Shown here piece after piece: positions 1-64,000 of a stretch of 64,000 nt of DNA. The notes beneath the pieces were generated by a model. That model ran no database searches. It was given only the letters and a program-made list of their open reading frames with translations, and was not told where the DNA came from. Position 1 is the first letter of the stretch. Every line of letters begins with the position of its first letter. The stretch is taken from NCBI RefSeq assembly GCF_031458135.1, contig NZ_JAVDXW010000001.1, forward strand, positions 2,046,001 through 2,110,000, written 5' to 3'. The DNA comes from Haloactinomyces albus (GTDB lineage: Bacteria > Actinomycetota > Actinomycetes > Mycobacteriales > Pseudonocardiaceae). A program made the translations under genes and the position numbers.

Positions 1-2
1 CG

Positions 3-806
3 GACCTGCACATGCTGCCGAACCAGCACTCGAAGCAGCGCTGGGTGGCCGCGCTCGATGAACTCGAGCCCGACCTGGTCGTCAACACCGGCGACAACCT
101 CGCCCACCCGCGGGCCGTCCCGGCCGTGCTGCGCGCTTTGGGCCCGTTGTTGGACCGACCCGGCGTGTTCGTCTTCGGCAGCAACGACTACTACGCGCCG
201 AAGCCGAAGAACCCCGCCCGCTACCTGTTGCCTTCCGCCCGGATGAAACGGATCCGAGGTGCCCAGCTGCCCTGGGGCGACCTGCGTGCCGCGATGACCG
301 AGCGCGGCTGGCAGGACCTCACACACCAACGGCACGAACTCACCCCGGCGGGCACCACCATCCATGCCGCAGGTGTGGACGATCCGCACCTCAAACGTGA
401 TCACTACTCCCGGATCGCGGGCGCCGTCCCCACGGGGATCACCCTCCGCCTCGGAGTGACCCACTCCCCCGAACCGCGAGTGCTGGACGCGTTCGCCGAG
501 GACGGCTACGACCTGGTCATGGCCGGTCACACCCACGGTGGTCAGCTGTGCGTGCCGGGCTACGGTGCGATCGTGACCAACTGCGAGCTGGATCGCACAC
601 GAGCACGCGGTGCCTCGACATGGGGGCGGCACATGCGACTGCACGTTTCGGCCGGGCTGGGAACCTCACCGTACGCACCCTTCCGCTTCGCCTGCCCCCC
701 GGAAGCGACCCTGCTGACGCTGGTTCCGCGCTCACAAGAGCCGTCGCACCAGTACGTGAACGCGATCGGCGGACCCCGTTTCGGAGCGGACACGAAGGTC
801 CGATAA
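3..806 (+). CDS. metallophosphoesterase, 5' end outside window
   Basis: Calcineurin-like phosphoesterase, C-terminal 268 residues. The frame is open to the left edge and reads D-L-H just before the first internal Met, which fits the first metal-binding D-x-H motif, so the true start lies upstream. Other metal-site motifs follow in order: NTGDN near the start, GSND (the usual GNHD position) and GHTHGGQ about two thirds along. Family members hydrolyse phosphoesters with a dinuclear metal centre; the substrate is unknown. The next gene on the same strand is tRNA-Pro. The same pairing occurs in mycobacteria (Rv3683-proY, from memory), which supports the call. Confidence 0.85.
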   Translation, partial: DLHMLPNQHSKQRWVAALDELEPDLVVNTGDNLAHPRAVPAVLRALGPLLDRPGVFVFGSNDYYAPKPKNPARYLLPSARMKRIRGAQLPWGDLRAAMTERGWQDLTHQRHELTPAGTTIHAAGVDDPHLKRDHYSRIAGAVPTGITLRLGVTHSPEPRVLDAFAEDGYDLVMAGHTHGGQLCVPGYGAIVTNCELDRTRARGASTWGRHMRLHVSAGLGTSPYAPFRFACPPEATLLTLVPRSQEPSHQYVNAIGGPRFGADTKVR

Positions 807-853
807 ACTGTGTCGCGGCGGTGAGCGAACACCCGAGACGCCGCCGAGAACAC

Positions 854-927
854 CGGGGTGTAGCGCAGTTTGGGAGCGCGCCTCGTTCGGGTCGAGGAGG
901 TCGTGGGTTCAAATCCCGCCACCCCGA
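854..927 (+). tRNA. tRNA-Pro (CGG)
   Basis: 74-nt cloverleaf. The acceptor arm CGGGGTG pairs with CACCCCG, followed by discriminator A. The anticodon stem CCTCG/CGAGG encloses loop TTCGGGT with anticodon CGG, and the T-arm contains GGGTTCAAATCCC. CCA is not encoded. A strong terminator follows directly. Confidence 0.97.
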
Positions 928-931
928 CGGG

Positions 932-977
932 AAAGGGCCTGGTCGCAACTTCTCCGAGGTTGTGGCCAGGCCCTTTT
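932..977 (+). terminator. intrinsic terminator of tRNA-Pro
   Basis: An 11-bp inverted repeat (AAAGGGCCTGG / CCAGGCCCTTT) with a 23-nt loop ends in TTTT. It lies 4 nt past the tRNA, so it should end the tRNA transcript before the peptidase gene. Confidence 0.85.
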
Positions 978-1026
978 GTTCACCCCGTGCTCACCTCGGC
1001 GACCGGAATCGGGCAGGATCGGAACC

Positions 1027-2874
1027 GTGAGCACTTACCCCGGCGCGACAGTCCCGAAGGCCCTGTTCGACGATCCGGACAAGGAGGCACGCTGGCGAGC
1101 ACGTTTCAGTGCCCCGCGCGTGTCGGTGCCGGACTGGGCACGTGACGCACCCCAGCGCAGTCTGTACGTCTCGAATGTCAGCGGCACCTGGGAGCTCTAC
1201 GCCTGGGACCGCTCCACCGGGACACACCGGCAGGTCACCGACCGTCCGAACGGCACGTTCCACGGCACGCTGCCCGTCGACGGCGAGCGGGTCTGGTGGT
1301 TCGACGACACCGACGGTGACGAGTTCGGAAGCTGGGTCACCGAACCCTTCGGCGAGCACGGCACACGTCCGCAGCCTGCGCTGCCCGGTACCCATGCCGG
1401 TTATCCGGCGGGACTGGAGCTGGGTGCACGGATCATCGCGGCGGGCATGTCCACCGACGACGGCGTGACCGTCTGGGTCATGCGCGACGGTGGCGCCCCG
1501 GAGATCGTCTACCAGCACGAGCAGGACGGCGGCTTGGCCGTGCTCTCCTGGGACGAGAACCTGCTGGTCATCATGCATTCCGAACACGGCGACAGCCGGC
1601 ACCCCGCGATGCGGGTGCTGCGCTCCGCCGACGGCTCCGCGGTCGCCGACAAGTGGGACGGACCCGGCAAGGGTCTGTCCGCGTTGGACTTCGCGCCGGT
1701 GTCGGGGGATCCGCGCCTGCTGGTGCTGCACGAACGCCGGGGCCGGGAAGAGCTGCTGATCTGGGATGTCGAGGCCGACACCGAAACCGAGATCGACCTC
1801 GGTCTGCCCGGCGAGGTCTCCGCCGACTGGTACCCGGACGGCCGGGCACTCCTGATCGCGCACACCCACCGGGCGCGGACCACGATGCACCGCTACGACC
1901 TCGCCTCCGGGGAACTGACTCCCCTGTCGAGTCCGGAAGGCACCGTCGGCACCGCCTCGGTCCGCCCGGATCACTCCGTGGAGTACTCGTGGTCATCGGC
2001 GGCCACGCCCGGGCTGGTACGCACGTTGTCCCCGAACGGGGAGGATCGGGTACTGCTCGCTCCCGGGGGCGACCGGGCACCCGCCTCCGTGCCGGTCAGC
2101 GACGCGTTCATCGAGGTCCCCCACGGCCCCAACGACACCGTGCACGCGCTGATCGCCCGCCCCCCTGGTACAGGTGACGAGCCGATCCCGACGGTGTTCA
2201 ATCTGCACGGCGGTCCACACGCCGCCGATGAGGATCGTTTCTCGTCCTATCGAGCAGCGTGGATCGAAGCCGGGTTCGCCGTGGTGGAGGTCAACTACCG
2301 GGGTTCGACGGGGTACGGCTCACAGTGGCGGGACGCGATCGAGGGCCGTCCCGGACTGACCGAGCTGGCCGACGTCGCGCACGTGCAGGACTGGGCGATC
2401 GAGCAGGGCCTGACCACTCCGGCCCACAGCGTGGTGGCGGGTGCTTCCTGGGGCGGGTACCTGACACTGCTCGCATTGGGCACGCAGCCGCAGCGCTGGG
2501 CCGGCGGTGTCGCGGGGGTTCCGGTCGCCGACTACGTGTCGGCCTACGCCGACGAGATGGAGCCGCTGCGTGCCTTCGACCGTGCCATGTTCGGCGGTTC
2601 GCCGGAGCAGGTGCCCGAGGTGTATCGGGATTGCTCGCCGATCACCTACGTCGACCGGGTACGTGCGCCCGTACTGGTTCTGGCCGGGGACAACGATCCC
2701 CGCTGCCCGATCCGGCAGATCGAGAACTATCTCGACCGGTTGCGGCAACGACAGGTGCCGTTCGAGTTCTACCGCTACGACGCCGGGCACGGCTCGCTGG
2801 TGATCGCCGAAACCCTCGACCAGGTCGCCACGGAGATCCACTTCGCCCGCCGCGCCGTCGGTATGGATCGCTGA
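1027..2874 (+). CDS. S9 family prolyl oligopeptidase
   Basis: 615-residue serine peptidase of the prolyl oligopeptidase/acylaminoacyl peptidase family, probably cytoplasmic because no signal peptide is seen. The N-terminal half has repeated beta-propeller-like blades (for example LYVSNVSGTWELYAWD). The C-terminal alpha/beta-hydrolase domain carries the nucleophile in GASWGGY (Ser about 474), Asp in GDNDPRCP (about 557) and His in AGHGS (about 588). GTG at 1027 is chosen because conserved sequence begins there; the frame extends upstream into the terminator. These enzymes cut short peptides; the physiological substrate is unknown. It stands alone, after tRNA-Pro. Confidence 0.9.
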   Translation: MSTYPGATVPKALFDDPDKEARWRARFSAPRVSVPDWARDAPQRSLYVSNVSGTWELYAWDRSTGTHRQVTDRPNGTFHGTLPVDGERVWWFDDTDGDEFGSWVTEPFGEHGTRPQPALPGTHAGYPAGLELGARIIAAGMSTDDGVTVWVMRDGGAPEIVYQHEQDGGLAVLSWDENLLVIMHSEHGDSRHPAMRVLRSADGSAVADKWDGPGKGLSALDFAPVSGDPRLLVLHERRGREELLIWDVEADTETEIDLGLPGEVSADWYPDGRALLIAHTHRARTTMHRYDLASGELTPLSSPEGTVGTASVRPDHSVEYSWSSAATPGLVRTLSPNGEDRVLLAPGGDRAPASVPVSDAFIEVPHGPNDTVHALIARPPGTGDEPIPTVFNLHGGPHAADEDRFSSYRAAWIEAGFAVVEVNYRGSTGYGSQWRDAIEGRPGLTELADVAHVQDWAIEQGLTTPAHSVVAGASWGGYLTLLALGTQPQRWAGGVAGVPVADYVSAYADEMEPLRAFDRAMFGGSPEQVPEVYRDCSPITYVDRVRAPVLVLAGDNDPRCPIRQIENYLDRLRQRQVPFEFYRYDAGHGSLVIAETLDQVATEIHFARRAVGMDR

Positions 2875-2924
2875 TCCGGGTCGGGTCCCGGTTTTCGGCG
2901 AGACCGGGACCCTCCCGCACCCGG

Positions 2925-3125
2925 TCATGCCGTGGGCGATGCGGCGACCTCGTCTTCGAGGAACTCGCGCAGCTGCGCACGCATTTCCGGGCTGTCGACG
3001 TGGCCGTGCACCGAGACCGCGTGCTCGGCAGCAGCGCGGACCACTTCGTCCTCCTCACCGGTGATCGTCAGCGTGCAGTGTGATTCGCTCGGATATCTGC
3101 GGCAGTCCGCAATTTTCCTGGCCAT
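2925..3125 (-). CDS. DUF1059 family small protein
   Basis: 66-residue protein resembling DUF1059. It has a short N-terminal MARKIADCRRYPSESHC segment with two cysteines, then a helical region ending DSPEMRAQLREFLEDEV. No function is known for the family; the Cys/His residues suggest, but do not prove, metal binding. ATG at 3125 is preceded by GAGGAAA at proper spacing, so the longer upstream extension of the frame is rejected. Its neighbour is a Crp-type regulator on the same strand about 110 bp upstream. Confidence 0.75.
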   Translation of the reverse strand: MARKIADCRRYPSESHCTLTITGEEDEVVRAAAEHAVSVHGHVDSPEMRAQLREFLEDEVAASPTA

Positions 3126-3235
3126 GGCAGTTTCCTCACTTCTCGGTGGGCTCTGCTCGGTGCAGCATCGCCCCACCGGAGGTGTCCTGTCTGCGACTTC
3201 GGTTCCAGTGCCGCGGGCATCGGGGCGCGCGGCTC

Positions 3236-3922
3236 TCAGGACCTGCCGTTCAGCCGGGTGTGCAGTCGTGCAGCGTCGAGAAGCACGATGCGGTCGCGTT
3301 CGGTGCGCACCAGCCCCGCCGACCGCAGCTCTCGGAGAATGCGCACGACGACCTCACGCACGGTGCCGACCTGATCGGCGAGGTCCTGCTGGCTGATTCG
3401 GGCCGAGAGTTCGGAGGACTGCTGCCCCGGTGTGGCGATGTCGAGCAGGTGGCTGAGGACGCGATCGTGCAAGGAGGAAAAGACCGCATCGCCGACGGCG
3501 TTCATGTAGGTGACGGTCCGGTCACTGAGTTCGACCAGGAAAGCATGGCCGACTCGCACATCGGTGCGTGCCAGTGACTGCAGCGTCGCGGGTTGCAGGC
3601 ACAGCATCCGGGCGTCGGTCACCGCCTGAAGATTGGCGGGCACGGCTCCGGAGGCGAACAGCGTCGTGATGCCCAGCAGCGAGCCCGGGCGGGAGTAGCG
3701 GATCGTCACCTGGCGGCCGGCCGGTGAGGTCAGATAGCTCCGGAGCAGCCCGCTGACCAGCAGATAACAGAAGACCTCGGTTCGGTCGGTGCGGACCAGC
3801 ACCCTGCCTGCCCGGACGTGGAGGTCCGTGGACCGTGCGATGACACGGCCGAGTACCTCGCGCGGAAGGCCCGACAGCCGACTCCGCGCGAGCGACGAGA
3901 TCACCTCGGGATCAGTGCTCAT
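3236..3922 (-). CDS. Crp/Fnr family transcriptional regulator
   Basis: 228-residue regulator. Residues about 20-130 form a cyclic-nucleotide-binding-type beta barrel (GRVLVRTDRTEVFCYLLVSG, RYSRPGSLLG). A dimer helix follows, then a C-terminal winged helix (ISQQDLADQVGTVREVVVRILREL). It probably binds DNA as a dimer in response to a small ligand or redox signal. The arginine that contacts the cAMP phosphate is not evident, so the ligand is unknown. GTG at 3925 is an alternative start. Dps and FMN reductase genes lie upstream on the same strand, so a stress or redox role is plausible but inferred only from context. Confidence 0.85.
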   Translation of the reverse strand: MSTDPEVISSLARSRLSGLPREVLGRVIARSTDLHVRAGRVLVRTDRTEVFCYLLVSGLLRSYLTSPAGRQVTIRYSRPGSLLGITTLFASGAVPANLQAVTDARMLCLQPATLQSLARTDVRVGHAFLVELSDRTVTYMNAVGDAVFSSLHDRVLSHLLDIATPGQQSSELSARISQQDLADQVGTVREVVVRILRELRSAGLVRTERDRIVLLDAARLHTRLNGRS

Positions 3923-4155
3923 CACGGCAACCCGACATCGTCTGCGGGAGGAGCACCGGGTGCACGAGCCCCCGGGAGGAGTCGAGCGTACCTCCGCGCT
4001 CGCTCACCGGCACCGGGAAGGCCGCACTCTCCGCAGTGGCGCCACCGGTCGCTGCAACCATCGACCGGCGGCGCGGCGACTCGTCCCGGCCGCACCCGTA
4101 CGAGCGGGCCGCTCGTCACCGAACGGCGCGCCGGGTGCACTCGAAGGCGGGCAAC

Positions 4156-4641
4156 TCAGCCGTCGGCCAGTTTCGCCTGCCACATCCAGTGGGTTTCCTC
4201 CAGCTTTGCCGAGATCGACAGCAACAGATCCTGCGTGACCAGGTCCGTCTTGTCCGTCTCGTCGATCCGTGCCCGCAGGCGGCGAATCAGCGTGGCCAGA
4301 TTCTCCACGACGGTCTCGATGACGTTGCGGTCCTGTTGCCAGCCCGCGTCCATGTTCGGTACGCCGGAGCCCTCGGCGACCGTGCTGGCCCGGGCGTCCG
4401 GCGAGATACCGATCGTGGCCGCGCGCTCGGCGACGTTGTCGGCGAACTCCCTGGCGCTGTCGACCAGCTCGTCCAGATGCAGGTGCACCTCGCGGAAGTG
4501 GGTGCCCACCACGTTCCAGTGAGCCTGCTTGGCGGTCAGGTGCAGATCGACCATGTCGACCAGGGTGCCCTGCAGCGCCTTGCCCGTGATGTCGCGTTCG
4601 GAGTTACCCAGCGGGCTGGTGATCGGAGCCTTCTCGGTCAT
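4156..4641 (-). CDS. dps: Dps family ferritin-like protein
   Basis: 161-residue Dps-type protein expected to form a dodecamer that oxidises and stores iron and protects DNA. The ferroxidase residues are visible: the KQAHWNVVG motif (His, with D-x-V-D-L-H just before it) and the H-x-x-L-D-E-L-V-D helix from about residue 60. Length is normal for the family. A strong ribosome site, GAGGAGG, lies upstream of the ATG. Flanking redox genes suit an oxidative-stress role. Confidence 0.93.
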   Translation of the reverse strand: MTEKAPITSPLGNSERDITGKALQGTLVDMVDLHLTAKQAHWNVVGTHFREVHLHLDELVDSAREFADNVAERAATIGISPDARASTVAEGSGVPNMDAGWQQDRNVIETVVENLATLIRRLRARIDETDKTDLVTQDLLLSISAKLEETHWMWQAKLADG

Positions 4642-4784
4642 GCTCGTCCTACCTCCTCACGTGCCGCACCGGCACTCGGTTCGAGGGCGTTGTCCGGGAA
4701 GTACCCCGAGTTCGGCACACCTCAAACCGGTGATCTCGATCACGAGAGGACGGGCACCTGCTTCTTTGCGGTGCCCGAGCGGTG

Positions 4785-5348
4785 TCACGAACTCCGGAGC
4801 GCGAAGTCCGTCACCTGGCGTCCGACCGTGTGCAGGGTAGAGACCACCTTCGGGTCCGAACATTCCCCGCCGGGTCCGAGCCGCGTCTCGGTCGAGTTGA
4901 CCGCCGCGCCCAGGGGCGTCGGCCAGCCACGCAGCGCGTGCACCACCGAACGCAGCTGCTGCAGGGTCGTCACCGTGGCCTGCCAGCCGTAGGCGGTACC
5001 GACGCAACCCACAGCCCGGCCCTCGAGGTACGGGCGGTCGGCTTCGCGGAGATCCTCGACGTAGTCGAGGGCGTTTTTGATCAGTCCCGAGAAGGTCCCG
5101 TGGTAGCCGGGTGAGGCGATCACCACACCGTCCGCGGCACGGAGCGCCTCCACGAGTTCGTGCGCATTGTCCGTGCGCTCGGTGACCGACGGATCGAAGA
5201 AGGGCAGCACCAGGCTGCTGCCGGTGATCGCGTGGACCTTGGCACCGGCCTCGCGCGCCCCCGCAAGCACGGCATGCAGGGCACGTTCGGACTGCGAGTC
5301 GGACCGCACCGAACCGCCGATCCCCACCACGGTCACCGTCATTATCAT
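4785..5348 (-). CDS. NAD(P)H-dependent FMN reductase family protein
   Basis: 187-residue flavodoxin-like reductase. The N-terminal GIGGSVRSDSQS segment matches the FMN phosphate loop (G-S-x-R-x-x-S). PGYHGTFSGLIKNALDY, about residues 80-100, is the usual S-P-E-Y-(N/H)-G-x-x-x-x-x-L-K-N-x-x-D-(W/Y) motif. It should move electrons from NAD(P)H to flavin or quinone-type acceptors. Two in-frame ATGs (5348 and 5342) follow GAGGAAAGG; either may be the start. It is not tightly linked to its neighbours. Confidence 0.88.
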   Translation of the reverse strand: MIMTVTVVGIGGSVRSDSQSERALHAVLAGAREAGAKVHAITGSSLVLPFFDPSVTERTDNAHELVEALRAADGVVIASPGYHGTFSGLIKNALDYVEDLREADRPYLEGRAVGCVGTAYGWQATVTTLQQLRSVVHALRGWPTPLGAAVNSTETRLGPGGECSDPKVVSTLHTVGRQVTDFALRSS

Positions 5349-5535
5349 GATCCTTTCCTCGGCGTCACCCGTCTGTCGCCCGCCCTCGCCGATTCGTGTG
5401 ACGGCCGCCCGAGCGTACGCATACGCCACGTTACGAGTTCGAGCGAACTGGAAGTCAATCGCGGGCGTATGTCTCGCACCACAAGCTACCTGCGGGTAAC
5501 GTCCGGATCACCACTGTCTCACCGGGAGGTTCACC

Positions 5536-6612
5536 GTGTCCAAACCCCTCGATCCGATCCCGTCGCACCTGCGGACACGCGCACAAGGCGCCGCGCTCCG
5601 CCGTGTTCTCGCCCTGCCGCAGCCGGTGCTGCGCCGGATTGCGGGCGCACCGATCCGGATCGACGGGCAGGAACTGGCTCTCGAGGCCCAGGCTCTGCTC
5701 CGAATGCAGGGTCTCGCCGGCCGTGCCCAACTGTCGGCGGACACCGTGGAGAAGGCACGGACCGCCATGCGGGAAGCGACCAAGATCATCGGCGATACCG
5801 CAGTAGCGGGTGTCGAAACGACCGCCGAGCACATTCCCACGGCAAGCGGCGGCATCGACGCGCGCCTGTACCGTCCGGAGACGTTGACCGCGTCGAGTGC
5901 GCTCATGGTCTTCTACCACGGTGGCGGATGGGTTCTCGGCGACCTCGACAGCTACGACGGGCTGTGCCGGATGCTCGCCAAGCACGCCGGGATCCGGGTG
6001 CTGTCCGTGGACTACCGGCTCGCCCCCGAGAGCCCCTTTCCCGCAGCGCTCGACGACGCACTCGACGGATACCGGTATGCCCTCGACCACGCCGAGAAGC
6101 TCGGCACCACACCGGACTCGCTGCTCGTGGGCGGGGACAGCGCAGGCGGTAATCTCGCCGCGGCCGTCGCGCAGCACGCGACCGCATCCGACATCAAGAA
6201 ACCCGTGCTGCAGGCTCTGCTCTACCCGGCCGTGGACGCCAGCACACGGCGCCGCTCGCGGGAATTGTTCGGCGAGGGCTTCCTGCTCACCGATGCGGAC
6301 ATGGACTGGTTCATGGACCACTACCAGCCGGACAGCAGCCTGCGTGGTGATCCGCGCTTGTCCGTGCTGTTGGCCGAGGACCTGAGCGGACTCCCGCCTG
6401 CCTACGTGGCCACGGCCGGTTTCGATCCACTGCGCGACGAGGGCGAGGAGTACGTGCGACGCCTTCGGGAAGTCGGAGTCCCGGTGGCCGCCCGGCGATT
6501 CACGGACCTGATGCACGGCTTCCTGAACCTGCACGCCGCCGGAGGACGGTTCCAGGAGGCACTGTTCGAGATCATCGGATCGATCCGCACCGGACTGGCG
6601 CTGCGCGGCTGA
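5536..6612 (+). CDS. alpha/beta hydrolase, HSL-type esterase
   Basis: 358-residue esterase/lipase of the hormone-sensitive-lipase family. The oxyanion-hole motif YHGGGWV is at about residue 127-133 and the nucleophile motif GDSAGG at about 200-205. Acid and base are likely Asp in ATAGFDPLRDEG and His in MHGFLN near the C terminus. It should hydrolyse short-chain esters; the natural substrate is unknown. GTG at 5536 is preceded by GGGAGG. The gene is convergent with the LuxR-type regulator, separated by a hairpin. Confidence 0.92.
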   Translation: MSKPLDPIPSHLRTRAQGAALRRVLALPQPVLRRIAGAPIRIDGQELALEAQALLRMQGLAGRAQLSADTVEKARTAMREATKIIGDTAVAGVETTAEHIPTASGGIDARLYRPETLTASSALMVFYHGGGWVLGDLDSYDGLCRMLAKHAGIRVLSVDYRLAPESPFPAALDDALDGYRYALDHAEKLGTTPDSLLVGGDSAGGNLAAAVAQHATASDIKKPVLQALLYPAVDASTRRRSRELFGEGFLLTDADMDWFMDHYQPDSSLRGDPRLSVLLAEDLSGLPPAYVATAGFDPLRDEGEEYVRRLREVGVPVAARRFTDLMHGFLNLHAAGGRFQEALFEIIGSIRTGLALRG

Positions 6613-6616
6613 TCGT

Positions 6617-6636
6617 GAAGTTTCCGGTGAAACTTC
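6617..6636 (+). terminator. hairpin after esterase gene
   Basis: Perfect 8-bp inverted repeat GAAGTTTC/GAAACTTC with a CGGT loop, 5 nt after the esterase stop. There is no T-run, so it is a terminator candidate only. Confidence 0.45.
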
Positions 6637-6727
6637 CGAGCCGCTGCCCGGCGCAGGAGCGTGCAGCCGTGCCGGAAACCGACGCGCCCTGCTCACCCGA
6701 CCACCGGTGGTGGACCACGACCTGAAG

Positions 6728-9259
6728 TCAGTCGACCAGCGCGCGGAGCCGGGTGAGCATCTCCTCGCGGGTGGTGCTTCCGAGACGCTGCTTGATCCGG
6801 CCGATGTGGTGCTCGACGGTCTTGGCGGAGATGAACAATCGCTTGCCGACCTGCTTGTAGGTGTACCCGGCCAGGACCAGCTCGGCGACCTCCCTCTCCC
6901 GGTCGCTGAGCAGGTCCGCTCCACCGGCCGAGGCGCTTCCGGAGCCTCGGCCGGCCGCGGGAAGCTTCTGCGGCCGCGGGGCCTTGCCCTGCAGGGTCCG
7001 CGCGCACTCCAGCAGTGCCGGCATCACCCGGCGGTCGGTCGTCCGGACCGCCGCCTGCCCGGCCAGGTTGGCACCGTCCCAGACCAGTCCTGCCGAGTGC
7101 AACGAGCGAGCGGCCCGCTCCGTTTCGGACTGATCGACTTCTCCGGCCAGGATGTTCAACCACACCTGCGCACCGTCGGACATCGCCGTGGACAGCGGAG
7201 TGTGGTGGGCCATCCCCTCCAGAGCGGCGGCGTGCTCGCGGGCCCGGTCGTGCTGCTCCAGCACGACCGCCGCCTGCAGGCATTTCCAGTGCAGCATGGC
7301 ACTCCACAGTGGTGGCGTGCCGAGGTCGCCGAGCAGGTACCGCGCCTCCCGCAGATACGGGGTCAGCCACTCCTGGTCGCGCAGCCGTGCCGTGGCGACC
7401 ACGAGCTCGCCGAGCGGCAACATCGTGAACAGGTCGACGGGATGCTCGGCGAAGATCTTGCGGGCACGGCTGCGTACGTCGGCCAGCGCGGTCATGTCGT
7501 TGTCCCGGTTGGCGATTCCCGCCTCGATCGCGATCGCCACCAGACGGTCCCGCGTGGCGAGGGCGCCCGCATCGTCGTACACACCGGCCAGCTTGTTGCG
7601 CGCCGTCATCGTGTCTCCCCGCAGCAGTGGGACCCACGCCGAGAGCAGGTGATGCCGGGTCCGCAGCAGCGCTCCGCCGGTTCCGGACTCGATCGCGCGG
7701 TCGAGCGTCGACTCGGCGACGTCGAACTCCCCGCAGTGCAGGGCGACGACGGAAGCGACAGCGGCGGGCGTGTCGGGCAGCAGTACCGTGCGCCCGATCG
7801 ATTCCGACAATGAGGCTGATCGAACGAGTGTGGACAGTGCTGTCGTGGCCGAGCCGGTGACCGACTCGTGCATTCCCTCGGCGAGTTGCGCAGCCGCGCC
7901 GGACAGCGTCGTCGGTGGCCCGACATCGGCAGGTGAGCGCAGCAGTTGGCCGGCTTCCTCCAGTCGCCCTGTTCCGGTCATGCCGAGCACTGCGAAGGCG
8001 ACATCACCGGACCAGCGAACGTGTTCCACCGACCACCGGCACAGCTCCGTGGAACGTGCGAGCAATCCGCGATGGGCCAGCACGGCCGCGGCGACCCGGA
8101 TACCGAGATCCCGGTCGGCGATGGCATCGTCCACAATCACCTGATCGGCGGTGCGCAGTGCCTCGTCGAGGTCTCCTGCCGCTGCTGCCGCACGAGCACG
8201 CCGGGCGGCCACCGATGTGACCGCGGTTCCCGCCGACACGGCGGCATCGAACAACCGCACCGCCAGCTCCGGCGAATTCACCCACGCTTCGTCGCCCGCC
8301 TTCTCGAACGCAGCCGCCATCGTGGGTTCCGAAAGGAGTGCGCTCTCCGCGCCCAGCAGTGGCTGAACCAGCGCGAGAACCGATCCGCCACGATCGAGCT
8401 GCATCCGGATCAGTCGCCGCAGCACCTCGAGTCGCCGCTGCCACGGTGTCAACGCGAGCACCGCATCCCGTGCCACCGGAAGCAGTCCGTCGTGGGCATC
8501 CACCAATCCGCTCGCGCGGACCGCCGACATCGCCTCGGTGACAGCCGTCGATTCGACGTCGAGCGCCGAGGCGAGCAGTGCGGGATGTGCCGTGGCTCCG
8601 AGGGCCACGGCGACGAGGCAATCCCGCGCGTGCCCGCCGAACTGGTCCAGATCGTGGTGGAACCGATCGAGCACCGCCTGGGGCATACCGGGATTGCCGT
8701 CCGAATCGATGTCTCCGGAATCCACCGCGCTCAGCAGCCGGGAGACCAGCCGGGGAACACCTCCGGTCCGCGAGCGCAGATGTTCGACCAGGTCCGAAGT
8801 GACCGGTGCGCCGAGTGCCGTCTCGGCTTGCTCGGCGATCTCCCCTCGATTCAGTTCTCGCAACAGGATCGGCTGGAGACGGCGCCCGAGTGCGCCGACG
8901 AGCGCGGCCAGCGCCTCCGAGCGCGGCCAAGGGCGGTAGGCCACGACCAGCCGCGTGGCGGAATTCTCCGCGAGTTCCTCCAGGGTGCGCAGCGTCGCTT
9001 CATCGATCCGGTGGGCGTCGTCGACGAGTACGGCCGCGTCGGAGGGATCGGCCGGGAGCGCCGTGGTGTCGTACACCGTGATTCCCGCGTCCCGGTAAAT
9101 CCGGGCAAGCCGAGCGAGCAGCGCCGTCTTGCCATACCCTCCGGACCCTTGAATCCCGGCGACGACCGGCGCTGTGGGATCCGCGGCAATCGATTCGCGC
9201 AGCGCAGCGGCGGATACAGCCATGCTCGGGGCAGGAGGTACGACTGTCGAATGGTTCAC
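6728..9259 (-). CDS. LuxR-type AAA regulator, IniR-like
   Basis: 843-residue regulator of the large ATP-binding LuxR type. The N-terminal NTPase has a Walker A motif GSGGYGKTALLARLA and Walker B-like AAVLVDDAHRI. A long helical, TPR-like middle follows. The C-terminal 60 residues are a LuxR/GerE helix-turn-helix (SDREREVAELVLAGYTYKQVGKRLFISAKTVE, split here only for naming). Length and position next to iniB-type genes match mycobacterial IniR (Rv0339c, about 830 residues), so it probably switches on the divergent ini genes. Start choice is uncertain: GTG 9259 has a weak upstream GGGACGG; ATG 9223 is the alternative. The frame extends upstream but there overlaps the Hsp70-like gene. Confidence 0.82.
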   Translation of the reverse strand: MNHSTVVPPAPSMAVSAAALRESIAADPTAPVVAGIQGSGGYGKTALLARLARIYRDAGITVYDTTALPADPSDAAVLVDDAHRIDEATLRTLEELAENSATRLVVAYRPWPRSEALAALVGALGRRLQPILLRELNRGEIAEQAETALGAPVTSDLVEHLRSRTGGVPRLVSRLLSAVDSGDIDSDGNPGMPQAVLDRFHHDLDQFGGHARDCLVAVALGATAHPALLASALDVESTAVTEAMSAVRASGLVDAHDGLLPVARDAVLALTPWQRRLEVLRRLIRMQLDRGGSVLALVQPLLGAESALLSEPTMAAAFEKAGDEAWVNSPELAVRLFDAAVSAGTAVTSVAARRARAAAAAGDLDEALRTADQVIVDDAIADRDLGIRVAAAVLAHRGLLARSTELCRWSVEHVRWSGDVAFAVLGMTGTGRLEEAGQLLRSPADVGPPTTLSGAAAQLAEGMHESVTGSATTALSTLVRSASLSESIGRTVLLPDTPAAVASVVALHCGEFDVAESTLDRAIESGTGGALLRTRHHLLSAWVPLLRGDTMTARNKLAGVYDDAGALATRDRLVAIAIEAGIANRDNDMTALADVRSRARKIFAEHPVDLFTMLPLGELVVATARLRDQEWLTPYLREARYLLGDLGTPPLWSAMLHWKCLQAAVVLEQHDRAREHAAALEGMAHHTPLSTAMSDGAQVWLNILAGEVDQSETERAARSLHSAGLVWDGANLAGQAAVRTTDRRVMPALLECARTLQGKAPRPQKLPAAGRGSGSASAGGADLLSDREREVAELVLAGYTYKQVGKRLFISAKTVEHHIGRIKQRLGSTTREEMLTRLRALVD

Positions 9260-9321
9260 GGGCCGTCCCAATCGGTGAGCGGTGATCGTTCGATACGGCA
9301 GTGCTGATCGGTGGTGTCCGG

Positions 9322-10722
9322 CTATTGCGACATGACGCCTATGCTCGGTTGCTGTGGCCCGCCCCAGCCCTGCATGTAGGTCAGGACCAGCCCGAAAATG
9401 ATCAGTACGGCGGCCAGTACCAGTTTGATGATCTTGAAAGTGCGGTTTTTGCGGGGGGGCTCGAGATGCATCGGCTCGACCTCGACCGGGGGCCGTGGCA
9501 CATCCGGCCGCTCCGGGACCTCGACCTCCTCGTCGACGATCGGCAGCTCTCCGGGATCGCGCTCGGAACCCTCCACCCGCATGAGCACACTCGTCTCTTC
9601 GGCCGCCACCGACCGATTGCGCCCACCGTCCAGAATCTCCGTGCGAGCGGCGCAGGCGGCTCCACGAGCGGCGACCAGCTCGGGAGCACTGTCCACTTGT
9701 ACCTGCCGCTCGAAGTGCCGGGATACGAGCTGCTGCGCCAGTGGCGTTCTGGCCGTACCGCCTGCCAGCACGACAGCACCGAGTTCCGCGGAGTTCACCG
9801 ATGCGGACTGCACCACCTGCTGAAGCAGATCGGGCACCCGCTCCAGGTGGTTGCGAACGAGTTGTTCGTATCTCACTCGGGACAGCGCAACCTGCGTCCG
9901 CAGCTGCGGCAGCTCGACCCGCAGCGCGGCCTTGGGCTGGTACGACAGGACCTCCCTGCCCCTGGTGCATTCGGCACGCAACTGGAAAGCGGCCACCCGA
10001 TCGCGGGGGTCGGCGGGATCGAGTGTGACCCGGTGCCCACCGAGCTCACTGCGGAGGTATGCGATGACCTCGTCGTCGAGTGCGTTGCCGCTCGGGTGCA
10101 CGGAGTCCAGTGGGGAACCGAGAACCTCGAAGCCGGGCAGCTCGCCGTCCTGCTCCTTGCGCAGGACCGTGGCGTCGAAGCCGGTACCGCCGACATTGGC
10201 GACGGCGACGATCTCGCTGCTCTCCACGCGCGTCCGGCTCGCGTAGTCCAATCCGACCGCCACCGGCTCGGGCAACAGCGTCACCTCGTTGAGGTCGAGC
10301 CGTTCCAGCTCCTGACGGACGAGATGGGTCCGGTGTGGACCCCATGCTGCGTTGTGGGCGACGGCGATGTGCTCCGCGGGGGCGCCCTGGCGGTGCGCGA
10401 CCTGATCGGCCACCCACTCGATCATGACCGCGGCGAGCCGGTGTGCCGTGACGAACTCGTTGCCCACCATCAATGCGTGGTCGTCACCCACCTGCTGGGT
10501 GAACGATCGCACCACCCACTCGTGATGGGCCGGTTCCTGGCGTTGCGCGGCCTCTCCGGCCACGAACGAGCCGTCCTGCACCTTGCACAGCACGGTGGGA
10601 ATGGTGGGGCCTGCACTGCCCAGCGGAAACGGGGACACCATCCCGCTCTGTCCCGCATCGCGCCGGGCGACCGCAGCGGATGTCGCGGTGGCACCCAGGT
10701 GAATTCCCAGGACGTAAGGCAT
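9322..10722 (-). CDS. membrane-anchored Hsp70-like protein without substrate domain
   Basis: 466 residues. The actin/Hsp70 nucleotide-binding fold fills about residues 1-370. Phosphate-1 loop is GIHLGATATS (usually GIDLGTTNS), phosphate-2 is VANVGGTGFDATV (usually D-L-G-G-G-T-F-D), and the adenosine motif VVLAGGTARTP is intact. Two key aspartates are therefore His and Asn, suggesting weak or absent ATP hydrolysis. There is no substrate-binding domain. Instead an acidic, proline-rich linker leads to one C-terminal membrane segment (IIKLVLAAVLIIFGLVLTYM) with a short tail, so the head should be cytoplasmic. GGAAGGGG precedes the ATG. It is upstream of the LuxR-type gene on the same strand (62-bp gap) and divergent from the IniB-like gene. 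Confidence 0.85.
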   Translation of the reverse strand: MPYVLGIHLGATATSAAVARRDAGQSGMVSPFPLGSAGPTIPTVLCKVQDGSFVAGEAAQRQEPAHHEWVVRSFTQQVGDDHALMVGNEFVTAHRLAAVMIEWVADQVAHRQGAPAEHIAVAHNAAWGPHRTHLVRQELERLDLNEVTLLPEPVAVGLDYASRTRVESSEIVAVANVGGTGFDATVLRKEQDGELPGFEVLGSPLDSVHPSGNALDDEVIAYLRSELGGHRVTLDPADPRDRVAAFQLRAECTRGREVLSYQPKAALRVELPQLRTQVALSRVRYEQLVRNHLERVPDLLQQVVQSASVNSAELGAVVLAGGTARTPLAQQLVSRHFERQVQVDSAPELVAARGAACAARTEILDGGRNRSVAAEETSVLMRVEGSERDPGELPIVDEEVEVPERPDVPRPPVEVEPMHLEPPRKNRTFKIIKLVLAAVLIIFGLVLTYMQGWGGPQQPSIGVMSQ

Positions 10723-10982
10723 GACACCCCTTCCGGCTCACCTGATCGGGAAAGCCTGGCGGACCCAACTTAGCGTGTATCCAATCACGCAGAGACGCAG
10801 TATCACCTATGGACCCCCTAACGGGTCACACGAATGATCCCCTAATAGAGGTTTTCATAACTAGGAGTGGTTCCCGATGGAAACGGCGCGGGGGCTCTGT
10901 AGCTTGAATAACCGGGAGGACGGGGAACCGCACCACCCCGCCCGGCTTCAGCAACTCGAGTGAGTTCAGGAGGAGATCAGCG
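10723..10982. promoter_or_regulatory. divergent control region of the ini locus
   Basis: This 260-bp region separates the Hsp70-like and IniB-like genes and must hold both promoters. Two direct copies of CCCCTAA lie at 10815-10821 and 10839-10845, 24 bp apart, in the most AT-rich part; they could bind the adjacent LuxR-type regulator. No promoter boxes can be assigned with confidence. A strong AGGAGGAG ribosome site precedes the IniB-like ATG. Confidence 0.5.
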
Positions 10983-11819
10983 ATGCTGCACTCCCGATCG
11001 GAGCAGGCTCCGGGGTCGTCGACCTCGGCGGGTGCCCCCACTTCCACCCCCGGGACACACACCACACAAGCCGACCAGCCGACGCTGCACGAGTTCCTCA
11101 CGCGACTCGTCGGCAACCCGCAGGCCCGGTCGGAATTCGAGGCCGATCCCCGCGCCTCGCTGGACAGTGCCGGTCTCGGGGACATGACCGCGGCGGACGT
11201 GCTTCAGGGCGCGTCGCTGGTGCTCGACTACGCACCGGTCGAGGTCGTACAGGAGTACGGCCGCTCACTCCAGAGCAGCGTCGACACGTTCACGGTGAGT
11301 ACCCAGCACGTCGCGATCAACCAACTACATCCCGCACAAGAACACGAGCTTCAGGAAGCGACGGAACCGAGCATGTTGCAGAACACCTCCTCCACCAACA
11401 CCGACACCTCCTCCAACGGTGACGCCGACGAGCAGATGCCCGCTCCCCAGGAGACCAGCAACGTCGAGGTCAACCACAGCGTCGAGCAGGTCGACTCGCA
11501 CAACCTGATCAGCGTGCACGACGTCCTGAGCGGCAACGACGTCCTGAGCGGCAACGAGGTCAACGTCGAGGGCAACAACGTCGGTGTCGTGGGCAACACG
11601 GTCGGCACCGTGGGCAACACCGTCGAGTCCGCCGGTGACACCGTGACCAGCACGGTCGACAGCGTCGGCGACGTCACCACCGGCCTGGTCAACGTGTCGA
11701 CCGGCGACGTCCTGGGCGACGTCACCGGCGCTGTCGGCAACATCGCCGGCGGTGCGGTCGGCACGGTGGGCGGTGTCGCCGACGGTGCGACCTCCAGCCT
11801 GGGCCTGGACGTGCTCTGA
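10983..11819 (+). CDS. iniB: IniB-like repeat protein
   Basis: 278 residues. The N-terminal domain (about residues 27-90; LHEFLTRLVGNPQARSEF, then DPRASLDSAGLGDMTAADVL) matches the IniB N-terminal domain. A polar, Asn/Thr/Ser-rich linker follows. From about residue 175 a degenerate seven-residue repeat runs nearly to the end (NVGVVGN, TVGTVGN, TVESAGD, TVTSTVD), rich in Val, Gly, Asn and Asp. No signal peptide or membrane segment is seen. Mycobacterial IniB is longer and its C-terminal half is Gly/Ala-rich; its function is unknown. First gene of the rightward ini group and separated from iniA by a hairpin. Confidence 0.82.
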   Translation: MLHSRSEQAPGSSTSAGAPTSTPGTHTTQADQPTLHEFLTRLVGNPQARSEFEADPRASLDSAGLGDMTAADVLQGASLVLDYAPVEVVQEYGRSLQSSVDTFTVSTQHVAINQLHPAQEHELQEATEPSMLQNTSSTNTDTSSNGDADEQMPAPQETSNVEVNHSVEQVDSHNLISVHDVLSGNDVLSGNEVNVEGNNVGVVGNTVGTVGNTVESAGDTVTSTVDSVGDVTTGLVNVSTGDVLGDVTGAVGNIAGGAVGTVGGVADGATSSLGLDVL

Positions 11820-11929
11820 GTCTGAGCATTCCCGGTCGGAGCACTCGGTCCCCTCCTTGGCGAGGGTCTCTCGGGGAGCCCCCGGCAGGACGGCCGACCG
11901 AGTGGTCACGCTCCGGCTGATACAGCATC

Positions 11930-11965
11930 GAAACGGGCCCGCTGCTCCCTCAGCGGGCCCGTTTC
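11930..11965 (+). terminator. strong hairpin between iniB and iniA
   Basis: Perfect 15-bp inverted repeat starting GAAACGGGCCC with a six-base loop. Only weakly T-rich sequence follows, so it may terminate or attenuate transcription after iniB and lower iniAC relative to iniB. Confidence 0.65.
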
Positions 11966-12064
11966 GATAGCCACTCCGCCCGCAAGGCGGACAAATCGGT
12001 CAGGTGCCGCCGGATTCCACCCATCCGGTTTTTCCCTCGAAAGAGGGACGGGCACAATCGAACC

Positions 12065-13876
12065 GTGATCGAAACGGCTCTCGTGGAACTGATCGACCGG
12101 GCAACGGCCGAGTGTGCCGGGCAACAGCGCCTCGATCTCCACAACCGGCTACGGCAGATCCGCAGCAGGGTTCTGGATCCCGCCCAGCTCGTTCTCGTGA
12201 TCGGCGAGTCGAAGCAGGGCAAGAGCGAACTCATCAACTCCGTCGTCAACGCACCGGTCTGCAACGCCGGTAACGATGTCACCACAGCCGTGCCGACGAT
12301 CGTCCGGCATTCCGAGGAAGCCTCCGCTCAGCTCATCCAGCAGGACCCCTCTCACGACCCCGCCGCACTCGATCGACTTCCGGTACCGATCGAACAGGTC
12401 CACGACCAAGTGGACCGGGCAGTTGCCGACGGCCGCCCCATCACCCGCACCGAAATCAACCTGCCGCGGGCGATTCTCAAAAACGGCCTGGTGCTCATGG
12501 ACACGCCGGGATTCGGCAGTGTCTCCTCCTCGCTGACCGCCACCACACAGGCGGCCGTGGCAGAAGCCGACTCGTTGATCATGGTCTCCGATGCCACGCA
12601 GGAACTGACCACCAACGAACTCGGTTTCCTGCGGCAAGCCGCCGCGCTGTGCCCGAACGTGGCTCTCGTGCAGCCCAAGACCGACATCGCGCCACAGTGG
12701 CGGCAGGTTGTCGAGGTCAACCGCAAGCATTTGTCGAATGCGGGGATCGCCGCCAAGATCTTTCCGGTCTCGTCGAAGGTACGGGTACAAGCGACCAGCG
12801 CCAGGGACCCCGACATCAACGTCGAGTCCGGGTTTCCTCCACTGCTGGAGTACCTTCGTACCGAGATGGCCAACAAGCACGAGGAGTTCACGCGCAAGCT
12901 GGTGTCCCACAACATCACCGATGCCCTCGACCAGCTCATGACGGCGCTGCGGGAGGAACTCAGCAACCAGAATCCCCGCACGGCCACCGAGACGCTGGTC
13001 GAACTGGAAAGCGCCCAGCACCGGGCCGAGGAGCTCAAGCGGGTCGCGGGCCGATGGCAGAAGACGCTGTCCGACGGCATCCAGGAGCTGTATTCCGACA
13101 TCGAGCACGACTTCCGGGAACGCAGCTGGGCCATCCTGCACCAGGTCAACGAGACACTCGACGAGGCCGACCCGAACAGGTCCTGGGAGGACTTCGCCGA
13201 GTGGCTGTCGTCCAACTTGTCCGAAGCCATTGCCGAGACCTTCGGCTGGCTGGACGAGCGCCGTGAACGGCTCACCGAGCAGGTCGCCGACGAGCTTCTG
13301 CGCGAGCACGTGCGAGCACTGCCCAACCTCGATCGAATCCACGCGCCCGATCCGCTGGACCGCATACCGGAACCGACCGCTCCTCGCGGCTCGGACTTCC
13401 CCCGCAAGGATCAGATCCTGACCGGGCTGCGCGGCTCCTACGGCGGGGTGCTCATGTTCGGACTGATCACCAGCATGGCCGGGCTGCCCCTGATGAACGT
13501 CGTATCGATCTCGGCCGGACTGCTGCTGGGCAGCAAGAGCCTCAGCGAGGAGAAGGACGCACGCCTCAAGCGCCGCCAAGCCGAGGCCCGCGCGACCGCC
13601 CAGCGCTATGTGGACCACGTGACTTTCCAGGTGAACAAGGAAGCCCGGGACACCATCCGGAATCTGCACCAGCGGCTGCACGAGCACTGCAACCGGGTGA
13701 CCGAACAGGCCCAGATCCGGATCAGCCAATCCATTCAGGACATCAAGCGCGAAGCCGAGCGCAGTGCCGTCGACCGCGACGAACGCGCACGGGAGATCAA
13801 AAAGAAGCTGGAGGAGCTGACCGTCCTACGCAAACGGGCCACCATGCTGACCTCGAACAGCATCGCCGCCGCATGA
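12065..13876 (+). CDS. iniA: dynamin-like GTPase IniA
   Basis: 603-residue bacterial dynamin-like protein. P-loop GESKQGKSELIN is near residue 40, switch/G3 motif DTPGFGS near 150, and G4-like QPKTD near 205. The C-terminal half is helical and carries a hydrophobic paddle (about 455-490; RGSYGGVLMFGLITS, then GLLLG), closely like the RGSYGG segment of mycobacterial IniA. Known IniA binds and fissions membranes; it is induced by cell-wall drugs such as isoniazid and ethambutol. GTG at 12065 has a poor ribosome site. It overlaps iniC by 4 nt (ATGA), so the two GTPases are translationally coupled. Confidence 0.9.
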   Translation: MIETALVELIDRATAECAGQQRLDLHNRLRQIRSRVLDPAQLVLVIGESKQGKSELINSVVNAPVCNAGNDVTTAVPTIVRHSEEASAQLIQQDPSHDPAALDRLPVPIEQVHDQVDRAVADGRPITRTEINLPRAILKNGLVLMDTPGFGSVSSSLTATTQAAVAEADSLIMVSDATQELTTNELGFLRQAAALCPNVALVQPKTDIAPQWRQVVEVNRKHLSNAGIAAKIFPVSSKVRVQATSARDPDINVESGFPPLLEYLRTEMANKHEEFTRKLVSHNITDALDQLMTALREELSNQNPRTATETLVELESAQHRAEELKRVAGRWQKTLSDGIQELYSDIEHDFRERSWAILHQVNETLDEADPNRSWEDFAEWLSSNLSEAIAETFGWLDERRERLTEQVADELLREHVRALPNLDRIHAPDPLDRIPEPTAPRGSDFPRKDQILTGLRGSYGGVLMFGLITSMAGLPLMNVVSISAGLLLGSKSLSEEKDARLKRRQAEARATAQRYVDHVTFQVNKEARDTIRNLHQRLHEHCNRVTEQAQIRISQSIQDIKREAERSAVDRDERAREIKKKLEELTVLRKRATMLTSNSIAAA

Positions 13877-15348
13877 GCCCCGCCGCCCACACCGGCGAAG
13901 CACCTCCGGGTCTGTTGCAACAGGCCCGCGCACTGTTGATCCGGACGATGACCTTCTACCGGGACGACCCCAGAACGGCGAGCTGGCTGCGCGAACGACT
14001 CGAACGGATCGACGAACCACTGCGGATCGCCGTCACCGGCCGGGTCAAATCGGGCAAATCGACACTCATCAACGCGTTGGTGGGGGCCGATCTCGCCCCG
14101 AGTGACGCCGAGGAACGCACCCAGGTCAACACCGTCTACCAGTACGGGCCGGAACCGAGGATCACCGCCTACACGCCACATGGCGCGGCGCAGAACGTCC
14201 CCGTCAGCACGCTGGACCCCGGCACGATCCGGGACCTGCAGCGCTGGCGACCCGACGAGGTGGCCCGGCTGGTGATCGACTCCCCGTCACCGGGACTGCA
14301 GGCCATCACCCTGATCGAAACACCCGGCGTGTCCTCCTCGGCCGTCAAGGAAACCGGTCGTTCGGCACTGGCGCAGATTCTGACCGAAGCCGATGCCGTC
14401 CTCTACCTCACCCGGCATCCGCACCAAACCGACATCCAGTTCCTGCAGTCGGCGCACGAACTGCAGGTCGCCCGCCGCGCACCGATCAACACGATCCTCG
14501 CGCTCTCCCGGGCCGACGAGACCGGCAGCGGTAGCAGCGATGCCATGCCTGCCGCGGACAAGGTCGCCCGGCAATACCGGGACGAACCGCGGGTGCGCTC
14601 CTTCGCGCAGTATGTGCTGCCGGTGGCGGGTCTGCTCGGGCAGGCTGCGGCAACACTGAGTGCGCAGGACGTCGATGTGCTGGCCGAACTGGCACGACTG
14701 CCCGCGGAAGAGCGCGAGAACCTGCTGCTGTCCGCCGACCGTTTCGTGAACAGCACGACGCCGGAGACCATCCCCGCCGCCACCCGTCAGGACTTGCTGC
14801 GACGACTCGGCCGTTTCGGAGTCGAGCATGCGACCACGCTCATCGCCGGAGGTTCCGGTGACCTCAAGAAGCTCCGCTCGGCCCTGCTGGCCGACAGCCG
14901 ACTCAACGACCTGCAGGAAGCCGTGCATCAGCAGTTCGTCGAGCGGCAGGAGGCCCTGCGTGCACGCTCGGTGCTGATGGCCGTGGACATGGTGCTGCGA
15001 GCCAATCCCCGTTCCGGAGCGCAGCAGCTACGCGGAGAGTTCGAGCGGCTGCTGGCGAATGCGCACGAGTGGGACGAGCTGCGTCTGCTGTCGGCACTGC
15101 ACTCCGGGCAGGTGCGCTTGCCCGGTCGAGAGCAGGAAGCGGCGGAGCGTCTGCTGGGGGCTTTCGGCAGTCAACGGCGTACTCGGCTCGGTCTGGGGAC
15201 GGACACGTCGGAGGCCGAGCTGGCCGACCGGGCGGGCGAAGCTCTGGTCCGGTGGCGGCTCCTGGCAACGGACCCGATGCAGGACAGCGTGCATCGGGAG
15301 GCGGCGCGTACGGTGCTGCGCAGCTGTGAGCGCCTCATCGCCGGTTGA
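13873..15348 (+). CDS. iniC: dynamin-like GTPase IniC
   Basis: 491-residue GTPase, almost the same length as mycobacterial IniC (about 493). The P-loop is GRVKSGKSTLINALVG near residue 55, the G3 motif ETPGVSSS near 145, and ALSRADE is a likely G4 (the N/TKxD lysine is Arg). No transmembrane helix is evident, unlike IniA, so it may act as the partner subunit. Its start codon overlaps the iniA stop. The locus ends with a GC-rich hairpin shared with the convergent katA gene. Confidence 0.88.
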   Translation: MSPAAHTGEAPPGLLQQARALLIRTMTFYRDDPRTASWLRERLERIDEPLRIAVTGRVKSGKSTLINALVGADLAPSDAEERTQVNTVYQYGPEPRITAYTPHGAAQNVPVSTLDPGTIRDLQRWRPDEVARLVIDSPSPGLQAITLIETPGVSSSAVKETGRSALAQILTEADAVLYLTRHPHQTDIQFLQSAHELQVARRAPINTILALSRADETGSGSSDAMPAADKVARQYRDEPRVRSFAQYVLPVAGLLGQAAATLSAQDVDVLAELARLPAEERENLLLSADRFVNSTTPETIPAATRQDLLRRLGRFGVEHATTLIAGGSGDLKKLRSALLADSRLNDLQEAVHQQFVERQEALRARSVLMAVDMVLRANPRSGAQQLRGEFERLLANAHEWDELRLLSALHSGQVRLPGREQEAAERLLGAFGSQRRTRLGLGTDTSEAELADRAGEALVRWRLLATDPMQDSVHREAARTVLRSCERLIAG

Positions 15349-15390
15349 GGCCGCCGGTTTTTCCCAGAAACCGCACACCCCGACACACAA

Positions 15391-15429
15391 CCGCCGGGCC
15401 CGGGAACCGTGCGTTCCCGGACCCGGCGG
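15391..15429. terminator. bidirectional hairpin between iniC and katA
   Basis: A 17-bp inverted repeat with one mismatch (starting CCGCCGGGCCCGGGAAC) and a 5-nt loop lies between two convergent genes. It has no T-run on either side but is very stable. Confidence 0.6.
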
Positions 15430-15511
15430 CATGTGATCGGTGGCAGTCACTCCTCGGGACCCGGTGGTCGCCCTCCGGGTCCCGAGTGCCCCACGCCCCA
15501 CGAAGCGGGTG

Positions 15512-16966
15512 TCAGCTGCCCTTGACCTTCTCGGCGATCCTGTCGCCGGTGGCCTTGTCGACGTTGCGCCAGTACTCCAGCGCACGGTCCAGCACCGGCT
15601 GCTGCACGCCGCCGAGCAGGTGTCCGGAGACGTTGTCGATGAAGCGGGCGCGCTCCTCGTCGTTGAAGACCTCGCGCACCATCTTGCCCGGCTGGCTGAA
15701 GTCGTCGTCCTCGGAGTGCAGCTGGTAGGCCGAGCGGATGACCTCCTGCTCGATGCCGGTGGCAGCGTCGTCCTCGCCGGACTTCGCGATGTCGGCGTGC
15801 GGGCCGCCCTTCGTGTTCGGCGCGTAGACGGGGTCCTGACCGCCGAAGCTGTAGCGCATCGGCCCGTCCTTGGAGTACGAGTTCACCTCGTTGATCGGAC
15901 GGTTGACCGGCAGGTCCATGTAGTTCGGTCCGATCCGGTAGCGGTGCGCGTCCGGGTAGGAGAACAGCCGTCCCTGCAGCATCTTGTCCGGCGAGGCACC
16001 GATGCCGGGGGGCATGTTGGCGGGCTCGAAGGCGGCCTGCTCGATCTGGGCGAAGTAGTTCTCCGGGTTGCGGTTGAGCACGAACCGGCCGACCTTGATC
16101 AGCGGGTAGTCGGCGTGCGGCCACACCTTGGTCAGGTCGAACGGGTTGAACCGGTAGTCCGCGGCGTCCTCGAACGGCATGACCTGCACGTAGAGCGTCC
16201 AGCTCGGGTGCTCGCCACCCTTGATGGTGTTGTACAGATCGCGGATGTAGTAGTCACCATCGGCACCGGCCAGCCGGTCGCCCTCGTCCTGCGTCAGGAA
16301 GTCGTTGCCCTGGTCGGTCTTGAAGTGGTACTTGACCCAGAACTTCTCGCCGCCGGCGTTGGTCCACATGAAGGTGTGCGAACCGTAGAGGTTCATGTGC
16401 CGCCAGGTCTTGGGCAGCCCGCGGTCACCCATCAGCCAGGTCACCTGGTGCGCGGACTCCGGAGTCTGCGTCCAGAAGTCCCACTGCATGTCGTTGTCGC
16501 GCAGGTGGTTGTCGGCGCGGCGCTTCTGCGAGTGGATGAAGTCGGGGAACTTGATCGCATCGCGGATGAAGAAGACCGGCGTGTTGTTGCCGACGAGGTC
16601 GTAGTTGCCCTCGCTGGTGTAGAACTTGATCGAAGTACCGCGCGGGTCGCGCCAGGTGTCGGGGGAACCCAGCTCGCCCGCGACCGAGGAGAACCGGATG
16701 AGGGTCTCGGTCTTGGCGCCCGGCTGGAAAACGGCAGCCTTGGTGTACTGGCTGACGTCCTCGGTGACCTCGAAGAATCCGAACGCGCCGCCACCCTTGG
16801 CGTGCACGACCCGCTCGGGCACACGCTCGCGGTTGAACTGGGCGTTCTTCTCGATCAGGTAGTGATCCTGCAGCAGGATCGGGCCGTTGCTCCCGGCGGT
16901 CAGCGAGTGGTCGTCGCTGGCTACCGGAATACCGGCGTTCGTGGTCGTGGGTCGTGGCGAACTCAC
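15512..16966 (-). CDS. katA: haem catalase KatA
   Basis: 484-residue monofunctional small-subunit haem catalase converting hydrogen peroxide to water and oxygen. The catalytic His is in [12 protein letters not shown] (His about 55), the distal Asn in [15 protein letters not shown] (about 128), and the haem-ligand Tyr in [18 protein letters not shown] (about 340). The C terminus is short, with no flavodoxin-like domain. GTG at 16966 is preceded by GAGGAGGAA. The start overlaps the furA stop by 4 nt (GTGA), so it is co-translated with its repressor. Confidence 0.96.
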
Positions 16967-17472
16967 GCTCGTTCCTCCTCGTGGTGGTGGCTCCGGTCCT
17001 CGTTGTGAGCGGACCGGCACTCCGGACACAAGCCCCAGAACACGACCTCCGCCTCATCCACGACATAGCCCGCTGTGGAAGACGGGGCCAGGCACGGGGC
17101 GGCGCCGTGGACGCAGTCCACGTCCTCGGTCCGTCCGCATCCACGACACACCAGGTGGTGGTGGTTATCGGCGATGCGGCCCTCGAAACGAGCCGGGTGT
17201 CCGGCCGGCTCGATTCGGCGTAGCAGCCCTGCGGCGGTGCACGCGTTCAGGACGTCGTAGACGGCCTGCGTGGACACCGATCCGAGTTCGTGTCGTACCG
17301 CACCGGCCACTTGATCGGCAGTCGAGTGCGGGTTGCTCCACAACCACCTGAGCACGGCGAGCCGTGGCCGGGTGGCTCGAAGCCCGGCAGCACGCAACTG
17401 CCCACGCGGATCGGCGAACCCTGGTTCACCTGAACGCGGGCCGGTGCTGCCGGAAGTCGTGCTGGGTGCCAT
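16963..17472 (-). CDS. furA: Fur family peroxide-sensing regulator FurA/CatR
   Basis: 169-residue Fur protein. The N-terminal winged helix contains [14 protein letters not shown] and [22 protein letters not shown]. The C-terminal dimer domain has [10 protein letters not shown] and CPEC, two CxxC zinc motifs, followed by a His-rich tail. In actinobacteria this protein represses its own operon and the downstream catalase until oxidised by peroxide. Here it is coupled to katA and preceded by a close match to the known FurA operator. The long N-terminal leader, about 20 residues, is low complexity. Confidence 0.93.
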
Positions 17473-17497
17473 AACGAGACCAGTATGCCACGCACAA

Positions 17498-17514
17498 TCT
17501 GGAATAAGTCAAGA
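17498..17514 (-). promoter_or_regulatory. FurA box upstream of furA-katA
   Basis: On the minus strand this reads TCTTGACTTATTCCAGA, about 25 bp before the furA ATG. It matches the AT-rich operator recognised by FurA/CatR in mycobacteria and streptomycetes (consensus recalled from memory). TTGACT inside it may also be the -35 element, so repressor binding would block RNA polymerase. Confidence 0.8.
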
Positions 17515-17662
17515 AAACTCTCGCGCTGTCCCCCATCCGGGAGTCTCCTCGGGAGTTTTCCCTGGGGAGGGAGGGGACAGCACCGCCCGGTCAAACCTTA
17601 GCCCGCCTCGTCCCGCCGACGACAGCGAGAGTGGATCAACCGAACGGGTGATCCAGCACCCC

Positions 17663-19144
17663 TTACTCCGAATCGCGCAATGCCGCATGGATCTTCTCGA
17701 TCCGGGGGCGTCGCTGCGCCATCAACCGAGCGGCGTCGCGATTCGGCGGCACGGTGCGGGTGGGGCGCACCAGGGACGCGGCCTCCTCGAGCGAATCCAA
17801 CTCGCCCAGGGCTCGCCACCCCAGCAGAACGGCACCGAGCCCGGAGCCGCTACTGCCCTCGGCAAGCTCCAATTCGATGTCCAGTGCCGCCGCGAGCACC
17901 TCGGCCCACACGCGACTGCGGAAGCCACCGCCGGTGGCACGTACCGCACGCACCTGCGCTCCGGTATCCCGTACCGCATCGCGCACCAGCGCGAGCTGCT
18001 GGGCGACCCCCTCGGTAATCGCACGGGTGATCTCGGCTCGGCCGTGGAACCTGCGCAAACCGACCAGCGATCCCGTCAGCCCCGGCTCCCACCACGGGGC
18101 TCGCTCACCGAGCAGATACGGCAGCGCGATCAGCCCCTCGGCACCGGGCGCAACATCCAGAGCCTCGTCCAGCAATGTCCCCAGATCCACTCCGAACGTC
18201 TCGGCGGCCCACTCCCCGACCACGGCGCCGTTGCTCACCGCACCGCCGATGACCCAGAGACCGTCGCCGAGCACGTAACTGAAGGTCCGGCAGCGAACGT
18301 CGACACTCGGATGATCGGATACCACGCGCAGTGCACCACTGGTGCCCAGCGACAAGCCGGCCACACCAGGATTGGTCGCGCCCACCCCCAGATTGCCGAG
18401 CGGTCCGTCCCCACCCCCGAGCACCACCGGCAGACCTTCCGCCAAGCCGGTGACTTTGGCCGTCTGCGGCGCCAACGGGAGGACATCGGTCGGTGCCTTG
18501 AGCTCGGGAAGCTGATCGGCACGGATGCCCGCCACCCGCAGCGCCTCCTCCTGCCACTCCAGACGGTGCATGTCCTGCAGGCCGCTGCCCGAAGCGATCG
18601 AATGCTCGGTGACGAACTCGTCCACGAAGGCGCCGACCACGAAATCCTTGAGCGTGCACCAGTGCACAACACCCTCGGCGAGGCCCGTGCGCTCACCCGT
18701 CAGCCAGGCGAGCTTGACCATCACCGACTGCGTGTGCACCGGTGTTCCCGTCGTGCGGTGCAGCTCCGTTGCCCTGTCCGAATCCGCCCGCAGGTTCGCC
18801 GCCACCTCGGCAGCCCGGGTGTCGGCCCAGTTGAACGCCGGGGTCACCGGTTTCCCCGCAGCGTCCAATCCGAGCAGGGTGTGCATGGCGGCGCTGAAGG
18901 AGAGTCCCGCGATCCGGTGTCCGTTGTCCTGCGCCCATGACACGCACTCGGCGACCGCGGCGATCGCCGAGTCACGCACCGCCTCCGCATCCTGCACGGC
19001 CTCGCTGAGCTTGTCGGTGCGCAGCTCGTTCTCGCGTTTGGTCTGGTTCAGCACCACACCCTCGCGGTCGGCCGCCACCACCTTCGTTGCCGTGGTCCCG
19101 AGATCGATGCCGAGAACAATCGCGCCCTGCCCACCTGCACTCAT
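17663..19144 (-). CDS. FGGY carbohydrate kinase, gluconokinase-like
   Basis: 493-residue sugar kinase of the FGGY family. The phosphate-1 motif GIDLGTTATK starts at residue 12, and LSLGTSGALRVV is the phosphate-2 region near 270. The C-terminal signature lies near 395 (RAVRATGGGFRSRVWAEVLA). The N-terminal SFSAAMHTLLGLD resembles Gram-positive FGGY gluconate kinases more than xylulokinases, so gluconate to 6-phosphogluconate is the best guess; xylulose remains possible. No transporter or dehydrogenase gene is adjacent. Confidence 0.82.
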   Translation of the reverse strand: MSAGGQGAIVLGIDLGTTATKVVAADREGVVLNQTKRENELRTDKLSEAVQDAEAVRDSAIAAVAECVSWAQDNGHRIAGLSFSAAMHTLLGLDAAGKPVTPAFNWADTRAAEVAANLRADSDRATELHRTTGTPVHTQSVMVKLAWLTGERTGLAEGVVHWCTLKDFVVGAFVDEFVTEHSIASGSGLQDMHRLEWQEEALRVAGIRADQLPELKAPTDVLPLAPQTAKVTGLAEGLPVVLGGGDGPLGNLGVGATNPGVAGLSLGTSGALRVVSDHPSVDVRCRTFSYVLGDGLWVIGGAVSNGAVVGEWAAETFGVDLGTLLDEALDVAPGAEGLIALPYLLGERAPWWEPGLTGSLVGLRRFHGRAEITRAITEGVAQQLALVRDAVRDTGAQVRAVRATGGGFRSRVWAEVLAAALDIELELAEGSSGSGLGAVLLGWRALGELDSLEEAASLVRPTRTVPPNRDAARLMAQRRPRIEKIHAALRDSE

Positions 19145-19216
19145 GCCCCCAACGTATCCCCACCGACCGGACCCTGTTCGGTCGGCGCGGCACCAGCCAC
19201 GGGTCAGAACTCCGGA

Positions 19217-19594
19217 TCAGTTGCGGGAGTGCTGGCCGACCAGCGTGTTGAGCAGAGCAGCGCCTCGTTCGGCATCATCCACGCTGATTCCCAACTCGCC
19301 ACCGGAGACGTAGCGGACAACGAGGCACTCACCGGCGCGGAGCCGTAACGTCGGAACGTGGCGGTCGCTCTCGGAGCTCTCATCCGGTCCCCGCCGCGCC
19401 AGCAACCAGCCGAGCCACCCCACCACCAACGATGCCGCGATGAGCAGGACCGCCTGCCACGTCACCGGCCGCGCCCGCGACCAGGATCCGGCATCGAGAT
19501 TGGCCCACACGGTCAGCGCCATCAGGCCGAGCACGAACACCCCGCCCCGGGCCAAGAAGGCGCCCAGCGAGGACCGTCGATGAAAGTCAGACAA
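19217..19594 (-). CDS. small two-helix membrane protein, start uncertain
   Basis: Up to 125 residues from a TTG start. Two hydrophobic segments, GGVFVLGLMALTVW and WQAVLLIAASLVVGWLGWLL, are followed by a soluble C-terminal part (RLRAGECLVVRYVSGGELGISVDDAERG). I do not recognise the family. The first 20 residues overlap, in another frame, a RelE toxin remnant, and no ribosome site is seen at the TTG. The original start may have been lost in the rearrangement that truncated relE, or may lie further inside. Confidence 0.5.
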   Translation of the reverse strand: MSDFHRRSSLGAFLARGGVFVLGLMALTVWANLDAGSWSRARPVTWQAVLLIAASLVVGWLGWLLARRGPDESSESDRHVPTLRLRAGECLVVRYVSGGELGISVDDAERGAALLNTLVGQHSRN

Positions 19595-19674
19595 GCGTGC
19601 GCAACTTTCTGCGGAATCGAGCTCAAGTCCTTTCGCGCGCGCTTCGTCAGGACGACTTCATAACGCCGACTCAA
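19522..19674 (-). pseudogene. truncated RelE-type toxin
   Basis: Starting at TTG overlapping the antitoxin stop (TTGA), the minus strand encodes 50 residues. The first 35 look like the N terminus of a RelE/ParE toxin: RRYEVVLTKRARKDLSSI, then PQKVAHACLTFIDGP. After FIDGP the similarity stops; the frame runs into sequence of the neighbouring membrane-protein gene and ends at 19522. The catalytic C-terminal two thirds is missing. This fits a deletion or recombination joint near 19570. Found by reading the 76-bp gap between two called genes. Confidence 0.7.
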
Positions 19675-19940
19675 CGACGTTCGATTTCGAAGTCGGCCAT
19701 GACCTCGTCCAGTGAAACCGCTTCACCACGGTTCAGCTCGGCTGTCCCCTCAGCAATAGCCGCCATGAGCTCCGGGGCGGAGGCGACGGCCAGCGTCTCC
19801 TCCAGGGACTCCAGGTATTCGGTCGAAACCACGGTGGCCACAGGCTCACCGTCATGGGTCACGTCGATGCGTCCCTCGGCGGAGGGAAGCTCGGCCACTA
19901 CCTCCGCGAGCGGTCGATGATCATCGGGAAGCACGGTCAT
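19671..19940 (-). CDS. Phd/YefM-type antitoxin, orphaned
   Basis: 89-residue antitoxin. The N-terminal DNA-binding fold is the Phd/YefM type (PLAEVVAELPSAEGRIDVTHDGEPVATVVS, here broken for naming), followed by an acidic helical toxin-binding tail (ELMAAIAEGTAELNRGEAVSLDEVMADFE). Its cognate RelE-type toxin gene directly downstream is truncated, so this gene probably survives as an autoregulatory or anti-addiction orphan. ATG at 19940 is chosen because homology begins there. Confidence 0.8.
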   Translation of the reverse strand: MTVLPDDHRPLAEVVAELPSAEGRIDVTHDGEPVATVVSTEYLESLEETLAVASAPELMAAIAEGTAELNRGEAVSLDEVMADFEIERR

Positions 19941-19991
19941 GAGCCCAGTATGCCCGGAGCGTGTTCGGGTTTCCAGATGCGATCCGAGCAC

Positions 19992-20033
19992 GCAGTCGGC
20001 GCCCGTCCGGAAGTCCGAACGGGCGCCGACTGC
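19992..20033. terminator. hairpin after asd
   Basis: Perfect 15-bp inverted repeat starting GCAGTCGGCGCCCGT around a 12-nt loop. It lies 18 bp beyond the asd stop on the minus strand and is the likely end of the lysC-asd transcript. Confidence 0.7.
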
Positions 20034-20051
20034 CGATCAACGGCGGAAGGC

Positions 20052-21113
20052 TCAGCCTTGGACGAGCGTCTCGGCGATCTCGTAGGTGTTCAGCGCCGCC
20101 CCCTTGCGCAGGTTGTCCCCGCAGACGAAGAACTCCAGCGTGTTCGGGAAGTCCAACGCCTGCCGCACCCGTCCCACGTAGGTCGGGTCCTCACCGACGA
20201 CACCGGCGGGTGTCGGGAACACCTCGCCGCGGGACTCGTCCTGCAGCACGATCGACGACGCGGAGTCGAACAACTGGTGCGCCTGCTCGACGGAGACCTC
20301 CCGCTCGAACACCGCGTGCACGGCCAGCGAATGCGTCGTGACCACCGGGACCCGCACACAGGTCGCCGAGACCTTCAGCTCCGGAATCCCGAGGATCTTG
20401 CGGGACTCGTTACGAACCTTGAGCTCTTCGGAGGTCCAGCCGTCATCCTTGCGAGAGCCGCACCAGGGCACCACGTTCATCGCCAGCGGCGCCTTGAACG
20501 GAGTCTGCTCGGCCAGCAGGCCGGCGGCAGCAAGAGCCTCGGCCACATCGCCCGAACGCTCCCCGACGTGCTTGCCCGCCACAGCGGCGATCTCCTCCTG
20601 GAGCCGGTCGATGCCTTCCTGGCCCGAACCGGAGGCCGCCTGGTACGACGATACGACCAGCTCACGCAGGCCGAACTCGCTGTGCAGAGCGCCGAGCGCC
20701 GTCATCATCGACAGCGTGGTGCAGTTCGGGTTGGCGATGATGCCCTTCGGCCGCTCGTGCACCTTGGCCGCGTTGACTTCCGGCACCACCAGCGGCACCT
20801 CGGGATCCAGCCGGAAGGCCCCGGAGTTGTCCACCGCGATCGCGCCGCGATCGACCGCGACCGGCGCCCAGCGCGCGGAGAGCTCGTCGGGAACATCGAA
20901 CATCGCGATGTCGACCCCGTCGAAGGCCTCGGGCGACAGTTCCACCACGGTGTGCTCGGCACCCCGCACGGTGATCTTCTTGCCCGCCGAACGGGCGGAG
21001 GCGATCAGCCGGATGTCCCCCCAGGGCACCTGCTCCCGGTTGTTCAGGATGTCGATCATCACCGAGCCCACGGCTCCGGTGGCACCGACGATGGCAACGG
21101 TCGGTCCCGGCAT
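20052..21113 (-). CDS. asd: aspartate-semialdehyde dehydrogenase
   Basis: 353-residue enzyme that reduces aspartyl phosphate to aspartate semialdehyde with NADPH, the second step toward lysine/diaminopimelate, threonine and methionine. The N-terminal cofactor loop is [11 protein letters not shown]. The active-site Cys is in IANPNCTT (about 130), and [14 protein letters not shown] is also typical. The ATG overlaps the lysC stop (TGATG), so translation is coupled. Length is typical for actinobacteria. Confidence 0.97.
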
Positions 21114-22378
21114 CAACGACCACTCCCTGCGTAGACAACGGCTTCTTCGTCGCCACCGAGTTCGAACGCGGCGTGCAGCGCTGCGACCGCGTCACTCAGT
21201 TGGGTATCACGGACCAGCACGGAAATCCGGATTTCCGACGTGTTGATGATTTCGATGTTGACCCCGGCGTCGAACAACGCCTCGCAGAACGTCGCCGTCA
21301 CCCCGGGGTGCGAACGCATCCCGGCGCCGACCAGGGAAACCTTGCCGACATTGTCGTCGTAGACGACCTTTTCGAAGCCGACCTCGGTTTTGATCTTCTC
21401 CAGTTCGGCGACCGCCTCGGAACCGTTGCTCCTGGAGACGGTGAAGGTGACATCGGTACGCCCCGAGTCGGTGCTGGCGACGTTCTGCAGCACCATGTCG
21501 ATGTCGATCTCGGCGTCGGCGACCGCGCGGAAGATCTTTCCCGCGACCCCGGGATTGTCCGGCACACCGCGCACGGTGACCTTCGCTTCCGACCGGTCGT
21601 GAGCCACGCCGGTGATCATCGCCTGTTCCACGGAAAGGTCCTCCACTGAGCCGGACACGATCGTTCCGGGCTTGGGTGAGTAGGAAGAGCGGACGTGCAA
21701 CGGCACGCCGTAGCGGCGGGCGTACTCCACGGCCCGCAGGTGCAGCACCTTCGCGCCGGTGGCCGCCAGCTCCAGCATCTCCTCGTAGGTGACGCGGTCG
21801 AGATGCTTGGCGTCCGGCGCGATACGCGGATCCGCCGTGTAGACACCGTCGACGTCGGTGTAGATCTCGCACACATCGGCGTTCATCGCGGCGGCCACCG
21901 CCACAGCCGTGGTGTCCGAGCCACCACGGCCAAGCGTGGTGATGTCCTTGTTGTCCTGGCTTACCCCTTGGAAGCCCGCGACCATGACGACCTGTCCCTC
22001 ATCGAGTGCCTCCTGCACTCGGCCGGGCGTGACGTCGATGATCCGGGCGTTCTGATGCGCCGAGGTGGTGATCACACCGGCCTGCGAGCCGGAGAACGAG
22101 CGGGCCTGCGCACCGAGCGACTCGATCGCCATCGCCACCAGGGCGTTGGAGATCCGTTCCCCCGCGGTCAGCAGCATGTCGAGCTCGCGTTCCGGCGGGG
22201 CCGGATTCACCTGCTGGGCCAGGTCGAGCAACTCGTCGGTGGTGTCGCCCATCGCGGAACACACGACGACCACGTCGTTGCCTGCCTTGCGGGTCTCGAC
22301 GATGCGTTCGGCGACTCGTTTGATTCGATCAGCACTCTCGAGAGAGGAACCGCCGTACTTCTGGACGACGAGCGCCAC
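21113..22378 (-). CDS. lysC: aspartate kinase
   Basis: 421-residue aspartokinase phosphorylating aspartate, the entry step of the aspartate family. The kinase domain begins [12 protein letters not shown] and contains [11 protein letters not shown] and [15 protein letters not shown]. Two C-terminal ACT domains (from about residue 265) are the usual site of concerted lysine/threonine feedback. In actinobacteria an internal start gives a separate beta subunit; [15 protein letters not shown] marks that region. GTG at 22378 follows AGGAGG at 10-nt spacing. Confidence 0.97.
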
Positions 22379-22709
22379 GTGTAACAAACCTCCTCGAGCC
22401 GTGCGGACGTCCCGGGCGCGGGTGCTCCGCGCTGACAACCGGGATGAACGAAGCCACCAACTCGATCAACGCCTGCATTCCGGCGCCGCATCGGCGGCTC
22501 CGCGACCGGCGGAGAGGCAGCATCGGCTCGCTGCAGCGTCGGCTCGCTGATGTCCTCTACCAGGTCGTTCCGCTGCCAGACCAGCCTACCGAATCGCGGC
22601 CGCCAACACCCATCCCCGGTTGGGACGACTAACCTGCGACGGACGGGTTTCCCCAGCGTCGAGTTGTCCACAACGCCGATCCGATTGGCCGCAGCGGGAA
22701 AGGAGCAGA
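22379..22709. other. divergent intergenic region lysC / mannosyltransferase
   Basis: 331 bp without a supported gene; it must hold the lysC-asd promoter and the start region of the rightward gene. An imperfect direct repeat (CATCGGCTCGCTG and CGTCGGCTCGCTG) lies around 22520-22550. A minus-strand frame beginning [16 protein letters not shown] overlaps the lysC start but has no support as a leader peptide. No riboswitch fold was recognised. Confidence 0.5.
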
Positions 22710-23960
22710 TTGTCCCCCAGCCCCGAAACGGTCGATCCGAGGCGGCCCGACACCGGGAGTGCGAGCGCTGCGCACGGAAAACAGTGGCCGCTGGGCCGAC
22801 TGCTCCGGGACCGCCCGGCTCTGCTGGGGCACCACCGGGGAGCCGTCCTCCTCGCACCCGGTGTGGTGTATCTCGCGGTCCGGTTCTTCGGCCTGCTGGT
22901 GCTCTCCTGGATGTCGGCGGCCAACGACCAGTCGGTCCTCGGGAATCTGCGCGCCTGGGACGCCCAGTGGTACCTGGAGATCGCCGCGAACGGCTACGGC
23001 GGTGTCGATCCGAGCATGGTCGACGGCTTCGGCAACCGATCCTCGGAGACGCCGCTGGCGTTCTTTCCCGGTTATCCACTGCTGATCCGTCTGTTCGCCG
23101 TGACTCCCGGCCTCGGCACCTCCGGAGCAGGCATCACCGCGAGTCTCGTGGCGGGCGTGGTGTGCGCGTACGGTCTGGCTCGGCTGGGACGCCGAATCGG
23201 TGGATCGCACCGGGTCGGACTGCTGTTCGTGGCGCTGTTCGCCGCCGCGCCCATGTCGGTGGTGCTGATGATGCCCTACTCGGAGGCGATGTTCTGCGCG
23301 CTGTCCGTGTGGGCGCTGATCGGCGTGCTCGAGCGGAGATGGCTGCAAGCGGGGCTGTGCTGCGCCGCGGCCGGACTCGTACGGCCGACCGCCGCCGCCC
23401 TGATCGCGGTGGTCGGACTGGCAGCTCTCATCGCCGTCTTCCGGCGGGCGGAAGCCCGGCGCAGTCCGTACCCGTGGCTGGCGATGGTGCTCGCACCCTC
23501 CGGGATGCTGGCCTACCTCGGCTGGGTGGCGATGCGGACCGGCGATCTCAACGGGTACTTCGAACTGCAGCGGCGTGGCTGGTCATCGGCGTTCGACGGT
23601 GGGGTGGCGACCCTGAAGTTCGTGCTCGAGGCGCTGTCCACGGAGAAGTCGGTGCTCGAGACCTTCACCGCGTGGGTCGTCCTGGCGGCCGTGGTGCTGA
23701 TGGTGCTGTGCTTGCGTCATCGGATTCCCTGGCCACTGGTGCTGTTCGCGTTCCTGGTGCTCGTCGTGGATCTGGGTTCCGACGGCCTGATGTATTCGAA
23801 GGTACGGCTGCTGCTGCCTGCCTTCCCCCTGCTGCTGCCGGTCGCCCTCGGCCTGGCGAACAGACGAGCCACCACCGCCGTGCCCGTGACCGCCCTGTTC
23901 CTCTGCTTCGGCACCTGGTTCGGCGCCTACTCGCTGACCGCATGGTCGTACGCGATGTAG
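22710..23960 (+). CDS. multi-pass membrane mannosyltransferase, PIG-V-like
   Basis: 416-residue polytopic membrane protein with about ten hydrophobic segments after a 45-residue cytoplasmic start. The first luminal-type loop contains RAWDAQWYLEIAANGY, the W-D-x-x-W/H-Y pattern of PIG-V-like and GT-C mannosyltransferases using polyprenyl-phosphate sugar donors, and the FFPGYPLLIRLF motif follows. It likely adds mannose to a lipid or protein acceptor outside the membrane. TTG at 22710 is preceded by AGGAG; there is no in-frame ATG nearby. Divergent from lysC. Confidence 0.8.
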   Translation: MSPSPETVDPRRPDTGSASAAHGKQWPLGRLLRDRPALLGHHRGAVLLAPGVVYLAVRFFGLLVLSWMSAANDQSVLGNLRAWDAQWYLEIAANGYGGVDPSMVDGFGNRSSETPLAFFPGYPLLIRLFAVTPGLGTSGAGITASLVAGVVCAYGLARLGRRIGGSHRVGLLFVALFAAAPMSVVLMMPYSEAMFCALSVWALIGVLERRWLQAGLCCAAAGLVRPTAAALIAVVGLAALIAVFRRAEARRSPYPWLAMVLAPSGMLAYLGWVAMRTGDLNGYFELQRRGWSSAFDGGVATLKFVLEALSTEKSVLETFTAWVVLAAVVLMVLCLRHRIPWPLVLFAFLVLVVDLGSDGLMYSKVRLLLPAFPLLLPVALGLANRRATTAVPVTALFLCFGTWFGAYSLTAWSYAM

Positions 23961-24082
23961 GAGAAGTGTTTCGGCCTGCATAGCCGGTCACCCTGCTCGG
24001 GCTGATCACTCGTGCGAAAGATGAAAAGATGCGGACGCGCTTGTCGAACCACGACACAGCTCGAAATTCCCAAGGAGGCATC

Positions 24083-24670
24083 GTGAAGCCCGCCGACACT
24101 TCGGTCCCGCTGCACCCGCTACTGGCCGAGCGCTGGAGTCCCCGCGGCCTGGACCCGAACGTGGAACTGACCGACAAGCAGTTCGCCGCGCTGTTCGAGG
24201 CCGCGCGGTGGGCGCCGTCCTGGGGTAATACCCAGCCTGCCCGCTACATTGCCGGGCGGCGCGGCGACGACACGTTCGCGCGCATCCACGAGACGCTCTC
24301 GCGGGGCAACCACGGGTGGGCCGCGCACGCTGCGGCGCTGACCATCGGTGTGGCACAGCTGGTGGACAGCGAGGGCGAGGCACTGCCCTACGGCGAGTAC
24401 GGCCTCGGCCTGGCCAGCGAGAATCTGGTGCTACAGGCGGTATCCGAGGGACTCGTGGCACATCAGATGGCCGGTTTCGACAGAGCCGCCGCCCGTACGG
24501 CGTTCTCCGTGCCGGACGGATTCGAACCGCTGGTGGTGATCGCCATCGGTGGCCAGGGGCCCATCGCGCACCTGCCGGAGAAGCTGCAGGAAAAGGAGGC
24601 TGCGCCTCGTTCGCGCAAGCCGCTGTCCGAGTTCGTGTTCAGCGGGTCCTGGCAGGCGCCTGCCTTGTGA
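24083..24670 (+). CDS. nitroreductase family protein
   Basis: 195-residue FMN-dependent oxidoreductase of the nitroreductase family. RWSPRGLDPNVELTDKQF and LFEAARWAPSWGNTQPARYI, about residues 15-60, are the FMN-binding signature; GLASENLVLQAVSEGL forms the dimer helix. Members reduce nitro compounds, quinones or flavins with NAD(P)H; the substrate is unknown. GTG at 24083 follows AAGGAGG at ideal spacing. Not in an obvious operon. Confidence 0.88.
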   Translation: MKPADTSVPLHPLLAERWSPRGLDPNVELTDKQFAALFEAARWAPSWGNTQPARYIAGRRGDDTFARIHETLSRGNHGWAAHAAALTIGVAQLVDSEGEALPYGEYGLGLASENLVLQAVSEGLVAHQMAGFDRAAARTAFSVPDGFEPLVVIAIGGQGPIAHLPEKLQEKEAAPRSRKPLSEFVFSGSWQAPAL

Positions 24671-24744
24671 TCTTCTCGGTGGAATGGCGCGGCATCCTTC
24701 GAAAGTTGTTACTTACCGTAGAGTAATGCGATATTGATTCACTC

Positions 24745-25932
24745 GTGTGGACGACGACGAGGTCGGCCGCAGCAGCGCTCGACCGGACGGACGTACTGGC
24801 GACGCTGCAGGGCCACTATGACCTGCGACCGGATGTGATCCATCTCGACGGCAACAGCGCGGGAGCCCTGTCCAGCACCACCCCGGCGCAGTCGGGCACG
24901 TTCGCCGGGCATTACCGGTGCCCCCGATCGATGCCTCCACGGCAGGGCGACGACTCGCGTCCCGAGACGCACCGGGTCACGAATCATCTCGCGCCCCTCC
25001 TGGGGGCCGAACCCGGCGAGATCACCCTTGCCGACTCCACCTCGATGGGCTTGTTCCGGGCACTGCTCGCGGCCACCCGCCTCCGGCCCGGCCGACCGAT
25101 GCTGGTGCTGGGGCGCCACGGCTTTTCCGCGGACCGCTACCTCGCCCGTTCGGCGGCCGACTTCGTCGGTGGTGAACTCGTACTGCTGGAGCACCTGCGG
25201 GACCTGCCGGATCTCCTCGGCGAGAGGGTCGCCGTGGTCGCGCTACCGCATATGGACCCGATCTCGGGGGCGGTCCGGGACTCGGCGGCCATCACCGCGG
25301 AGATTCACCGTGCGGGCGCACTGGCTCTCTGGGAACTGAGCCACTCGGCGGGTGCCCTGTACGTGGACCTGCATGCATGGGAGGCCGATTTCGCCATCGG
25401 CTGCGGTGACAAGTATCTGGGTGGCGGGCACAACGCTCCGGCGTACTCCTTCGTGGCGCGGCGGCATCACGCCGCTGTGCACCGCTCCCTGCCGCAGGAC
25501 GAAGGGGATCGTGCTGCGGGAGCACTCAACCCGCTGGCCACGGATTTCGCGGGAACACCACCGATGCCGTCGATCTCCGGGCTCCACGAGAGCCTGTCCG
25601 TGCTGGACGGAATCCCCACCTCGGCACTGGAGACCAAGACCTCGGCCCTGATCGAGTTGTTCCTGGGCCGGGTGGACCGCAACCACGGCACCGGCGTGGA
25701 AGTACTCGGCCCCTCCGAGGAGGACAGACGAGGCACCCAACTCACTCTCCGCCATCGGCACGCCCAGTACCTGGTGCAATCCATGTTCGCCTGCGGAATA
25801 CTCGTCGATTTCGTGGAACCGGACATCATCCGGATCGGCTTCGCACCCACCTGGCTGCGCTATGTCGACGTCTGGGAAGCAGCCGAAGCGCTGAACACGG
25901 CTCTCGACGAAGTCTCCCGCCATTCCGGTTAG
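24745..25932 (+). CDS. kynureninase-like PLP enzyme, divergent
   Basis: 395 residues of the fold-type I aminotransferase class V group closest to kynureninase. Recognisable parts: HLDGNSAGAL near residue 32, ADSTSMGLFRALLAA near 105, HSAGALYVDLHAWEADFAIGC near 215, and the Schiff-base lysine in GDKYLGGG near 229. Several canonical residues differ: the PLP Asp in WDLSH is Glu (WELSH), VNYRTG is PHMDPISG, and YKYLNGGPG is DKYLGGGHN. Activity on kynurenine is doubtful. No other tryptophan-catabolic gene is nearby. No ribosome site is seen; the mRNA may be leaderless from a -10-like TATTGA at 24732. Confidence 0.7.
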   Translation: MWTTTRSAAAALDRTDVLATLQGHYDLRPDVIHLDGNSAGALSSTTPAQSGTFAGHYRCPRSMPPRQGDDSRPETHRVTNHLAPLLGAEPGEITLADSTSMGLFRALLAATRLRPGRPMLVLGRHGFSADRYLARSAADFVGGELVLLEHLRDLPDLLGERVAVVALPHMDPISGAVRDSAAITAEIHRAGALALWELSHSAGALYVDLHAWEADFAIGCGDKYLGGGHNAPAYSFVARRHHAAVHRSLPQDEGDRAAGALNPLATDFAGTPPMPSISGLHESLSVLDGIPTSALETKTSALIELFLGRVDRNHGTGVEVLGPSEEDRRGTQLTLRHRHAQYLVQSMFACGILVDFVEPDIIRIGFAPTWLRYVDVWEAAEALNTALDEVSRHSG

Positions 25933-26007
25933 GGCGTGTCCGATCGATCATGTGCGGTGGCGTGCTCGCGGTGTGTCGGTACCACCGCGATCCCCGCACG
26001 GCGCCGA

Positions 26008-26041
26008 GGGCTGGTCAATTTCTCGAGAAATTGACCAGCCC
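26008..26041. repeat. 34-bp perfect palindrome, repeat family copy 1
   Basis: Perfect palindrome with half-site GGGCTGGTCAATTTCTC, no spacer, lying between the ends of two convergent genes and ending 4 bp before the GAF-ANTAR stop codon. The same core GGTCAATTTCTCG recurs at 33336 and 57495. It can act as a bidirectional terminator. Confidence 0.9.
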
Positions 26042-26045
26042 CAGG

Positions 26046-26747
26046 TCACGTTCCCGGTAACCGGCCGGTGCGCACGACCTCCTCGGCAACGGTGCGTAGC
26101 TTGATGTTGTTGTCCTGCGAGGTCCGTTTGAGCACGGTGAACGCCGCCTCACCGGAGAGCCCGTGGCGCTCCATGAGAATGCCCGATGCCTGGCCGATTT
26201 CCTGTCGGGTGGCGATGGCGGTGCGCAGCTGCTCGTCGGTACGCGCGCTGGTCAGCGCCACTGCCGCGTGCGAAGCCAGCACCCAGCCCTGGCGCTCGGT
26301 GGTGACGTCGAAGGCATGCCGCCGGTGGCCGTACAGATCCATGGCTCCGAAGCTCTCCTGGGTGTTGTAGAGCTGAAAACCCAGCATGCTGCCGATCCCC
26401 AGCTCGCGGGCCCGGGGCATGTATTTCGGCCAGCGTGGCTCGGTGGCCGTGTCCTCGCTGCGGTAGACCTTGTTGTGCCAGGGCGCGGTGTTCAGAGCGG
26501 CATCGAAGCACGGGCCCTCGCGCAGCCGGGCTTGCTCCGCGTCGGAGTCGCGGACGCGCCGGCTCGAGGACGCTGCTGTGGCCACGTCCCGTTTGTGGTG
26601 CAGCAGCAGAATGCCTGCGTCGTCACAGCCGTCGATCACTTCCACGGCCAGTTCCACGACCCGATCCAGCACGGCCTGTTCCGAGGGCTGCGAAGCCAGG
26701 TCACGGGCGATCTCGGCGAACCAAACGAGAGCGTCATCATCGATCAT
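26046..26747 (-). CDS. GAF-ANTAR transcription antiterminator
   Basis: 233 residues. An N-terminal GAF sensor domain (about 10-165; ILLLHHKRDVATAASSS, GIGSMLGFQLYNTQESFGAM) is followed by a C-terminal ANTAR RNA-binding domain (about 170-225; IATRQEIGQASGILMERHGLSGEAAFTVLKR split for naming). ANTAR proteins bind tandem stem-loops in leaders and block termination. No histidine kinase gene is near, so the GAF domain itself probably senses the signal. AAAGGAA lies upstream of the ATG. Confidence 0.9.
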   Translation of the reverse strand: MIDDDALVWFAEIARDLASQPSEQAVLDRVVELAVEVIDGCDDAGILLLHHKRDVATAASSSRRVRDSDAEQARLREGPCFDAALNTAPWHNKVYRSEDTATEPRWPKYMPRARELGIGSMLGFQLYNTQESFGAMDLYGHRRHAFDVTTERQGWVLASHAAVALTSARTDEQLRTAIATRQEIGQASGILMERHGLSGEAAFTVLKRTSQDNNIKLRTVAEEVVRTGRLPGT

Positions 26748-26824
26748 GGCTTCGGTGTTCCTTTACACACGGCCAGGTGTACGGCCTCCGACAGAAGCAG
26801 CAGGGCGTGGCCACGCCCAAGGAG

Positions 26825-27244
26825 CTATGCCGACTCGTCCGGGTCCGCGGCCAGGGCTCCGGTTGTGGTGGCATACCACGACAGCACAGCATCCAACTTG
26901 GCGATCCGCAGAGCGCGGGCCACCTCGTGCTCGGTGGCCACCAACCGCAGCTCGATACCGTGCTCCCGGGCTCGCAGATGTGCCCGGGTGAGCAGTTGCA
27001 GGGCGGGCACTCCGAGGAAACTCACTTCGGACAGGTCGAGCACCACCATCCGCACGGCCGCGACCAACCGAGGGGCAAGCACCTCCTCGAGGTGAGCCGC
27101 GGTGGCCTCATCGATCTCCCCGGAAGCGGTCAGGACCACCGCATCGGGCCGCGGCTGGGTTACCCGCAGTCCCAGCGTGGCACCTGCCGCATCCGGGTCA
27201 TCGGGACCCGGGGCGTCATCGGGCGCGGGGTCGAGGAGGCTCAT
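26825..27244 (-). CDS. STAS-domain anti-sigma factor antagonist
   Basis: 139 residues: a Pro/Asp-rich N terminus, then a STAS domain from about residue 32 (VVLTASGEIDEATAAHLEEVLAP, VVLDLSEVSFLGVPALQLL). The phosphorylatable serine normally found as D-x-S-x-x-x-(I/V)-D-S-(S/T)-G is replaced: the segment reads LSEVSFLGVPAL, so control by kinase phosphorylation is uncertain. ATG at 27244 follows GGAAGG. It sits next to the GAF-ANTAR gene on the same strand, a common signalling pairing in actinobacteria; no anti-sigma kinase gene is visible here. Confidence 0.82.
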   Translation of the reverse strand: MSLLDPAPDDAPGPDDPDAAGATLGLRVTQPRPDAVVLTASGEIDEATAAHLEEVLAPRLVAAVRMVVLDLSEVSFLGVPALQLLTRAHLRAREHGIELRLVATEHEVARALRIAKLDAVLSWYATTTGALAADPDESA

Positions 27245-27586
27245 CAGCCCTTTTCCTTCCTCCCTGCCGGGAGAAGACCTGCAGCACCATCGCACCCGAG
27301 CGGTGCGTGCACTCGACCGCCACGAGACACACTCCAGCCAGGCGACGGATCGCGGGCATCTTGTCGGCAGGGTGCTCGTGATCCACGGCTGGCTGCTCAA
27401 CCACGGTCGAGCCTAACGAAGCGGCACCTGTGTGCCACATGGCGGTGATCAGGAAACTCCGCGCGAGCTTCCGGTCACCGGGGCGGGGCATCACGCCCGA
27501 AGAGGGGTCGGCTCGCCCGTCCTGCCTGTCCTGATGCGGGCCTGTCCTGGTACGAGTTGCCATCGTCCAGGACGTGGCGATTGCCG
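27245..27586. other. 342-bp region without a supported gene
   Basis: Lies between the STAS and PspC genes. A long open minus-strand frame crosses it but its composition is Arg/Pro-rich and resembles no family I know. No RNA gene or clear repeat is seen. It presumably holds the STAS promoter. Confidence 0.4.
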
Positions 27587-27775
27587 CTACCGGTCCGCCT
27601 TGGGCATCAGGATCCACAATCCCAGGTAGAGCAGGATCTGGGGTCCCGGCAGGATCATCGACAGCACGAACGCGAGCCGGACCAGTCCCACGCTCCACCC
27701 AAAACGGTTGGCGATACCTGCGCACACTCCCGCGATCATCGCTTCGTGGCGCGGCCGTACAAGAGCAGCGGTCAT
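27587..27775 (-). CDS. PspC-domain small membrane protein
   Basis: 62-residue PspC-type protein. The motif IAGVCAGIANRFGWSVGLVRLAF is followed by one hydrophobic segment (VLSMILPGPQILLYLGLWILMP) spanning the membrane. PspC proteins link envelope stress sensing to phage-shock-type regulators in other bacteria; in actinobacteria such short forms are of unknown function. The gene is followed upstream by two other small membrane-protein genes on the same strand. Confidence 0.88.
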   Translation of the reverse strand: MTAALVRPRHEAMIAGVCAGIANRFGWSVGLVRLAFVLSMILPGPQILLYLGLWILMPKADR

Positions 27776-27820
27776 GCCGCCGTGGTACCCGCGAGCATGC
27801 GGCCGGAAACGAGCCGACGT

Positions 27821-28249
27821 TCAGCCGAGCGCACGGACGATCTTGACTGCCAGCGAGGTCACGATCAGCCAGAAGAGCGCCGCGAGCCCATAGTTGACCA
27901 GTACGTCGAGTTCGGGGTCACCGGGCTGCGGAAACAGGTTCCGGAACCCCAACGCCAGCGGCTTCGCCCAATCCGCCACGAAACGAGTGATGCTGTTGTC
28001 CGGGTTGGCACCGCCCACGGTGAGCACGACATGCGCCGCCAGGATCACCGCAGCGAGATTTCCGGCCCAGCGTACGAGAGCCGCGATCACTGTCACGACG
28101 CGCGCACGGGCCTTCGCGAAATCGAAGGAGTCGGAAGTCCTGCGCCTGCGACGTCCCGCCACGAATGCCTGCTCACCGCGGTGTGTGTCGATCTTCTGCT
28201 GCTCACCGGTCTCCCCGGCTCTCGCCGGGTTCCCCGATCCCTCGGACAT
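27821..28249 (-). CDS. small membrane protein, paralogue A
   Basis: 142 residues: an Arg-rich cytoplasmic N terminus, then two hydrophobic segments (VTVIAALVRWAGNLAAVILAAHVVL and VLVNYGLAALFWLIVTSLAVKIV). I do not recognise a named family. The C-terminal 80 residues match those of the next gene upstream: a short loop, PLALGFRNLF against PLALFFPGLL, and VLVNYGLAALFWLIV against VLLDFGLAAVFWMAV. The pair therefore arose by tandem duplication. The start is uncertain; ATG 28249 has no strong ribosome site. Confidence 0.6.
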   Translation of the reverse strand: MSEGSGNPARAGETGEQQKIDTHRGEQAFVAGRRRRRTSDSFDFAKARARVVTVIAALVRWAGNLAAVILAAHVVLTVGGANPDNSITRFVADWAKPLALGFRNLFPQPGDPELDVLVNYGLAALFWLIVTSLAVKIVRALG

Positions 28250-28305
28250 ACACAACAGTGTCTCACGACACACAGCCGAAAACTACTGTCCGGTAGTTTC
28301 GAGTT

Positions 28306-28596
28306 TCAGCCGAGGATGCGAGCAAGCAAGCCCGCCACCGCCATCCAGAACACCGCCGCGAGGCCGAAATCGAGCAGGACCTGCAGCGCCTCGTGGTCCA
28401 CATCGAGCAGTCCCGGGAAAAACAGAGCGAGTGGCACCGCAGCCCGACTCACCGACTGCGCCAGACCCGTATCGCCGGGGGCACCGAACAACACGAAGAT
28501 GGTGTGCAGAACCAGCATCGCGGCCAGCAGAAAACCGATTCCGTTGATCAGCGTCGCCACACCCGACTGAGCTTTCCGAGATTTTTTCGCAGCCAT
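28306..28596 (-). CDS. small membrane protein, paralogue B
   Basis: 96 residues: a basic N terminus (MAAKKSRKAQSG), a first membrane segment (LINGIGFLLAAMLVLHTIFVLF) and a second (VLLDFGLAAVFWMAVAGLLARIL). Shorter version of the gene 57 bp downstream on the same strand. The frame is open far upstream across leuA on the other strand, but that extension is an antisense artefact. No function known. Confidence 0.6.
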   Translation of the reverse strand: MAAKKSRKAQSGVATLINGIGFLLAAMLVLHTIFVLFGAPGDTGLAQSVSRAAVPLALFFPGLLDVDHEALQVLLDFGLAAVFWMAVAGLLARILG

Positions 28597-28725
28597 GCAC
28601 ACCAGACTGCCTGATTCCTCCGGCTGATCAACTTCGCACGGCGCCGCCTGCTGTGTCGTAAGGCATAACCAGCATACGAGCGACATGGTTGCATCCGGGG
28701 CGGGCCGAACCGTTAGCCTGGCTGT

Positions 28726-28772
28726 GTGGCACGCGCGCTCCTCCTGCTTCGCCGCCGCGACGGGGTCTGTTA

Positions 28773-28773
<1 letters not shown>
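28726..28773 (+). CDS. leuL: leucine leader peptide
   Basis: Fifteen codons: V-A-R-A-L-L-L-L-R-R-R-D-G-V-C then TAG, with four consecutive leucine codons (CTC CTC CTG CTT). It lies 79 bp before leuA, and its stop codon overlaps the first base of a hairpin. Ribosome stalling at scarce leucyl-tRNA would change folding of the following RNA. Similar Leu-rich leaders precede leuA in other actinobacteria. Confidence 0.85.
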
Positions 28774-30660
<1,887 letters not shown>

Positions 30661-30717
30661 CCCGAAGCGGCTCCTCCTGCTTCCCCCATCCAGGCGCTAC
30701 CCATTCGGGTGAGGTTT

Positions 30718-30767
30718 GTGCAGTTTCGCGCGAAACTGCATTTTTATCGATCCGCGCGAAACTGCAC
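30718..30767. repeat. alternative-hairpin palindrome after leuA
   Basis: Two perfect 15-bp arms, GTGCAGTTTCGCGCG (30718-30732) and its complement (30753-30767), enclose 20 bp. The left half also forms its own 22-bp palindrome (30719-30740) followed by TTTTTAT, a good terminator for leuA. The two folds exclude each other. Core GTTTCGCGCGAAAC resembles the TTTCTCGCGAAA core of the repeats at 33336 and 57495. Confidence 0.85.
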
Positions 30768-30896
30768 ACTCCCCGGTGCCACCTCTCCCGCCGTGTCCGC
30801 CACCACACGAGCGATTCGAGGGTTTGGCTGACAGAGTGAAGATCGATCCGGCAGGATGCGCCTCGAGCACGGTTCCTGGGGAGGGGCGGCGGATCG

Positions 30897-31234
30897 ATGA
30901 CACAGCCGCGTGACGGCTTCGAGGTGGACATCCCGGCCTTGCGCGCCGCCGTGGCGGAGCTCAACGAGCGGGACAGGGTCGGCGCACTGGCACGAGCGCC
31001 AGTGCCGGGATCAAGCCCGGTGAGCTGGTCGCCAACGACCGGACCACCCAGCTCGCCCGCGAGAAGATCGAGGCCAAGGCCGTCGGCGAGGACGGCTCGC
31101 TGACGATGGCAGCCAGGAACCTGCGCGACCGGCTCACCGAGAAGATCGCGGCCTACGAGTCGACGATCGCCGAGTACCAGCAACGCGCCGGTGCGGCCTT
31201 GCCGAACCGGCTGCCGGGCGATGCCCGCTCATAA
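30897..31234 (+). pseudogene. frameshifted ESX-associated helical protein
   Basis: The first frame from ATG 30897 reads MTQPRDGFEVDIPALRAAV, then AELNERDRVGAL. The natural continuation is in another frame: AGIKPGELVANDRTTQLA, then a helical segment through LRDRLTEKIAAYESTIAEYQQRAG, ending at TAA 31234. Joining them needs a one-base loss (or two-base gain) near 30985-31005. The second frame has no early start codon, so it is not a separate gene. The product resembles the roughly 110-residue helical WXG100-like proteins encoded next to DUF3558 lipoprotein genes in Pseudonocardiales. A sequencing error is possible. Confidence 0.65.
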
Positions 31235-31261
31235 GGTCCGGCGGACCCCAGGAGGAACAGA

Positions 31262-31861
31262 GTGCGTACGTCGACTCGTGCGACGGTGACCGCCACCGGC
31301 ACGTTGCTGCTCGGAACACTGACCGCCTGTTCCGGCGGTTCCGGAACCGAACCGGACAACCAACCGGCACCATCCAGCCGGACGTCACAGGCATCCTCCG
31401 GCCTATCGATCGCCAAGCCGAAAAACGCCTCCGCCGTCCCGCTCTGCAGCCTCCTGCCCTCCGAAGTAGCCACCTCGCTCGGCTACCAGGCTCAAGGCCA
31501 GAAGCGGGAAAACATGCTCAATTCCGATGCACCGCCGGTTTGCGAATGGGAATCACCGGAAAATTCCGCTACGGGCGTCACCATGAGAGTCCTGGATCGC
31601 CGCATTGCCGACTACTACGCGAACCCGTCGACCTGGTCCGACTTCCAGAAGCTGACCATCGCCGGTCACCCGGCAGTGCGGGCGAATCAGGCCGATCCGA
31701 TGAAAAGCGGAAGCTGCGACATCTACCTGGCCACCCGAAGCGACCAGATGATCGCGAGCCAGGTTTCCGTGTCGACCGCCGAGGTCGGCAAGAAGGACCC
31801 GTGCGTGGCGGCTCGCAAGGTACTGGAGGCGGTCGTGCCGACGTTGCCGCCGGCGAAGTGA
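31262..31861 (+). CDS. DUF3558 family lipoprotein
   Basis: 199-residue predicted lipoprotein. The signal peptide ends in lipobox LTAC (Cys about 23), so the protein should be anchored outside the membrane. The mature part contains LCSLLPSEVATSLGY and a late CDIYLATRSDQ and DPCVAARKV, cysteines typical of DUF3558. GTG at 31262 follows AGGAGGAAC. It lies between two frameshifted ESX-associated genes, 27 bp after one and 15 bp before the other, so all three were probably one operon. Function unknown; linkage to type VII secretion genes is a family-level association. Confidence 0.87.
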   Translation: MRTSTRATVTATGTLLLGTLTACSGGSGTEPDNQPAPSSRTSQASSGLSIAKPKNASAVPLCSLLPSEVATSLGYQAQGQKRENMLNSDAPPVCEWESPENSATGVTMRVLDRRIADYYANPSTWSDFQKLTIAGHPAVRANQADPMKSGSCDIYLATRSDQMIASQVSVSTAEVGKKDPCVAARKVLEAVVPTLPPAK

Positions 31862-31876
31862 CGATGGGGGTTGGTG

Positions 31877-33017
31877 ATGACCGAGCTGTGCTATGCGAGT
31901 GGCGCGAGAATGTATCGCCAGGCCATGGCAGGCAGTGTCGATGCCACCGAGCTGCCGCCGCCTCCGTCGAGCACCGGTGCCGAACAGTGGAACAACGCCG
32001 CCAAGGTCCTCGGTGAGATCGGGGGCAGGATCGAGAAAGCCATCGGCAAGGCCGAGGCCGCGCACAAGGGCCGGGCCGCCGAGGTCGCCCGGCACAGCTC
32101 GACCCGCCCGAGAAGAACTGGTCGGAGGAACACGGCCTCGACAATATTCCGGGATTCGGCTGGACCAGCCACTACGAGGAGCGCCAGGAGCGTTTCCAGG
32201 CCACCAACGAGCACGCCGAGCAGGTGATGCAGCAGTACCAGGGCAAGACCGACGCCCTGGTGGGACAACTGCCGCAATTCCGGTCACCGGCCTCGGAACA
32301 ACAGTATCCGTCCGGGGCGTCGTCCGGTGGCGGCAATGCGGGCAACAGCGGGCTGTCGAGCGCGCACTACAGCCGGACACCGACCATGGGCAGTGGCGCT
32401 GCTGTCCCGGCGTCGTCCTCCTCGGCGTGGGCGCCCGGTACCGCCGCTGCGGGCGGCGGTGCTATCCCGCCCGCCTCCGCGCCCGCCGCGCCGTCGTCAC
32501 AGGCTCCGGCAGGTACCGGTTCGGCTGGGCCTCGGGGCCGAACCAGTCGACACCGCCGGGAGCGGTACGCGGCCCCGATGGCACGCTGTACCGGCAGGAT
32601 CCGGACGGCACCTGGCAGCGCCAGAACCCCTACAACGGTCGGTGGGCCCCCGCACCGAAGGGCCCACCCGGCGCGGCCGGTGGCAGTGCCCTCGGTGGTG
32701 GCCGCGCCGGTGGGGGTTTCGGACCACGTGGTTCCGGCAGCCCGCCGGCAGCGGGTGGCCGCTCCGGCAGCGGCGGGTTCGGCCCGGCCGGTGGCTCGTC
32801 ATCCGTCGGCACAGCCGCGAGCGGGTCCGGAAGCGGCCGGGGCGGCATGATGCGGAGTGGCTCGATGGGCGGAGGCCAGCAGGGCCAGGGCAGCGAGGAC
32901 GAGGAGCACGAGCGTCCGACCTGGCTGGTGGAATCCGAGGACGTGTTCACCAATGACATGAACCGCGTCGCACCGCCTGTGCTCGGCGCACTTCCCGACG
33001 AAGATCAAGGTCGCTGA
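31877..33017 (+). pseudogene. broken PPE-like ESX-associated gene
   Basis: Three frames encode successive parts of one protein. Part 1 (31877 to about 32090): MTELCYASGARMYRQAMAG, then GAEQWNNAAKVLGEIGGRIE and AAHKGRAAEVAR, a PPE-like helical start. Part 2 (about 32095 to 32500): PPEKNWSEEHGLDNIPGFGW, YEERQERFQATNEHAEQVMQ. Part 3 (about 32510 to 33017): RYRFGWASGPNQSTPPGAVR, a Gly/Ser-rich stretch, then ERPTWLVESEDVFTNDMNRV. The junction of parts 1 and 2 also appears to lack about 60 residues of helix. So there are at least two frame changes and probably one deletion. This looks decayed rather than misread, though raw reads should be checked. Confidence 0.65.
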
Positions 33018-33115
33018 CCCGGTAAGCCCGGATCGGGTAGGACAGGCGGCGCGAGCCATCGTCCTACCTGCCCGGTGACCGGAGCCGGAACCCGTGCTCG
33101 TGCCTTCGCAGAGCT

Positions 33116-33583
33116 TCATGCCGCGACCGCGCACGGGTACCCGCGAGGCCGTGCGGCACCGAATTCGAGGCGTAGTGGCGTGAGGAAGACGTCCACATCG
33201 AAGGGCTCGGCCAGTCGGTGTCTGCCGACATACTCCTGTTCCGGGGCGGGCTCCCACAATTCGGCCAGCCCACGCTCCAACAGGCTCGGGCCACGCGGCT
33301 CGCCCGAGTCCCGTGGCTGCTCGGGCTCGGGATCGGGTTGGTCAATTTCTCGCGAAATAGACCAACCTCCCGGCACCCGCTCACGGGTCGGCACGATGGC
33401 CGAGTCGCAGAGTTGCCAGACATCGAGCGCCCCCACTCCCGCGTGCGCATGCTGACCGTGGCCGCCGCGCAGCGGCAGCACACTGGCCCCCAGCGCGATC
33501 GCCGCCACCAGCGCCATCACCGACCACACTCCGGCCGGATCCTCCAGCAGCACCACCGCCGGACTCACCACGACCGGGCCCAT
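33116..33583 (-). CDS. hypothetical membrane protein with palindrome-derived insert
   Basis: 155 residues, unrecognised. One N-terminal hydrophobic region (VVVSPAVVLLEDPAG, then WSVMALVAAIALGASVLPL) is followed by a soluble part ending LAEPFDVDVFLTPLRLEFGA. The stretch GGWSISREIDQPDPEP is encoded by the genomic palindrome at 33336-33367, so a repeat element seems to have been absorbed into the frame. ATG 33583 overlaps the stop of the upstream gene (TGATG), suggesting coupling. Confidence 0.5.
   Translation of the reverse strand: MGPVVVSPAVVLLEDPAGVWSVMALVAAIALGASVLPLRGGHGQHAHAGVGALDVWQLCDSAIVPTRERVPGGWSISREIDQPDPEPEQPRDSGEPRGPSLLERGLAELWEPAPEQEYVGRHRLAEPFDVDVFLTPLRLEFGAARPRGYPCAVAA
33336..33367. 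repeat. 32-bp palindrome, repeat family copy 2
   Basis: Palindrome with two mismatched pairs, half-site GGTTGGTCAATTTCTC. Same core as the copies at 26008 and 57495, but lying inside a predicted coding frame rather than at a gene end. Confidence 0.85.
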
Positions 33584-33885
33584 CACTGCAGCCCCCGCAA
33601 CCGACGCACCGCCGCCTGCGCCGGGCTCTCCCACGACGGTGCCTGCTGAGACGACCGCTGCCGACGCTGCTCACCGAGCTCGACCGCCCGGGCCACGCAG
33701 TCGTCACAGGTCGGCATCAACCAGTCCACATCGGACGGATCAATCAGCGTGACGCTCTGCCCGCACCCCGTGTCCCGCTCCTGACCAGGTTTCGGCCGCA
33801 CCTCCGGCGACAACGCATGCCGCTGCCCGACCACCGGCTGCCACCACACCACCGGACCCTCCCACTGCAAACCCTCCGACAACAT
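33583..33885 (-). CDS. hypothetical protein with zinc-finger-like cysteines
   Basis: 100 residues. VVWWQPVVGQRHALSP is followed by a Cys-containing module, TGCGQSVTL ... MPTCDDCVARA, spaced like a single zinc site. I have the impression that similar short proteins are common in actinobacteria, but I know no function. ATG 33885 is chosen because AAGGAG lies 8 nt upstream; the upstream GTG would sit on that site. Coupled to the following membrane-protein gene. Confidence 0.6.
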   Translation of the reverse strand: MLSEGLQWEGPVVWWQPVVGQRHALSPEVRPKPGQERDTGCGQSVTLIDPSDVDWLMPTCDDCVARAVELGEQRRQRSSQQAPSWESPAQAAVRRLRGLQ

Positions 33886-34012
33886 CGCAACCACTCCTTC
33901 CGGACAAGCAATAGATCAACATGCACAACTTAAATTCGCACCGTGCGTTTTGTCGATATGCCGTTCGAGTGATCGCGCTTAGTTACTTTACGTGACCAGT
34001 CAGACTGGGTAT

Positions 34013-34858
34013 ATGGCCTTCAGCCCGACTGTGCGCCGCCGCATCCTGGCCGCCGAACTGTGCAGACTGCGTGCGGCAGCCAACCTGTCGATCACCGATG
34101 CAGCCGCGCTGCTGGATTGCGCACATAGCAAGATCAGTCGCATCGAAAGCTGCTTTCAACGCGCCAAGGCCGCCGACGTCATCGCACTGTGCTCGGTCTA
34201 CGGCGCTGATGCCCACGAGCAGGAGCGGCTGGTCCAACTGGCCAAAGACGCCGGTAAGAAGGGGTGGTGGCAAAGCTACGGCGACGCCCTCCCCGACTGG
34301 TTCGAAACCTATGTCGGTTTGGAAGCCGAGGCGGACAGCATCCGCACCTACGAAGTAGAGATCATGCCCGGCCTACTGCAAACCGAGTCCTACGCTCGCG
34401 CAACCACCCAGGCAACGGTGCTGACGGCCAGTAGCGCGGATATCGAAAAACGCGTACAGCTCCGCCTGCAACGCCAGCACCGCCTCACCGACGAATCACC
34501 GATGGAACTCTGGGCGGTCATGGGAGAGGCCGCCATCCGGCGCCCGGTCGGCGGCCACGAGATCCTCCGTGAACAACTCCAGCATGTCCTGGCTTTGAGC
34601 GACTTGCCCAACGTCACCGTGCAGGTGATGCCTCTGGAAGCAGGCGGCCACCCTGCGATGGGGCCATTCGTGGTCCTGAGCTTCCCGGAACATTCCCATC
34701 ACGACGTGGTCTATCTGGAGTCCCAAGTCGGTGGGCACTACCTCGAAGAGGCAAACGAGATCGGGCAATACACCAGAGTGATGGAACATCTACGCGCACA
34801 TGCGTTGGATCCACATGACTCGCTACGCACGATACAAAACCAAGCGAAGGAGCTGTAA
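34013..34858 (+). CDS. XRE family regulator with DUF5753 domain
   Basis: 281 residues. The N-terminal XRE helix-turn-helix (about 5-60; RRRILAAELCRLRAAANLSIT, DAAALLDCAHSKISRIES) is followed by the large DUF5753 effector domain (GLEAEADSIRTYEVEIMPGLLQTESYARA, here broken). Such regulators form pairs with DUF397 proteins throughout actinobacteria and often act in development or antibiotic control. Here DUF397 starts immediately after the stop. GTG 33992 is an alternative start; neither has a clear ribosome site, so a leaderless message is possible. Confidence 0.9.
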   Translation: MAFSPTVRRRILAAELCRLRAAANLSITDAAALLDCAHSKISRIESCFQRAKAADVIALCSVYGADAHEQERLVQLAKDAGKKGWWQSYGDALPDWFETYVGLEAEADSIRTYEVEIMPGLLQTESYARATTQATVLTASSADIEKRVQLRLQRQHRLTDESPMELWAVMGEAAIRRPVGGHEILREQLQHVLALSDLPNVTVQVMPLEAGGHPAMGPFVVLSFPEHSHHDVVYLESQVGGHYLEEANEIGQYTRVMEHLRAHALDPHDSLRTIQNQAKEL

Positions 34859-35050
34859 ATGCAGAGCCGCACAATCTGGCGCAAGCCCGGTCGCAGTCAG
34901 GGCAGTGGCAACTGCGTCGAGGTCGCGCTCACACCGCAGGCCGTCGGTGTACGGGACACGAAGAACCGCGCCGCCGGGCACGTCACCGTCGACGCGGCAC
35001 GCTGGAGCGCCTTCCTCGCCCACGTCAAGGCAGGCACGTTCGACCTCTGA
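34859..35050 (+). CDS. DUF397 small protein
   Basis: 63-residue DUF397 protein. It has the usual order: W-R-K-P-x-R-S-x-x-S-G-N-C-V-E-V near the start, VGVRDTKNR in the middle, and ARWSAFLAHVKAGTFD at the end. It is encoded directly after the XRE regulator (TAAATG), so the two are co-expressed. Partners of this type modulate the regulator. Confidence 0.92.
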   Translation: MQSRTIWRKPGRSQGSGNCVEVALTPQAVGVRDTKNRAAGHVTVDAARWSAFLAHVKAGTFDL

Positions 35051-35066
35051 GGCTCTCCGACGTGCC

Positions 35067-35849
35067 TCACCCGTCCTCGCGCGAGCGGCCGAAGCGCTCT
35101 GCCAGGAACCTTTCGAAGGTGACCTCTCCGTCCGCGTGATCGGGTGCGAGGTGGCCGCCCTCTCGGTAGCCGCGAAACACCTTTCCCGGTACCCGGATCG
35201 GGACCACCCGGCGCTGCTTTCCGCTCGCGCGCAGATACAGGCGCGCGAGATCGGTCATCGCCCGCACCTGCGGTCCTCCCAGGTCCGGCGCGCGCCCGGC
35301 CGGAGCCCCGAGCGCGAACCGGACGAGACGCTCGGCGACGTCCTCGACGTCGACGGGTTGGAAATCGGTCTCGGCGGGCACGGCCATCACGGGCAATCGC
35401 ACCAGATTTCGCGCCATCATCAGGATGAGGTCGTGGAACTGGGTGGCACGCAGGATCGTGGACGGGATGTCCGCATTCTCGATGATGCGCTCGACGGTTC
35501 GCTTGGTGCGGTAGTAGCCGAGTGGCACCCGGTCCACGCCGACGATCGAGATGTAGACCAGATGCGGTGTCCCGGCACGGCGCGCGGCTTCGATCAGATT
35601 GAGTGTGGCCTCGATGTCATCGCTCTTCGAGAGTGGATTGCTCGCGCAGTGAATGATCGCCGTCGTCCCGCGCACGGCCTCTTCCAAACCGTCCGGTTCG
35701 GACAGGTCGGCCGTGACCCACTCGACCGACTCCGATGCGGATTGGGCGCGGCGGCTGAGCGCGCGGACATCGGAGCCGGTGGCGAGCAATTGCCGGACCA
35801 CGGCACGACCGAGCGAACCCGTCGCGCCGGTGACCAGGATCGGTGCCAT
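35067..35849 (-). CDS. NmrA-type NAD(P)-binding SDR protein
   Basis: 260-residue atypical short-chain dehydrogenase. The N terminus MAPILVTGATGSLGRAVVRQL is the T-G-x-x-G-x-x-G dinucleotide fold. The usual Y-x-x-x-K appears as YYRTKRTVE near residue 112. Members are NAD(P)H-binding epimerase-like enzymes or redox sensors; the substrate is unknown. ATG 35849 follows GGAG. It is convergent with DUF397, separated by 16 bp. Confidence 0.85.
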   Translation of the reverse strand: MAPILVTGATGSLGRAVVRQLLATGSDVRALSRRAQSASESVEWVTADLSEPDGLEEAVRGTTAIIHCASNPLSKSDDIEATLNLIEAARRAGTPHLVYISIVGVDRVPLGYYRTKRTVERIIENADIPSTILRATQFHDLILMMARNLVRLPVMAVPAETDFQPVDVEDVAERLVRFALGAPAGRAPDLGGPQVRAMTDLARLYLRASGKQRRVVPIRVPGKVFRGYREGGHLAPDHADGEVTFERFLAERFGRSREDG

Positions 35850-36023
35850 CGTAGGTCTCCTCACGGAAGTTCGTCGCGGCCATTCTCTCGCAGAAGGTGT
35901 CCCGGACAAGCCGATTCGACCACCACTCGTTCGGTCGACAGCGGTTGCTGCCTCCTCCCGGAAGCGGTTCAGTAAAGCCGGTTCGCACGCAATCAATCGC
36001 CGAGGTCGAACGGAAGTGATGAC

Positions 36024-36224
36024 GTGACCCTGTGGTCGAAGCACGCCCATGCGAAAGCAGGAACCGACCGGCCTCTCCGGCAGGCGACCGAGGACGACCC
36101 GAGGATCCCGACCGAATCCGGTGATGCGGCCGCAGGAGGTACGCCGGTTTTCGAACCGGGCGAGGCCGACGACATCGTCGAGCTACTGGGCAAGGCCACC
36201 GCACATTTCGAGTCCCCGCGCTGA
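36024..36224 (+). CDS. possible small acidic protein
   Basis: 66 codons from GTG 36024, with actinobacterial third-position G/C. The product is polar; its C terminus, FEPGEADDIVELLGKATAHFE, looks like a genuine amphipathic helix. No family recognised. A GGAAG sits about 10 nt upstream. Most of the opposite strand is also open, so this is only a plausible gene between the SDR and LysR genes. Confidence 0.35.
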   Translation: MTLWSKHAHAKAGTDRPLRQATEDDPRIPTESGDAAAGGTPVFEPGEADDIVELLGKATAHFESPR

Positions 36225-36270
36225 AAAATCGTCGCCGAGTCGCCGAATCACCAGTCATCGAGCGACGGCG

Positions 36271-37167
36271 TCACCGCGCCACCGCGTCGGCCTCGGCCAG
36301 CAGCGCATCGAGCACCACCCGGACCGCGGGCCGCTCGGCGCTCCCTCGACGGGTGACGGCCTCGACATGGCGCCCCGCCAGAACACCCGCAAGCGGCCGC
36401 AACACCACGCCCGGGGTATTCACGGTGTATCTCGGGAGCAGCGCTATGCCGTAACCGTGTGCCACCAGGGACTCGGTGATCCGGAAATCGTTGATGCGCT
36501 GCACCACCGTCGGACGCACCCCGGTACGCACAGCCAGGGAGCGCAGCACGTCGTCGACCGGAAATCCGACATCGGGGCTGATCCACCGCTCCCCTGCGAG
36601 CTCGGCCAGGTCCACCGGATCCTGCTCGGCCAGGGGATGGCCGCCGGGCAGTGCGACATCCAGCGGCTCGCGCAGCAGTGTCCGACTGTCCACCCGGTCC
36701 GGGTCGAACGGTGGTGCGTGGTCGTCCCGGTGAGTCACCACGATATCGAAGTCGGCGGTCAGTCCGGGCACCTCCGAGGGAGTCATGTCGACATCGCGGT
36801 ACTCGACCCGCACCAAGTTCCGATCCGATAACCGCCGCAGCAACCGGGGAAGCAACAGCAGCGCACCGGACGGGAACAGGGCCACCCGTACGTTGCCCCG
36901 GGGAGTCGAGCGGTAACTGTCCAACTCGGCTTCCACACGGTCGAGCGCCCCGAGGACCTCGTCAGCGCGGTTCGCCAGCATCAGCCCGGCATCGGTGAGC
37001 CGTACTCCCCGCCCGGCCGGTTCGGTCAGTGCCACCCCCACCTCGGCCTGCAAGGCGCGAAGCTGCTGGGACACGGCCGAGGACGTGTAGGACAGCGCCT
37101 TGGCCACAGCAGTGATCGTTCCCCGATCGGCCAGCTCCCGGAGGACGCGCAGGCGATGAACATCCAT
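36271..37167 (-). CDS. LysR family transcriptional regulator
   Basis: 298 residues. The N-terminal winged helix-turn-helix is clear: MDVHRLRVLRELADRGTITA, AKALSYTSSAVSQQLRALQ. A linker helix and an effector-binding domain follow (VRVALFPSGALLLLPRLL). It is divergent from an EamA transporter gene with a 72-bp gap, the usual layout for a LysR protein controlling its neighbour. The ligand is unknown. Confidence 0.92.
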   Translation of the reverse strand: MDVHRLRVLRELADRGTITAVAKALSYTSSAVSQQLRALQAEVGVALTEPAGRGVRLTDAGLMLANRADEVLGALDRVEAELDSYRSTPRGNVRVALFPSGALLLLPRLLRRLSDRNLVRVEYRDVDMTPSEVPGLTADFDIVVTHRDDHAPPFDPDRVDSRTLLREPLDVALPGGHPLAEQDPVDLAELAGERWISPDVGFPVDDVLRSLAVRTGVRPTVVQRINDFRITESLVAHGYGIALLPRYTVNTPGVVLRPLAGVLAGRHVEAVTRRGSAERPAVRVVLDALLAEADAVAR

Positions 37168-37239
37168 AAAGGAATACTACAACGTTGCTGAAAAAATCTT
37201 CGATTGTCCTTCACAAAAGGTGCACGCAGGCTTGGGCAC
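37168..37239. promoter_or_regulatory. divergent LysR / EamA promoter region
   Basis: 72 bp, AT-rich for this genome. CAACGTTG near 37181 is a short palindrome of the kind found in LysR (T-N11-A) operators. Both promoters must overlap here. Confidence 0.45.
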
Positions 37240-38244
37240 GTGAATACCCGCGATCGCCTGCTCGCCGTGTCGGTTGCCGCCATGTGGGGGGTCAACTTCA
37301 TCGCCATCGATTACGCCCTCCGGCACTTCCCGCCGCTGTTCCTCAGCGCGCTGCGCTACGCCGTGATCGCCGTGCCCGCGGTGCTGTTCGTGCCGTGGCC
37401 GCGAGTGGAGTGGAAGTGGCTGATCGGCTACGGCCTCGGCTTCGGCACGCTGCAGTTCGCGTTCCTGTTCGTGGCCATCGACGTGGGCATGCCGACCGGG
37501 CTCGCCTCCCTGGTGCTGCAGGCCTCGGCCCCGTTTACGGTGCTGCTCGGTGGGATGCTGCTTCGTGAACGGATCACACCGGTCCAGGCGTGCGGGATCG
37601 GTATGGCGGTGGCCGGCATGGTCGTGATCGGTTGGTACCGGTCACAGACCGCAGCGCTGCTGCCCGTCCTGCTGACGCTGTGCGGTGCGCTGGGCTGGGC
37701 CTTCGGGAACCTGTGCAATCGCAGGGCGAAACCGCCGAATCCGCTGCACCTGACGCTGTGGATGTCCATCGTGCCGCCGCTTCCGCTGTGCACGCTGTCC
37801 GTGCTGCTGGAAGGACCATCGACCGGCTTGCGAGCCCTGGCCGGTGCCTTCACGTCGGCACAGGGCCGGAGCGCACTCGCCGGCCTCGCCTACATCGTGC
37901 TGATCGCCACGGTTCTGGCCGCCGGAATCTGGACGACTCTGATGCGGCGCAATCCCGCAGGTGTGGTCGCTCCCTTTTCTCTGCTGGTGCCCGTGGTCGG
38001 GTTCACCGCAGCGTGGCTGGTGCTGCACGAGCAGCCGGCCGCGATCGAGATCGCCGCCGGCTTCGCCGTCGTGCTCGGCGTGCTGCTCGGCAGCACTTCG
38101 ACACGCAACGGCACATCCAGCGGCACGGCACCCAGCGGCACGACAGAAGGTGAACGGAACTCTCACCCACATGGCGGGGACGAAAGTTCCGCTCACTCGT
38201 CTTCGACAGGCCGGATACGCCCGTCGCGGATGTCCTCGGCGTAG
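37240..38244 (+). CDS. EamA family transporter
   Basis: 334 residues with ten membrane segments in two EamA repeats (first from [17 protein letters not shown], second from [19 protein letters not shown]). It is a drug/metabolite exporter-type carrier, probably exporting an amino acid or related compound. After the last helix (about residue 285) a 50-residue Ser/Thr/Gly-rich tail runs over a palindrome and 52 bp into the end of the convergent ABC transporter gene. The tail is unusual and suggests that the original stop was lost. GTG 37240 is preferred over TTG 37204. Confidence 0.85.
38150..38196. repeat. imperfect palindrome at convergent gene ends
   Basis: Arms GTGAACGGAACTCTC and the reverse of GAGTGAGCGGAACTTTCG pair with few mismatches around a GGGG/CCC core. 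It overlaps the ends of the EamA and oppF frames and probably is a bidirectional terminator. Only one copy in the window. Confidence 0.65.
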
Positions 38245-39317
38245 TGGCAGGCCACCCGGTGCCCGGGGTCGACCTCGCGCAACTCCGGCCGCTCGGAGTC
38301 GCACCGCTGCGGCTGCCGCCACGGGCACCGGGTGTGGAAGCGGCAGCCCGCGGGGGGTGCCGCAGGGGACGGCAGGTCCCCGGACAGCAGGATCTGCTCG
38401 CGCCGGTCCTCCACCTCCGGTTCGGGCACCGGCACCGCCGACAGCAGCGCGCGCGTGTAGGGATGCAGGGGTTCGGCGTAGAGCGAACCCGCCTCGGTCT
38501 CCTCGACCAGCCCGCCCAGATACATCACGCCGATCCGGTCGGCGATGTGGCGCACCACGGCGAGATCGTGCGCGATCACGAGGTAGGTCAGGCCGAGCTC
38601 GTCCTGCAGATCCGCCAGCAGGTTCAGCACCTGAGCCTGCACCGAGACGTCGAGCGCGGACACCGGCTCGTCGGCCACCACCAGATCCGGCTCGACCGCC
38701 AGCGCCCGCGCGATCCCGACACGCTGGCGCTGCCCGCCGGAGAACTCGTGCGGGTACTTGCGCAGCGCCGAGGCGGGCAGTCCCACCGCCGCGAGCAGCT
38801 CCCGCAGCCGTGTCCCGGTCGCCTCCCGCCCGTGGTCCAGGCCGTGCGCACGCAGGCCCTCCACCAGCAACGACTCGACCGACTGCCGCGGGTCCAGCGA
38901 GGACAGCGAGTCCTGGAAGACCATTTGCATCCGACGGCGCATCCGCCGCAGCGGTTCGCTCCTGAGCCCGGCCAGGTCCGTCCCACCGAAGACGATCGAG
39001 CCCGCGGTGGGCTTCTCCAGTCGGAGCAGAGCCCTGCCCAGAGTGGACTTTCCGCATCCGGACTCACCGACGAGTCCGTACGTCTCGCCGCGATGAATCC
39101 GCAGGGACACACCATCGACCGCGTATACATAACCGACCGTGCGGTCGAACACGACACCGCGCTTGATCGGAAAGTGCACTTCGAGGTCGCGCACATCGAC
39201 CAGGATTCGATCGTCGGAAACGTGCTCACCCGGAACTCGCTCGTCCGGAACTTGCTCGCCCCGAACCCGATGGTCCCGGACCCGGTCGTCGGGCTCCGTG
39301 CCGTGCACACTCGTCAT
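38193..39317 (-). CDS. oligopeptide ABC transporter ATPase (OppF/DppF type)
   Basis: 374 residues. Walker A is [18 protein letters not shown], the signature LSGGQ-type motif is [15 protein letters not shown], and Walker B is LVVADEP. The C-terminal oligopeptide-transporter extension has cysteines ([16 protein letters not shown]) that may bind an iron-sulphur cluster. ATG 39317 overlaps the upstream ATPase stop (ATGA) and follows GGAGGAA. The first 35 residues are a degenerate repeat ([20 protein letters not shown]), absent from typical relatives. Confidence 0.93.
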
Positions 39318-40312
39318 GGTTCCTCCACCGCGCTCGGGACCGCCTCGCCCACCGGGTTGTGACATCGCAGCAGCCTCCCCTCGGGCGTGCGTTCGGCCTC
39401 CGGCGCGGACTGCCCGCACAGTCGCAGCGCATTCGAGCAGCGCGGGCAGAAGGCGCATCCCCGGTCCCAGGGAATGTTGTCCTCGATCGACCCGCTGATC
39501 GGGGACAGTCGCTGCCCGTTCGGGGAATCCAGGCGGGGAACCGAGGCCATCAGCCCTGCCGTGTAGGGGTGTTTCGGTGCGGCAAAAAGCTCGTGCCGCT
39601 CGGCGCGTTCCACCACCCGCCCCGCGTACAGCACGTTGACCTCATCACACATCCCGGCGACAACGCCCAGATCATGCGTGATCATGATCAGTGCGGTGCC
39701 GGTGTCGGCGACCAGCGTGGTCAACACATCGAGGATCTGCGCCTGGATGGTCACATCCAGCGCCGTTGTCGGCTCATCGGCGATGAGCAACCGGGGCCTG
39801 CACGCCAGCGCCATCGCGATGAGCGCTCGCTGGCGCATCCCCCCGGAGAGCTGGTGTGAGTACTCCTTCAACCGTCTGTCCGGATCCGGGATGCCCACCC
39901 GGTCCAGCAGTTCCCGCGCCTGCGGCATCGCCGTGCGGCGCGGGATTCCCCGGTGTCGCTCGATCACCTCCGACACCTGCAGTCCGATGGGCACCACCGG
40001 ATTCAGCGAGGTCAGCGGGTCCTGGAACACCATGCCCAGGTCCCTGCCGCGTCGCTGCTCGATATCGCGCTGCGACAACCCCAGCAGGTCGGTGCCCTCG
40101 AACAGAATCGACCCCGACACCTCGGTCCCTCGCTCAGGCAGCAGCCCCATGATCGCCAGTGAGGTCACGGACTTGCCGCATCCGGACTCACCGACCAGCC
40201 CCACCGTCCGGCCGGGTTGAACGTCGAAGGAGATGCCGTCCACGGCGGGCACCGTCGGCTCGCCCTTGCGGGCGAAGGACACCGACAGATCGCGGACTTC
40301 CAGAAGTGCCAT
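39314..40312 (-). CDS. oligopeptide ABC transporter ATPase (OppD/DppD type)
   Basis: 332 residues. Walker [21 protein letters not shown], signature [15 protein letters not shown], Walker [13 protein letters not shown], and H-loop MITHDLGVV are all present. The C-terminal [14 protein letters not shown] segment gives the family cysteines. It pairs with the following ATPase to power peptide uptake. It starts 6 nt after the oppC stop. Confidence 0.95.
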
Positions 40313-40318
40313 CGGCCA

Positions 40319-41257
40319 TCACCGCCGGTTCTTGGGGTCGAGTGCGTCCCGCAGCGACTCGCCGACGAGCGTGAATCCCAGAGCCACCAGGATGATGCAG
40401 CCCGCGGGCCAGAACGCCAGTTGCGGATGCGTGTCGAAGAAGTTCTGTGCGGAGCCGAGCATCTGGCCCCACTCCGGTACCGAGGTGTCGGCCGCCCCCA
40501 AACCGAGGAACGACAACGCGGCGGCGTCGATGATCGCCACCGCCAGCCCCAGGGTGGACTGCACGATGACCGGCCCCAACGCGTTGGGCAGCATGTGCCG
40601 GAAGACCACCGACCGTTCCTTGACCCCCAGCGCACGCGCTGCCAGCACGTGGTCACTGGCTCGCTGGGCGAGCATGGTGCCACGCAGCAGCCGCCCGAAG
40701 ATCGGAACCTGCACGATGGCCACCGCGAGGATGACGGTGAACTGCGACTGCTGCACGAACAGCGCCCCGATGGACACCGCCAGCAGCAACGAAGGCACCG
40801 ACAGCAGCACGTCGACCACGCGCATCACGAGCGTGTCGACCCAGCCGCCGAACGCCCCGGCCAGGATGCCCAGGGTCATTCCGCCACCCAGGCCGATCAC
40901 CGTGGCCAGCACCGCGACCAGCAGCGTCTGCTGTGATCCCAGCAGCAGCCGGGACAGGAGCGGCCGACCGTACTGGTCCCCGCCCAGCGGGAAATCCGGC
41001 TGCGGTGGGGGGATCTCATTCTGCGCCCGCGAAACCTGGTCCTCCAGCAGCCGCAGTGCCGGATCGTGCTGCGCCAACAGCGGCGAGCTCAGCGCCAGCA
41101 GGACGAAGGCACCGATGATCGATGCGCCGACGAGGAATACGGGATTACGACGCAGCCGCCGCCACGCCGACGCGGCGAGACTGACTCCGGCATCGGAGCC
41201 GGAGCTCGTCTGCGAGAGCGCGTCGATGCGTTCCTTGCGTTGGGTACTCGGGACCAT
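40319..41257 (-). CDS. oligopeptide ABC transporter permease (OppC/DppC type)
   Basis: 312 residues. A cytoplasmic N terminus is followed by a first membrane helix (NPVFLVGASIIGAFVLLALSSPL), an external loop with FPLGGDQYGRPLLSRLLLG, and five further helices. The EAA-type loop is AARALGVKERSVVFRHMLPNAL, where the ATPase docks. ATG 41257 follows GAGG. Part of the five-gene operon. Confidence 0.94.
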   Translation of the reverse strand: MVPSTQRKERIDALSQTSSGSDAGVSLAASAWRRLRRNPVFLVGASIIGAFVLLALSSPLLAQHDPALRLLEDQVSRAQNEIPPPQPDFPLGGDQYGRPLLSRLLLGSQQTLLVAVLATVIGLGGGMTLGILAGAFGGWVDTLVMRVVDVLLSVPSLLLAVSIGALFVQQSQFTVILAVAIVQVPIFGRLLRGTMLAQRASDHVLAARALGVKERSVVFRHMLPNALGPVIVQSTLGLAVAIIDAAALSFLGLGAADTSVPEWGQMLGSAQNFFDTHPQLAFWPAGCIILVALGFTLVGESLRDALDPKNRR

Positions 41258-41267
41258 CCTCGACCTC

Positions 41268-42278
41268 TCACCGGGTCCGCAGTCTCGGGTCGATCGCCGC
41301 ATAGGCGAGGTCGACGATGAGGTTGACCAGCACATAGACCATCGCGGCCGCGATGATCACCACCTGCAGCACCGCGAAGTCCTGGCGCTGAAAGCCCAGC
41401 GACAAGGCCTGTCCCAGCCCCGCGATGTTGAACACCTGCTCGGTGAGCACCGCTCCGGACAACAGGGCACCGGTCTGCAGGCCGATGGTGGTGACCACCG
41501 GCAGCATCGCGTTCCGCAGGATGTGCCGTCCGCGAATGACCATCGCCGTGAGCCCCTTGGCCCGCGCGGTGCGCACATAGTCCTCTTCGGCCACATCGAG
41601 CACGGCCGCGCGAGTGATCCGGAAGATCACGGCGAAGGGAATCGTGGACAGCGCGATCGCCGGAAGAATCAGATGCAGGAAGGCATCCCATGCCGCGTCC
41701 CACTCCCGGGTCAGGATCCCGTCGAGGATGTAGAACCCGGTCACCTCCGTCGCGTTGATCCCGGCCTCTTGGCGTCCCGAGACGGGGAGCAGGCCGAGTT
41801 CGATGGCGAAGATGTACTTGAGCAGGAACGCGAGGAAGAACACCGGGACCGCCACGCCCACCAGCGACCAGGTGATGCTGATGTTGTCCAGCCAGCTGCC
41901 ACGCCGCCGCGCGGCGAGGTAGCCGAGTGGGATGCCGACGACGACGGCCAGCAGCAGCGCCAGCGCCGACAGCTCCAGCGTCGCGGGCATCCGTTGCAGG
42001 AACACCTGCAGAGCCGGTGTGCCGCGCTGGACCCCGGTGGAGACTCCGAAATCCCCGGAAGCGGCCCGTTGCAGGAAGTTCCAGTACTGCACGTACAGCG
42101 GCTCGTCCAGCCCCAGCCGCTCCACCAGCCGCGCACGGGACTCGGGCGTTGCGCGGTTTCCCAGCAACGCCGAGACCGGGCCACCGGGCAGCGAACGCAG
42201 CCAGGCGAACAGCAGGACCGACAGCACGGCCAGCACGATCGCGAGCTGGCCCAGACGTCGGATCGTATAGCGAAGCAA
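41268..42278 (-). CDS. oligopeptide ABC transporter permease (OppB/DppB type)
   Basis: 336 residues with six membrane helices, starting MLRYTIRRLGQLAIVLAVLSVLLFAWL. The periplasmic-type loop carries LDEPLYVQYWNFLQRAASGDFG, typical of OppB. The EAA loop is TARAKGLTAMVIRGRHILRNAMLP. The start is TTG at 42278, preceded by AGGAC. It starts 9 nt after the oppA stop. Confidence 0.94.
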   Translation of the reverse strand: MLRYTIRRLGQLAIVLAVLSVLLFAWLRSLPGGPVSALLGNRATPESRARLVERLGLDEPLYVQYWNFLQRAASGDFGVSTGVQRGTPALQVFLQRMPATLELSALALLLAVVVGIPLGYLAARRRGSWLDNISITWSLVGVAVPVFFLAFLLKYIFAIELGLLPVSGRQEAGINATEVTGFYILDGILTREWDAAWDAFLHLILPAIALSTIPFAVIFRITRAAVLDVAEEDYVRTARAKGLTAMVIRGRHILRNAMLPVVTTIGLQTGALLSGAVLTEQVFNIAGLGQALSLGFQRQDFAVLQVVIIAAAMVYVLVNLIVDLAYAAIDPRLRTR

Positions 42279-42287
42279 GTCGGGTCC

Positions 42288-43982
42288 TCACTCCGCGATG
42301 CTGACCGAGGCGAACTCCTCGGCCGTCAGCGGCGAGGTCACCAAGCCCTGGACCTTCTTGCTGGTCACGATCGCAGGCGGCGAGTGCGACAGCGGCACCG
42401 CGGGCAGGTACTGCGACATCAGCTTGCGGTTGATGTCGGCATACATCGCCTCGCGTTCGGCCGCGTCGGGTTCCTGGTCGGCGGCCTGCAGTTGCCGTGC
42501 CAGCTCCGCGCCCCACGGCGAGGCTCCGGTGTAGAACTGGTTCTCGGTATTGCCGAAGAACGTGCCGATGAAGTTGTCCGGCGAGTTGTAGTCACCGGTC
42601 CAGCCCAGCAGGAACAGATCTGCCCGAGCATTGTTGACGTCGTCCAGGTAGCCACCGTTCCAGGGCTTGCTGACCGGCTTCACCGTGATCCCCACGGCTC
42701 GCAGATCCCCGGCGATAGCGTTGAAAATGCCCCGCGGATCGGGCATGTACGGCCGCGTGACCTGGGTCGGCCAGAAGAACTCCAGAGTCAGGTCCGACCG
42801 GCCCGCCTCGGCGAGCAGTTGCTTGGCCTTCTGTGGATCGTAGGGGTACTTCTGCACGTCCTCGGCATAGCCGTCGACGGTGTCCGGATAGAACTGGGTG
42901 GCGACCTCGGCCCCCTCGGGCAGGTTCGCCTGAACCAGGTTCTTCCGGTCGACCGCATAGGCCAGCGCCTTGCGTACCCGCAGATCCTGCAGCGCCGGGT
43001 TGTTCTTCTGGGTGATGCCCAGGTACATGATGTTGAAGGGATCGCGGATCTGGACGTTGAAACCCGCCTCGCGCAGGGACTTCAGGTCGGCGGGATTCGG
43101 GAAGTCGTAGCCGTCGATGCTTCCGGCGAGCAGCTCCTGCTTGCGCACGTTCTCATCCGGAATGATCTTGAAGATCAACCGGCTCAGTTTCGCCTTCTCG
43201 CCCCAGTAGTCCTCGTTGCGGGCGAGGGTGATGGTGCCGTTGCCCTCGTCATAGGAGACGAACTCGAACGGGCCGGTGCCGGTCGGGTGCTTCTTGGCGT
43301 ACTCCGAGTACACGAAGCTGGTGCCCTGCGCCTTGACGTCGTTGGCCCGGTACTTCTTCATCGCCGTCGGCGACTGCATGCTGAACGAGTCCAGTCCCAG
43401 CGCGTCCGGGAACTTCGAGGTCGGCCGGGTCAGGTTGAGCACGGCGGTGAACTCGCCGGTCGTTTCGCAGGATTCGTACAGCGAGGGCTTGTCGTCGCCC
43501 GCGAATCCGCCGAACGTCTCGATCCAGTAGTACGACAGGGCCGAGTTCCGGCCCGCACCGGTCTGGTTGTACCAGCGCTCGAAGTTCGCACAGACCGCCT
43601 CGGCGTTGAACGCGGTCCCGTCGTGGAACCGCACGCCTTTGCGCAGTTGGAAGGTCCAGGTCGTGCCGTCCTCCGACGAGTCCCAGTTCGTCGCGAGCTC
43701 CGGCTGGATCTCGGCGGTGCCCGGCTTGTAGTCGACCAGGCCCTCCATCATCTGGCGCGTGACCCGGAAGGTCTCTCCGTCGGAGGCGTAGAACGGGTCG
43801 AACAGAGCCGGCGCGCCTGCGGCGCCGAAGATCAGCGTGCCGCCTTCCCCACCTGCTGCGCTGTCTCGCTCGGAGGCGACGCAGGCCGCCAGCGAGGCCG
43901 TGAGCATGCACGCCACTCCGGCGGTCGCGAGACGACGTCGTACATACGGTAACCGGTACCCCGCCGGACGGGCTCTTCTCAT
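42288..43982 (-). CDS. oligopeptide ABC transporter substrate-binding lipoprotein
   Basis: 564 residues. A basic N terminus and hydrophobic segment end in lipobox LAAC (Cys about 34), so it is an anchored extracellular binding protein of the SBP5 family. Family motifs include FHDGTAFNAEAVCANFERW and AYAVDRKNLVQ. The ligand is likely a peptide; close homologues also bind nickel, sugars or heme, so specificity is open. First gene of the operon; its leader region has a paired ATCCGGAT motif. GTG 43985 is an alternative start. Confidence 0.93.
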   Translation of the reverse strand: MRRARPAGYRLPYVRRRLATAGVACMLTASLAACVASERDSAAGGEGGTLIFGAAGAPALFDPFYASDGETFRVTRQMMEGLVDYKPGTAEIQPELATNWDSSEDGTTWTFQLRKGVRFHDGTAFNAEAVCANFERWYNQTGAGRNSALSYYWIETFGGFAGDDKPSLYESCETTGEFTAVLNLTRPTSKFPDALGLDSFSMQSPTAMKKYRANDVKAQGTSFVYSEYAKKHPTGTGPFEFVSYDEGNGTITLARNEDYWGEKAKLSRLIFKIIPDENVRKQELLAGSIDGYDFPNPADLKSLREAGFNVQIRDPFNIMYLGITQKNNPALQDLRVRKALAYAVDRKNLVQANLPEGAEVATQFYPDTVDGYAEDVQKYPYDPQKAKQLLAEAGRSDLTLEFFWPTQVTRPYMPDPRGIFNAIAGDLRAVGITVKPVSKPWNGGYLDDVNNARADLFLLGWTGDYNSPDNFIGTFFGNTENQFYTGASPWGAELARQLQAADQEPDAAEREAMYADINRKLMSQYLPAVPLSHSPPAIVTSKKVQGLVTSPLTAEEFASVSIAE

Positions 43983-44128
43983 CACGCACCTCGGTGTGTT
44001 GCACATCTCAGAGTGACGCAGAGAGTAACCCGTCATGCGGCTCGAGTGGAGACCTCAAGATTACGATTCCACTACATGATCATCCGGATCGGCCGCTGCT
44101 TTATCCGGATAAATTCGCGTATTACTGC
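43983..44128 (-). promoter_or_regulatory. opp operon leader with paired ATCCGGAT sites
   Basis: 146 bp between the uridine kinase stop and oppA start. ATCCGGAT occurs at 44082-44089 and 44103-44110, centres 21 bp apart, i.e. two helical turns; the second sits inside the 14-bp palindrome TTTATCCGGATAAA (44100-44113). This spacing suggests a dimeric regulator binding site upstream of the opp promoter. No regulator gene is adjacent. Confidence 0.5.
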
Positions 44129-44755
44129 CTACAGCCGAAGATTTTGCTCGAAAAGGCCGTACTCGAGGACAACATCGGCACGAGCCCGTGTGTCGTCCGA
44201 GTCGAACCACTCCCGTTCGAGCTCCTGCCACCGGCGCAAGTGCGGCCTTGCGTCCTCCCCCTCTCGAGCAACGGCCCGTTCCAGGCGCTGTCGCTGCCCC
44301 GCGAACTCCACCCAGATCGCCTGCGAAACCAGGTCGGCGATCGAGGCACGAGCCGCCGACACACCTTCGACGACCAGCACCTGCGGCACGTCGACATCGA
44401 CCATCGCACCCGGCACCGGTTCCCCTCGCGGCCACTCCACACGCCGATAGCGCCCACGCTCACCCCTGCGCAGGGGGTCGAGTACCCCCTCGACGAGCTT
44501 CGGCCACCACTGCACCGGTTCGTCCCAGGTCGCGAAGTCGTCGGTGCGTACCAGCCGGACATCGGATCCGCGACGGGTCAGTTCCGCCACCAGCGCGTCG
44601 GCAAGGGTGGACTTGCCCGAACCCGAGGGACCGTCGACGGCGACCAGGCGAACCCCGCCCAACCTCGGCGGTGCCGCCCCTACCCGATCGGCGATCACGG
44701 CCGGAGTGAACGCGCCATCCCGGCACTGTGACTGCCAGAACGACGCGCTCACCAC
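44129..44755 (-). CDS. uridine kinase-like P-loop NTPase
   Basis: 208 residues. P-loop AVDGPSGSGKSTLADAL at about residues 39-55, and VRTDDFATWDEPVQWW follows, the usual uridine kinase substrate segment. VLVVEGVSAARASIADLV is the Walker B region. It likely phosphorylates a nucleoside or related small molecule. It begins 7 nt after the recR stop, so it is co-transcribed with ybaB-recR, an association recalled as common in Pseudonocardiales. Confidence 0.82.
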   Translation of the reverse strand: MVSASFWQSQCRDGAFTPAVIADRVGAAPPRLGGVRLVAVDGPSGSGKSTLADALVAELTRRGSDVRLVRTDDFATWDEPVQWWPKLVEGVLDPLRRGERGRYRRVEWPRGEPVPGAMVDVDVPQVLVVEGVSAARASIADLVSQAIWVEFAGQRQRLERAVAREGEDARPHLRRWQELEREWFDSDDTRARADVVLEYGLFEQNLRL

Positions 44756-44762
44756 GGTGAAA

Positions 44763-45359
44763 TCAGGCCGTACGACGACCGGACAGGGCGCGGCCCAGAG
44801 TCAACTCGTCGGCGAACTCGAGATCGCCTCCCATCGGCAGACCCGAGGCCAGTCGCGTGACACTCAGATCGGGGAAGTCCTGCAGCAGCCGCACCAGGTA
44901 CGTCGCCGTCGCCTCCCCTTCGGTGTTCGGGTCCGTGGCGATGATCACCTCGGTGATCCCGTCCGTACCGATCCTGGTCACCAGCTCACGAATGCGCAGC
45001 TGATCCGGCCCGACGCCGGAAAGCGGATCCAGCGCACCCCCGAGCACGTGATAGCGCCCCCGGAACTCGCGGGTGCGCTCGATGGCGAGCACGTCCTTCG
45101 GCTCCTCGACCACGCACACCAACTTCGGGTCACGGCGGGTGTCCTGGCAGATCCGGCACGTCTCCTGCTCCGAGACGTTGCCGCAAACCTCGCAGAACAC
45201 CACGCCTTCCTTGACCTTCTGCAGCGCGTCCTGCAGCCGGGTGACATCCGCGGTCTCGGCAGCCAGCAGGTGGAAGGCGATGCGCTGAGCACTCTTCGGG
45301 CCGACCCCCGGTAGGCGACCGAGCTCGTCGATCAGGTCCTGAACAGGCCCTTCGTACAC
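44763..45359 (-). CDS. recR: recombination mediator RecR
   Basis: 198-residue RecR. The N-terminal helix-hairpin-helix is in [20 protein letters not shown]. The four-cysteine zinc finger is [16 protein letters not shown] (about 55-70), followed by a Toprim domain ([15 protein letters not shown]). It acts with RecO/RecF in loading RecA on gapped DNA. GTG 45359 is chosen from homology; it starts 13 nt after the ybaB stop. Confidence 0.96.
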
Positions 45360-45372
45360 GTGAACCCGCCCG

Positions 45373-45738
45373 TCACAGACCGGGCAGGCCGAGACCGCCC
45401 ATGTCCGGGCCGCCCTGCCCACCACCGAGCGCACCGGTGACCGGCCCCATCTTCTCGGCCTGCAGCTCCTGCGCGGCTCGGTTGGCATCCCGGACCGCCG
45501 CGACGACCATGTCCGACAGGGTTTCGGTATCGGTGGGATCGGCGGCCTTCGGGTCGATCGACATGGACTGCAGCTCGCCCGCGCCCGTCACGACCGCCGT
45601 GACCAGGCCGCCACCGGCACTGCCGGTCACCTCGGTCTTGGCGAGCTCCTCCTGCGCAGTCATGAGCTGCTGCTGCATCTCCTGCGCCTGCTTCATGATC
45701 TCTTGCATGTTCGGCTGCTGGTCGCCCGGTTGCACCAT
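45373..45738 (-). CDS. ybaB: YbaB/EbfC nucleoid-associated protein
   Basis: 121-residue YbaB-type protein. The long first helix ([23 protein letters not shown]) is followed by [20 protein letters not shown] and SIDPKAADP, the family core. It binds DNA as a dimer and usually precedes recR, as here. The C-terminal tail is Gly-rich. Start ATG 45738 or GTG 45735, after GAGAGGAG. Confidence 0.94.
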
Positions 45739-45976
45739 GGCTCCTCTCCGGACTTCGGTAATCCACTGGGTCGGGCCGCTGAACGGCTGGTTCGGCTGTT
45801 CGCCGGGTCTCCGCGGTCTCTGCGGGTCTCCGCGCCGACCCTGCGGCGATGGCAACGCACCGCACCGGTGCAGGGTCCTTCCTCGCCAGCGTAATCGGAT
45901 ATCCCACGCAGCGGGTCGATGCCCACGTTCTCCGGTGATTCGCGGACACCGCGGCATCGCCTCGGGCGCCATTGCC

Positions 45977-48484
45977 TCAGGTGTCCTCGATCCTGCGAGC
46001 TCCGAGTTCGCTGGCGAAGAGTTCGACGGCCGCTTCCTGCGGGTCCTGCGTTTCCTGCTGCGGCTGCTCCGCTGCTCCCCCGGGAGACGACGCAGCGGAT
46101 TCCCCGTGAGACGCAGCGACCCGGGAAGCAGGAGCCGGGGAAGCGGTGCCTGCGAGCTCCGGCTCCGCGCTCTGTACGGCATCCTCCTGCTGCCGGGCAA
46201 ACTCCTGCGGCGGAGGAACATCCTCCGGTGGCGGTTCCTCGTCCGGCGGCTCCGGAGGCAGCGGCTCCGGTGGCGGTTCCGGCGGCAGCGGCTCCGGAGG
46301 CGGTTGCTCATCCGGGGGTTCCGAGGGTTCCGGAGGCGGGGGGACGCTGCCGTGCTCGCTCGGGGAGCCGGCTTCCGGGCGTACTCCGTTCGATGCGGCA
46401 CGGTTCTCCTGCCCCGGTGACCCCGCCGAAGGCTGCTCTCCGCGCGTTTCGCCGGACCACTCCGCCGAGGCCCGGTGCGCAGACGAGTCCTGCGGGCCTC
46501 GGGATTCCTGCTGCCGAGTCCATCCGCCCGGCGAGGACCCGCCCGGCGAAGGCGCTGCCTGCGATGGCCGGGCCTGTGCCCGGTCACCGGCAGCCTGCCC
46601 GCCTTGCTGCGCAGCGGCGGCCCCCTCCTCCACGCACTGGACCTGCCATTCACCACCGAGAACGGCCCGCATGGCATCGCGCACGAACTCGACCCGGTGC
46701 TGCTGGGCGAACTGCTTCAGCAACCCGGTTGTCGGCATGGACAACACGAGAGTGCCGTCACGCAGGTCCTGCACGGTGGCGTTGAGCAGCAGAGCCTGCG
46801 TGGGCTTGTGGCGTTCGGCGACGGCACGCAGCAGTTCCGTCCACACCCGCCGCACCGCGGCGGCGTCGAGCCCGCCGGAGGTAGCCCCGGACTCGGCGTG
46901 TCCCTCGGGCGGCTGAGCCGAGCGGGTTTCGGTGGGCTGCTGCCGCGCTGCGGTGGCGTCCTGTTCGGACGGCGCCGGTTCGGCGGTCCCCTGTTGCCTT
47001 CCCGACTGCACACCCTCGGACTCGTACCGCCCGTTCTCCGCAGATGTGCTCTCCGCAGATGTGCTCTCCGCAGGCGGCTTCTCCGCAGGGGTGTCCTTTC
47101 CCGTCGCAGGCCCGGACGCCGACGCCCCGGTCTCGGCCGCCTGCTGCTGGGCCGCCTGCTGCTGGGCGGCTTGCTGCTGGGTGGCGTGCTGCTGGGCGGC
47201 TCGCTCGTGTGGCCGCTGGAACACACGCCGCGGTGGTCCGCTCTCGGGCTCCGCCGGTGCCGAACCCGGTTCGGGGCCCGCGGTTTCCGCGTGCTCCCCC
47301 GAAGAGCTGCTCTCCGGCGGCGCGATGGTCATACGCCGCTCGACACGCTCCAGACGCTGCAGCAGCGCGGTCTCCTCCGCGGAAACGGTGGGAAGCAGCA
47401 TCCGCGCGCACAGCAGTTCCAGCAGCAGGCGCGGCGCCGTGGCACCGCGCATCTCGGACAGACCGGTGTGCACGATCTCGGCAAACCGGGACAGGGTCGC
47501 CGCACCGAGTCGGTCGCCCTGGCTCTGCATGGTGGCGAGGTCGTCACCGCCGCCATCGACGAGCCCGCGCTGCGCCGCGTCGGGCACCGCGTTCAACAGC
47601 ACCAGGTCCCGCAATCGGTCCAGCAGGTCGGAGGCGAAGCGGCGTGGATCATGTCCCGCCTCGACCAGTCGGTCCACCGTCCCGTAGACCGCGGCACCAT
47701 CGCCCGCTGCGAGAGCGTCCACCATGTCGTTGATCAGGGCGACGTCGGTGACACCGAGTAGCGCGACCGCACGGTCGTAGGTGATGCCCTCGTCGCCCGC
47801 GCCTGCCAGCAACTGGTCGAAGACGCTCAGGGTGTCCCGTGCCGAACCGCCGCCCGCGCGGATCGCCAGCGGGTACACGGTGGATTCGACCCGTACCCCT
47901 TCCTCACCACAGATGCGTTCGAGCAGCTCGCGCATGGTGCCCGGAGGCATCAGCCGAAACGGGTAGTGGTGCGTGCGCGAGCGGATGGTGGTGAGCACCT
48001 TGTCCGGCTCGGTGGTGGCGAAGATGAAGACCAGGTGTTCCGGCGGCTCTTCGACGATCTTGAGCAGGGCGTTGAAGCCCTGCGGGGTGACCATGTGGGC
48101 CTCGTCGATGACGAAGATCCGGTAGCGGGACTGTGCCGGGGCGAACACGGCACGGTCGCGGAGTTCGCGGGTGTCGTCGACACCACCGTGGCTGGCCGCG
48201 TCGAGTTCGATGACGTCGACACTGCCCGGCCCCTCGGGGGCGAGAGCGACGCACGAATCGCACTCCCCACAGGGCTCCGCAGTCGGTCCGTGCAGGCAGT
48301 TCAGCGACCTCGCGAGGATTCGCGCGCTGGAGGTCTTGCCGCAACCCCGTGGCCCGGAGAACAGGTAGGCGTGGTTGATGCGGCCGGACGCCAGCGCGGT
48401 ACGCAGGGGTTCGGTGACGTGCTCCTGGCCGACGACCTCACCGAAGGTCGCCGGCCGGTACTTGCGGTAGAGGGCGAGCGCCAC
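45977..48484 (-). CDS. dnaX: DNA polymerase III subunit gamma/tau
   Basis: 835-residue clamp-loader ATPase. It begins [20 protein letters not shown]. Walker A is [15 protein letters not shown], four zinc cysteines lie in [16 protein letters not shown], and [10 protein letters not shown] is Walker B (DEAH). Clamp-loader core is followed from about residue 400 by a long low-complexity tail: glutamine repeats ([15 protein letters not shown]), then a Pro/Glu tract near the end ([19 protein letters not shown]). A tau-like domain ([22 protein letters not shown]) sits between them. GTG 48484 matches family starts; ATG 48514 is possible. Confidence 0.94.
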
Positions 48485-48565
48485 ACCGGGGACTTTACGT
48501 GGTCGGCCGGACATCTCGACAACGGCAGGCGACAGCCTGCGGGGCCGCGTACAACCCGATAAAAA

Positions 48566-48656
48566 GGGGACCCCGTGCACCCGCCAGAGCCCGCTTACCC
48601 TTGCTGCCTTCCGGCCCTGGGGGAGTTCACAGGTTGGACGCCGCACGGGGTCCACG
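48566..48656 (-). ncRNA. ffs: signal recognition particle RNA, small type
   Basis: On the minus strand, arms GGACCCCGTGC and GCACGGGGTCC close a single long hairpin. The apex contains GGGCCGGAAGGCAGCAAGGGTAA, the conserved SRP domain IV core (shown here for position only; key bases GGAAG-CAGC-AAGG). A TTTTT run follows at 48565-48561. It sits just upstream of dnaX on the same strand, as in many actinobacteria. Confidence 0.93.
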
Positions 48657-48791
48657 TTCAAGTGTAACGAACCGTGGCACACGACGAGACGGGGGTCCGT
48701 CCAACCGGAGAATCGGTCCGCGCGGCTTCACCGCCGAGGCGGCCCGCCCCCCATGGCTGCCGATCGACACCCGTCCCGTACACTTGTTCGC

Positions 48792-48877
48792 GGAGGATTG
48801 GCCGAGCGGCCTAAGGCGCACGATTGGAAATCGTGTAAGGGCATCCCCCTTCACGGGTTCGAATCCCGTATCCTCCG
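48792..48877 (+). tRNA. tRNA-Ser (GGA)
   Basis: 86 nt. Acceptor GGAGGAT pairs with ATCCTCC, discriminator G. The anticodon stem CACGA/TCGTG encloses TTGGAAA with anticodon GGA. A long variable arm is present (class II). Confidence 0.97.
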
Positions 48878-49055
48878 CAGGTCACGGGGCCGGGCGCGAC
48901 ACCAGCGCCCGGCCCTGTTCGCGTTCGGGAATTCGGTTGGTCCGTGGCGTGGCCGTCAGCCGACGTGGTGAACCTCGCACATCGCGGCCACGCTCGGCAC
49001 AGTTACCGCGTCGCTGTTTCCACCTCTTGGCAGAAGCAACAGCGAGATCGACCTT

Positions 49056-49700
49056 GTGACCGCGACCGGGATGAGCACGCTCGACATCGTGAGCCCTGTC
49101 AGCTTCCGCCAGCGGCGGGAAACGCTGGAACTGGCAGGCTGGCTGACGCTGCTCGTCGGCTGCCTCGAGTACGACCTCGGCGACAAGCGTTCCGCAGAAG
49201 CCACTCGACGCTCCGCCCTGACACTGGGCCATGAAGTCGGCAGCCCCGGAATCCTCGGATGGGCTCACGAGATGCGCGCGTGGTTCGCACTCACGTCGGG
49301 GGACTACCGAGGCGGCCTCGCGGCCGCCGATGGCGGCCGAGGCCGCCGCGGGAAACCACAGCGTCAGCGTCCAGCTCATCGCCCAGAAGGCGAAAGCGCT
49401 CGCGCGAATGGGCCACCGTGACGAGATGCTGAAGACCCTGGAGCACGGGCGCCTCGTGCTCGAAGGAATGCCTTACCCGGACAACGTCGAAAACCACTTC
49501 GTCGTGGACCCGTCGAAGTACGACTTCTACGCGATGGACTGCTACCGCCACATCGGTGAGAACGACCTCGCTCGCGAGCTGCCCGACGAGGTGATCCGCG
49601 TCAGCACCGACTTCAACGGACACGAGCGGTGGCCCATGCGAGTAGCGGAAGCACAGGTCACACTCGGTGTTGTGCCCGCGGGGCAGGGCTCCCCGGAAGG
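49056..49700 (+). pseudogene. decayed XRE-TPR regulator fragment
   Basis: Two frames together encode the C-terminal TPR-like half of a common actinobacterial XRE regulator. Frame 1 from 49056: AGWLTLLVGCLEYDLGDKRS, GWAHEMRAWFALTSGDYRGG. Frame 2 from about 49330: NHSVSVQLIAQKAKALARMG, LEGMPYPDNVENHFVVDPSK, FYAMDCYRHIGENDLAREL, ending near VTLGVVPAGQG. The frame change is near 49320. The helix-turn-helix half and the last 50-60 residues are missing, so this is a remnant. Found between tRNA-Ser and the SPFH gene, a plausible integration spot. Confidence 0.7.
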
Positions 49701-49813
49701 GTCGTCATGTGCTCGTGACCTGCGGCTACGAATCGGAAACCCACAGTACCGAGGCGTACCTTGGCGCAAGAGTGGACGATGTGGTGCTCCGCCGCGCGAA
49801 AGGAGCGTAAGCC

Positions 49814-50689
49814 GTGAGCGTTGTGTGGACGGCAATCGTCCTTGTCATCCTGCTCCTGCTCGTGCTCGTGGGTGCGGGACTGCGCGCTGTGCAGCAGTAC
49901 CAACGCGGGGTGGTGCTGCGCTTCGGCCGGCTGCTGTCACCGGTGCGTCAGCCGGGACTGCGCGTGATCGTGCCGTTCGTGGACCGGATGAAGAAGGTGC
50001 CGGTCCAGACCGCCGTGCTCGACGTTCCCGCACAGGGAGCCATCACCCGGGACAACGTCTCGATCAGCGTGGATGCCGTGGTGTACTTCCGCGTGGAGGA
50101 TCCGGTCAAAGCCGTGATCAATGTTTCGGACTACCTGCACGCCACCTCCCAGGTCGCGCAGACGTCCTTGCGCTCGGTGATCGGCCGGGCCGATCTGGAC
50201 ACGCTGCTGACGGATCGGCAGCAGATCAACGATGAGTTGCGGGGGGTCATCGACACCCCGACCGAGGATTGGGGCATCAGCATCGATCGGGTCGAGACCA
50301 AGGAGGTTTCGCTGCCCGAGGGCATGCAACGCTCGATGTCGCGGCAGGCCGAGGCCGAGCGCGATCGGCGTGCTCGAGTCATCAACGCCGACGGTGAGTT
50401 GCAGGCATCGAACAAGCTGGCCGAGGCCGCCGACGCGATGGAAACGGCACCGGGAGCCTTGCAGTTGCGCCTGTTGCAGACGGTGGTCGAAGTGTCCGCG
50501 GAGAAGAACAGCACTCTGGTGATGCCGTTCCCGGTGGAGGTACTGCGCTTTTTCGAACACGCCACCGGACAAGCCACCTCCCGGTATTCGGCATCGACCG
50601 AGCCGAATTCCGATGCCGAACCGTCCCCGGCGTGGTGGCGCAACGGTCGCGACCGGACCGACGACGGCCCCACGAGCACCGAGACCTGA
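49814..50689 (+). CDS. SPFH/stomatin-like membrane protein
   Basis: 291 residues. One N-terminal membrane anchor (VVWTAIVLVILLLLVLVGAGL) is followed by the SPFH band-7 domain (GVVLRFGRLLSPVRQPGLRVIVPF, broken for naming; RVETKEVSLPEGM). A coiled-coil region and a polar tail end the protein. Stomatins form oligomers at membrane microdomains and regulate proteases or channels; no NfeD-type partner gene is adjacent. GTG 49814 follows AAAGGAG. Confidence 0.9.
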   Translation: MSVVWTAIVLVILLLLVLVGAGLRAVQQYQRGVVLRFGRLLSPVRQPGLRVIVPFVDRMKKVPVQTAVLDVPAQGAITRDNVSISVDAVVYFRVEDPVKAVINVSDYLHATSQVAQTSLRSVIGRADLDTLLTDRQQINDELRGVIDTPTEDWGISIDRVETKEVSLPEGMQRSMSRQAEAERDRRARVINADGELQASNKLAEAADAMETAPGALQLRLLQTVVEVSAEKNSTLVMPFPVEVLRFFEHATGQATSRYSASTEPNSDAEPSPAWWRNGRDRTDDGPTSTET

Positions 50690-50697
50690 CAACGGCG

Positions 50698-50883
50698 CTA
50701 CCAGAGGTTCCCCGGAAGATCCCGCGTGAGTACCGCCAGCTCGCCCCGCGTCGTGCTGGCGTAAGCGGACGCGATGCGCTCGTCGCACTCGGCCACGCTC
50801 AGTCGCCCCTGGGACAACGCTCGCTGGAGACGCTCGACCACCGCCTCCCGCTCCGCGTCCGAAGCGCGTACGTCTTCGCTCAC
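50698..50883 (-). CDS. DUF1707 small protein
   Basis: 61 residues with the DUF1707 pattern: VRASDAEREAVVERLQRAL, GRLSVAECDERIASAYAS, TRGELAVLTRDLP. Usually found as a cytoplasmic N-terminal domain of actinobacterial membrane proteins; here it stands alone with no membrane part. GTG 50883 has GGAG five bases upstream; GTG 50901 is an alternative. Confidence 0.85.
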   Translation of the reverse strand: MSEDVRASDAEREAVVERLQRALSQGRLSVAECDERIASAYASTTRGELAVLTRDLPGNLW

Positions 50884-51120
50884 CAGGGCTCCACTGATCA
50901 CACGTCCCGCACAGCTCCCACCAGGTTAACCGTTCCGCCACCCCGGAGGACAGCGAAGAGCAACGCGAACGCACCGGCGCGCGAGGGGCGCTGCCGGATC
51001 GCGCTCTCCAGGCGACGGACAGGCAGACAGCGGCACGGGAGGATCCGGGGGCGAATGGGCTAACGTGCAGGGTTTGATGACCCATGTGCTCAGCCCTGAC
51101 CGCGTCACCGGGAAGTCGGT

Positions 51121-52524
51121 GTGACCTCTCGCACGGTTCCGAGATCGGAACGATCCGCACTCCGGAACGCCCTCCGCGTGTTGCGCCGCCTGTTGCCCGA
51201 CAGCAGGCAGCCCGCGCGAATGGTCGTCTTCGGGTTCGGCCTCGCCGTCCTGGTCGGAACAGCACTGTTGTTACTGCCCGTCGCCAGTACAAGCGGCACG
51301 CCCACGAACTGGGTGACGGCCCTGTTCACCGCGACTTCGGCGGTATGCGTGACCGGCTTGATCGTCGTCGACACCGCCGCACACTGGTCGACCTTCGGGG
51401 AACTGGTCGTGCTCGGCCTGATCCAGATCGGCGGGCTCGGCATCATGACGCTGGCCTCCCTGCTGGGGTTGCTGGTCACCCGCCGACTGGGCCTGCGGAT
51501 GCAACGCACCGCACAGACCGAGACCAAAAGCCTCGACCTCGGTGACGTTCGCTCGGTGATCGCGGGCGTCATCATGGTCAGCTTGACCGTGGAGACGTTG
51601 ACCGCGGCAGCGCTGACCGCGCGGTTCGCCATCGGCTATGGCCAGCCCCTGGGACATGCGGGCTACTTCGGTGTTTTCCACGCCGTGTCGGCGTTCAACA
51701 ATGCCGGGTTCGCGCTGTACCCCAACAGCCTGATGCGCTACGCCACCGACCCGTGGGTGTGTGTGCCCGTGCTGGTGGCCATCGTGATCGGTGGGCTCGG
51801 CTTCCCCGTGTTGTTCGGCATCGGACGGCGATTGCGGCAGCGACAGCGCCGATTGTCGCTGCACGCCCGGATCACCCTGTTCACGTACGGTGCCCTGGTC
51901 TTGCTCGGCACGGTCACGGTGACCGCGTTCGAGTGGAGCAATCCCGAGACTCTCGGCCGATTCGGCATCGGCGGGAAGCTGCTCGCCGGGGTCTTCCACG
52001 GCATCACCCCCCGAACAGCCGGGTTCAACACCGTCGAGGTCGGTGAGATGCATCCGGCGACGCTGCTGGTCACCGACATCCTGATGTTCATCGGAGGCGG
52101 CAGCGCCGGTACTGCAGGCGGAATCAAGGTGACCACCTTCGCGCTGCTGGCCTTCGTCATCGCAGCCGAGGTCCGTGGTGTGCCGAGCGTGCACGTCATG
52201 GGCCGTAAACTCCCGAACGGGGTACAACGCCAAGCCCTGACGGTGGTACTGCTCGGCGTCGGTATGGTCATCGCCGCGACCCTGACCCTGCTGCTGCTCA
52301 GCCCGTTCGGACTCGACGCGGTGCTGTTCGAATCGATCTCGGCGTTCGGCACGGTCGGATTGTCCACCGGCATCACCGCCGACCTACCGCACGCGGCCCA
52401 ACTCGTGCTGGTGGTGCTCATGTTCACCGGCAGACTGGGCCCCATCACCCTGGCCTCCGCGCTGGCTCTCCGTGAGCGCGGTCGCCGCTATGAACTACCG
52501 GAGGAGCGACCCATCGTTGGCTAG
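51121..52524 (+). CDS. TrkH/KtrB potassium transporter
   Basis: 467 residues with four repeated membrane-pore-membrane units. The selectivity loops are visible in order: FTATSAVCVTGLI, SAFNNAGFAL, HGITPRTAGFNT and SAFGTVGLSTGI. It forms a potassium (or sodium-coupled potassium) uptake channel with a cytoplasmic RCK partner encoded by the next gene, whose TTG start overlaps the TrkH end. Confidence 0.95.
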   Translation: MTSRTVPRSERSALRNALRVLRRLLPDSRQPARMVVFGFGLAVLVGTALLLLPVASTSGTPTNWVTALFTATSAVCVTGLIVVDTAAHWSTFGELVVLGLIQIGGLGIMTLASLLGLLVTRRLGLRMQRTAQTETKSLDLGDVRSVIAGVIMVSLTVETLTAAALTARFAIGYGQPLGHAGYFGVFHAVSAFNNAGFALYPNSLMRYATDPWVCVPVLVAIVIGGLGFPVLFGIGRRLRQRQRRLSLHARITLFTYGALVLLGTVTVTAFEWSNPETLGRFGIGGKLLAGVFHGITPRTAGFNTVEVGEMHPATLLVTDILMFIGGGSAGTAGGIKVTTFALLAFVIAAEVRGVPSVHVMGRKLPNGVQRQALTVVLLGVGMVIAATLTLLLLSPFGLDAVLFESISAFGTVGLSTGITADLPHAAQLVLVVLMFTGRLGPITLASALALRERGRRYELPEERPIVG

Positions 52525-53191
52525 AGACAACCAGAGCACGCGTCCCTCCCGCGTCGTGGTGATCGGACTCGGCAGGTTCGGTAGCTCGTTGGCGCTGGAA
52601 CTCGTCGAGCACGGCTCCGAGGTACTGGCCCTGGACACCAGGCCGCACCTGGTGCAGCAGTTCTCCGACGAGGTGACCCATGCCGCCGTCGCCGACAGCA
52701 CCGATCCGGAGGTGCTGCGCCAACTCGATGTGCCCGACTTCCGCCGCGCCGTGGTCGCGATCGGTGACGACCTCGAGGCCAGCATTCTGACGACCTCCGT
52801 ACTCGCCGACTTCGACATCCCCGCCATCTGGGCCAAAGCGGTCAGCCGCAGGCACGGGCGCATCCTGGAACGTGTGGGCGCGCATCGCGTCGTACTGCCC
52901 GAACACGACATGGGCGAGCGCGTCGCCCACCTCGTGACCGGACGCATGCTCGACTACATCGAGTTCGAGGACGACTACGCCATCGTGAAGACCCTCGCGC
53001 CCGCTGCGGCCGCGGAGCGCCCCCTGGGAGACAGCAACATCCGAAGCAAGTACGGGGTCACCGTGGTCGGCATCAAACGTCCCGGCCAGGGGTTCACCTA
53101 CGCCACGGCGGAAACCGTGCTCAACCGAGGCGACATCCTCATCGTCTCCGGCCGGTCCCGTGACGTCGAACGCTTCGCCGACATCACCTGA
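52517..53191 (+). CDS. TrkA/KtrA RCK-domain regulator
   Basis: 224 residues. The N-terminal Rossmann RCK_N domain starts VVVIGLGRFGSSLALELVEHG and binds nucleotide. HAAVADSTDPEVLRQLDV follows, and a C-terminal RCK_C domain is from about 150. It forms a ring that gates TrkH. The TTG start 52517 is favoured because GGAGGAG lies 10 nt upstream; ATG 52490 would extend the protein by nine residues. It overlaps the trkH stop by 8 nt. Confidence 0.93.
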   Translation: MARDNQSTRPSRVVVIGLGRFGSSLALELVEHGSEVLALDTRPHLVQQFSDEVTHAAVADSTDPEVLRQLDVPDFRRAVVAIGDDLEASILTTSVLADFDIPAIWAKAVSRRHGRILERVGAHRVVLPEHDMGERVAHLVTGRMLDYIEFEDDYAIVKTLAPAAAAERPLGDSNIRSKYGVTVVGIKRPGQGFTYATAETVLNRGDILIVSGRSRDVERFADIT

Positions 53192-53340
53192 TTCGGAACC
53201 CGCTCGGTGAGCCGGCTCCGTGCCGCCCGCCTGAGCAATTCCCCGGCTCCTGAGCAATCTCGCACCGGTCGGGGTGCTTGCGCGCCTGTCCACCACGGGT
53301 ACTCCGCGGGGACAGCTACCGGCGACCGAAGGAGCAGCAG

Positions 53341-54828
53341 ATGTCCACTGGTGGTCAGCAACCCGCGGCCTACACGGGATTCGACCGGATGCCGCTGGAC
53401 GGGGAATGGCGTAGCGGAAGCTCCGGGACGGTGCGCACCGACGTCAATCCCTATACCGACGAGGTCCTGACGGAGATTCCCTACGCCGATGCGAGCGATG
53501 TCGACCGGGCCTATCGTGCGGCCCGGCAGGCGCAGGTCTCCTGGGCTTCGACTCTGCCCGCCGAGCGAACCGAAATGTTCCGCCGAGCGATATCCGTCAT
53601 GGACGCACGCAAGCAGGAGATCGTCGACTGGCTCGTGAGCGAAACCGGTGGCGTTCGGGAACGGGCCGAGTTCGAATGGGGACTGGTCCGAGCCGGGATG
53701 TTCGAGGTTTCCTCCTACCCGTCACGGGTGGCGGGGCGCATCCTGCCCGGCACCCTGCCGGGCAAGGAGAACCGGGTGTATCGCCAGCCGGTCGGGGTCG
53801 TCGCGGTGATCAGCCCGTGGAACTTTCCGCTCCAGCTGTCCCACCGCTCGGTGGCACCGGCACTCGCGCTCGGCAATGCGGTCGTGCTCAAACCATCGGG
53901 GGACACGCCGGTGACCGGCAGCCTGCTGTTGGCCCGGATCTACGAGGAAGCGGGACTTCCGCCCGGACTGTTCAACGTGGTGATCGGCAAGGGGAGCGAG
54001 GTCGGTGAAGCACTCGTGACCCACGACATCCCGCAAGTGGTCTCGTTCACGGGCTCGACTCCGGTGGGCGAGGGGATCGGGCAGCAGGCCGCGCTGAAAC
54101 GGTGCTCCCTGGAACTCGGTGGTAACGGCCCCCTGGTCGTGCTCGACGACGCCGACCTCGATCGGGCGGTGGATTCCGCCGTGTTCGGCTCGTACTTCCA
54201 CCAGGGGCAGGTGTGCATGGCGACGAACCGAGTGATCGTCGACGACTCGGTGCACGACGACTTCGTCGAGCGGCTCACCAACCGCGTTCGAGCCCTGCGG
54301 GTCGGCGACCCCGACGACCCGAACACCCAGATCGGTCCGATCATCAACGACGGTCAGCGCGACTCGATCCAGGACAAGATCTCGCGTGCCGTCTCCGACG
54401 GGGCTCAACTACTGGTGTCCGGTGATCCTTCCGGCCCTGCCGGACGTGTTCTGCCGCCCCACCTCCTCCTCGGCACCAACAAGGTGGCAACCGCCGCCGA
54501 GGAGGTGTTCGGGCCGGTCGCGACGGTCATTCGGGCCAAGGGCGAGGAAGAGGCGCTCCAGTTGGCCAATGACACCGAGTACGGCCTGGCCAGTGCGGTC
54601 TACACCACCGACGTCGAGCGAGGGGTGCGTTTCGCACAGCGCGTGGAGGCGGGCATGACCCATGTCAACGACACCACGGTCAACGATGAGCCGAACACGG
54701 CGTTCGGCGGCGAGAAGGCCTCCGGGATCGGGCGCTTCGGTGGCGAGTGGGCCATCGAGGAGTTCACCACCGACCACTGGATCAGCGTCCAGCACGAGTA
54801 CCGGGACCTGCCGTTGCAACCGGGCTGA
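53341..54828 (+). CDS. aldehyde dehydrogenase
   Basis: 495 residues of the NAD(P)-dependent aldehyde dehydrogenase superfamily. FTGSTPVGEGIG is the cofactor loop (near 240). The catalytic Glu is in LELGGNGPLVV, and the nucleophilic Cys in HQGQVCMATN (about 300). The N-terminal half resembles benzaldehyde/vanillin-type dehydrogenases (VSETGGVRERAEFEW). The substrate is unknown but probably an aromatic or medium-chain aldehyde. ATG 53341 follows AAGGAG. Confidence 0.93.
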   Translation: MSTGGQQPAAYTGFDRMPLDGEWRSGSSGTVRTDVNPYTDEVLTEIPYADASDVDRAYRAARQAQVSWASTLPAERTEMFRRAISVMDARKQEIVDWLVSETGGVRERAEFEWGLVRAGMFEVSSYPSRVAGRILPGTLPGKENRVYRQPVGVVAVISPWNFPLQLSHRSVAPALALGNAVVLKPSGDTPVTGSLLLARIYEEAGLPPGLFNVVIGKGSEVGEALVTHDIPQVVSFTGSTPVGEGIGQQAALKRCSLELGGNGPLVVLDDADLDRAVDSAVFGSYFHQGQVCMATNRVIVDDSVHDDFVERLTNRVRALRVGDPDDPNTQIGPIINDGQRDSIQDKISRAVSDGAQLLVSGDPSGPAGRVLPPHLLLGTNKVATAAEEVFGPVATVIRAKGEEEALQLANDTEYGLASAVYTTDVERGVRFAQRVEAGMTHVNDTTVNDEPNTAFGGEKASGIGRFGGEWAIEEFTTDHWISVQHEYRDLPLQPG

Positions 54829-54910
54829 GACTGCCGATGGAGGGCCGCACGGGAGAGGGCCGGGGCCGGCCGGGAAGGCGCGTCCGGCCGAACCCGGTGA
54901 ACCGAACGCG

Positions 54911-54947
54911 AAAAGGCCGGACGCAGGGGCTCCCGGCGTCCGGCCTT
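54911..54947 (-). terminator. terminator of tRNA-Ser (CGA)
   Basis: A 12-bp inverted repeat AAGGCCGGACGC/GCGTCCGGCCTT ends on the minus strand in TTTT. It lies just downstream of the tRNA and also faces the aldehyde dehydrogenase gene end. Confidence 0.8.
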
Positions 54948-54952
54948 CGGTG

Positions 54953-55038
54953 CGGTAGCGGTGGGATTCGAACCCACGGGGGCTGTTAACCCCACACGAT
55001 TTCGAGTCGCGCTCCTTAGGCCGCTCGGACACGCTACC
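54953..55038 (-). tRNA. tRNA-Ser (CGA)
   Basis: 86 nt. Acceptor GGTAGCG pairs with CGCTACC, discriminator G. The anticodon loop CTCGAAA gives CGA. A long variable arm is present. Confidence 0.97.
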
Positions 55039-55101
55039 GCCAACAAGCGTAACGGACGGAGAGTCCGCTGCGTCGAGGGGGTGGTGTCTCCGCGGCGGGA
55101 C

Positions 55102-55326
55102 TCAGCGCCGGTTGTCACCGCGCCCGCGGAACTGCCTCTTGGCGTTCTCGACGGCTCCGGCCGCCTTGTCCTTGGCGTTCTGGCCGGTTTCCTTCGCGCT
55201 GCCTTCGAGGCGGTCGCGCTTGCCCGCGTCTTCCATGTCCCGATTGCCGCCTGCCCGGCCCGCAGCTTCCTTCGCCCTGCCGGTGAGCTGCTGTGCCTGC
55301 TGCTTGACCTTGTCGAACGTGCTCAT
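55102..55326 (-). CDS. CsbD-like stress protein
   Basis: 74-residue hydrophilic CsbD-like protein. It begins MSTFDKVKQQAQQLTGRAKE and repeats A-K-x-x-x-G motifs (RLEGSAKETGQNAKDKAAG). It is highly charged, with no membrane part. In other bacteria these are general-stress genes of unknown mechanism. ATG 55326 follows GGAGAAAG. Confidence 0.88.
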   Translation of the reverse strand: MSTFDKVKQQAQQLTGRAKEAAGRAGGNRDMEDAGKRDRLEGSAKETGQNAKDKAAGAVENAKRQFRGRGDNRR

Positions 55327-55398
55327 CGCTTTCTCCGTTCGCGTGGGTCCTTGCAGCTGAGGAGTACCCAGCACCTCCCGAGAATGAACCAATGTGAG

Positions 55399-55869
55399 CT
55401 ATTTCACTTCGCGTTGGTCGGTGAAGAAGTCCGCCAGCAGGGCCGCGCACTCCTCGGCGAGCACACCACCGACGACCTCGGGACGGTGCTGGGTCCGCCG
55501 GTCGCGAACCACGTCCCACAGCGACCCGACCGCCCCCGTCCGGGGCTCCCACGCGCCGAAAACCACCCTGGCCACCCTGGCCAGCACAAGCGCTCCCGCA
55601 CACATCGTGCACGGCTCCACGGTGACAGCGAGCGTGCAGCCCTCGAGCCGCCAGCCGTCGCCGTGAACGGCAGCCGCCGACCGCAAGGCCAACATCTCGG
55701 CGTGCGCCGTCGGGTCCCTCCGCGACTCCCGCTCGTTGCACGCGCGGGAGAGCAGCGCACCGTCCGGCCCCGTCACCACCGCACCGATCGGAACATCTCC
55801 GGTGGGCAGGGCATCGGGGGCGACTTCCAACGCCGCGCGCACCAGCGCGCGATCTCCGCCGGAGATCAC
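55399..55869 (-). CDS. tadA: tRNA adenosine deaminase TadA
   Basis: 156-residue zinc deaminase. The catalytic HAE motif is in DPTAHAEMLALR (near 53), and the zinc ligands in EPCTMCAGALVLAR (PCxxC). It deaminates A34 of tRNA-Arg(ACG) to inosine; that very tRNA is encoded at 60022. GTG 55869 overlaps the stop of the partner gene (GTGA). Confidence 0.95.
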   Translation of the reverse strand: MISGGDRALVRAALEVAPDALPTGDVPIGAVVTGPDGALLSRACNERESRRDPTAHAEMLALRSAAAVHGDGWRLEGCTLAVTVEPCTMCAGALVLARVARVVFGAWEPRTGAVGSLWDVVRDRRTQHRPEVVGGVLAEECAALLADFFTDQREVK

Positions 55870-56354
55870 TGGTCGAGCCGCTCCATGAGCCCGCTGAACT
55901 GTTCCCCGAACCCACAGCGCTGTGCGATCATCTCCAGCTGTTCGTCCGGGTAGAGGTCGACCTCCTCGATGATCACCAGCAGCTCGCCCTCCGGCATGCC
56001 GATATCGGACAGCAGCGCCAGGTTGCCCTCCGGCCATACTTCGTCGTCGTCCTCGTCCGGAGGGTCGGTCCGCAACAGGTCGAGAACGTCGGCGGCGATG
56101 TCATAGTCCAAAGCCGCCGCCGCGTCGGACAACAGCAGATCCACTCCCCCGGGCACAGGACGGACCAGCACGAAGAACTCGTCATCCACATTGCACATGC
56201 CGAACACCGCACCGGTGGAGCGGAGGCCGCGCAGTTCCGTGATGGCGGCATCGAGGCTCGCCAGTGCCGAGCTGTCCATCGCGCTGCACCGCCACCGACC
56301 GTCTTCTCGCACCACGGCAACGGCTAAGCCCGCGACCGGCTCCTGGACCGTCAT
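55866..56354 (-). CDS. tRNA adenosine deaminase-associated protein
   Basis: 162 residues, the usual partner encoded directly before tadA in actinobacteria. The conserved core runs FGMCNVDDEFFVLVRPVPGG, LSDAAAALDYDIAADVLDLL. An acidic insert (DPPDEDDDEVWPEG) precedes the C-terminal helix. No catalytic motif is seen; the role is unknown. It is translationally coupled to tadA. Confidence 0.9.
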   Translation of the reverse strand: MTVQEPVAGLAVAVVREDGRWRCSAMDSSALASLDAAITELRGLRSTGAVFGMCNVDDEFFVLVRPVPGGVDLLLSDAAAALDYDIAADVLDLLRTDPPDEDDDEVWPEGNLALLSDIGMPEGELLVIIEEVDLYPDEQLEMIAQRCGFGEQFSGLMERLDQ

Positions 56355-56512
56355 GGGGACACCGTAAAGCGTGTGGGCGCCACCCGAAAGCACCAGCGCT
56401 CTCCCGTCTCCTTCAGGAGCGGTTTTCACCCGTGCGGGAGTCCCGTACAGGTGTCGGAGCCGCAATATCAACCCCCTGGGTGGCGAAGCGGGACCTCGGG
56501 CAGGATGGCCCC

Positions 56513-57490
56513 ATGCGTGCCGTGTGCGTGATCGGACTGGGATTGATCGGTGGCTCGGTGCTGCGCGCCGCCACGTCGGCGGGCCGCGCGGGGTGGGCGG
56601 CCACGACCTCGGAAGGCGACGCTGCCGCGGCGCGCGCGGAGGGCTATTCCGTCGAAGCCACGGTGGAGGACGCGCTGCGCCGGGCGGCGGCCGCGGACGC
56701 GCTGGTCGTGATCGCCACTCCGCTGCCCGCCGTCCGCGAGATTCTGCGGAAGGTGGCCTGGCACGCGCCGGAGGCGTGGTTGACCGACGTCGTCAGTGTG
56801 AAGGAGCCGGTGAGTAGCGAGGTCGGGCAATTGCTGCCCGGCGCTCGCTATGCGGGGGGACATCCCATGGCCGGGACATCGTCCTCCGGCTGGTCGGCGG
56901 GCGGGCCGGACCTGTTCTCCGACGCCGCCTGGGCGGTCACCGTCGAGGACGACACCCGGGAGGACGCCTGGTGCGAGGCCGCTGCACTCGCACTCGACTG
57001 CGGTGCGCGGGTGGTTCCGACCTCGGCGGCCGAGCACGACACCGCCGTTGCCCGCATCTCGCACCTACCCCACGTGCTCGCCGCCGTGCTCGCCGCCGTC
57101 GGATCCGACGGCGGCCCGTTGGCGATGTCTCTGGCAGCGGGCTCCTTCCGCGACGGAACCCGAGTCAGTGCCGGATCACCGGAACTCATCCGCGCCATGA
57201 CCGAGGGCAACCGTGTCGCCCTGCTCGACGCGGTCGACGACACGCTCGGACGCCTGGGAGCCGCCCGCGGTTCGCTCGCATCAACCGGGTCCTTGAAATC
57301 CACTGTGGATGCCGGAAATCAGGCGCGGCGGATACTTGATGCGCTGGGTGACATCGAACGAGAACGCACCACGATTCCGCTGGGCACCCGAAACACACTG
57401 CGGCGGCTGCGGGAAATCGGCGACCGGGGCGGTCGCATCCGCACCCTGGATGCGAATTCCGCCGTTGCCGAAGTCCCCCCGATGGGGTGA
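56513..57490 (+). CDS. tyrA: prephenate dehydrogenase
   Basis: 325 residues. The N-terminal Rossmann motif VIGLGLIGGSVLRAA is followed by VVIATPLPAVREILR, VSVKEPVSSEV and GGHPMAGTSSSGW, family landmarks. The C-terminal helical dimer domain follows. It converts prephenate to 4-hydroxyphenylpyruvate for tyrosine. The aminotransferase that could complete the route is near the right edge. No ACT domain is present. ATG 56513; the frame extends upstream without homology. Confidence 0.93.
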   Translation: MRAVCVIGLGLIGGSVLRAATSAGRAGWAATTSEGDAAAARAEGYSVEATVEDALRRAAAADALVVIATPLPAVREILRKVAWHAPEAWLTDVVSVKEPVSSEVGQLLPGARYAGGHPMAGTSSSGWSAGGPDLFSDAAWAVTVEDDTREDAWCEAAALALDCGARVVPTSAAEHDTAVARISHLPHVLAAVLAAVGSDGGPLAMSLAAGSFRDGTRVSAGSPELIRAMTEGNRVALLDAVDDTLGRLGAARGSLASTGSLKSTVDAGNQARRILDALGDIERERTTIPLGTRNTLRRLREIGDRGGRIRTLDANSAVAEVPPMG

Positions 57491-57494
57491 AACC

Positions 57495-57518
57495 GGTCAA
57501 TTTCTCGCGAAATTGACC
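57495..57518. repeat. 24-bp palindrome, repeat family copy 3
   Basis: Half-site GGTCAATTTCTC with one central mismatch, 4 bp after the tyrA stop. Same core as the copies at 26008 and 33336. Confidence 0.88.
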
Positions 57519-57587
57519 AAAGCAACGTACGTCGCTCATCCGGTCGGCGCACTATCCCCACGGCCACACATCGGCCACGATGGAGCC

Positions 57588-58790
57588 ATGGCCCGCGCCC
57601 TCCTCCTCGACGCCGCACGGACACCGTTCGGTCACTACCGTGGCGTCCTGTCCGGTGTGCGCGTGGACGACCTCGCCGCCCTTCCCCTCATCGAGCTCCT
57701 GCGGCGCCACGGCCCTTCCGGCAGCGCCAAGCTCGACCCGGAACACATCGATGACGTCCTCTACGGCAACACCAATGGAGCAGGTGAGGAGAACAGCAAC
57801 GTCGCCAGGATGGCCGCGCTGCTGGCAGAGCTGCCCGCCACCATCCCCGGCGTCACCATGAACCGCCTGGGCGCCTCCGGTGGCGAGTCACTGGTGCAGG
57901 CCGCGCGGGCCGTGCGCGCCGACGACGCGGAACTGCTCGTAGCGGGCGGCGTGGAAGGGACGAGCCGGGCACCGTTCGTGGTGCCCAGGGCCGAGCAGGC
58001 CCTGCCCGATCGGCTCGATGCCGTTTCCACAGCGTCCGGCTGGCGTCTGGTGAACCCGCGAATGGACCCGGCGTGGACGGTGCCTGCCGGAGAAGCCGCC
58101 GAGCAGGTCGCGGCGGAGCTGGGCATCACACGGGCCCGGATGGATACTTACGCGCTGCGTTCCCACCGGCGCGCGGCCGCCGCCTGGGACGCCGGCGTAC
58201 ACGAGGGATTCGTGTTTCCCGTCACCACACCCGGCGGTGGCACGGTACGCCGCGACGAGTCGGTGCGGGCCGAGCTGAGCGAGGCCAAGCTCGCTCAGCT
58301 GCCTCCGAGGTTCTCCCCGAACGGGCTGGTAACGGTGGGCAACTCCGCACCACTCGGCGACGGAGCACTGGCTGCCCTGGTCGGGTCCGAGCGATATGCC
58401 GACCGCCTCGGCGTGGAGCCGATCGGGGAGCTGGTGGGAAGCGCGACAGCCGCGACCGAACCACACCGATTCACCCTCGCACCGGTTGCCGCCATCCACC
58501 GGTTGCTGAACCGGCTCGGCGCGACCACCGACGACGTTTACCTGTGGGAGATCAACGAGGTGTTCGCCGCGACGGTGCTGTCGGTGCTGCATCATCTACC
58601 GGACGTGGATCGTGAGCGGGTGAACGTGCACGGCGGGGCGATCGCCTACAGCCATCCGTTCGCAACCTCGATGCCGAGAGCCGTGGTGGATCTGTGCCGA
58701 CATCTGCGCCATCGGGGTGGCGGGCTCGGCATCGCCGCCGCCTGCGCCGGTGTGGGGCAGGGAATGGCGATCGCCGTTCGGACCGAGTGA
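57588..58790 (+). CDS. thiolase homologue lacking the nucleophilic cysteine
   Basis: 400 residues with the thiolase fold: RALLLDAARTPFG at the start, DVLYGNTNGAGEENSNVARM, then the active-site loop TMNRLGASGGESL where thiolases have N-R-x-C-x-S-G. The nucleophilic Cys is Gly (GGC, one base from TGC). The distal His is kept in GGAIAYSHPF and the C-terminal Cys in AACAGVGQG. It cannot follow the standard acyl-enzyme mechanism. It may be a non-catalytic acyl-CoA binding protein or a recently inactivated enzyme. No other fatty acid gene is adjacent. Confidence 0.8.
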   Translation: MARALLLDAARTPFGHYRGVLSGVRVDDLAALPLIELLRRHGPSGSAKLDPEHIDDVLYGNTNGAGEENSNVARMAALLAELPATIPGVTMNRLGASGGESLVQAARAVRADDAELLVAGGVEGTSRAPFVVPRAEQALPDRLDAVSTASGWRLVNPRMDPAWTVPAGEAAEQVAAELGITRARMDTYALRSHRRAAAAWDAGVHEGFVFPVTTPGGGTVRRDESVRAELSEAKLAQLPPRFSPNGLVTVGNSAPLGDGALAALVGSERYADRLGVEPIGELVGSATAATEPHRFTLAPVAAIHRLLNRLGATTDDVYLWEINEVFAATVLSVLHHLPDVDRERVNVHGGAIAYSHPFATSMPRAVVDLCRHLRHRGGGLGIAAACAGVGQGMAIAVRTE

Positions 58791-59104
58791 TACCGCACTT
58801 CATCATTCGAGGAATTTTCATATAAATTCTTCATTTTACCGAAGCATTCTTCCGATCGACTCGCCGAGCACCGGCGAGGAATATTCCAGCCGATCTCCGA
58901 AGTGCCCTGACATACCGCGGGATACTGCTTTGTTACAGAATTTTCGAGCATGCCACACAATGAGGTGAAGCAACAGCACGCGGGGCAGCCACCAGGGGCG
59001 AGTACAGGTAAACAGGAATCGGCAAAGCCCGACTCCGGTCCCGGACACCGTGCTCGAACAACGTGGTCAGGCGTCCGGATTCACCAAGAAAGGAAGGCAT
59101 ACGC
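58791..59104 (+). other. AT-rich leader before small secreted protein
   Basis: 314 bp without a gene. The first 60 bp are strikingly AT-rich for this genome (for example TTTTCATATAAATTC). A small hairpin, CTCGCCG/CGGCGAG at 58860-58878, may terminate the thiolase message. The promoter of the next gene must lie here. Confidence 0.55.
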
Positions 59105-59353
59105 ATGCGTTCGCTCTCTCGTGCGGTTGTCGTCAGCGCCCTCGCCCTGCCTCTGGCCATCGGAGGAGCAGGACTCGCCTCCGCCTCGGGTGGGGACAAC
59201 GGGCACAACGGCGATCACGGCTGGGACTCCTACCACTCCGAGACGCACAAGAAGAAGGTCGAGAAGAACTTCGACTGGGACTGGAAGTGGGACTGGACCT
59301 ACGTCAACATCTCGGACAACAAGGTCATCAACGCCGGGATCATCAACCGCTGA
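59105..59353 (+). CDS. small secreted protein, unknown
   Basis: 82 residues. A signal peptide (LSRAVVVSALALPLAIGGAGLASA) is followed by a charged and aromatic mature part: GGDNGHNGDHGWDSYHSETH, then KKKVEKNFDWDWKWDWTYVN, ending ISDNKVINAGIINR. The alternating Asp/Trp/Lys stretch is unusual. No family recognised. It is too charged for a classic chaplin. AAGGAAGG precedes the ATG. Confidence 0.8.
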   Translation: MRSLSRAVVVSALALPLAIGGAGLASASGGDNGHNGDHGWDSYHSETHKKKVEKNFDWDWKWDWTYVNISDNKVINAGIINR

Positions 59354-59372
59354 CAGCCTGAACGTCGGTTGC

Positions 59373-59402
59373 CGAGGCCCCGTTGCACACAGCGGGGCCT
59401 CG
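59373..59402 (+). terminator. hairpin after small secreted protein
   Basis: Ten-base arms CGAGGCCCCG/CGGGGCCTCG, extended by three more pairs including a G-U wobble. There is no T-run. Confidence 0.6.
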
Positions 59403-59451
59403 ACTTCGTGTCGCGGAAAAGGGCCTTTCGAGTACGTGGAGACCGACCACC

Positions 59452-59946
59452 GTGCAGACGTTTCTCCCGTGTCCGGATTTCGCGGCGACCGCGCGGATCC
59501 TCGATCCACGGCGGCTGGGTAAGCAGCGGGTGGAGGCACTGCAAGTACTCCGTGCGCTGACCATCGCCGGATACGGCTGGCGTCACCATCCAGCGGCGAA
59601 CATGTGGGCGGGTTACGAAGAGGCGTTAACCCGCTACGGCATCGAGATTTGCCGAGTATGGTGCTCGACAGGCCGTTCCGACACCTGCGCCTCCTCCTTA
59701 CGAGAAGACCTGGCACGAGCAACCGGACTGACCACGGTGCGCACCCAGGATTCCTTGGCCACGGCAGGCGAGTTGCCCCCATGGCTCGGCGATCCGGGAT
59801 TCCATCGCAGCCACCGATCCGCGCTACTACGCAAGGATCCCGAACACTACCGCCGCTGGTTCACCGACGTGCCGTCCGACCTCGACTACGTGTGGCCGAC
59901 ATCCGACCGCCCCCGCCGCACACCGGAAGGCCGGATCACCGACTGA
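59452..59946 (+). CDS. MSMEG_6728-type protein, pyrimidine-dimer glycosylase family
   Basis: 164 residues. The sequence QTFLPCPDFAATARILDPRR, LGKQRVEALQVLRAL, GWRHHPAANMWAGYEEAL is strongly reminiscent of actinobacterial MSMEG_6728-like proteins, placed in the same broad family as phage T4 endonuclease V. A DNA-repair glycosylase role is therefore possible but unproven. GTG 59452 is chosen because homology starts there. No clear ribosome site. Confidence 0.75.
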   Translation: MQTFLPCPDFAATARILDPRRLGKQRVEALQVLRALTIAGYGWRHHPAANMWAGYEEALTRYGIEICRVWCSTGRSDTCASSLREDLARATGLTTVRTQDSLATAGELPPWLGDPGFHRSHRSALLRKDPEHYRRWFTDVPSDLDYVWPTSDRPRRTPEGRITD

Positions 59947-59974
59947 GCCGTCTTCCGAGATAGTCCCGAGCAGC

Positions 59975-60001
59975 AAAAAACCCCCAGCGTACCGGGGGTT
60001 T
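59975..60001 (-). terminator. terminator of the tRNA-Ser/tRNA-Arg pair
   Basis: AAACCCCC/GGGGGTTT stem; on the minus strand it is followed by TTTTTT. It lies just downstream of tRNA-Arg. Confidence 0.85.
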
Positions 60002-60021
60002 CAAGCTGTCTCGACCAGACG

Positions 60022-60094
<73 letters not shown>

Positions 60095-60135
60095 ATGTTC
60101 AGTTGTGAGCTTCCGTCTTACGACGGAGGCCCCGG

Positions 60136-60221
60136 CGGAGGCTCCGGGATTCGAACCCGGGAGGGGGGATGCCCCAACCGCATTAGCAGTGCGGCGCCAT
60201 AGGCCACTAGGCGAAGCCTCC
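60136..60221 (-). tRNA. tRNA-Ser (GCT)
   Basis: 86 nt. Acceptor GGAGGCT pairs with AGCCTCC, discriminator G. The anticodon loop CTGCTAA gives GCT. A long variable arm is present. Probably co-transcribed with tRNA-Arg. Confidence 0.97.
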
Positions 60222-60345
60222 GGGTAGTCCTCACGGCCACCGGAGAAAAGACTACACACCGCCCGAACCGACGAGCAAAGGGGGGTCACTTTTACGTCCG
60301 CCGGCTTCCACCGGAAGCGGTGACCTCCCCTCCGCACGCAGGGAC

Positions 60346-62340
60346 TCAGCCCGAAAAACCGGCACTGAGCTGCACGAATGGTTCAAGTGATTCGGGGTTT
60401 TGCAGGGCGTCGCGGCTGACGGCTCGTTCCGGTGCGGTGCCCGCGAGGATCTTCTTGACGGGCACCTCCAGTTTCTTGCCGTTGAGAGTGTGCGGTACCT
60501 CACCGACCACGATGAACCGGTTCGGCACGTGCCTGGGCGAGAGCTGGCTGCGCAGCTGTGCCTTCAGCTCCGGCTCGACCTGCTCCAGCTCGGTCCCCTC
60601 GGCCAGCACGAGGAAACACAGCAACTCGCCGTCGGTCTCGCCCGTGCCGGAGGTGTCGATCACCAGCGAGTCGGTCACCGCGTCGAAGCCCTCCACGACG
60701 CGGTAGAACTCGGCGGTACCCATGCGGATGCCACCCCGGTTGAGCGTGGAGTCGCTGCGGCCGTAGATCACCACCGTGTCCCGCTCGGTGATCCTGACCC
60801 AGTCGCCGTGCCGCCAAATCCCGGGGAAGGTGTCGAAGTAGGCATCAGCCAGGCGACTGCCGTCGGGGTCGTTCCAGAAGAACACGGGCATGGTCGGCAT
60901 CGGCCTGGTGACAACCAGCTCCCCGACCTCCTCGCGCAGCTCGTTGCCCTGCTCGTCGTAGGCGGCCACCGCGGCGCCGAGCATCCGGCAGGAGATCTCG
61001 CCCTTCCACACCGGCACGTCCGGCGAGGCCCCCACGAACGCGGTGCACAGATCGGTGCCGCCCGAGACACTGGCGATCTGCACGTCCGAGCCCACCGCGT
61101 CGGCGATCCAGTCGAAGCCGTCCGAGGAAAGCGGTGCACCCGTCGAGCCGATCGCGCGCAGCGCGGAGAGATCGTAGTCGTCGCCGGGCCGGAGACCCTG
61201 TTTGAGACATCCCTGGATGAACGGCGCCGAGGTACCGAAGTAGTTCACCCGGTAGCGCTCGACCAGTTCCCACAGGCTCGCCAGCGACGGATGCGCCGGG
61301 CTGCCGTCGTAGAGCACCACCGTCGCCCCGGCGAGCAAACCACCCACCAGGAAGTTCCACATCATCCATCCCGTGGTGGTGAACCAGAAGAAACGATCAC
61401 CCGGGCCGAGGTCGCAGTGCAGGCCGACCGCCTTGAGATGCTCCAGCGCCATGCCACCGTGACCGTGCACGATGCCCTTGGGCAGCCCCGTGGTTCCCGA
61501 CGAGTACAGCACCCACAGCGGATGGTCGAAGTCCACCGCGTCGAAGGCGAGCTCCGCACCACGATGGCGGCCCAGCAGCTCGTCCCAGCCGACGGTGCCG
61601 GGCAGGCTCGCGCCGTGGCCGAGATAGTCGATCAGCACCGTGCCCCCCAGGTCCGGCAGTTGCCCCCGCAGTTCCTCGACCGTGGAGCGCACATCGAAAC
61701 TGCGGCCACCGTAGAGATAACCGTCGACGGTGACCAGCACCTTCGGCTCGATTTGCACGAAACGATCGGCAATGGCACGCAACCCGAAGTCCGGTGAGCA
61801 CGACGACCAGGTCGCCCCCAGACTCGCGGCAGCCAGGAAAGCCACCAGCGTCTCCGGACTGTTCGGCGCCAGTGCGGCGACCCGGTCACCGCGCTGCACG
61901 CCCAGTTCGATCAAACCGGCTCGTACGGCAGCGACCCGGGACCGAAGCTCACCGAAAGTGATCTCCTCGCCGGCCCCATCCTCCCGAGCGAAGACCACCG
62001 CCGGATCCGCATCGCCCCTGCCCGGTCCGTCGCGCAGGGCGTGCTCGGCGTAGTTCAGCGTGGCGCCGGGAAACCACTCGGCGCCGGGCATGGCCTCCTC
62101 GGTCAGCACCCGGCGGGGGCGGTCGTGAAAATCGACGTCGAAGAACTCCGCCAGTGCCCCCCAAAAGCCCTCCAGGTCGGACACCGACCACCGCCACAGC
62201 GCATGATAGTCGGGCAGATCGAGGTCGCGATGCGTACGCAACCAGTCACGAAATCGGACCATCCGACTGGCCGCCACGCGCTCCGGCGACGGCTGCCACA
62301 ACAGCTCGGGCGTGGAATCCGGATTGGTGTTGGATGTCAT
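60346..62340 (-). CDS. acetoacetyl-CoA synthetase
   Basis: 664 residues of the acyl-activating (ANL) superfamily. The N-terminal LWQPSPERVAASRMVRFRDWL and the spacing to WFPGATLNYAEHAL match acetoacetate-CoA ligases. ATP motif LYSSGTTGLPKGIVHGHGG, acceptor motif near YFGTSAPFIQGC, and the hinge/lysine region NRGGIRMGTAEFYRVV are intact; the catalytic Lys is likely in LNGKKLEVPVKKIL. It activates acetoacetate for reuse in polymer or lipid synthesis. ATG 62340 follows AGGAAG. Confidence 0.93.
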   Translation of the reverse strand: MTSNTNPDSTPELLWQPSPERVAASRMVRFRDWLRTHRDLDLPDYHALWRWSVSDLEGFWGALAEFFDVDFHDRPRRVLTEEAMPGAEWFPGATLNYAEHALRDGPGRGDADPAVVFAREDGAGEEITFGELRSRVAAVRAGLIELGVQRGDRVAALAPNSPETLVAFLAAASLGATWSSCSPDFGLRAIADRFVQIEPKVLVTVDGYLYGGRSFDVRSTVEELRGQLPDLGGTVLIDYLGHGASLPGTVGWDELLGRHRGAELAFDAVDFDHPLWVLYSSGTTGLPKGIVHGHGGMALEHLKAVGLHCDLGPGDRFFWFTTTGWMMWNFLVGGLLAGATVVLYDGSPAHPSLASLWELVERYRVNYFGTSAPFIQGCLKQGLRPGDDYDLSALRAIGSTGAPLSSDGFDWIADAVGSDVQIASVSGGTDLCTAFVGASPDVPVWKGEISCRMLGAAVAAYDEQGNELREEVGELVVTRPMPTMPVFFWNDPDGSRLADAYFDTFPGIWRHGDWVRITERDTVVIYGRSDSTLNRGGIRMGTAEFYRVVEGFDAVTDSLVIDTSGTGETDGELLCFLVLAEGTELEQVEPELKAQLRSQLSPRHVPNRFIVVGEVPHTLNGKKLEVPVKKILAGTAPERAVSRDALQNPESLEPFVQLSAGFSG

Positions 62341-62508
62341 GGCTGCTTCCTAACCCACAATTTCCTCACCCACAACGGGTGCCCCTGCGCCACGGACAAC
62401 CCCATCCTGGGCAAGACCGCGCCGATGTGCCCACCGCACCGCATCCCGATCGCCACTTCCCGCCGGCCGACGAGACAACCCACCAGGGCGAAACGGCACA
62501 AGCAGAGA

Positions 62509-63210
62509 TCAGCGCAGATGCAGGTCGAACCAGTTCCGGGCACGCCGCCATGCCTCGTTCGCGGCGTTCGGATCGGTGTCGAAGCGGTGATCGGCATCCG
62601 GATAGCACACCACATCGGTGGCAACACCGGCACTCTCCGCGGCCTCACGGAGCTTTTCGACTTCCTCGACCGGGATGCGTTCCGCACGTTTCCCGTACAG
62701 TCCGAGCCAGGGGCAGGTGAGCTCTCCCGCGACCTCGACCAGTGGTGGCAGCCCCTCCGACAGCGGGGTGAGAATGCCGTCTCCGCCGACGGTCACCGCC
62801 GCACCGATGCTGCGACTCGCGGCCACCACCAGCGCGGCGGTTCCTCCGATGTCGAACCCGACGATGCCCTGCCGCTCGGCGACTCCCTGGTCGGCCAACC
62901 ACACGAAGGCAGCATCGGTATCGGCCAGGACGGACTCGCCGGAAAGCCGTTGCACCTGATCGCGAATCCGGTCCTCACCGTCGCTCTCGGCGAACTCGTC
63001 GGTGCCGTCCCGGTGGTAGAGATGCGGGGCGACAGTCAGCCAGCCTTCTTCGGCGAGCCCACTGACCAGCAGGCGTACCCGGTCCGTGACACCACGCGCC
63101 TCATGCAGGACGACGATCCCGCCACGTACCACGTTGTCCGGTTCGGCCACCGTCAAACGCAACTGGGTACCGTCAGTAAGCGCGACCGTCTCGGTCCGGG
63201 TTTGGATCAT
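62509..63210 (-). CDS. dienelactone hydrolase-like protein with altered nucleophile
   Basis: 233 residues of the DLH alpha/beta-hydrolase family. The family Glu is in VVLHEARGV, and the His in DADHRFD near the C terminus. The nucleophile elbow usually reads G-x-C-x-G-G; here it is GFDIGG, so Cys is Asp (about residue 119). The enzyme may use another mechanism, act as a dehalogenase-like Asp nucleophile, or be non-catalytic. The start ATG 63210 has a weak ribosome site. It is upstream of the acetoacetyl-CoA synthetase on the same strand. Confidence 0.8.
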   Translation of the reverse strand: MIQTRTETVALTDGTQLRLTVAEPDNVVRGGIVVLHEARGVTDRVRLLVSGLAEEGWLTVAPHLYHRDGTDEFAESDGEDRIRDQVQRLSGESVLADTDAAFVWLADQGVAERQGIVGFDIGGTAALVVAASRSIGAAVTVGGDGILTPLSEGLPPLVEVAGELTCPWLGLYGKRAERIPVEEVEKLREAAESAGVATDVVCYPDADHRFDTDPNAANEAWRRARNWFDLHLR

Positions 63211-63468
63211 ACCGTGCAGGTAACCATGCCGGGGTGAACGGAAGTCAACGTGCTCAGCCTGACGGATTACCCCATAACGGTGACGAGTAATCGATATCAC
63301 TCCGCATGCTCGCCCATCCGGTGCAATATTTCCGGGCAGCTCCCGCGAAGGAGCACGGAGCACGAGCTCGGCCCCGATCGGTGCCCGCCGGGGCATACCG
63401 GAGTTCACCGAGACCGGTTACCTTCCAGGTACGGCGCAATCCGCCGACCGAGAACCAAGGAGTCGTCA

Positions 63469-64000
63469 ATGAGCGTGCGCACCCGTGCCGACCTCGATCA
63501 GCTGCCCGCCTACGTCGCCGGGCGCACCATTCCGGGGTCGATCAAGCTCGCCAGCAATGAAGTGTCCGCGGGTCCGTTGCCCAGCGTCGTCGAGGCCATC
63601 ACGCGCGCGGCGCCCGAGGTACACCGCTACCCGGACATGGGCGCCACGAAGCTGATCGACGCGCTGTCGTCCCGGCTGGACGTCGACGCGGAACGGATCG
63701 CCGTCGGCTGCGGATCGGTGGCCCTGTGCGAACAGCTCGTTCAGGCGACCTGCACCAACGAGGACGAGGTCGTCTTCCCGTGGCGCTCTTTCGAGGCGTA
63801 TCCGATCATCACCCAGGTCGCCGGTGCGCGGCAGGTCCGGGTACCGCTGACCGAGGAACACGAGCTGGACCTCGACGCGCTGGCGGCGGCGATCACCCCG
63901 GCCACACGGATGGTGTTCGTGTGTACGCCGAACAACCCCACCGGGACCGTCCTGCGCCGCGCTGAGCTGGAGCGCTTCCTCGATTCCGTGCCGTCCGATG
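63469..64000 (+). CDS. Pat/HisC-type aromatic aminotransferase, 3' end outside window
   Basis: The first 177 residues of a fold-type I aminotransferase. It starts MSVRTRADLDQLPAYVAGRT and SIKLASNEVSAGPLPSV, like actinobacterial Pat (phenylalanine aminotransferase) and HisC. GCGSVALCEQLVQA is the PLP phosphate region, and FVCTPNNPTGT is the conserved N-P-x-G motif. The Schiff-base lysine lies beyond the window edge. Likely acts on aromatic keto acids or imidazoleacetol phosphate. AAGGAG precedes the ATG. Confidence 0.9.
   Translation, partial: MSVRTRADLDQLPAYVAGRTIPGSIKLASNEVSAGPLPSVVEAITRAAPEVHRYPDMGATKLIDALSSRLDVDAERIAVGCGSVALCEQLVQATCTNEDEVVFPWRSFEAYPIITQVAGARQVRVPLTEEHELDLDALAAAITPATRMVFVCTPNNPTGTVLRRAELERFLDSVPSD

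Follow-up and report, generated by a model that had tools for sequence, protein, structure and literature searches.

The window analysed here, a 64,000-nucleotide stretch of the Haloactinomyces albus genome, carries an ini locus of five genes between positions 6728 and 15348, all of which we confirmed: iniR and an Hsp70-like gene on the reverse strand, followed by iniB, iniA and iniC on the forward strand (Table 1). The first-pass annotation had described ini genes facing a regulator and an Hsp70-like gene, and both the identification and the divergent layout are borne out by profile and structure matches. The IniB-like protein matches NF038175 with 54.9 bits, above the curated cut-off of 40; IniA aligns with structure 6j72 over residues 6-585 (E = 3e-112), indicating full-length homology to the characterised IniA of M. 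smegmatis; and IniC, encoded directly after iniA with a 4-nt overlap, is recognised by Dynamin_N (E = 2.6e-15). In IniR a GerE/LuxR HTH is detected and the NF038181 match covers profile positions 8-825 of 827, with a score of 452.2 bits that lies below the equivalog cut-off of 750, and on this profile evidence we call the protein a homologue at the corresponding position and not an established equivalog. The reading frame 6728-9970 is too long for iniR and runs into the Hsp70-like gene; the start common to relatives is the GTG at 9259. An Hsp70-IniR fusion, suggested by frames of 1378-1390 aa in at least three relatives, was rejected, as a TGA stop separates the two genes in L056; no fused frame occurs among loci L036-L172. 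The Hsp70-like gene and iniR are codirectional and 62 nt apart, and the Hsp70-like gene and iniB diverge across 260 nt.

Table 1. Features of the ini locus, in window positions.
Feature	Position	Strand	Description
iniR	6728..9259	-	STAND-type ATPase with LuxR HTH, 843 aa; NF038181 match, start set by comparison with relatives
Hsp70-like gene	9322..10722	-	466 aa; assigned from PF00012, DnaK structures and active-site columns; predicted pseudo-ATPase
CCCCTAA box 1	10815..10821	+	Candidate IniR operator; conserved in divergent region
CCCCTAA box 2	10839..10845	+	24 nt from box 1; conserved in divergent region
TAGGAGT element	10862..10868	+	Conserved column block in divergent region
iniB-like gene	10983..11819	+	IniB N-terminal domain, then Gly/Val/Asn-rich repeats; NF038175
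Hairpin, 18-bp stem	11927..11968	+	Between iniB and iniA; candidate attenuator
iniA	12065..13876	+	Dynamin-like GTPase, canonical G1 and G3 motifs; 6j72 match
iniC	13873..15348	+	Dynamin-like GTPase, G3 is ETPG instead of DTPG; Dynamin_N

The mycobacterial iniR/iniBAC system likewise combines IniR, a protein with the IniB N-terminal domain, IniA and IniC in a single locus. As published for M. tuberculosis, M. bovis and M. smegmatis, only the small gene iniB* lies between iniR and iniBAC, whereas the window has the Hsp70-like gene in that position. The window clade further differs in how its boxes are laid out and in having ETPG in IniC, both of which are specific to it.

The Hsp70-like protein shares a homologous nucleotide-binding domain with DnaK. 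It matches PF00012 with 82.3 bits (cut-off 20.6, E = 3.2e-23) over profile positions 107-377 of 599 only, and its residues 3-358 align with DnaK chain 2v7y (E = 4.5e-21). The nucleotide-binding domain (residues about 1-366) is followed by a linker with an RPPVEVEPM motif, a membrane helix and a short tail, with no substrate-binding domain beyond profile position 377; in this, and in the membrane helix and replaced catalytic residues, the protein differs from DnaK. The C-terminal anchor proposed in the first-pass annotation holds up as a single membrane helix, found in relatives as well. An AlphaFold2 model built from four sequences was too poor to use (mean pLDDT 42.2), residues 427-452, the helix, being its best-scored part. 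A membrane helix is present in 84 of the 104 Hsp70-like proteins at IniR loci and is thus not universal; in one Pseudonocardiaceae clade with degenerate Hsp70 sites it is mostly missing.

At D8, K70, D194 and T199 (DnaK numbering), which we take to be the catalytic residues of Hsp70, the window protein has H, T, N and G. Throughout the window clade D8 is replaced by H, K70 by T or V and T199 by G or S (33/33 each), and D194 by N or S in 32/33. E171 is retained in all 33, as are most cleft glycines in the proteins whose catalytic residues have changed; the canonical DnaK sequences in our set are intact in 7/7. With a site counted as degenerate if any of five residues is changed or missing, fragments included, the best tree requires four or more changes to account for the degenerate state, two of which fall on supported branches. 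Since degenerate proteins from other genera keep 47-65% identity to the window protein, their genes are not decaying pseudogenes. The degenerate ATPase site makes an ATP-driven motor unlikely in the window clade, where the protein looks like a pseudo-ATPase, as predicted from these residues. Upstream of iniR, 72 Hsp70-like genes are degenerate and 6 intact; with IniR apart or absent, 7 are degenerate and 43 intact. Once descent is allowed for, at most two of five independent pairs agree, which is not significant, and the idea that loss of the site and tandem layout are causally linked was rejected because it fails this test of shared descent.

The first-pass annotation treated the Hsp70-like gene as linked to the ini genes and as an addition to them; the linkage stands and the label does not. 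A non-DnaK Hsp70-like gene is present within the roughly 20 kb examined at 58/58 loci picked through IniA and bearing IniA, IniC and IniR, a figure that counts loci and not independent lineages (some genomes contribute two or three) and omits the 32 window-clade loci and L068-L075, which were chosen via the Hsp70-like protein. Of 43 listed places, 40 entered the locus sample and three weak ones (142-146 bits) were left out. The Hsp70 profile was later rebuilt with additional sequences found during the survey; the original, made from Pseudonocardiaceae only, had already matched in 27/27 IniR-bearing loci of L076-L133. In a Mycobacterium-like genus, so labelled from the IniA of one genome (G202, 1014 bits against M. 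smegmatis IniA), the Hsp70-like gene lies at most 7 kb away in 43/43 IniA-bearing genomes, solely downstream in 13 of them. The source genome has three PF00012 places in 5.24 Mb, including a separate intact DnaK (L134), and a random 20 kb would be expected to hold one about 1% of the time; given 58/58, the linkage is not due to chance. Loss of linkage in most relatives, which would tell against cooperation with the ini genes, is thus not the case, and the Hsp70-like gene is a near-constant ini component in the relatives examined. A dnaK-like gene adjoining iniR in M. smegmatis was already in print, and this one sentence is the widest statement on the linkage in the literature we searched (PMC5760070). 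The missing substrate-binding domain, the replaced catalytic residues and the CCCCTAA boxes upstream of iniB go beyond the first-pass annotation.

The place of the gene varies: some loci have it between iniR and iniB, others downstream of iniC or ahead of all the other genes. Of the 133 non-DnaK Hsp70-like genes that were scored in loci other than that of the window, 78 precede iniR in the same orientation, a count that includes the 32 clade loci picked through Hsp70 itself; in 11 loci, of three layouts, the gene stays by iniB with IniR at the far end. Among dynamin-like pairs without IniR, again picked through IniA, it is nearby in 20 of 32 and absent from 12. One of those 12 loci, L086, ends at a contig edge.

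CCCCTAA boxes stand upstream of iniB in 32/32, 26/36 and 20/24 loci of three groups. Boxes there number 56, 41 and 35, against 3, 19 and 10 for a reversed-box control, a difference partly built in because tandem boxes themselves generate reversed letters. Across the source genome two box patterns show no excess over reversed controls (2 vs 2 and 1 vs 7), so we infer no wider regulon and rest the argument for the boxes on where they lie. ChIP-seq in M. tuberculosis places IniR on the DNA upstream of iniBAC (PMC5760070), and the boxes are a candidate IniR operator; TAGGAGT is possibly an inverted half-site. At the hairpin between iniB and iniA, a stem of at least 8 bp recurs in 27 of 35 scanned loci.

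Our main reading, to which we give a probability of roughly 0.45, is that the Hsp70-like protein belongs specifically to the ini envelope-stress system, as a membrane-anchored regulatory partner and not as a chaperone. The sequence itself shows which genes are present and linked, how their domains are built, and the altered active sites, the boxes and the hairpin; all protein contacts, the release step and the operator role in the following scheme are inferred. The protein would have kept the Hsp70 fold, lost the residues for hydrolysis in the window clade and gained or kept a C-terminal anchor. At rest it would keep IniR, an activator of the STAND type that resembles MalT, at the membrane, and might keep the dynamins there too, in the way that MalT is retained by the maltose transporter. 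Envelope damage would change its state and free IniR, which would bind the CCCCTAA boxes and switch on iniB-iniA-iniC, perhaps with the divergent Hsp70-iniR pair as well; IniA and IniC would then remodel the membrane, and the hairpin after iniB may leave IniB more abundant than either. The commonest layout, with the Hsp70-like gene directly upstream of iniR, points to the regulator at least as much as to the dynamins, and we favour IniR as the partner, with the dynamins perhaps included. Since overexpressed IniR can induce iniBAC and M. tuberculosis has only iniB* between the two, the Hsp70-like protein cannot be a universal requirement (PMC5760070). Also counting against this reading are the proteins that lack a membrane helix, the loci in which the Hsp70-like gene stands away from iniR or solely downstream, the absence of a genome-wide box excess and the non-significant tie between site loss and tandem layout. 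That Hsp70-fold pseudo-ATPases, often anchored and repeatedly stripped of catalysis, might serve across the Actinobacteria as a receptor or latch from envelope damage to IniR and IniA/IniC is a more doubtful extension.

A partner of IniR alone would not explain the Hsp70-like gene beside dynamin pairs without IniR, and these loci favour direct action with IniA and IniC at the membrane, for example as a nucleotide-gated or scaffold assembly cofactor. The motifs give this alternative further weight: IniA/IniC G3 changes occur in 46/69 degenerate-Hsp70 loci and 3/28 intact ones (Fisher p = 3.6e-7, kinship ignored, with 8 loci omitted because the G3 column was uncovered), and ETPG is found in IniC in 33/33 of the window clade and nowhere else where the column is covered. 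We still think it unlikely, given that the Hsp70-like gene is missing from 12/32 IniR-less pairs against 0/58 with IniR, and that a degenerate Hsp70 and canonical G3 motifs coexist in 23 loci. The gene might also accompany ini through shared ancestry of gene order, without functional tie. Esterase and FMN-reductase genes are likewise kept beside ini in 30/32 window-clade loci, so linkage within that clade says little by itself and the weight rests on other lineages; the gene nonetheless remains in the locus despite changing place, and stays across several families (flanks were compared within the window clade only), which makes mere gene-order ancestry improbable.

Two further readings concern what the domain itself does. 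The PF00012 match could speak for an ordinary Hsp70 chaperone, one protecting or recycling the dynamins under stress, but that match is the nucleotide-binding part alone, 466 aa are too short to fit a substrate-binding domain and the catalytic residues are replaced; with the domain absent and the site lost, we rejected this scarcely credible option. The Hsp70 nucleotide-binding fold is common to sugar kinases, and the retained E171 and cleft glycines beside changed catalytic residues would suit a site that binds another ligand, such as the sugar trehalose, with the protein serving as receptor for the whole system. In mycobacteria iniBAC is induced by trehalose, although the same study leaves direct trehalose binding as a question for IniR itself (PMC5760070), and we consider such a receptor quite improbable.

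First-line cell-wall drugs strongly induce ini genes, and a near-constant Hsp70-like partner would offer a testable entry to damage sensing by IniR and to the role of the dynamins. If the regulatory reading is true, an Hsp70 active site lost repeatedly in the same genomic setting would offer a clear natural example of how a molecular motor becomes a regulator, with the Hsp70 fold used for signalling instead of chaperoning. The MalT-like make-up of IniR, and the comparison with E. coli MalT held by the maltose uptake system, were set out earlier (PMC5760070); the proposed holder here would be an Hsp70-fold protein and no transporter, a parallel, drawn by analogy, in likeness of working and not of descent. 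LeoABC and Campylobacter DLP1/2 are described without IniR, and the part of the Campylobacter account available to us mentions no Hsp70 partner for the pair. Both systems nevertheless consist of paired dynamin-like genes, as do IniA and IniC, which the PADLOC LeoBC and LeoA models match weakly.

At the locus studied here (see table), the frame at 6728-9970 chosen for the regulator gene in the first-pass annotation proved overlong. An IniA alignment was run against 296 genomes from the class and another 37 genera from the family, and the 95 loci fetched were scanned with purpose-built profiles. A non-DnaK Hsp70-like gene (hsp) occurred at all 58 loci carrying IniA, IniC and the regulator IniR, at 20 of the 32 with IniA and IniC and without IniR (one of the other 12 is cut by a contig end), and at none of the five without the IniA-IniC pair. 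In a genus with Mycobacterium-like IniA, 43 of 59 genomes encode IniA and, among the matches listed, all 43 hold an Hsp70-like relative within 7 kb (upstream in 30, downstream only in 13); canonical DnaK was not separated by its own test in these counts, the DnaK genes of two genomes (G202 and G330) lying about 19 kb from iniA, beyond the 15 kb counted. Relatives also occur in all 16 genomes of this genus without IniA, and the wider Hsp70-like family is therefore untied to ini; for comparison, PF00012 matches number 2-14 per genome in a set of 20, some proteins being split in two. One Mycobacterium-like ini locus (L113) has iniA split into two overlapping frames and likely broken, and the window's own 5.24 Mb actinobacterial genome (G000, in which the window spans C1:2046001-2110000) has a second dynamin-like pair (L124, G000:C1:2446000-2465900) with neither an Hsp70-like gene nor IniR.

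Genes of the ini locus in the window
Gene	Position	Strand
iniR	6728-9259	-
Hsp70-like gene (hsp)	9322-10722	-
iniB	10983-11819	+
iniA	12065-13876	+
iniC	13873-15348	+

This layout, iniR and hsp divergent from iniB, iniA and iniC, is the commonest among 137 scanned loci (54, including 32 clade loci; see below), and hsp is still divergent from iniB at 11 loci with iniR at the far end; no fused frame, Hsp70-IniR or other, was found among the 137. In the clade, ini sits in a stress-gene neighbourhood: next to iniR, at 4156-6612, lie genes that by eye look Dps-like, FMN-reductase-like and esterase-like from sequence and are kept in 28, 30 and 30 of the 32 loci, and a catalase-like gene follows iniC (15512-17029, minus strand; the same in 22 of 32).

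The Hsp70-like protein, 80% identical to its closest named relative, from Halopolyspora algeriensis, comprises a nucleotide-binding domain followed by a linker that is acidic, rich in proline and marked by a conserved block, RPPVEVEPM, then a single hydrophobic helix and a tail (15-23 residues in 32 clade relatives); it has no substrate-binding domain. The PF00012 match is confined to profile positions 107-377 of 599 (E 3.2e-23), and the alignment with DnaK 2v7y covers residues 3-358 (E 4.5e-21). Since the AlphaFold2 model was unusable (mean pLDDT 42.2), the fold assignment depends on homology. Away from ini, the same genome encodes another Hsp70-like protein (L135, G000:C1:2825000-2844000; 646-aa frame), which carries a membrane helix and whose site is intact.

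Aligned with its own genome's DnaK, the window protein keeps E171 and carries D8H, K70T, D194N and T199G, at positions that belong to the active site in DnaK. Across a clade of 33 (the window and 32 relatives from 7 genera, among the matches listed from 200 family genomes searched), D8, K70 and T199 are replaced in all members and D194 in 32, while E171 is always retained; the Mycobacterium-like proteins have S, V, D, D and G at the five positions. Around ini and dynamin loci, 49 of 134 non-DnaK Hsp70-like sequences are intact at all five residues and 85 are not (7 DnaK set apart, fragments scored as changed). A tree built from 81 of the 141 sequences (thinned at 72% identity, without fragments or site columns; quick method, backbone partly open) implies at least four changes between intact and degenerate states, two of them forced by supported branches. 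Because DnaK is intact, we read these sequence changes as several losses of the active site, the count alone leaving direction unfixed.

Site state varies with gene position: degenerate and intact sites number 72 and 6 where hsp lies upstream of iniR in the same orientation, 5 and 0 where it lies downstream, 5 and 16 where iniR is apart, and 2 and 27 where the locus has no IniR; the association of degenerate sites with the tandem layout is not significant once descent is allowed for. On the best reading, the protein would be anchored in the membrane and act as a regulatory partner of the ini system, and we tentatively favour its acting as a latch on IniR (probability roughly 0.45) because hsp adjoins iniR, catalysis is probably lost and IniR is MalT-like. 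That the protein acts directly with the dynamins seems less likely; pointing that way are the hsp genes beside dynamin pairs without IniR, and GTPase-motif changes shared with degenerate Hsp70 sites. The IniC G3 motif reads ETPG in place of DTPG in 33/33 clade members, and outside the clade the position is D wherever covered, bar one odd row (locus L169); G3 changes in IniA or IniC occur at 46/69 loci with a degenerate Hsp70 site against 3/28 with an intact one, uncorrected for descent. A latch on IniR and a direct dynamin role could also operate together; every protein contact in either is one that we infer. At many Pseudonocardiaceae loci (within L142-L167), the Hsp70-like protein has lost the membrane helix as well as the catalytic residues, and IniA and IniC have altered G3 motifs. 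We found in the open-access literature no description of an Hsp70-like or DnaK partner of IniA, iniBAC, bacterial dynamins or IniB beyond PMC5760070, which records a dnaK-like gene next to iniR in M. smegmatis, although absence is unproven; published passages on IniA structure and on HpoR mention no DnaK or Hsp70 partner.

The clade's divergent region contains a conserved TAGGAGT and, in most members, two CCCCTAA boxes 24-26 nt apart (strict two-box pattern in the window and 24/32 relatives). At least one box lies upstream of iniB at 32/32 clade, 26/36 other Pseudonocardiaceae and 20/24 other-family loci. Box density there is 2.69, 1.75 and 2.24 per kb, and the remainder of these loci has 0.000, 0.006 and 0.041 per kb; reversed-box controls gave 3, 19 and 10 hits against 56, 41 and 35 for true boxes. 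Outside the clade, a relaxed pair pattern occurs at 0.879 per kb in the DNA upstream of iniB and at 0.027 per kb in other DNA. The 64-kb window holds 2 occurrences of the box pattern against 0.15 expected, and across its whole genome box patterns show no excess over controls. Given the position of the boxes, and since in M. tuberculosis the DNA immediately upstream of iniBAC is bound by IniR (PMC5760070, whose passages considered here contain no IniR binding motif), we propose the boxes as a candidate IniR operator.

Between iniB and iniA lies a perfect 18-bp hairpin (11927-11968), and stems of at least 8 bp, differing in sequence, occur in this gap at 27 of 35 scanned loci. An attenuator here would explain why RNA-seq favours IniB over IniA and IniC, as the discussion in PMC5760070 has it. 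The IniB N-terminal domain bears a weak likeness to the RiPP leader family TIGR04509 (16.1 bits, cut-off 34).
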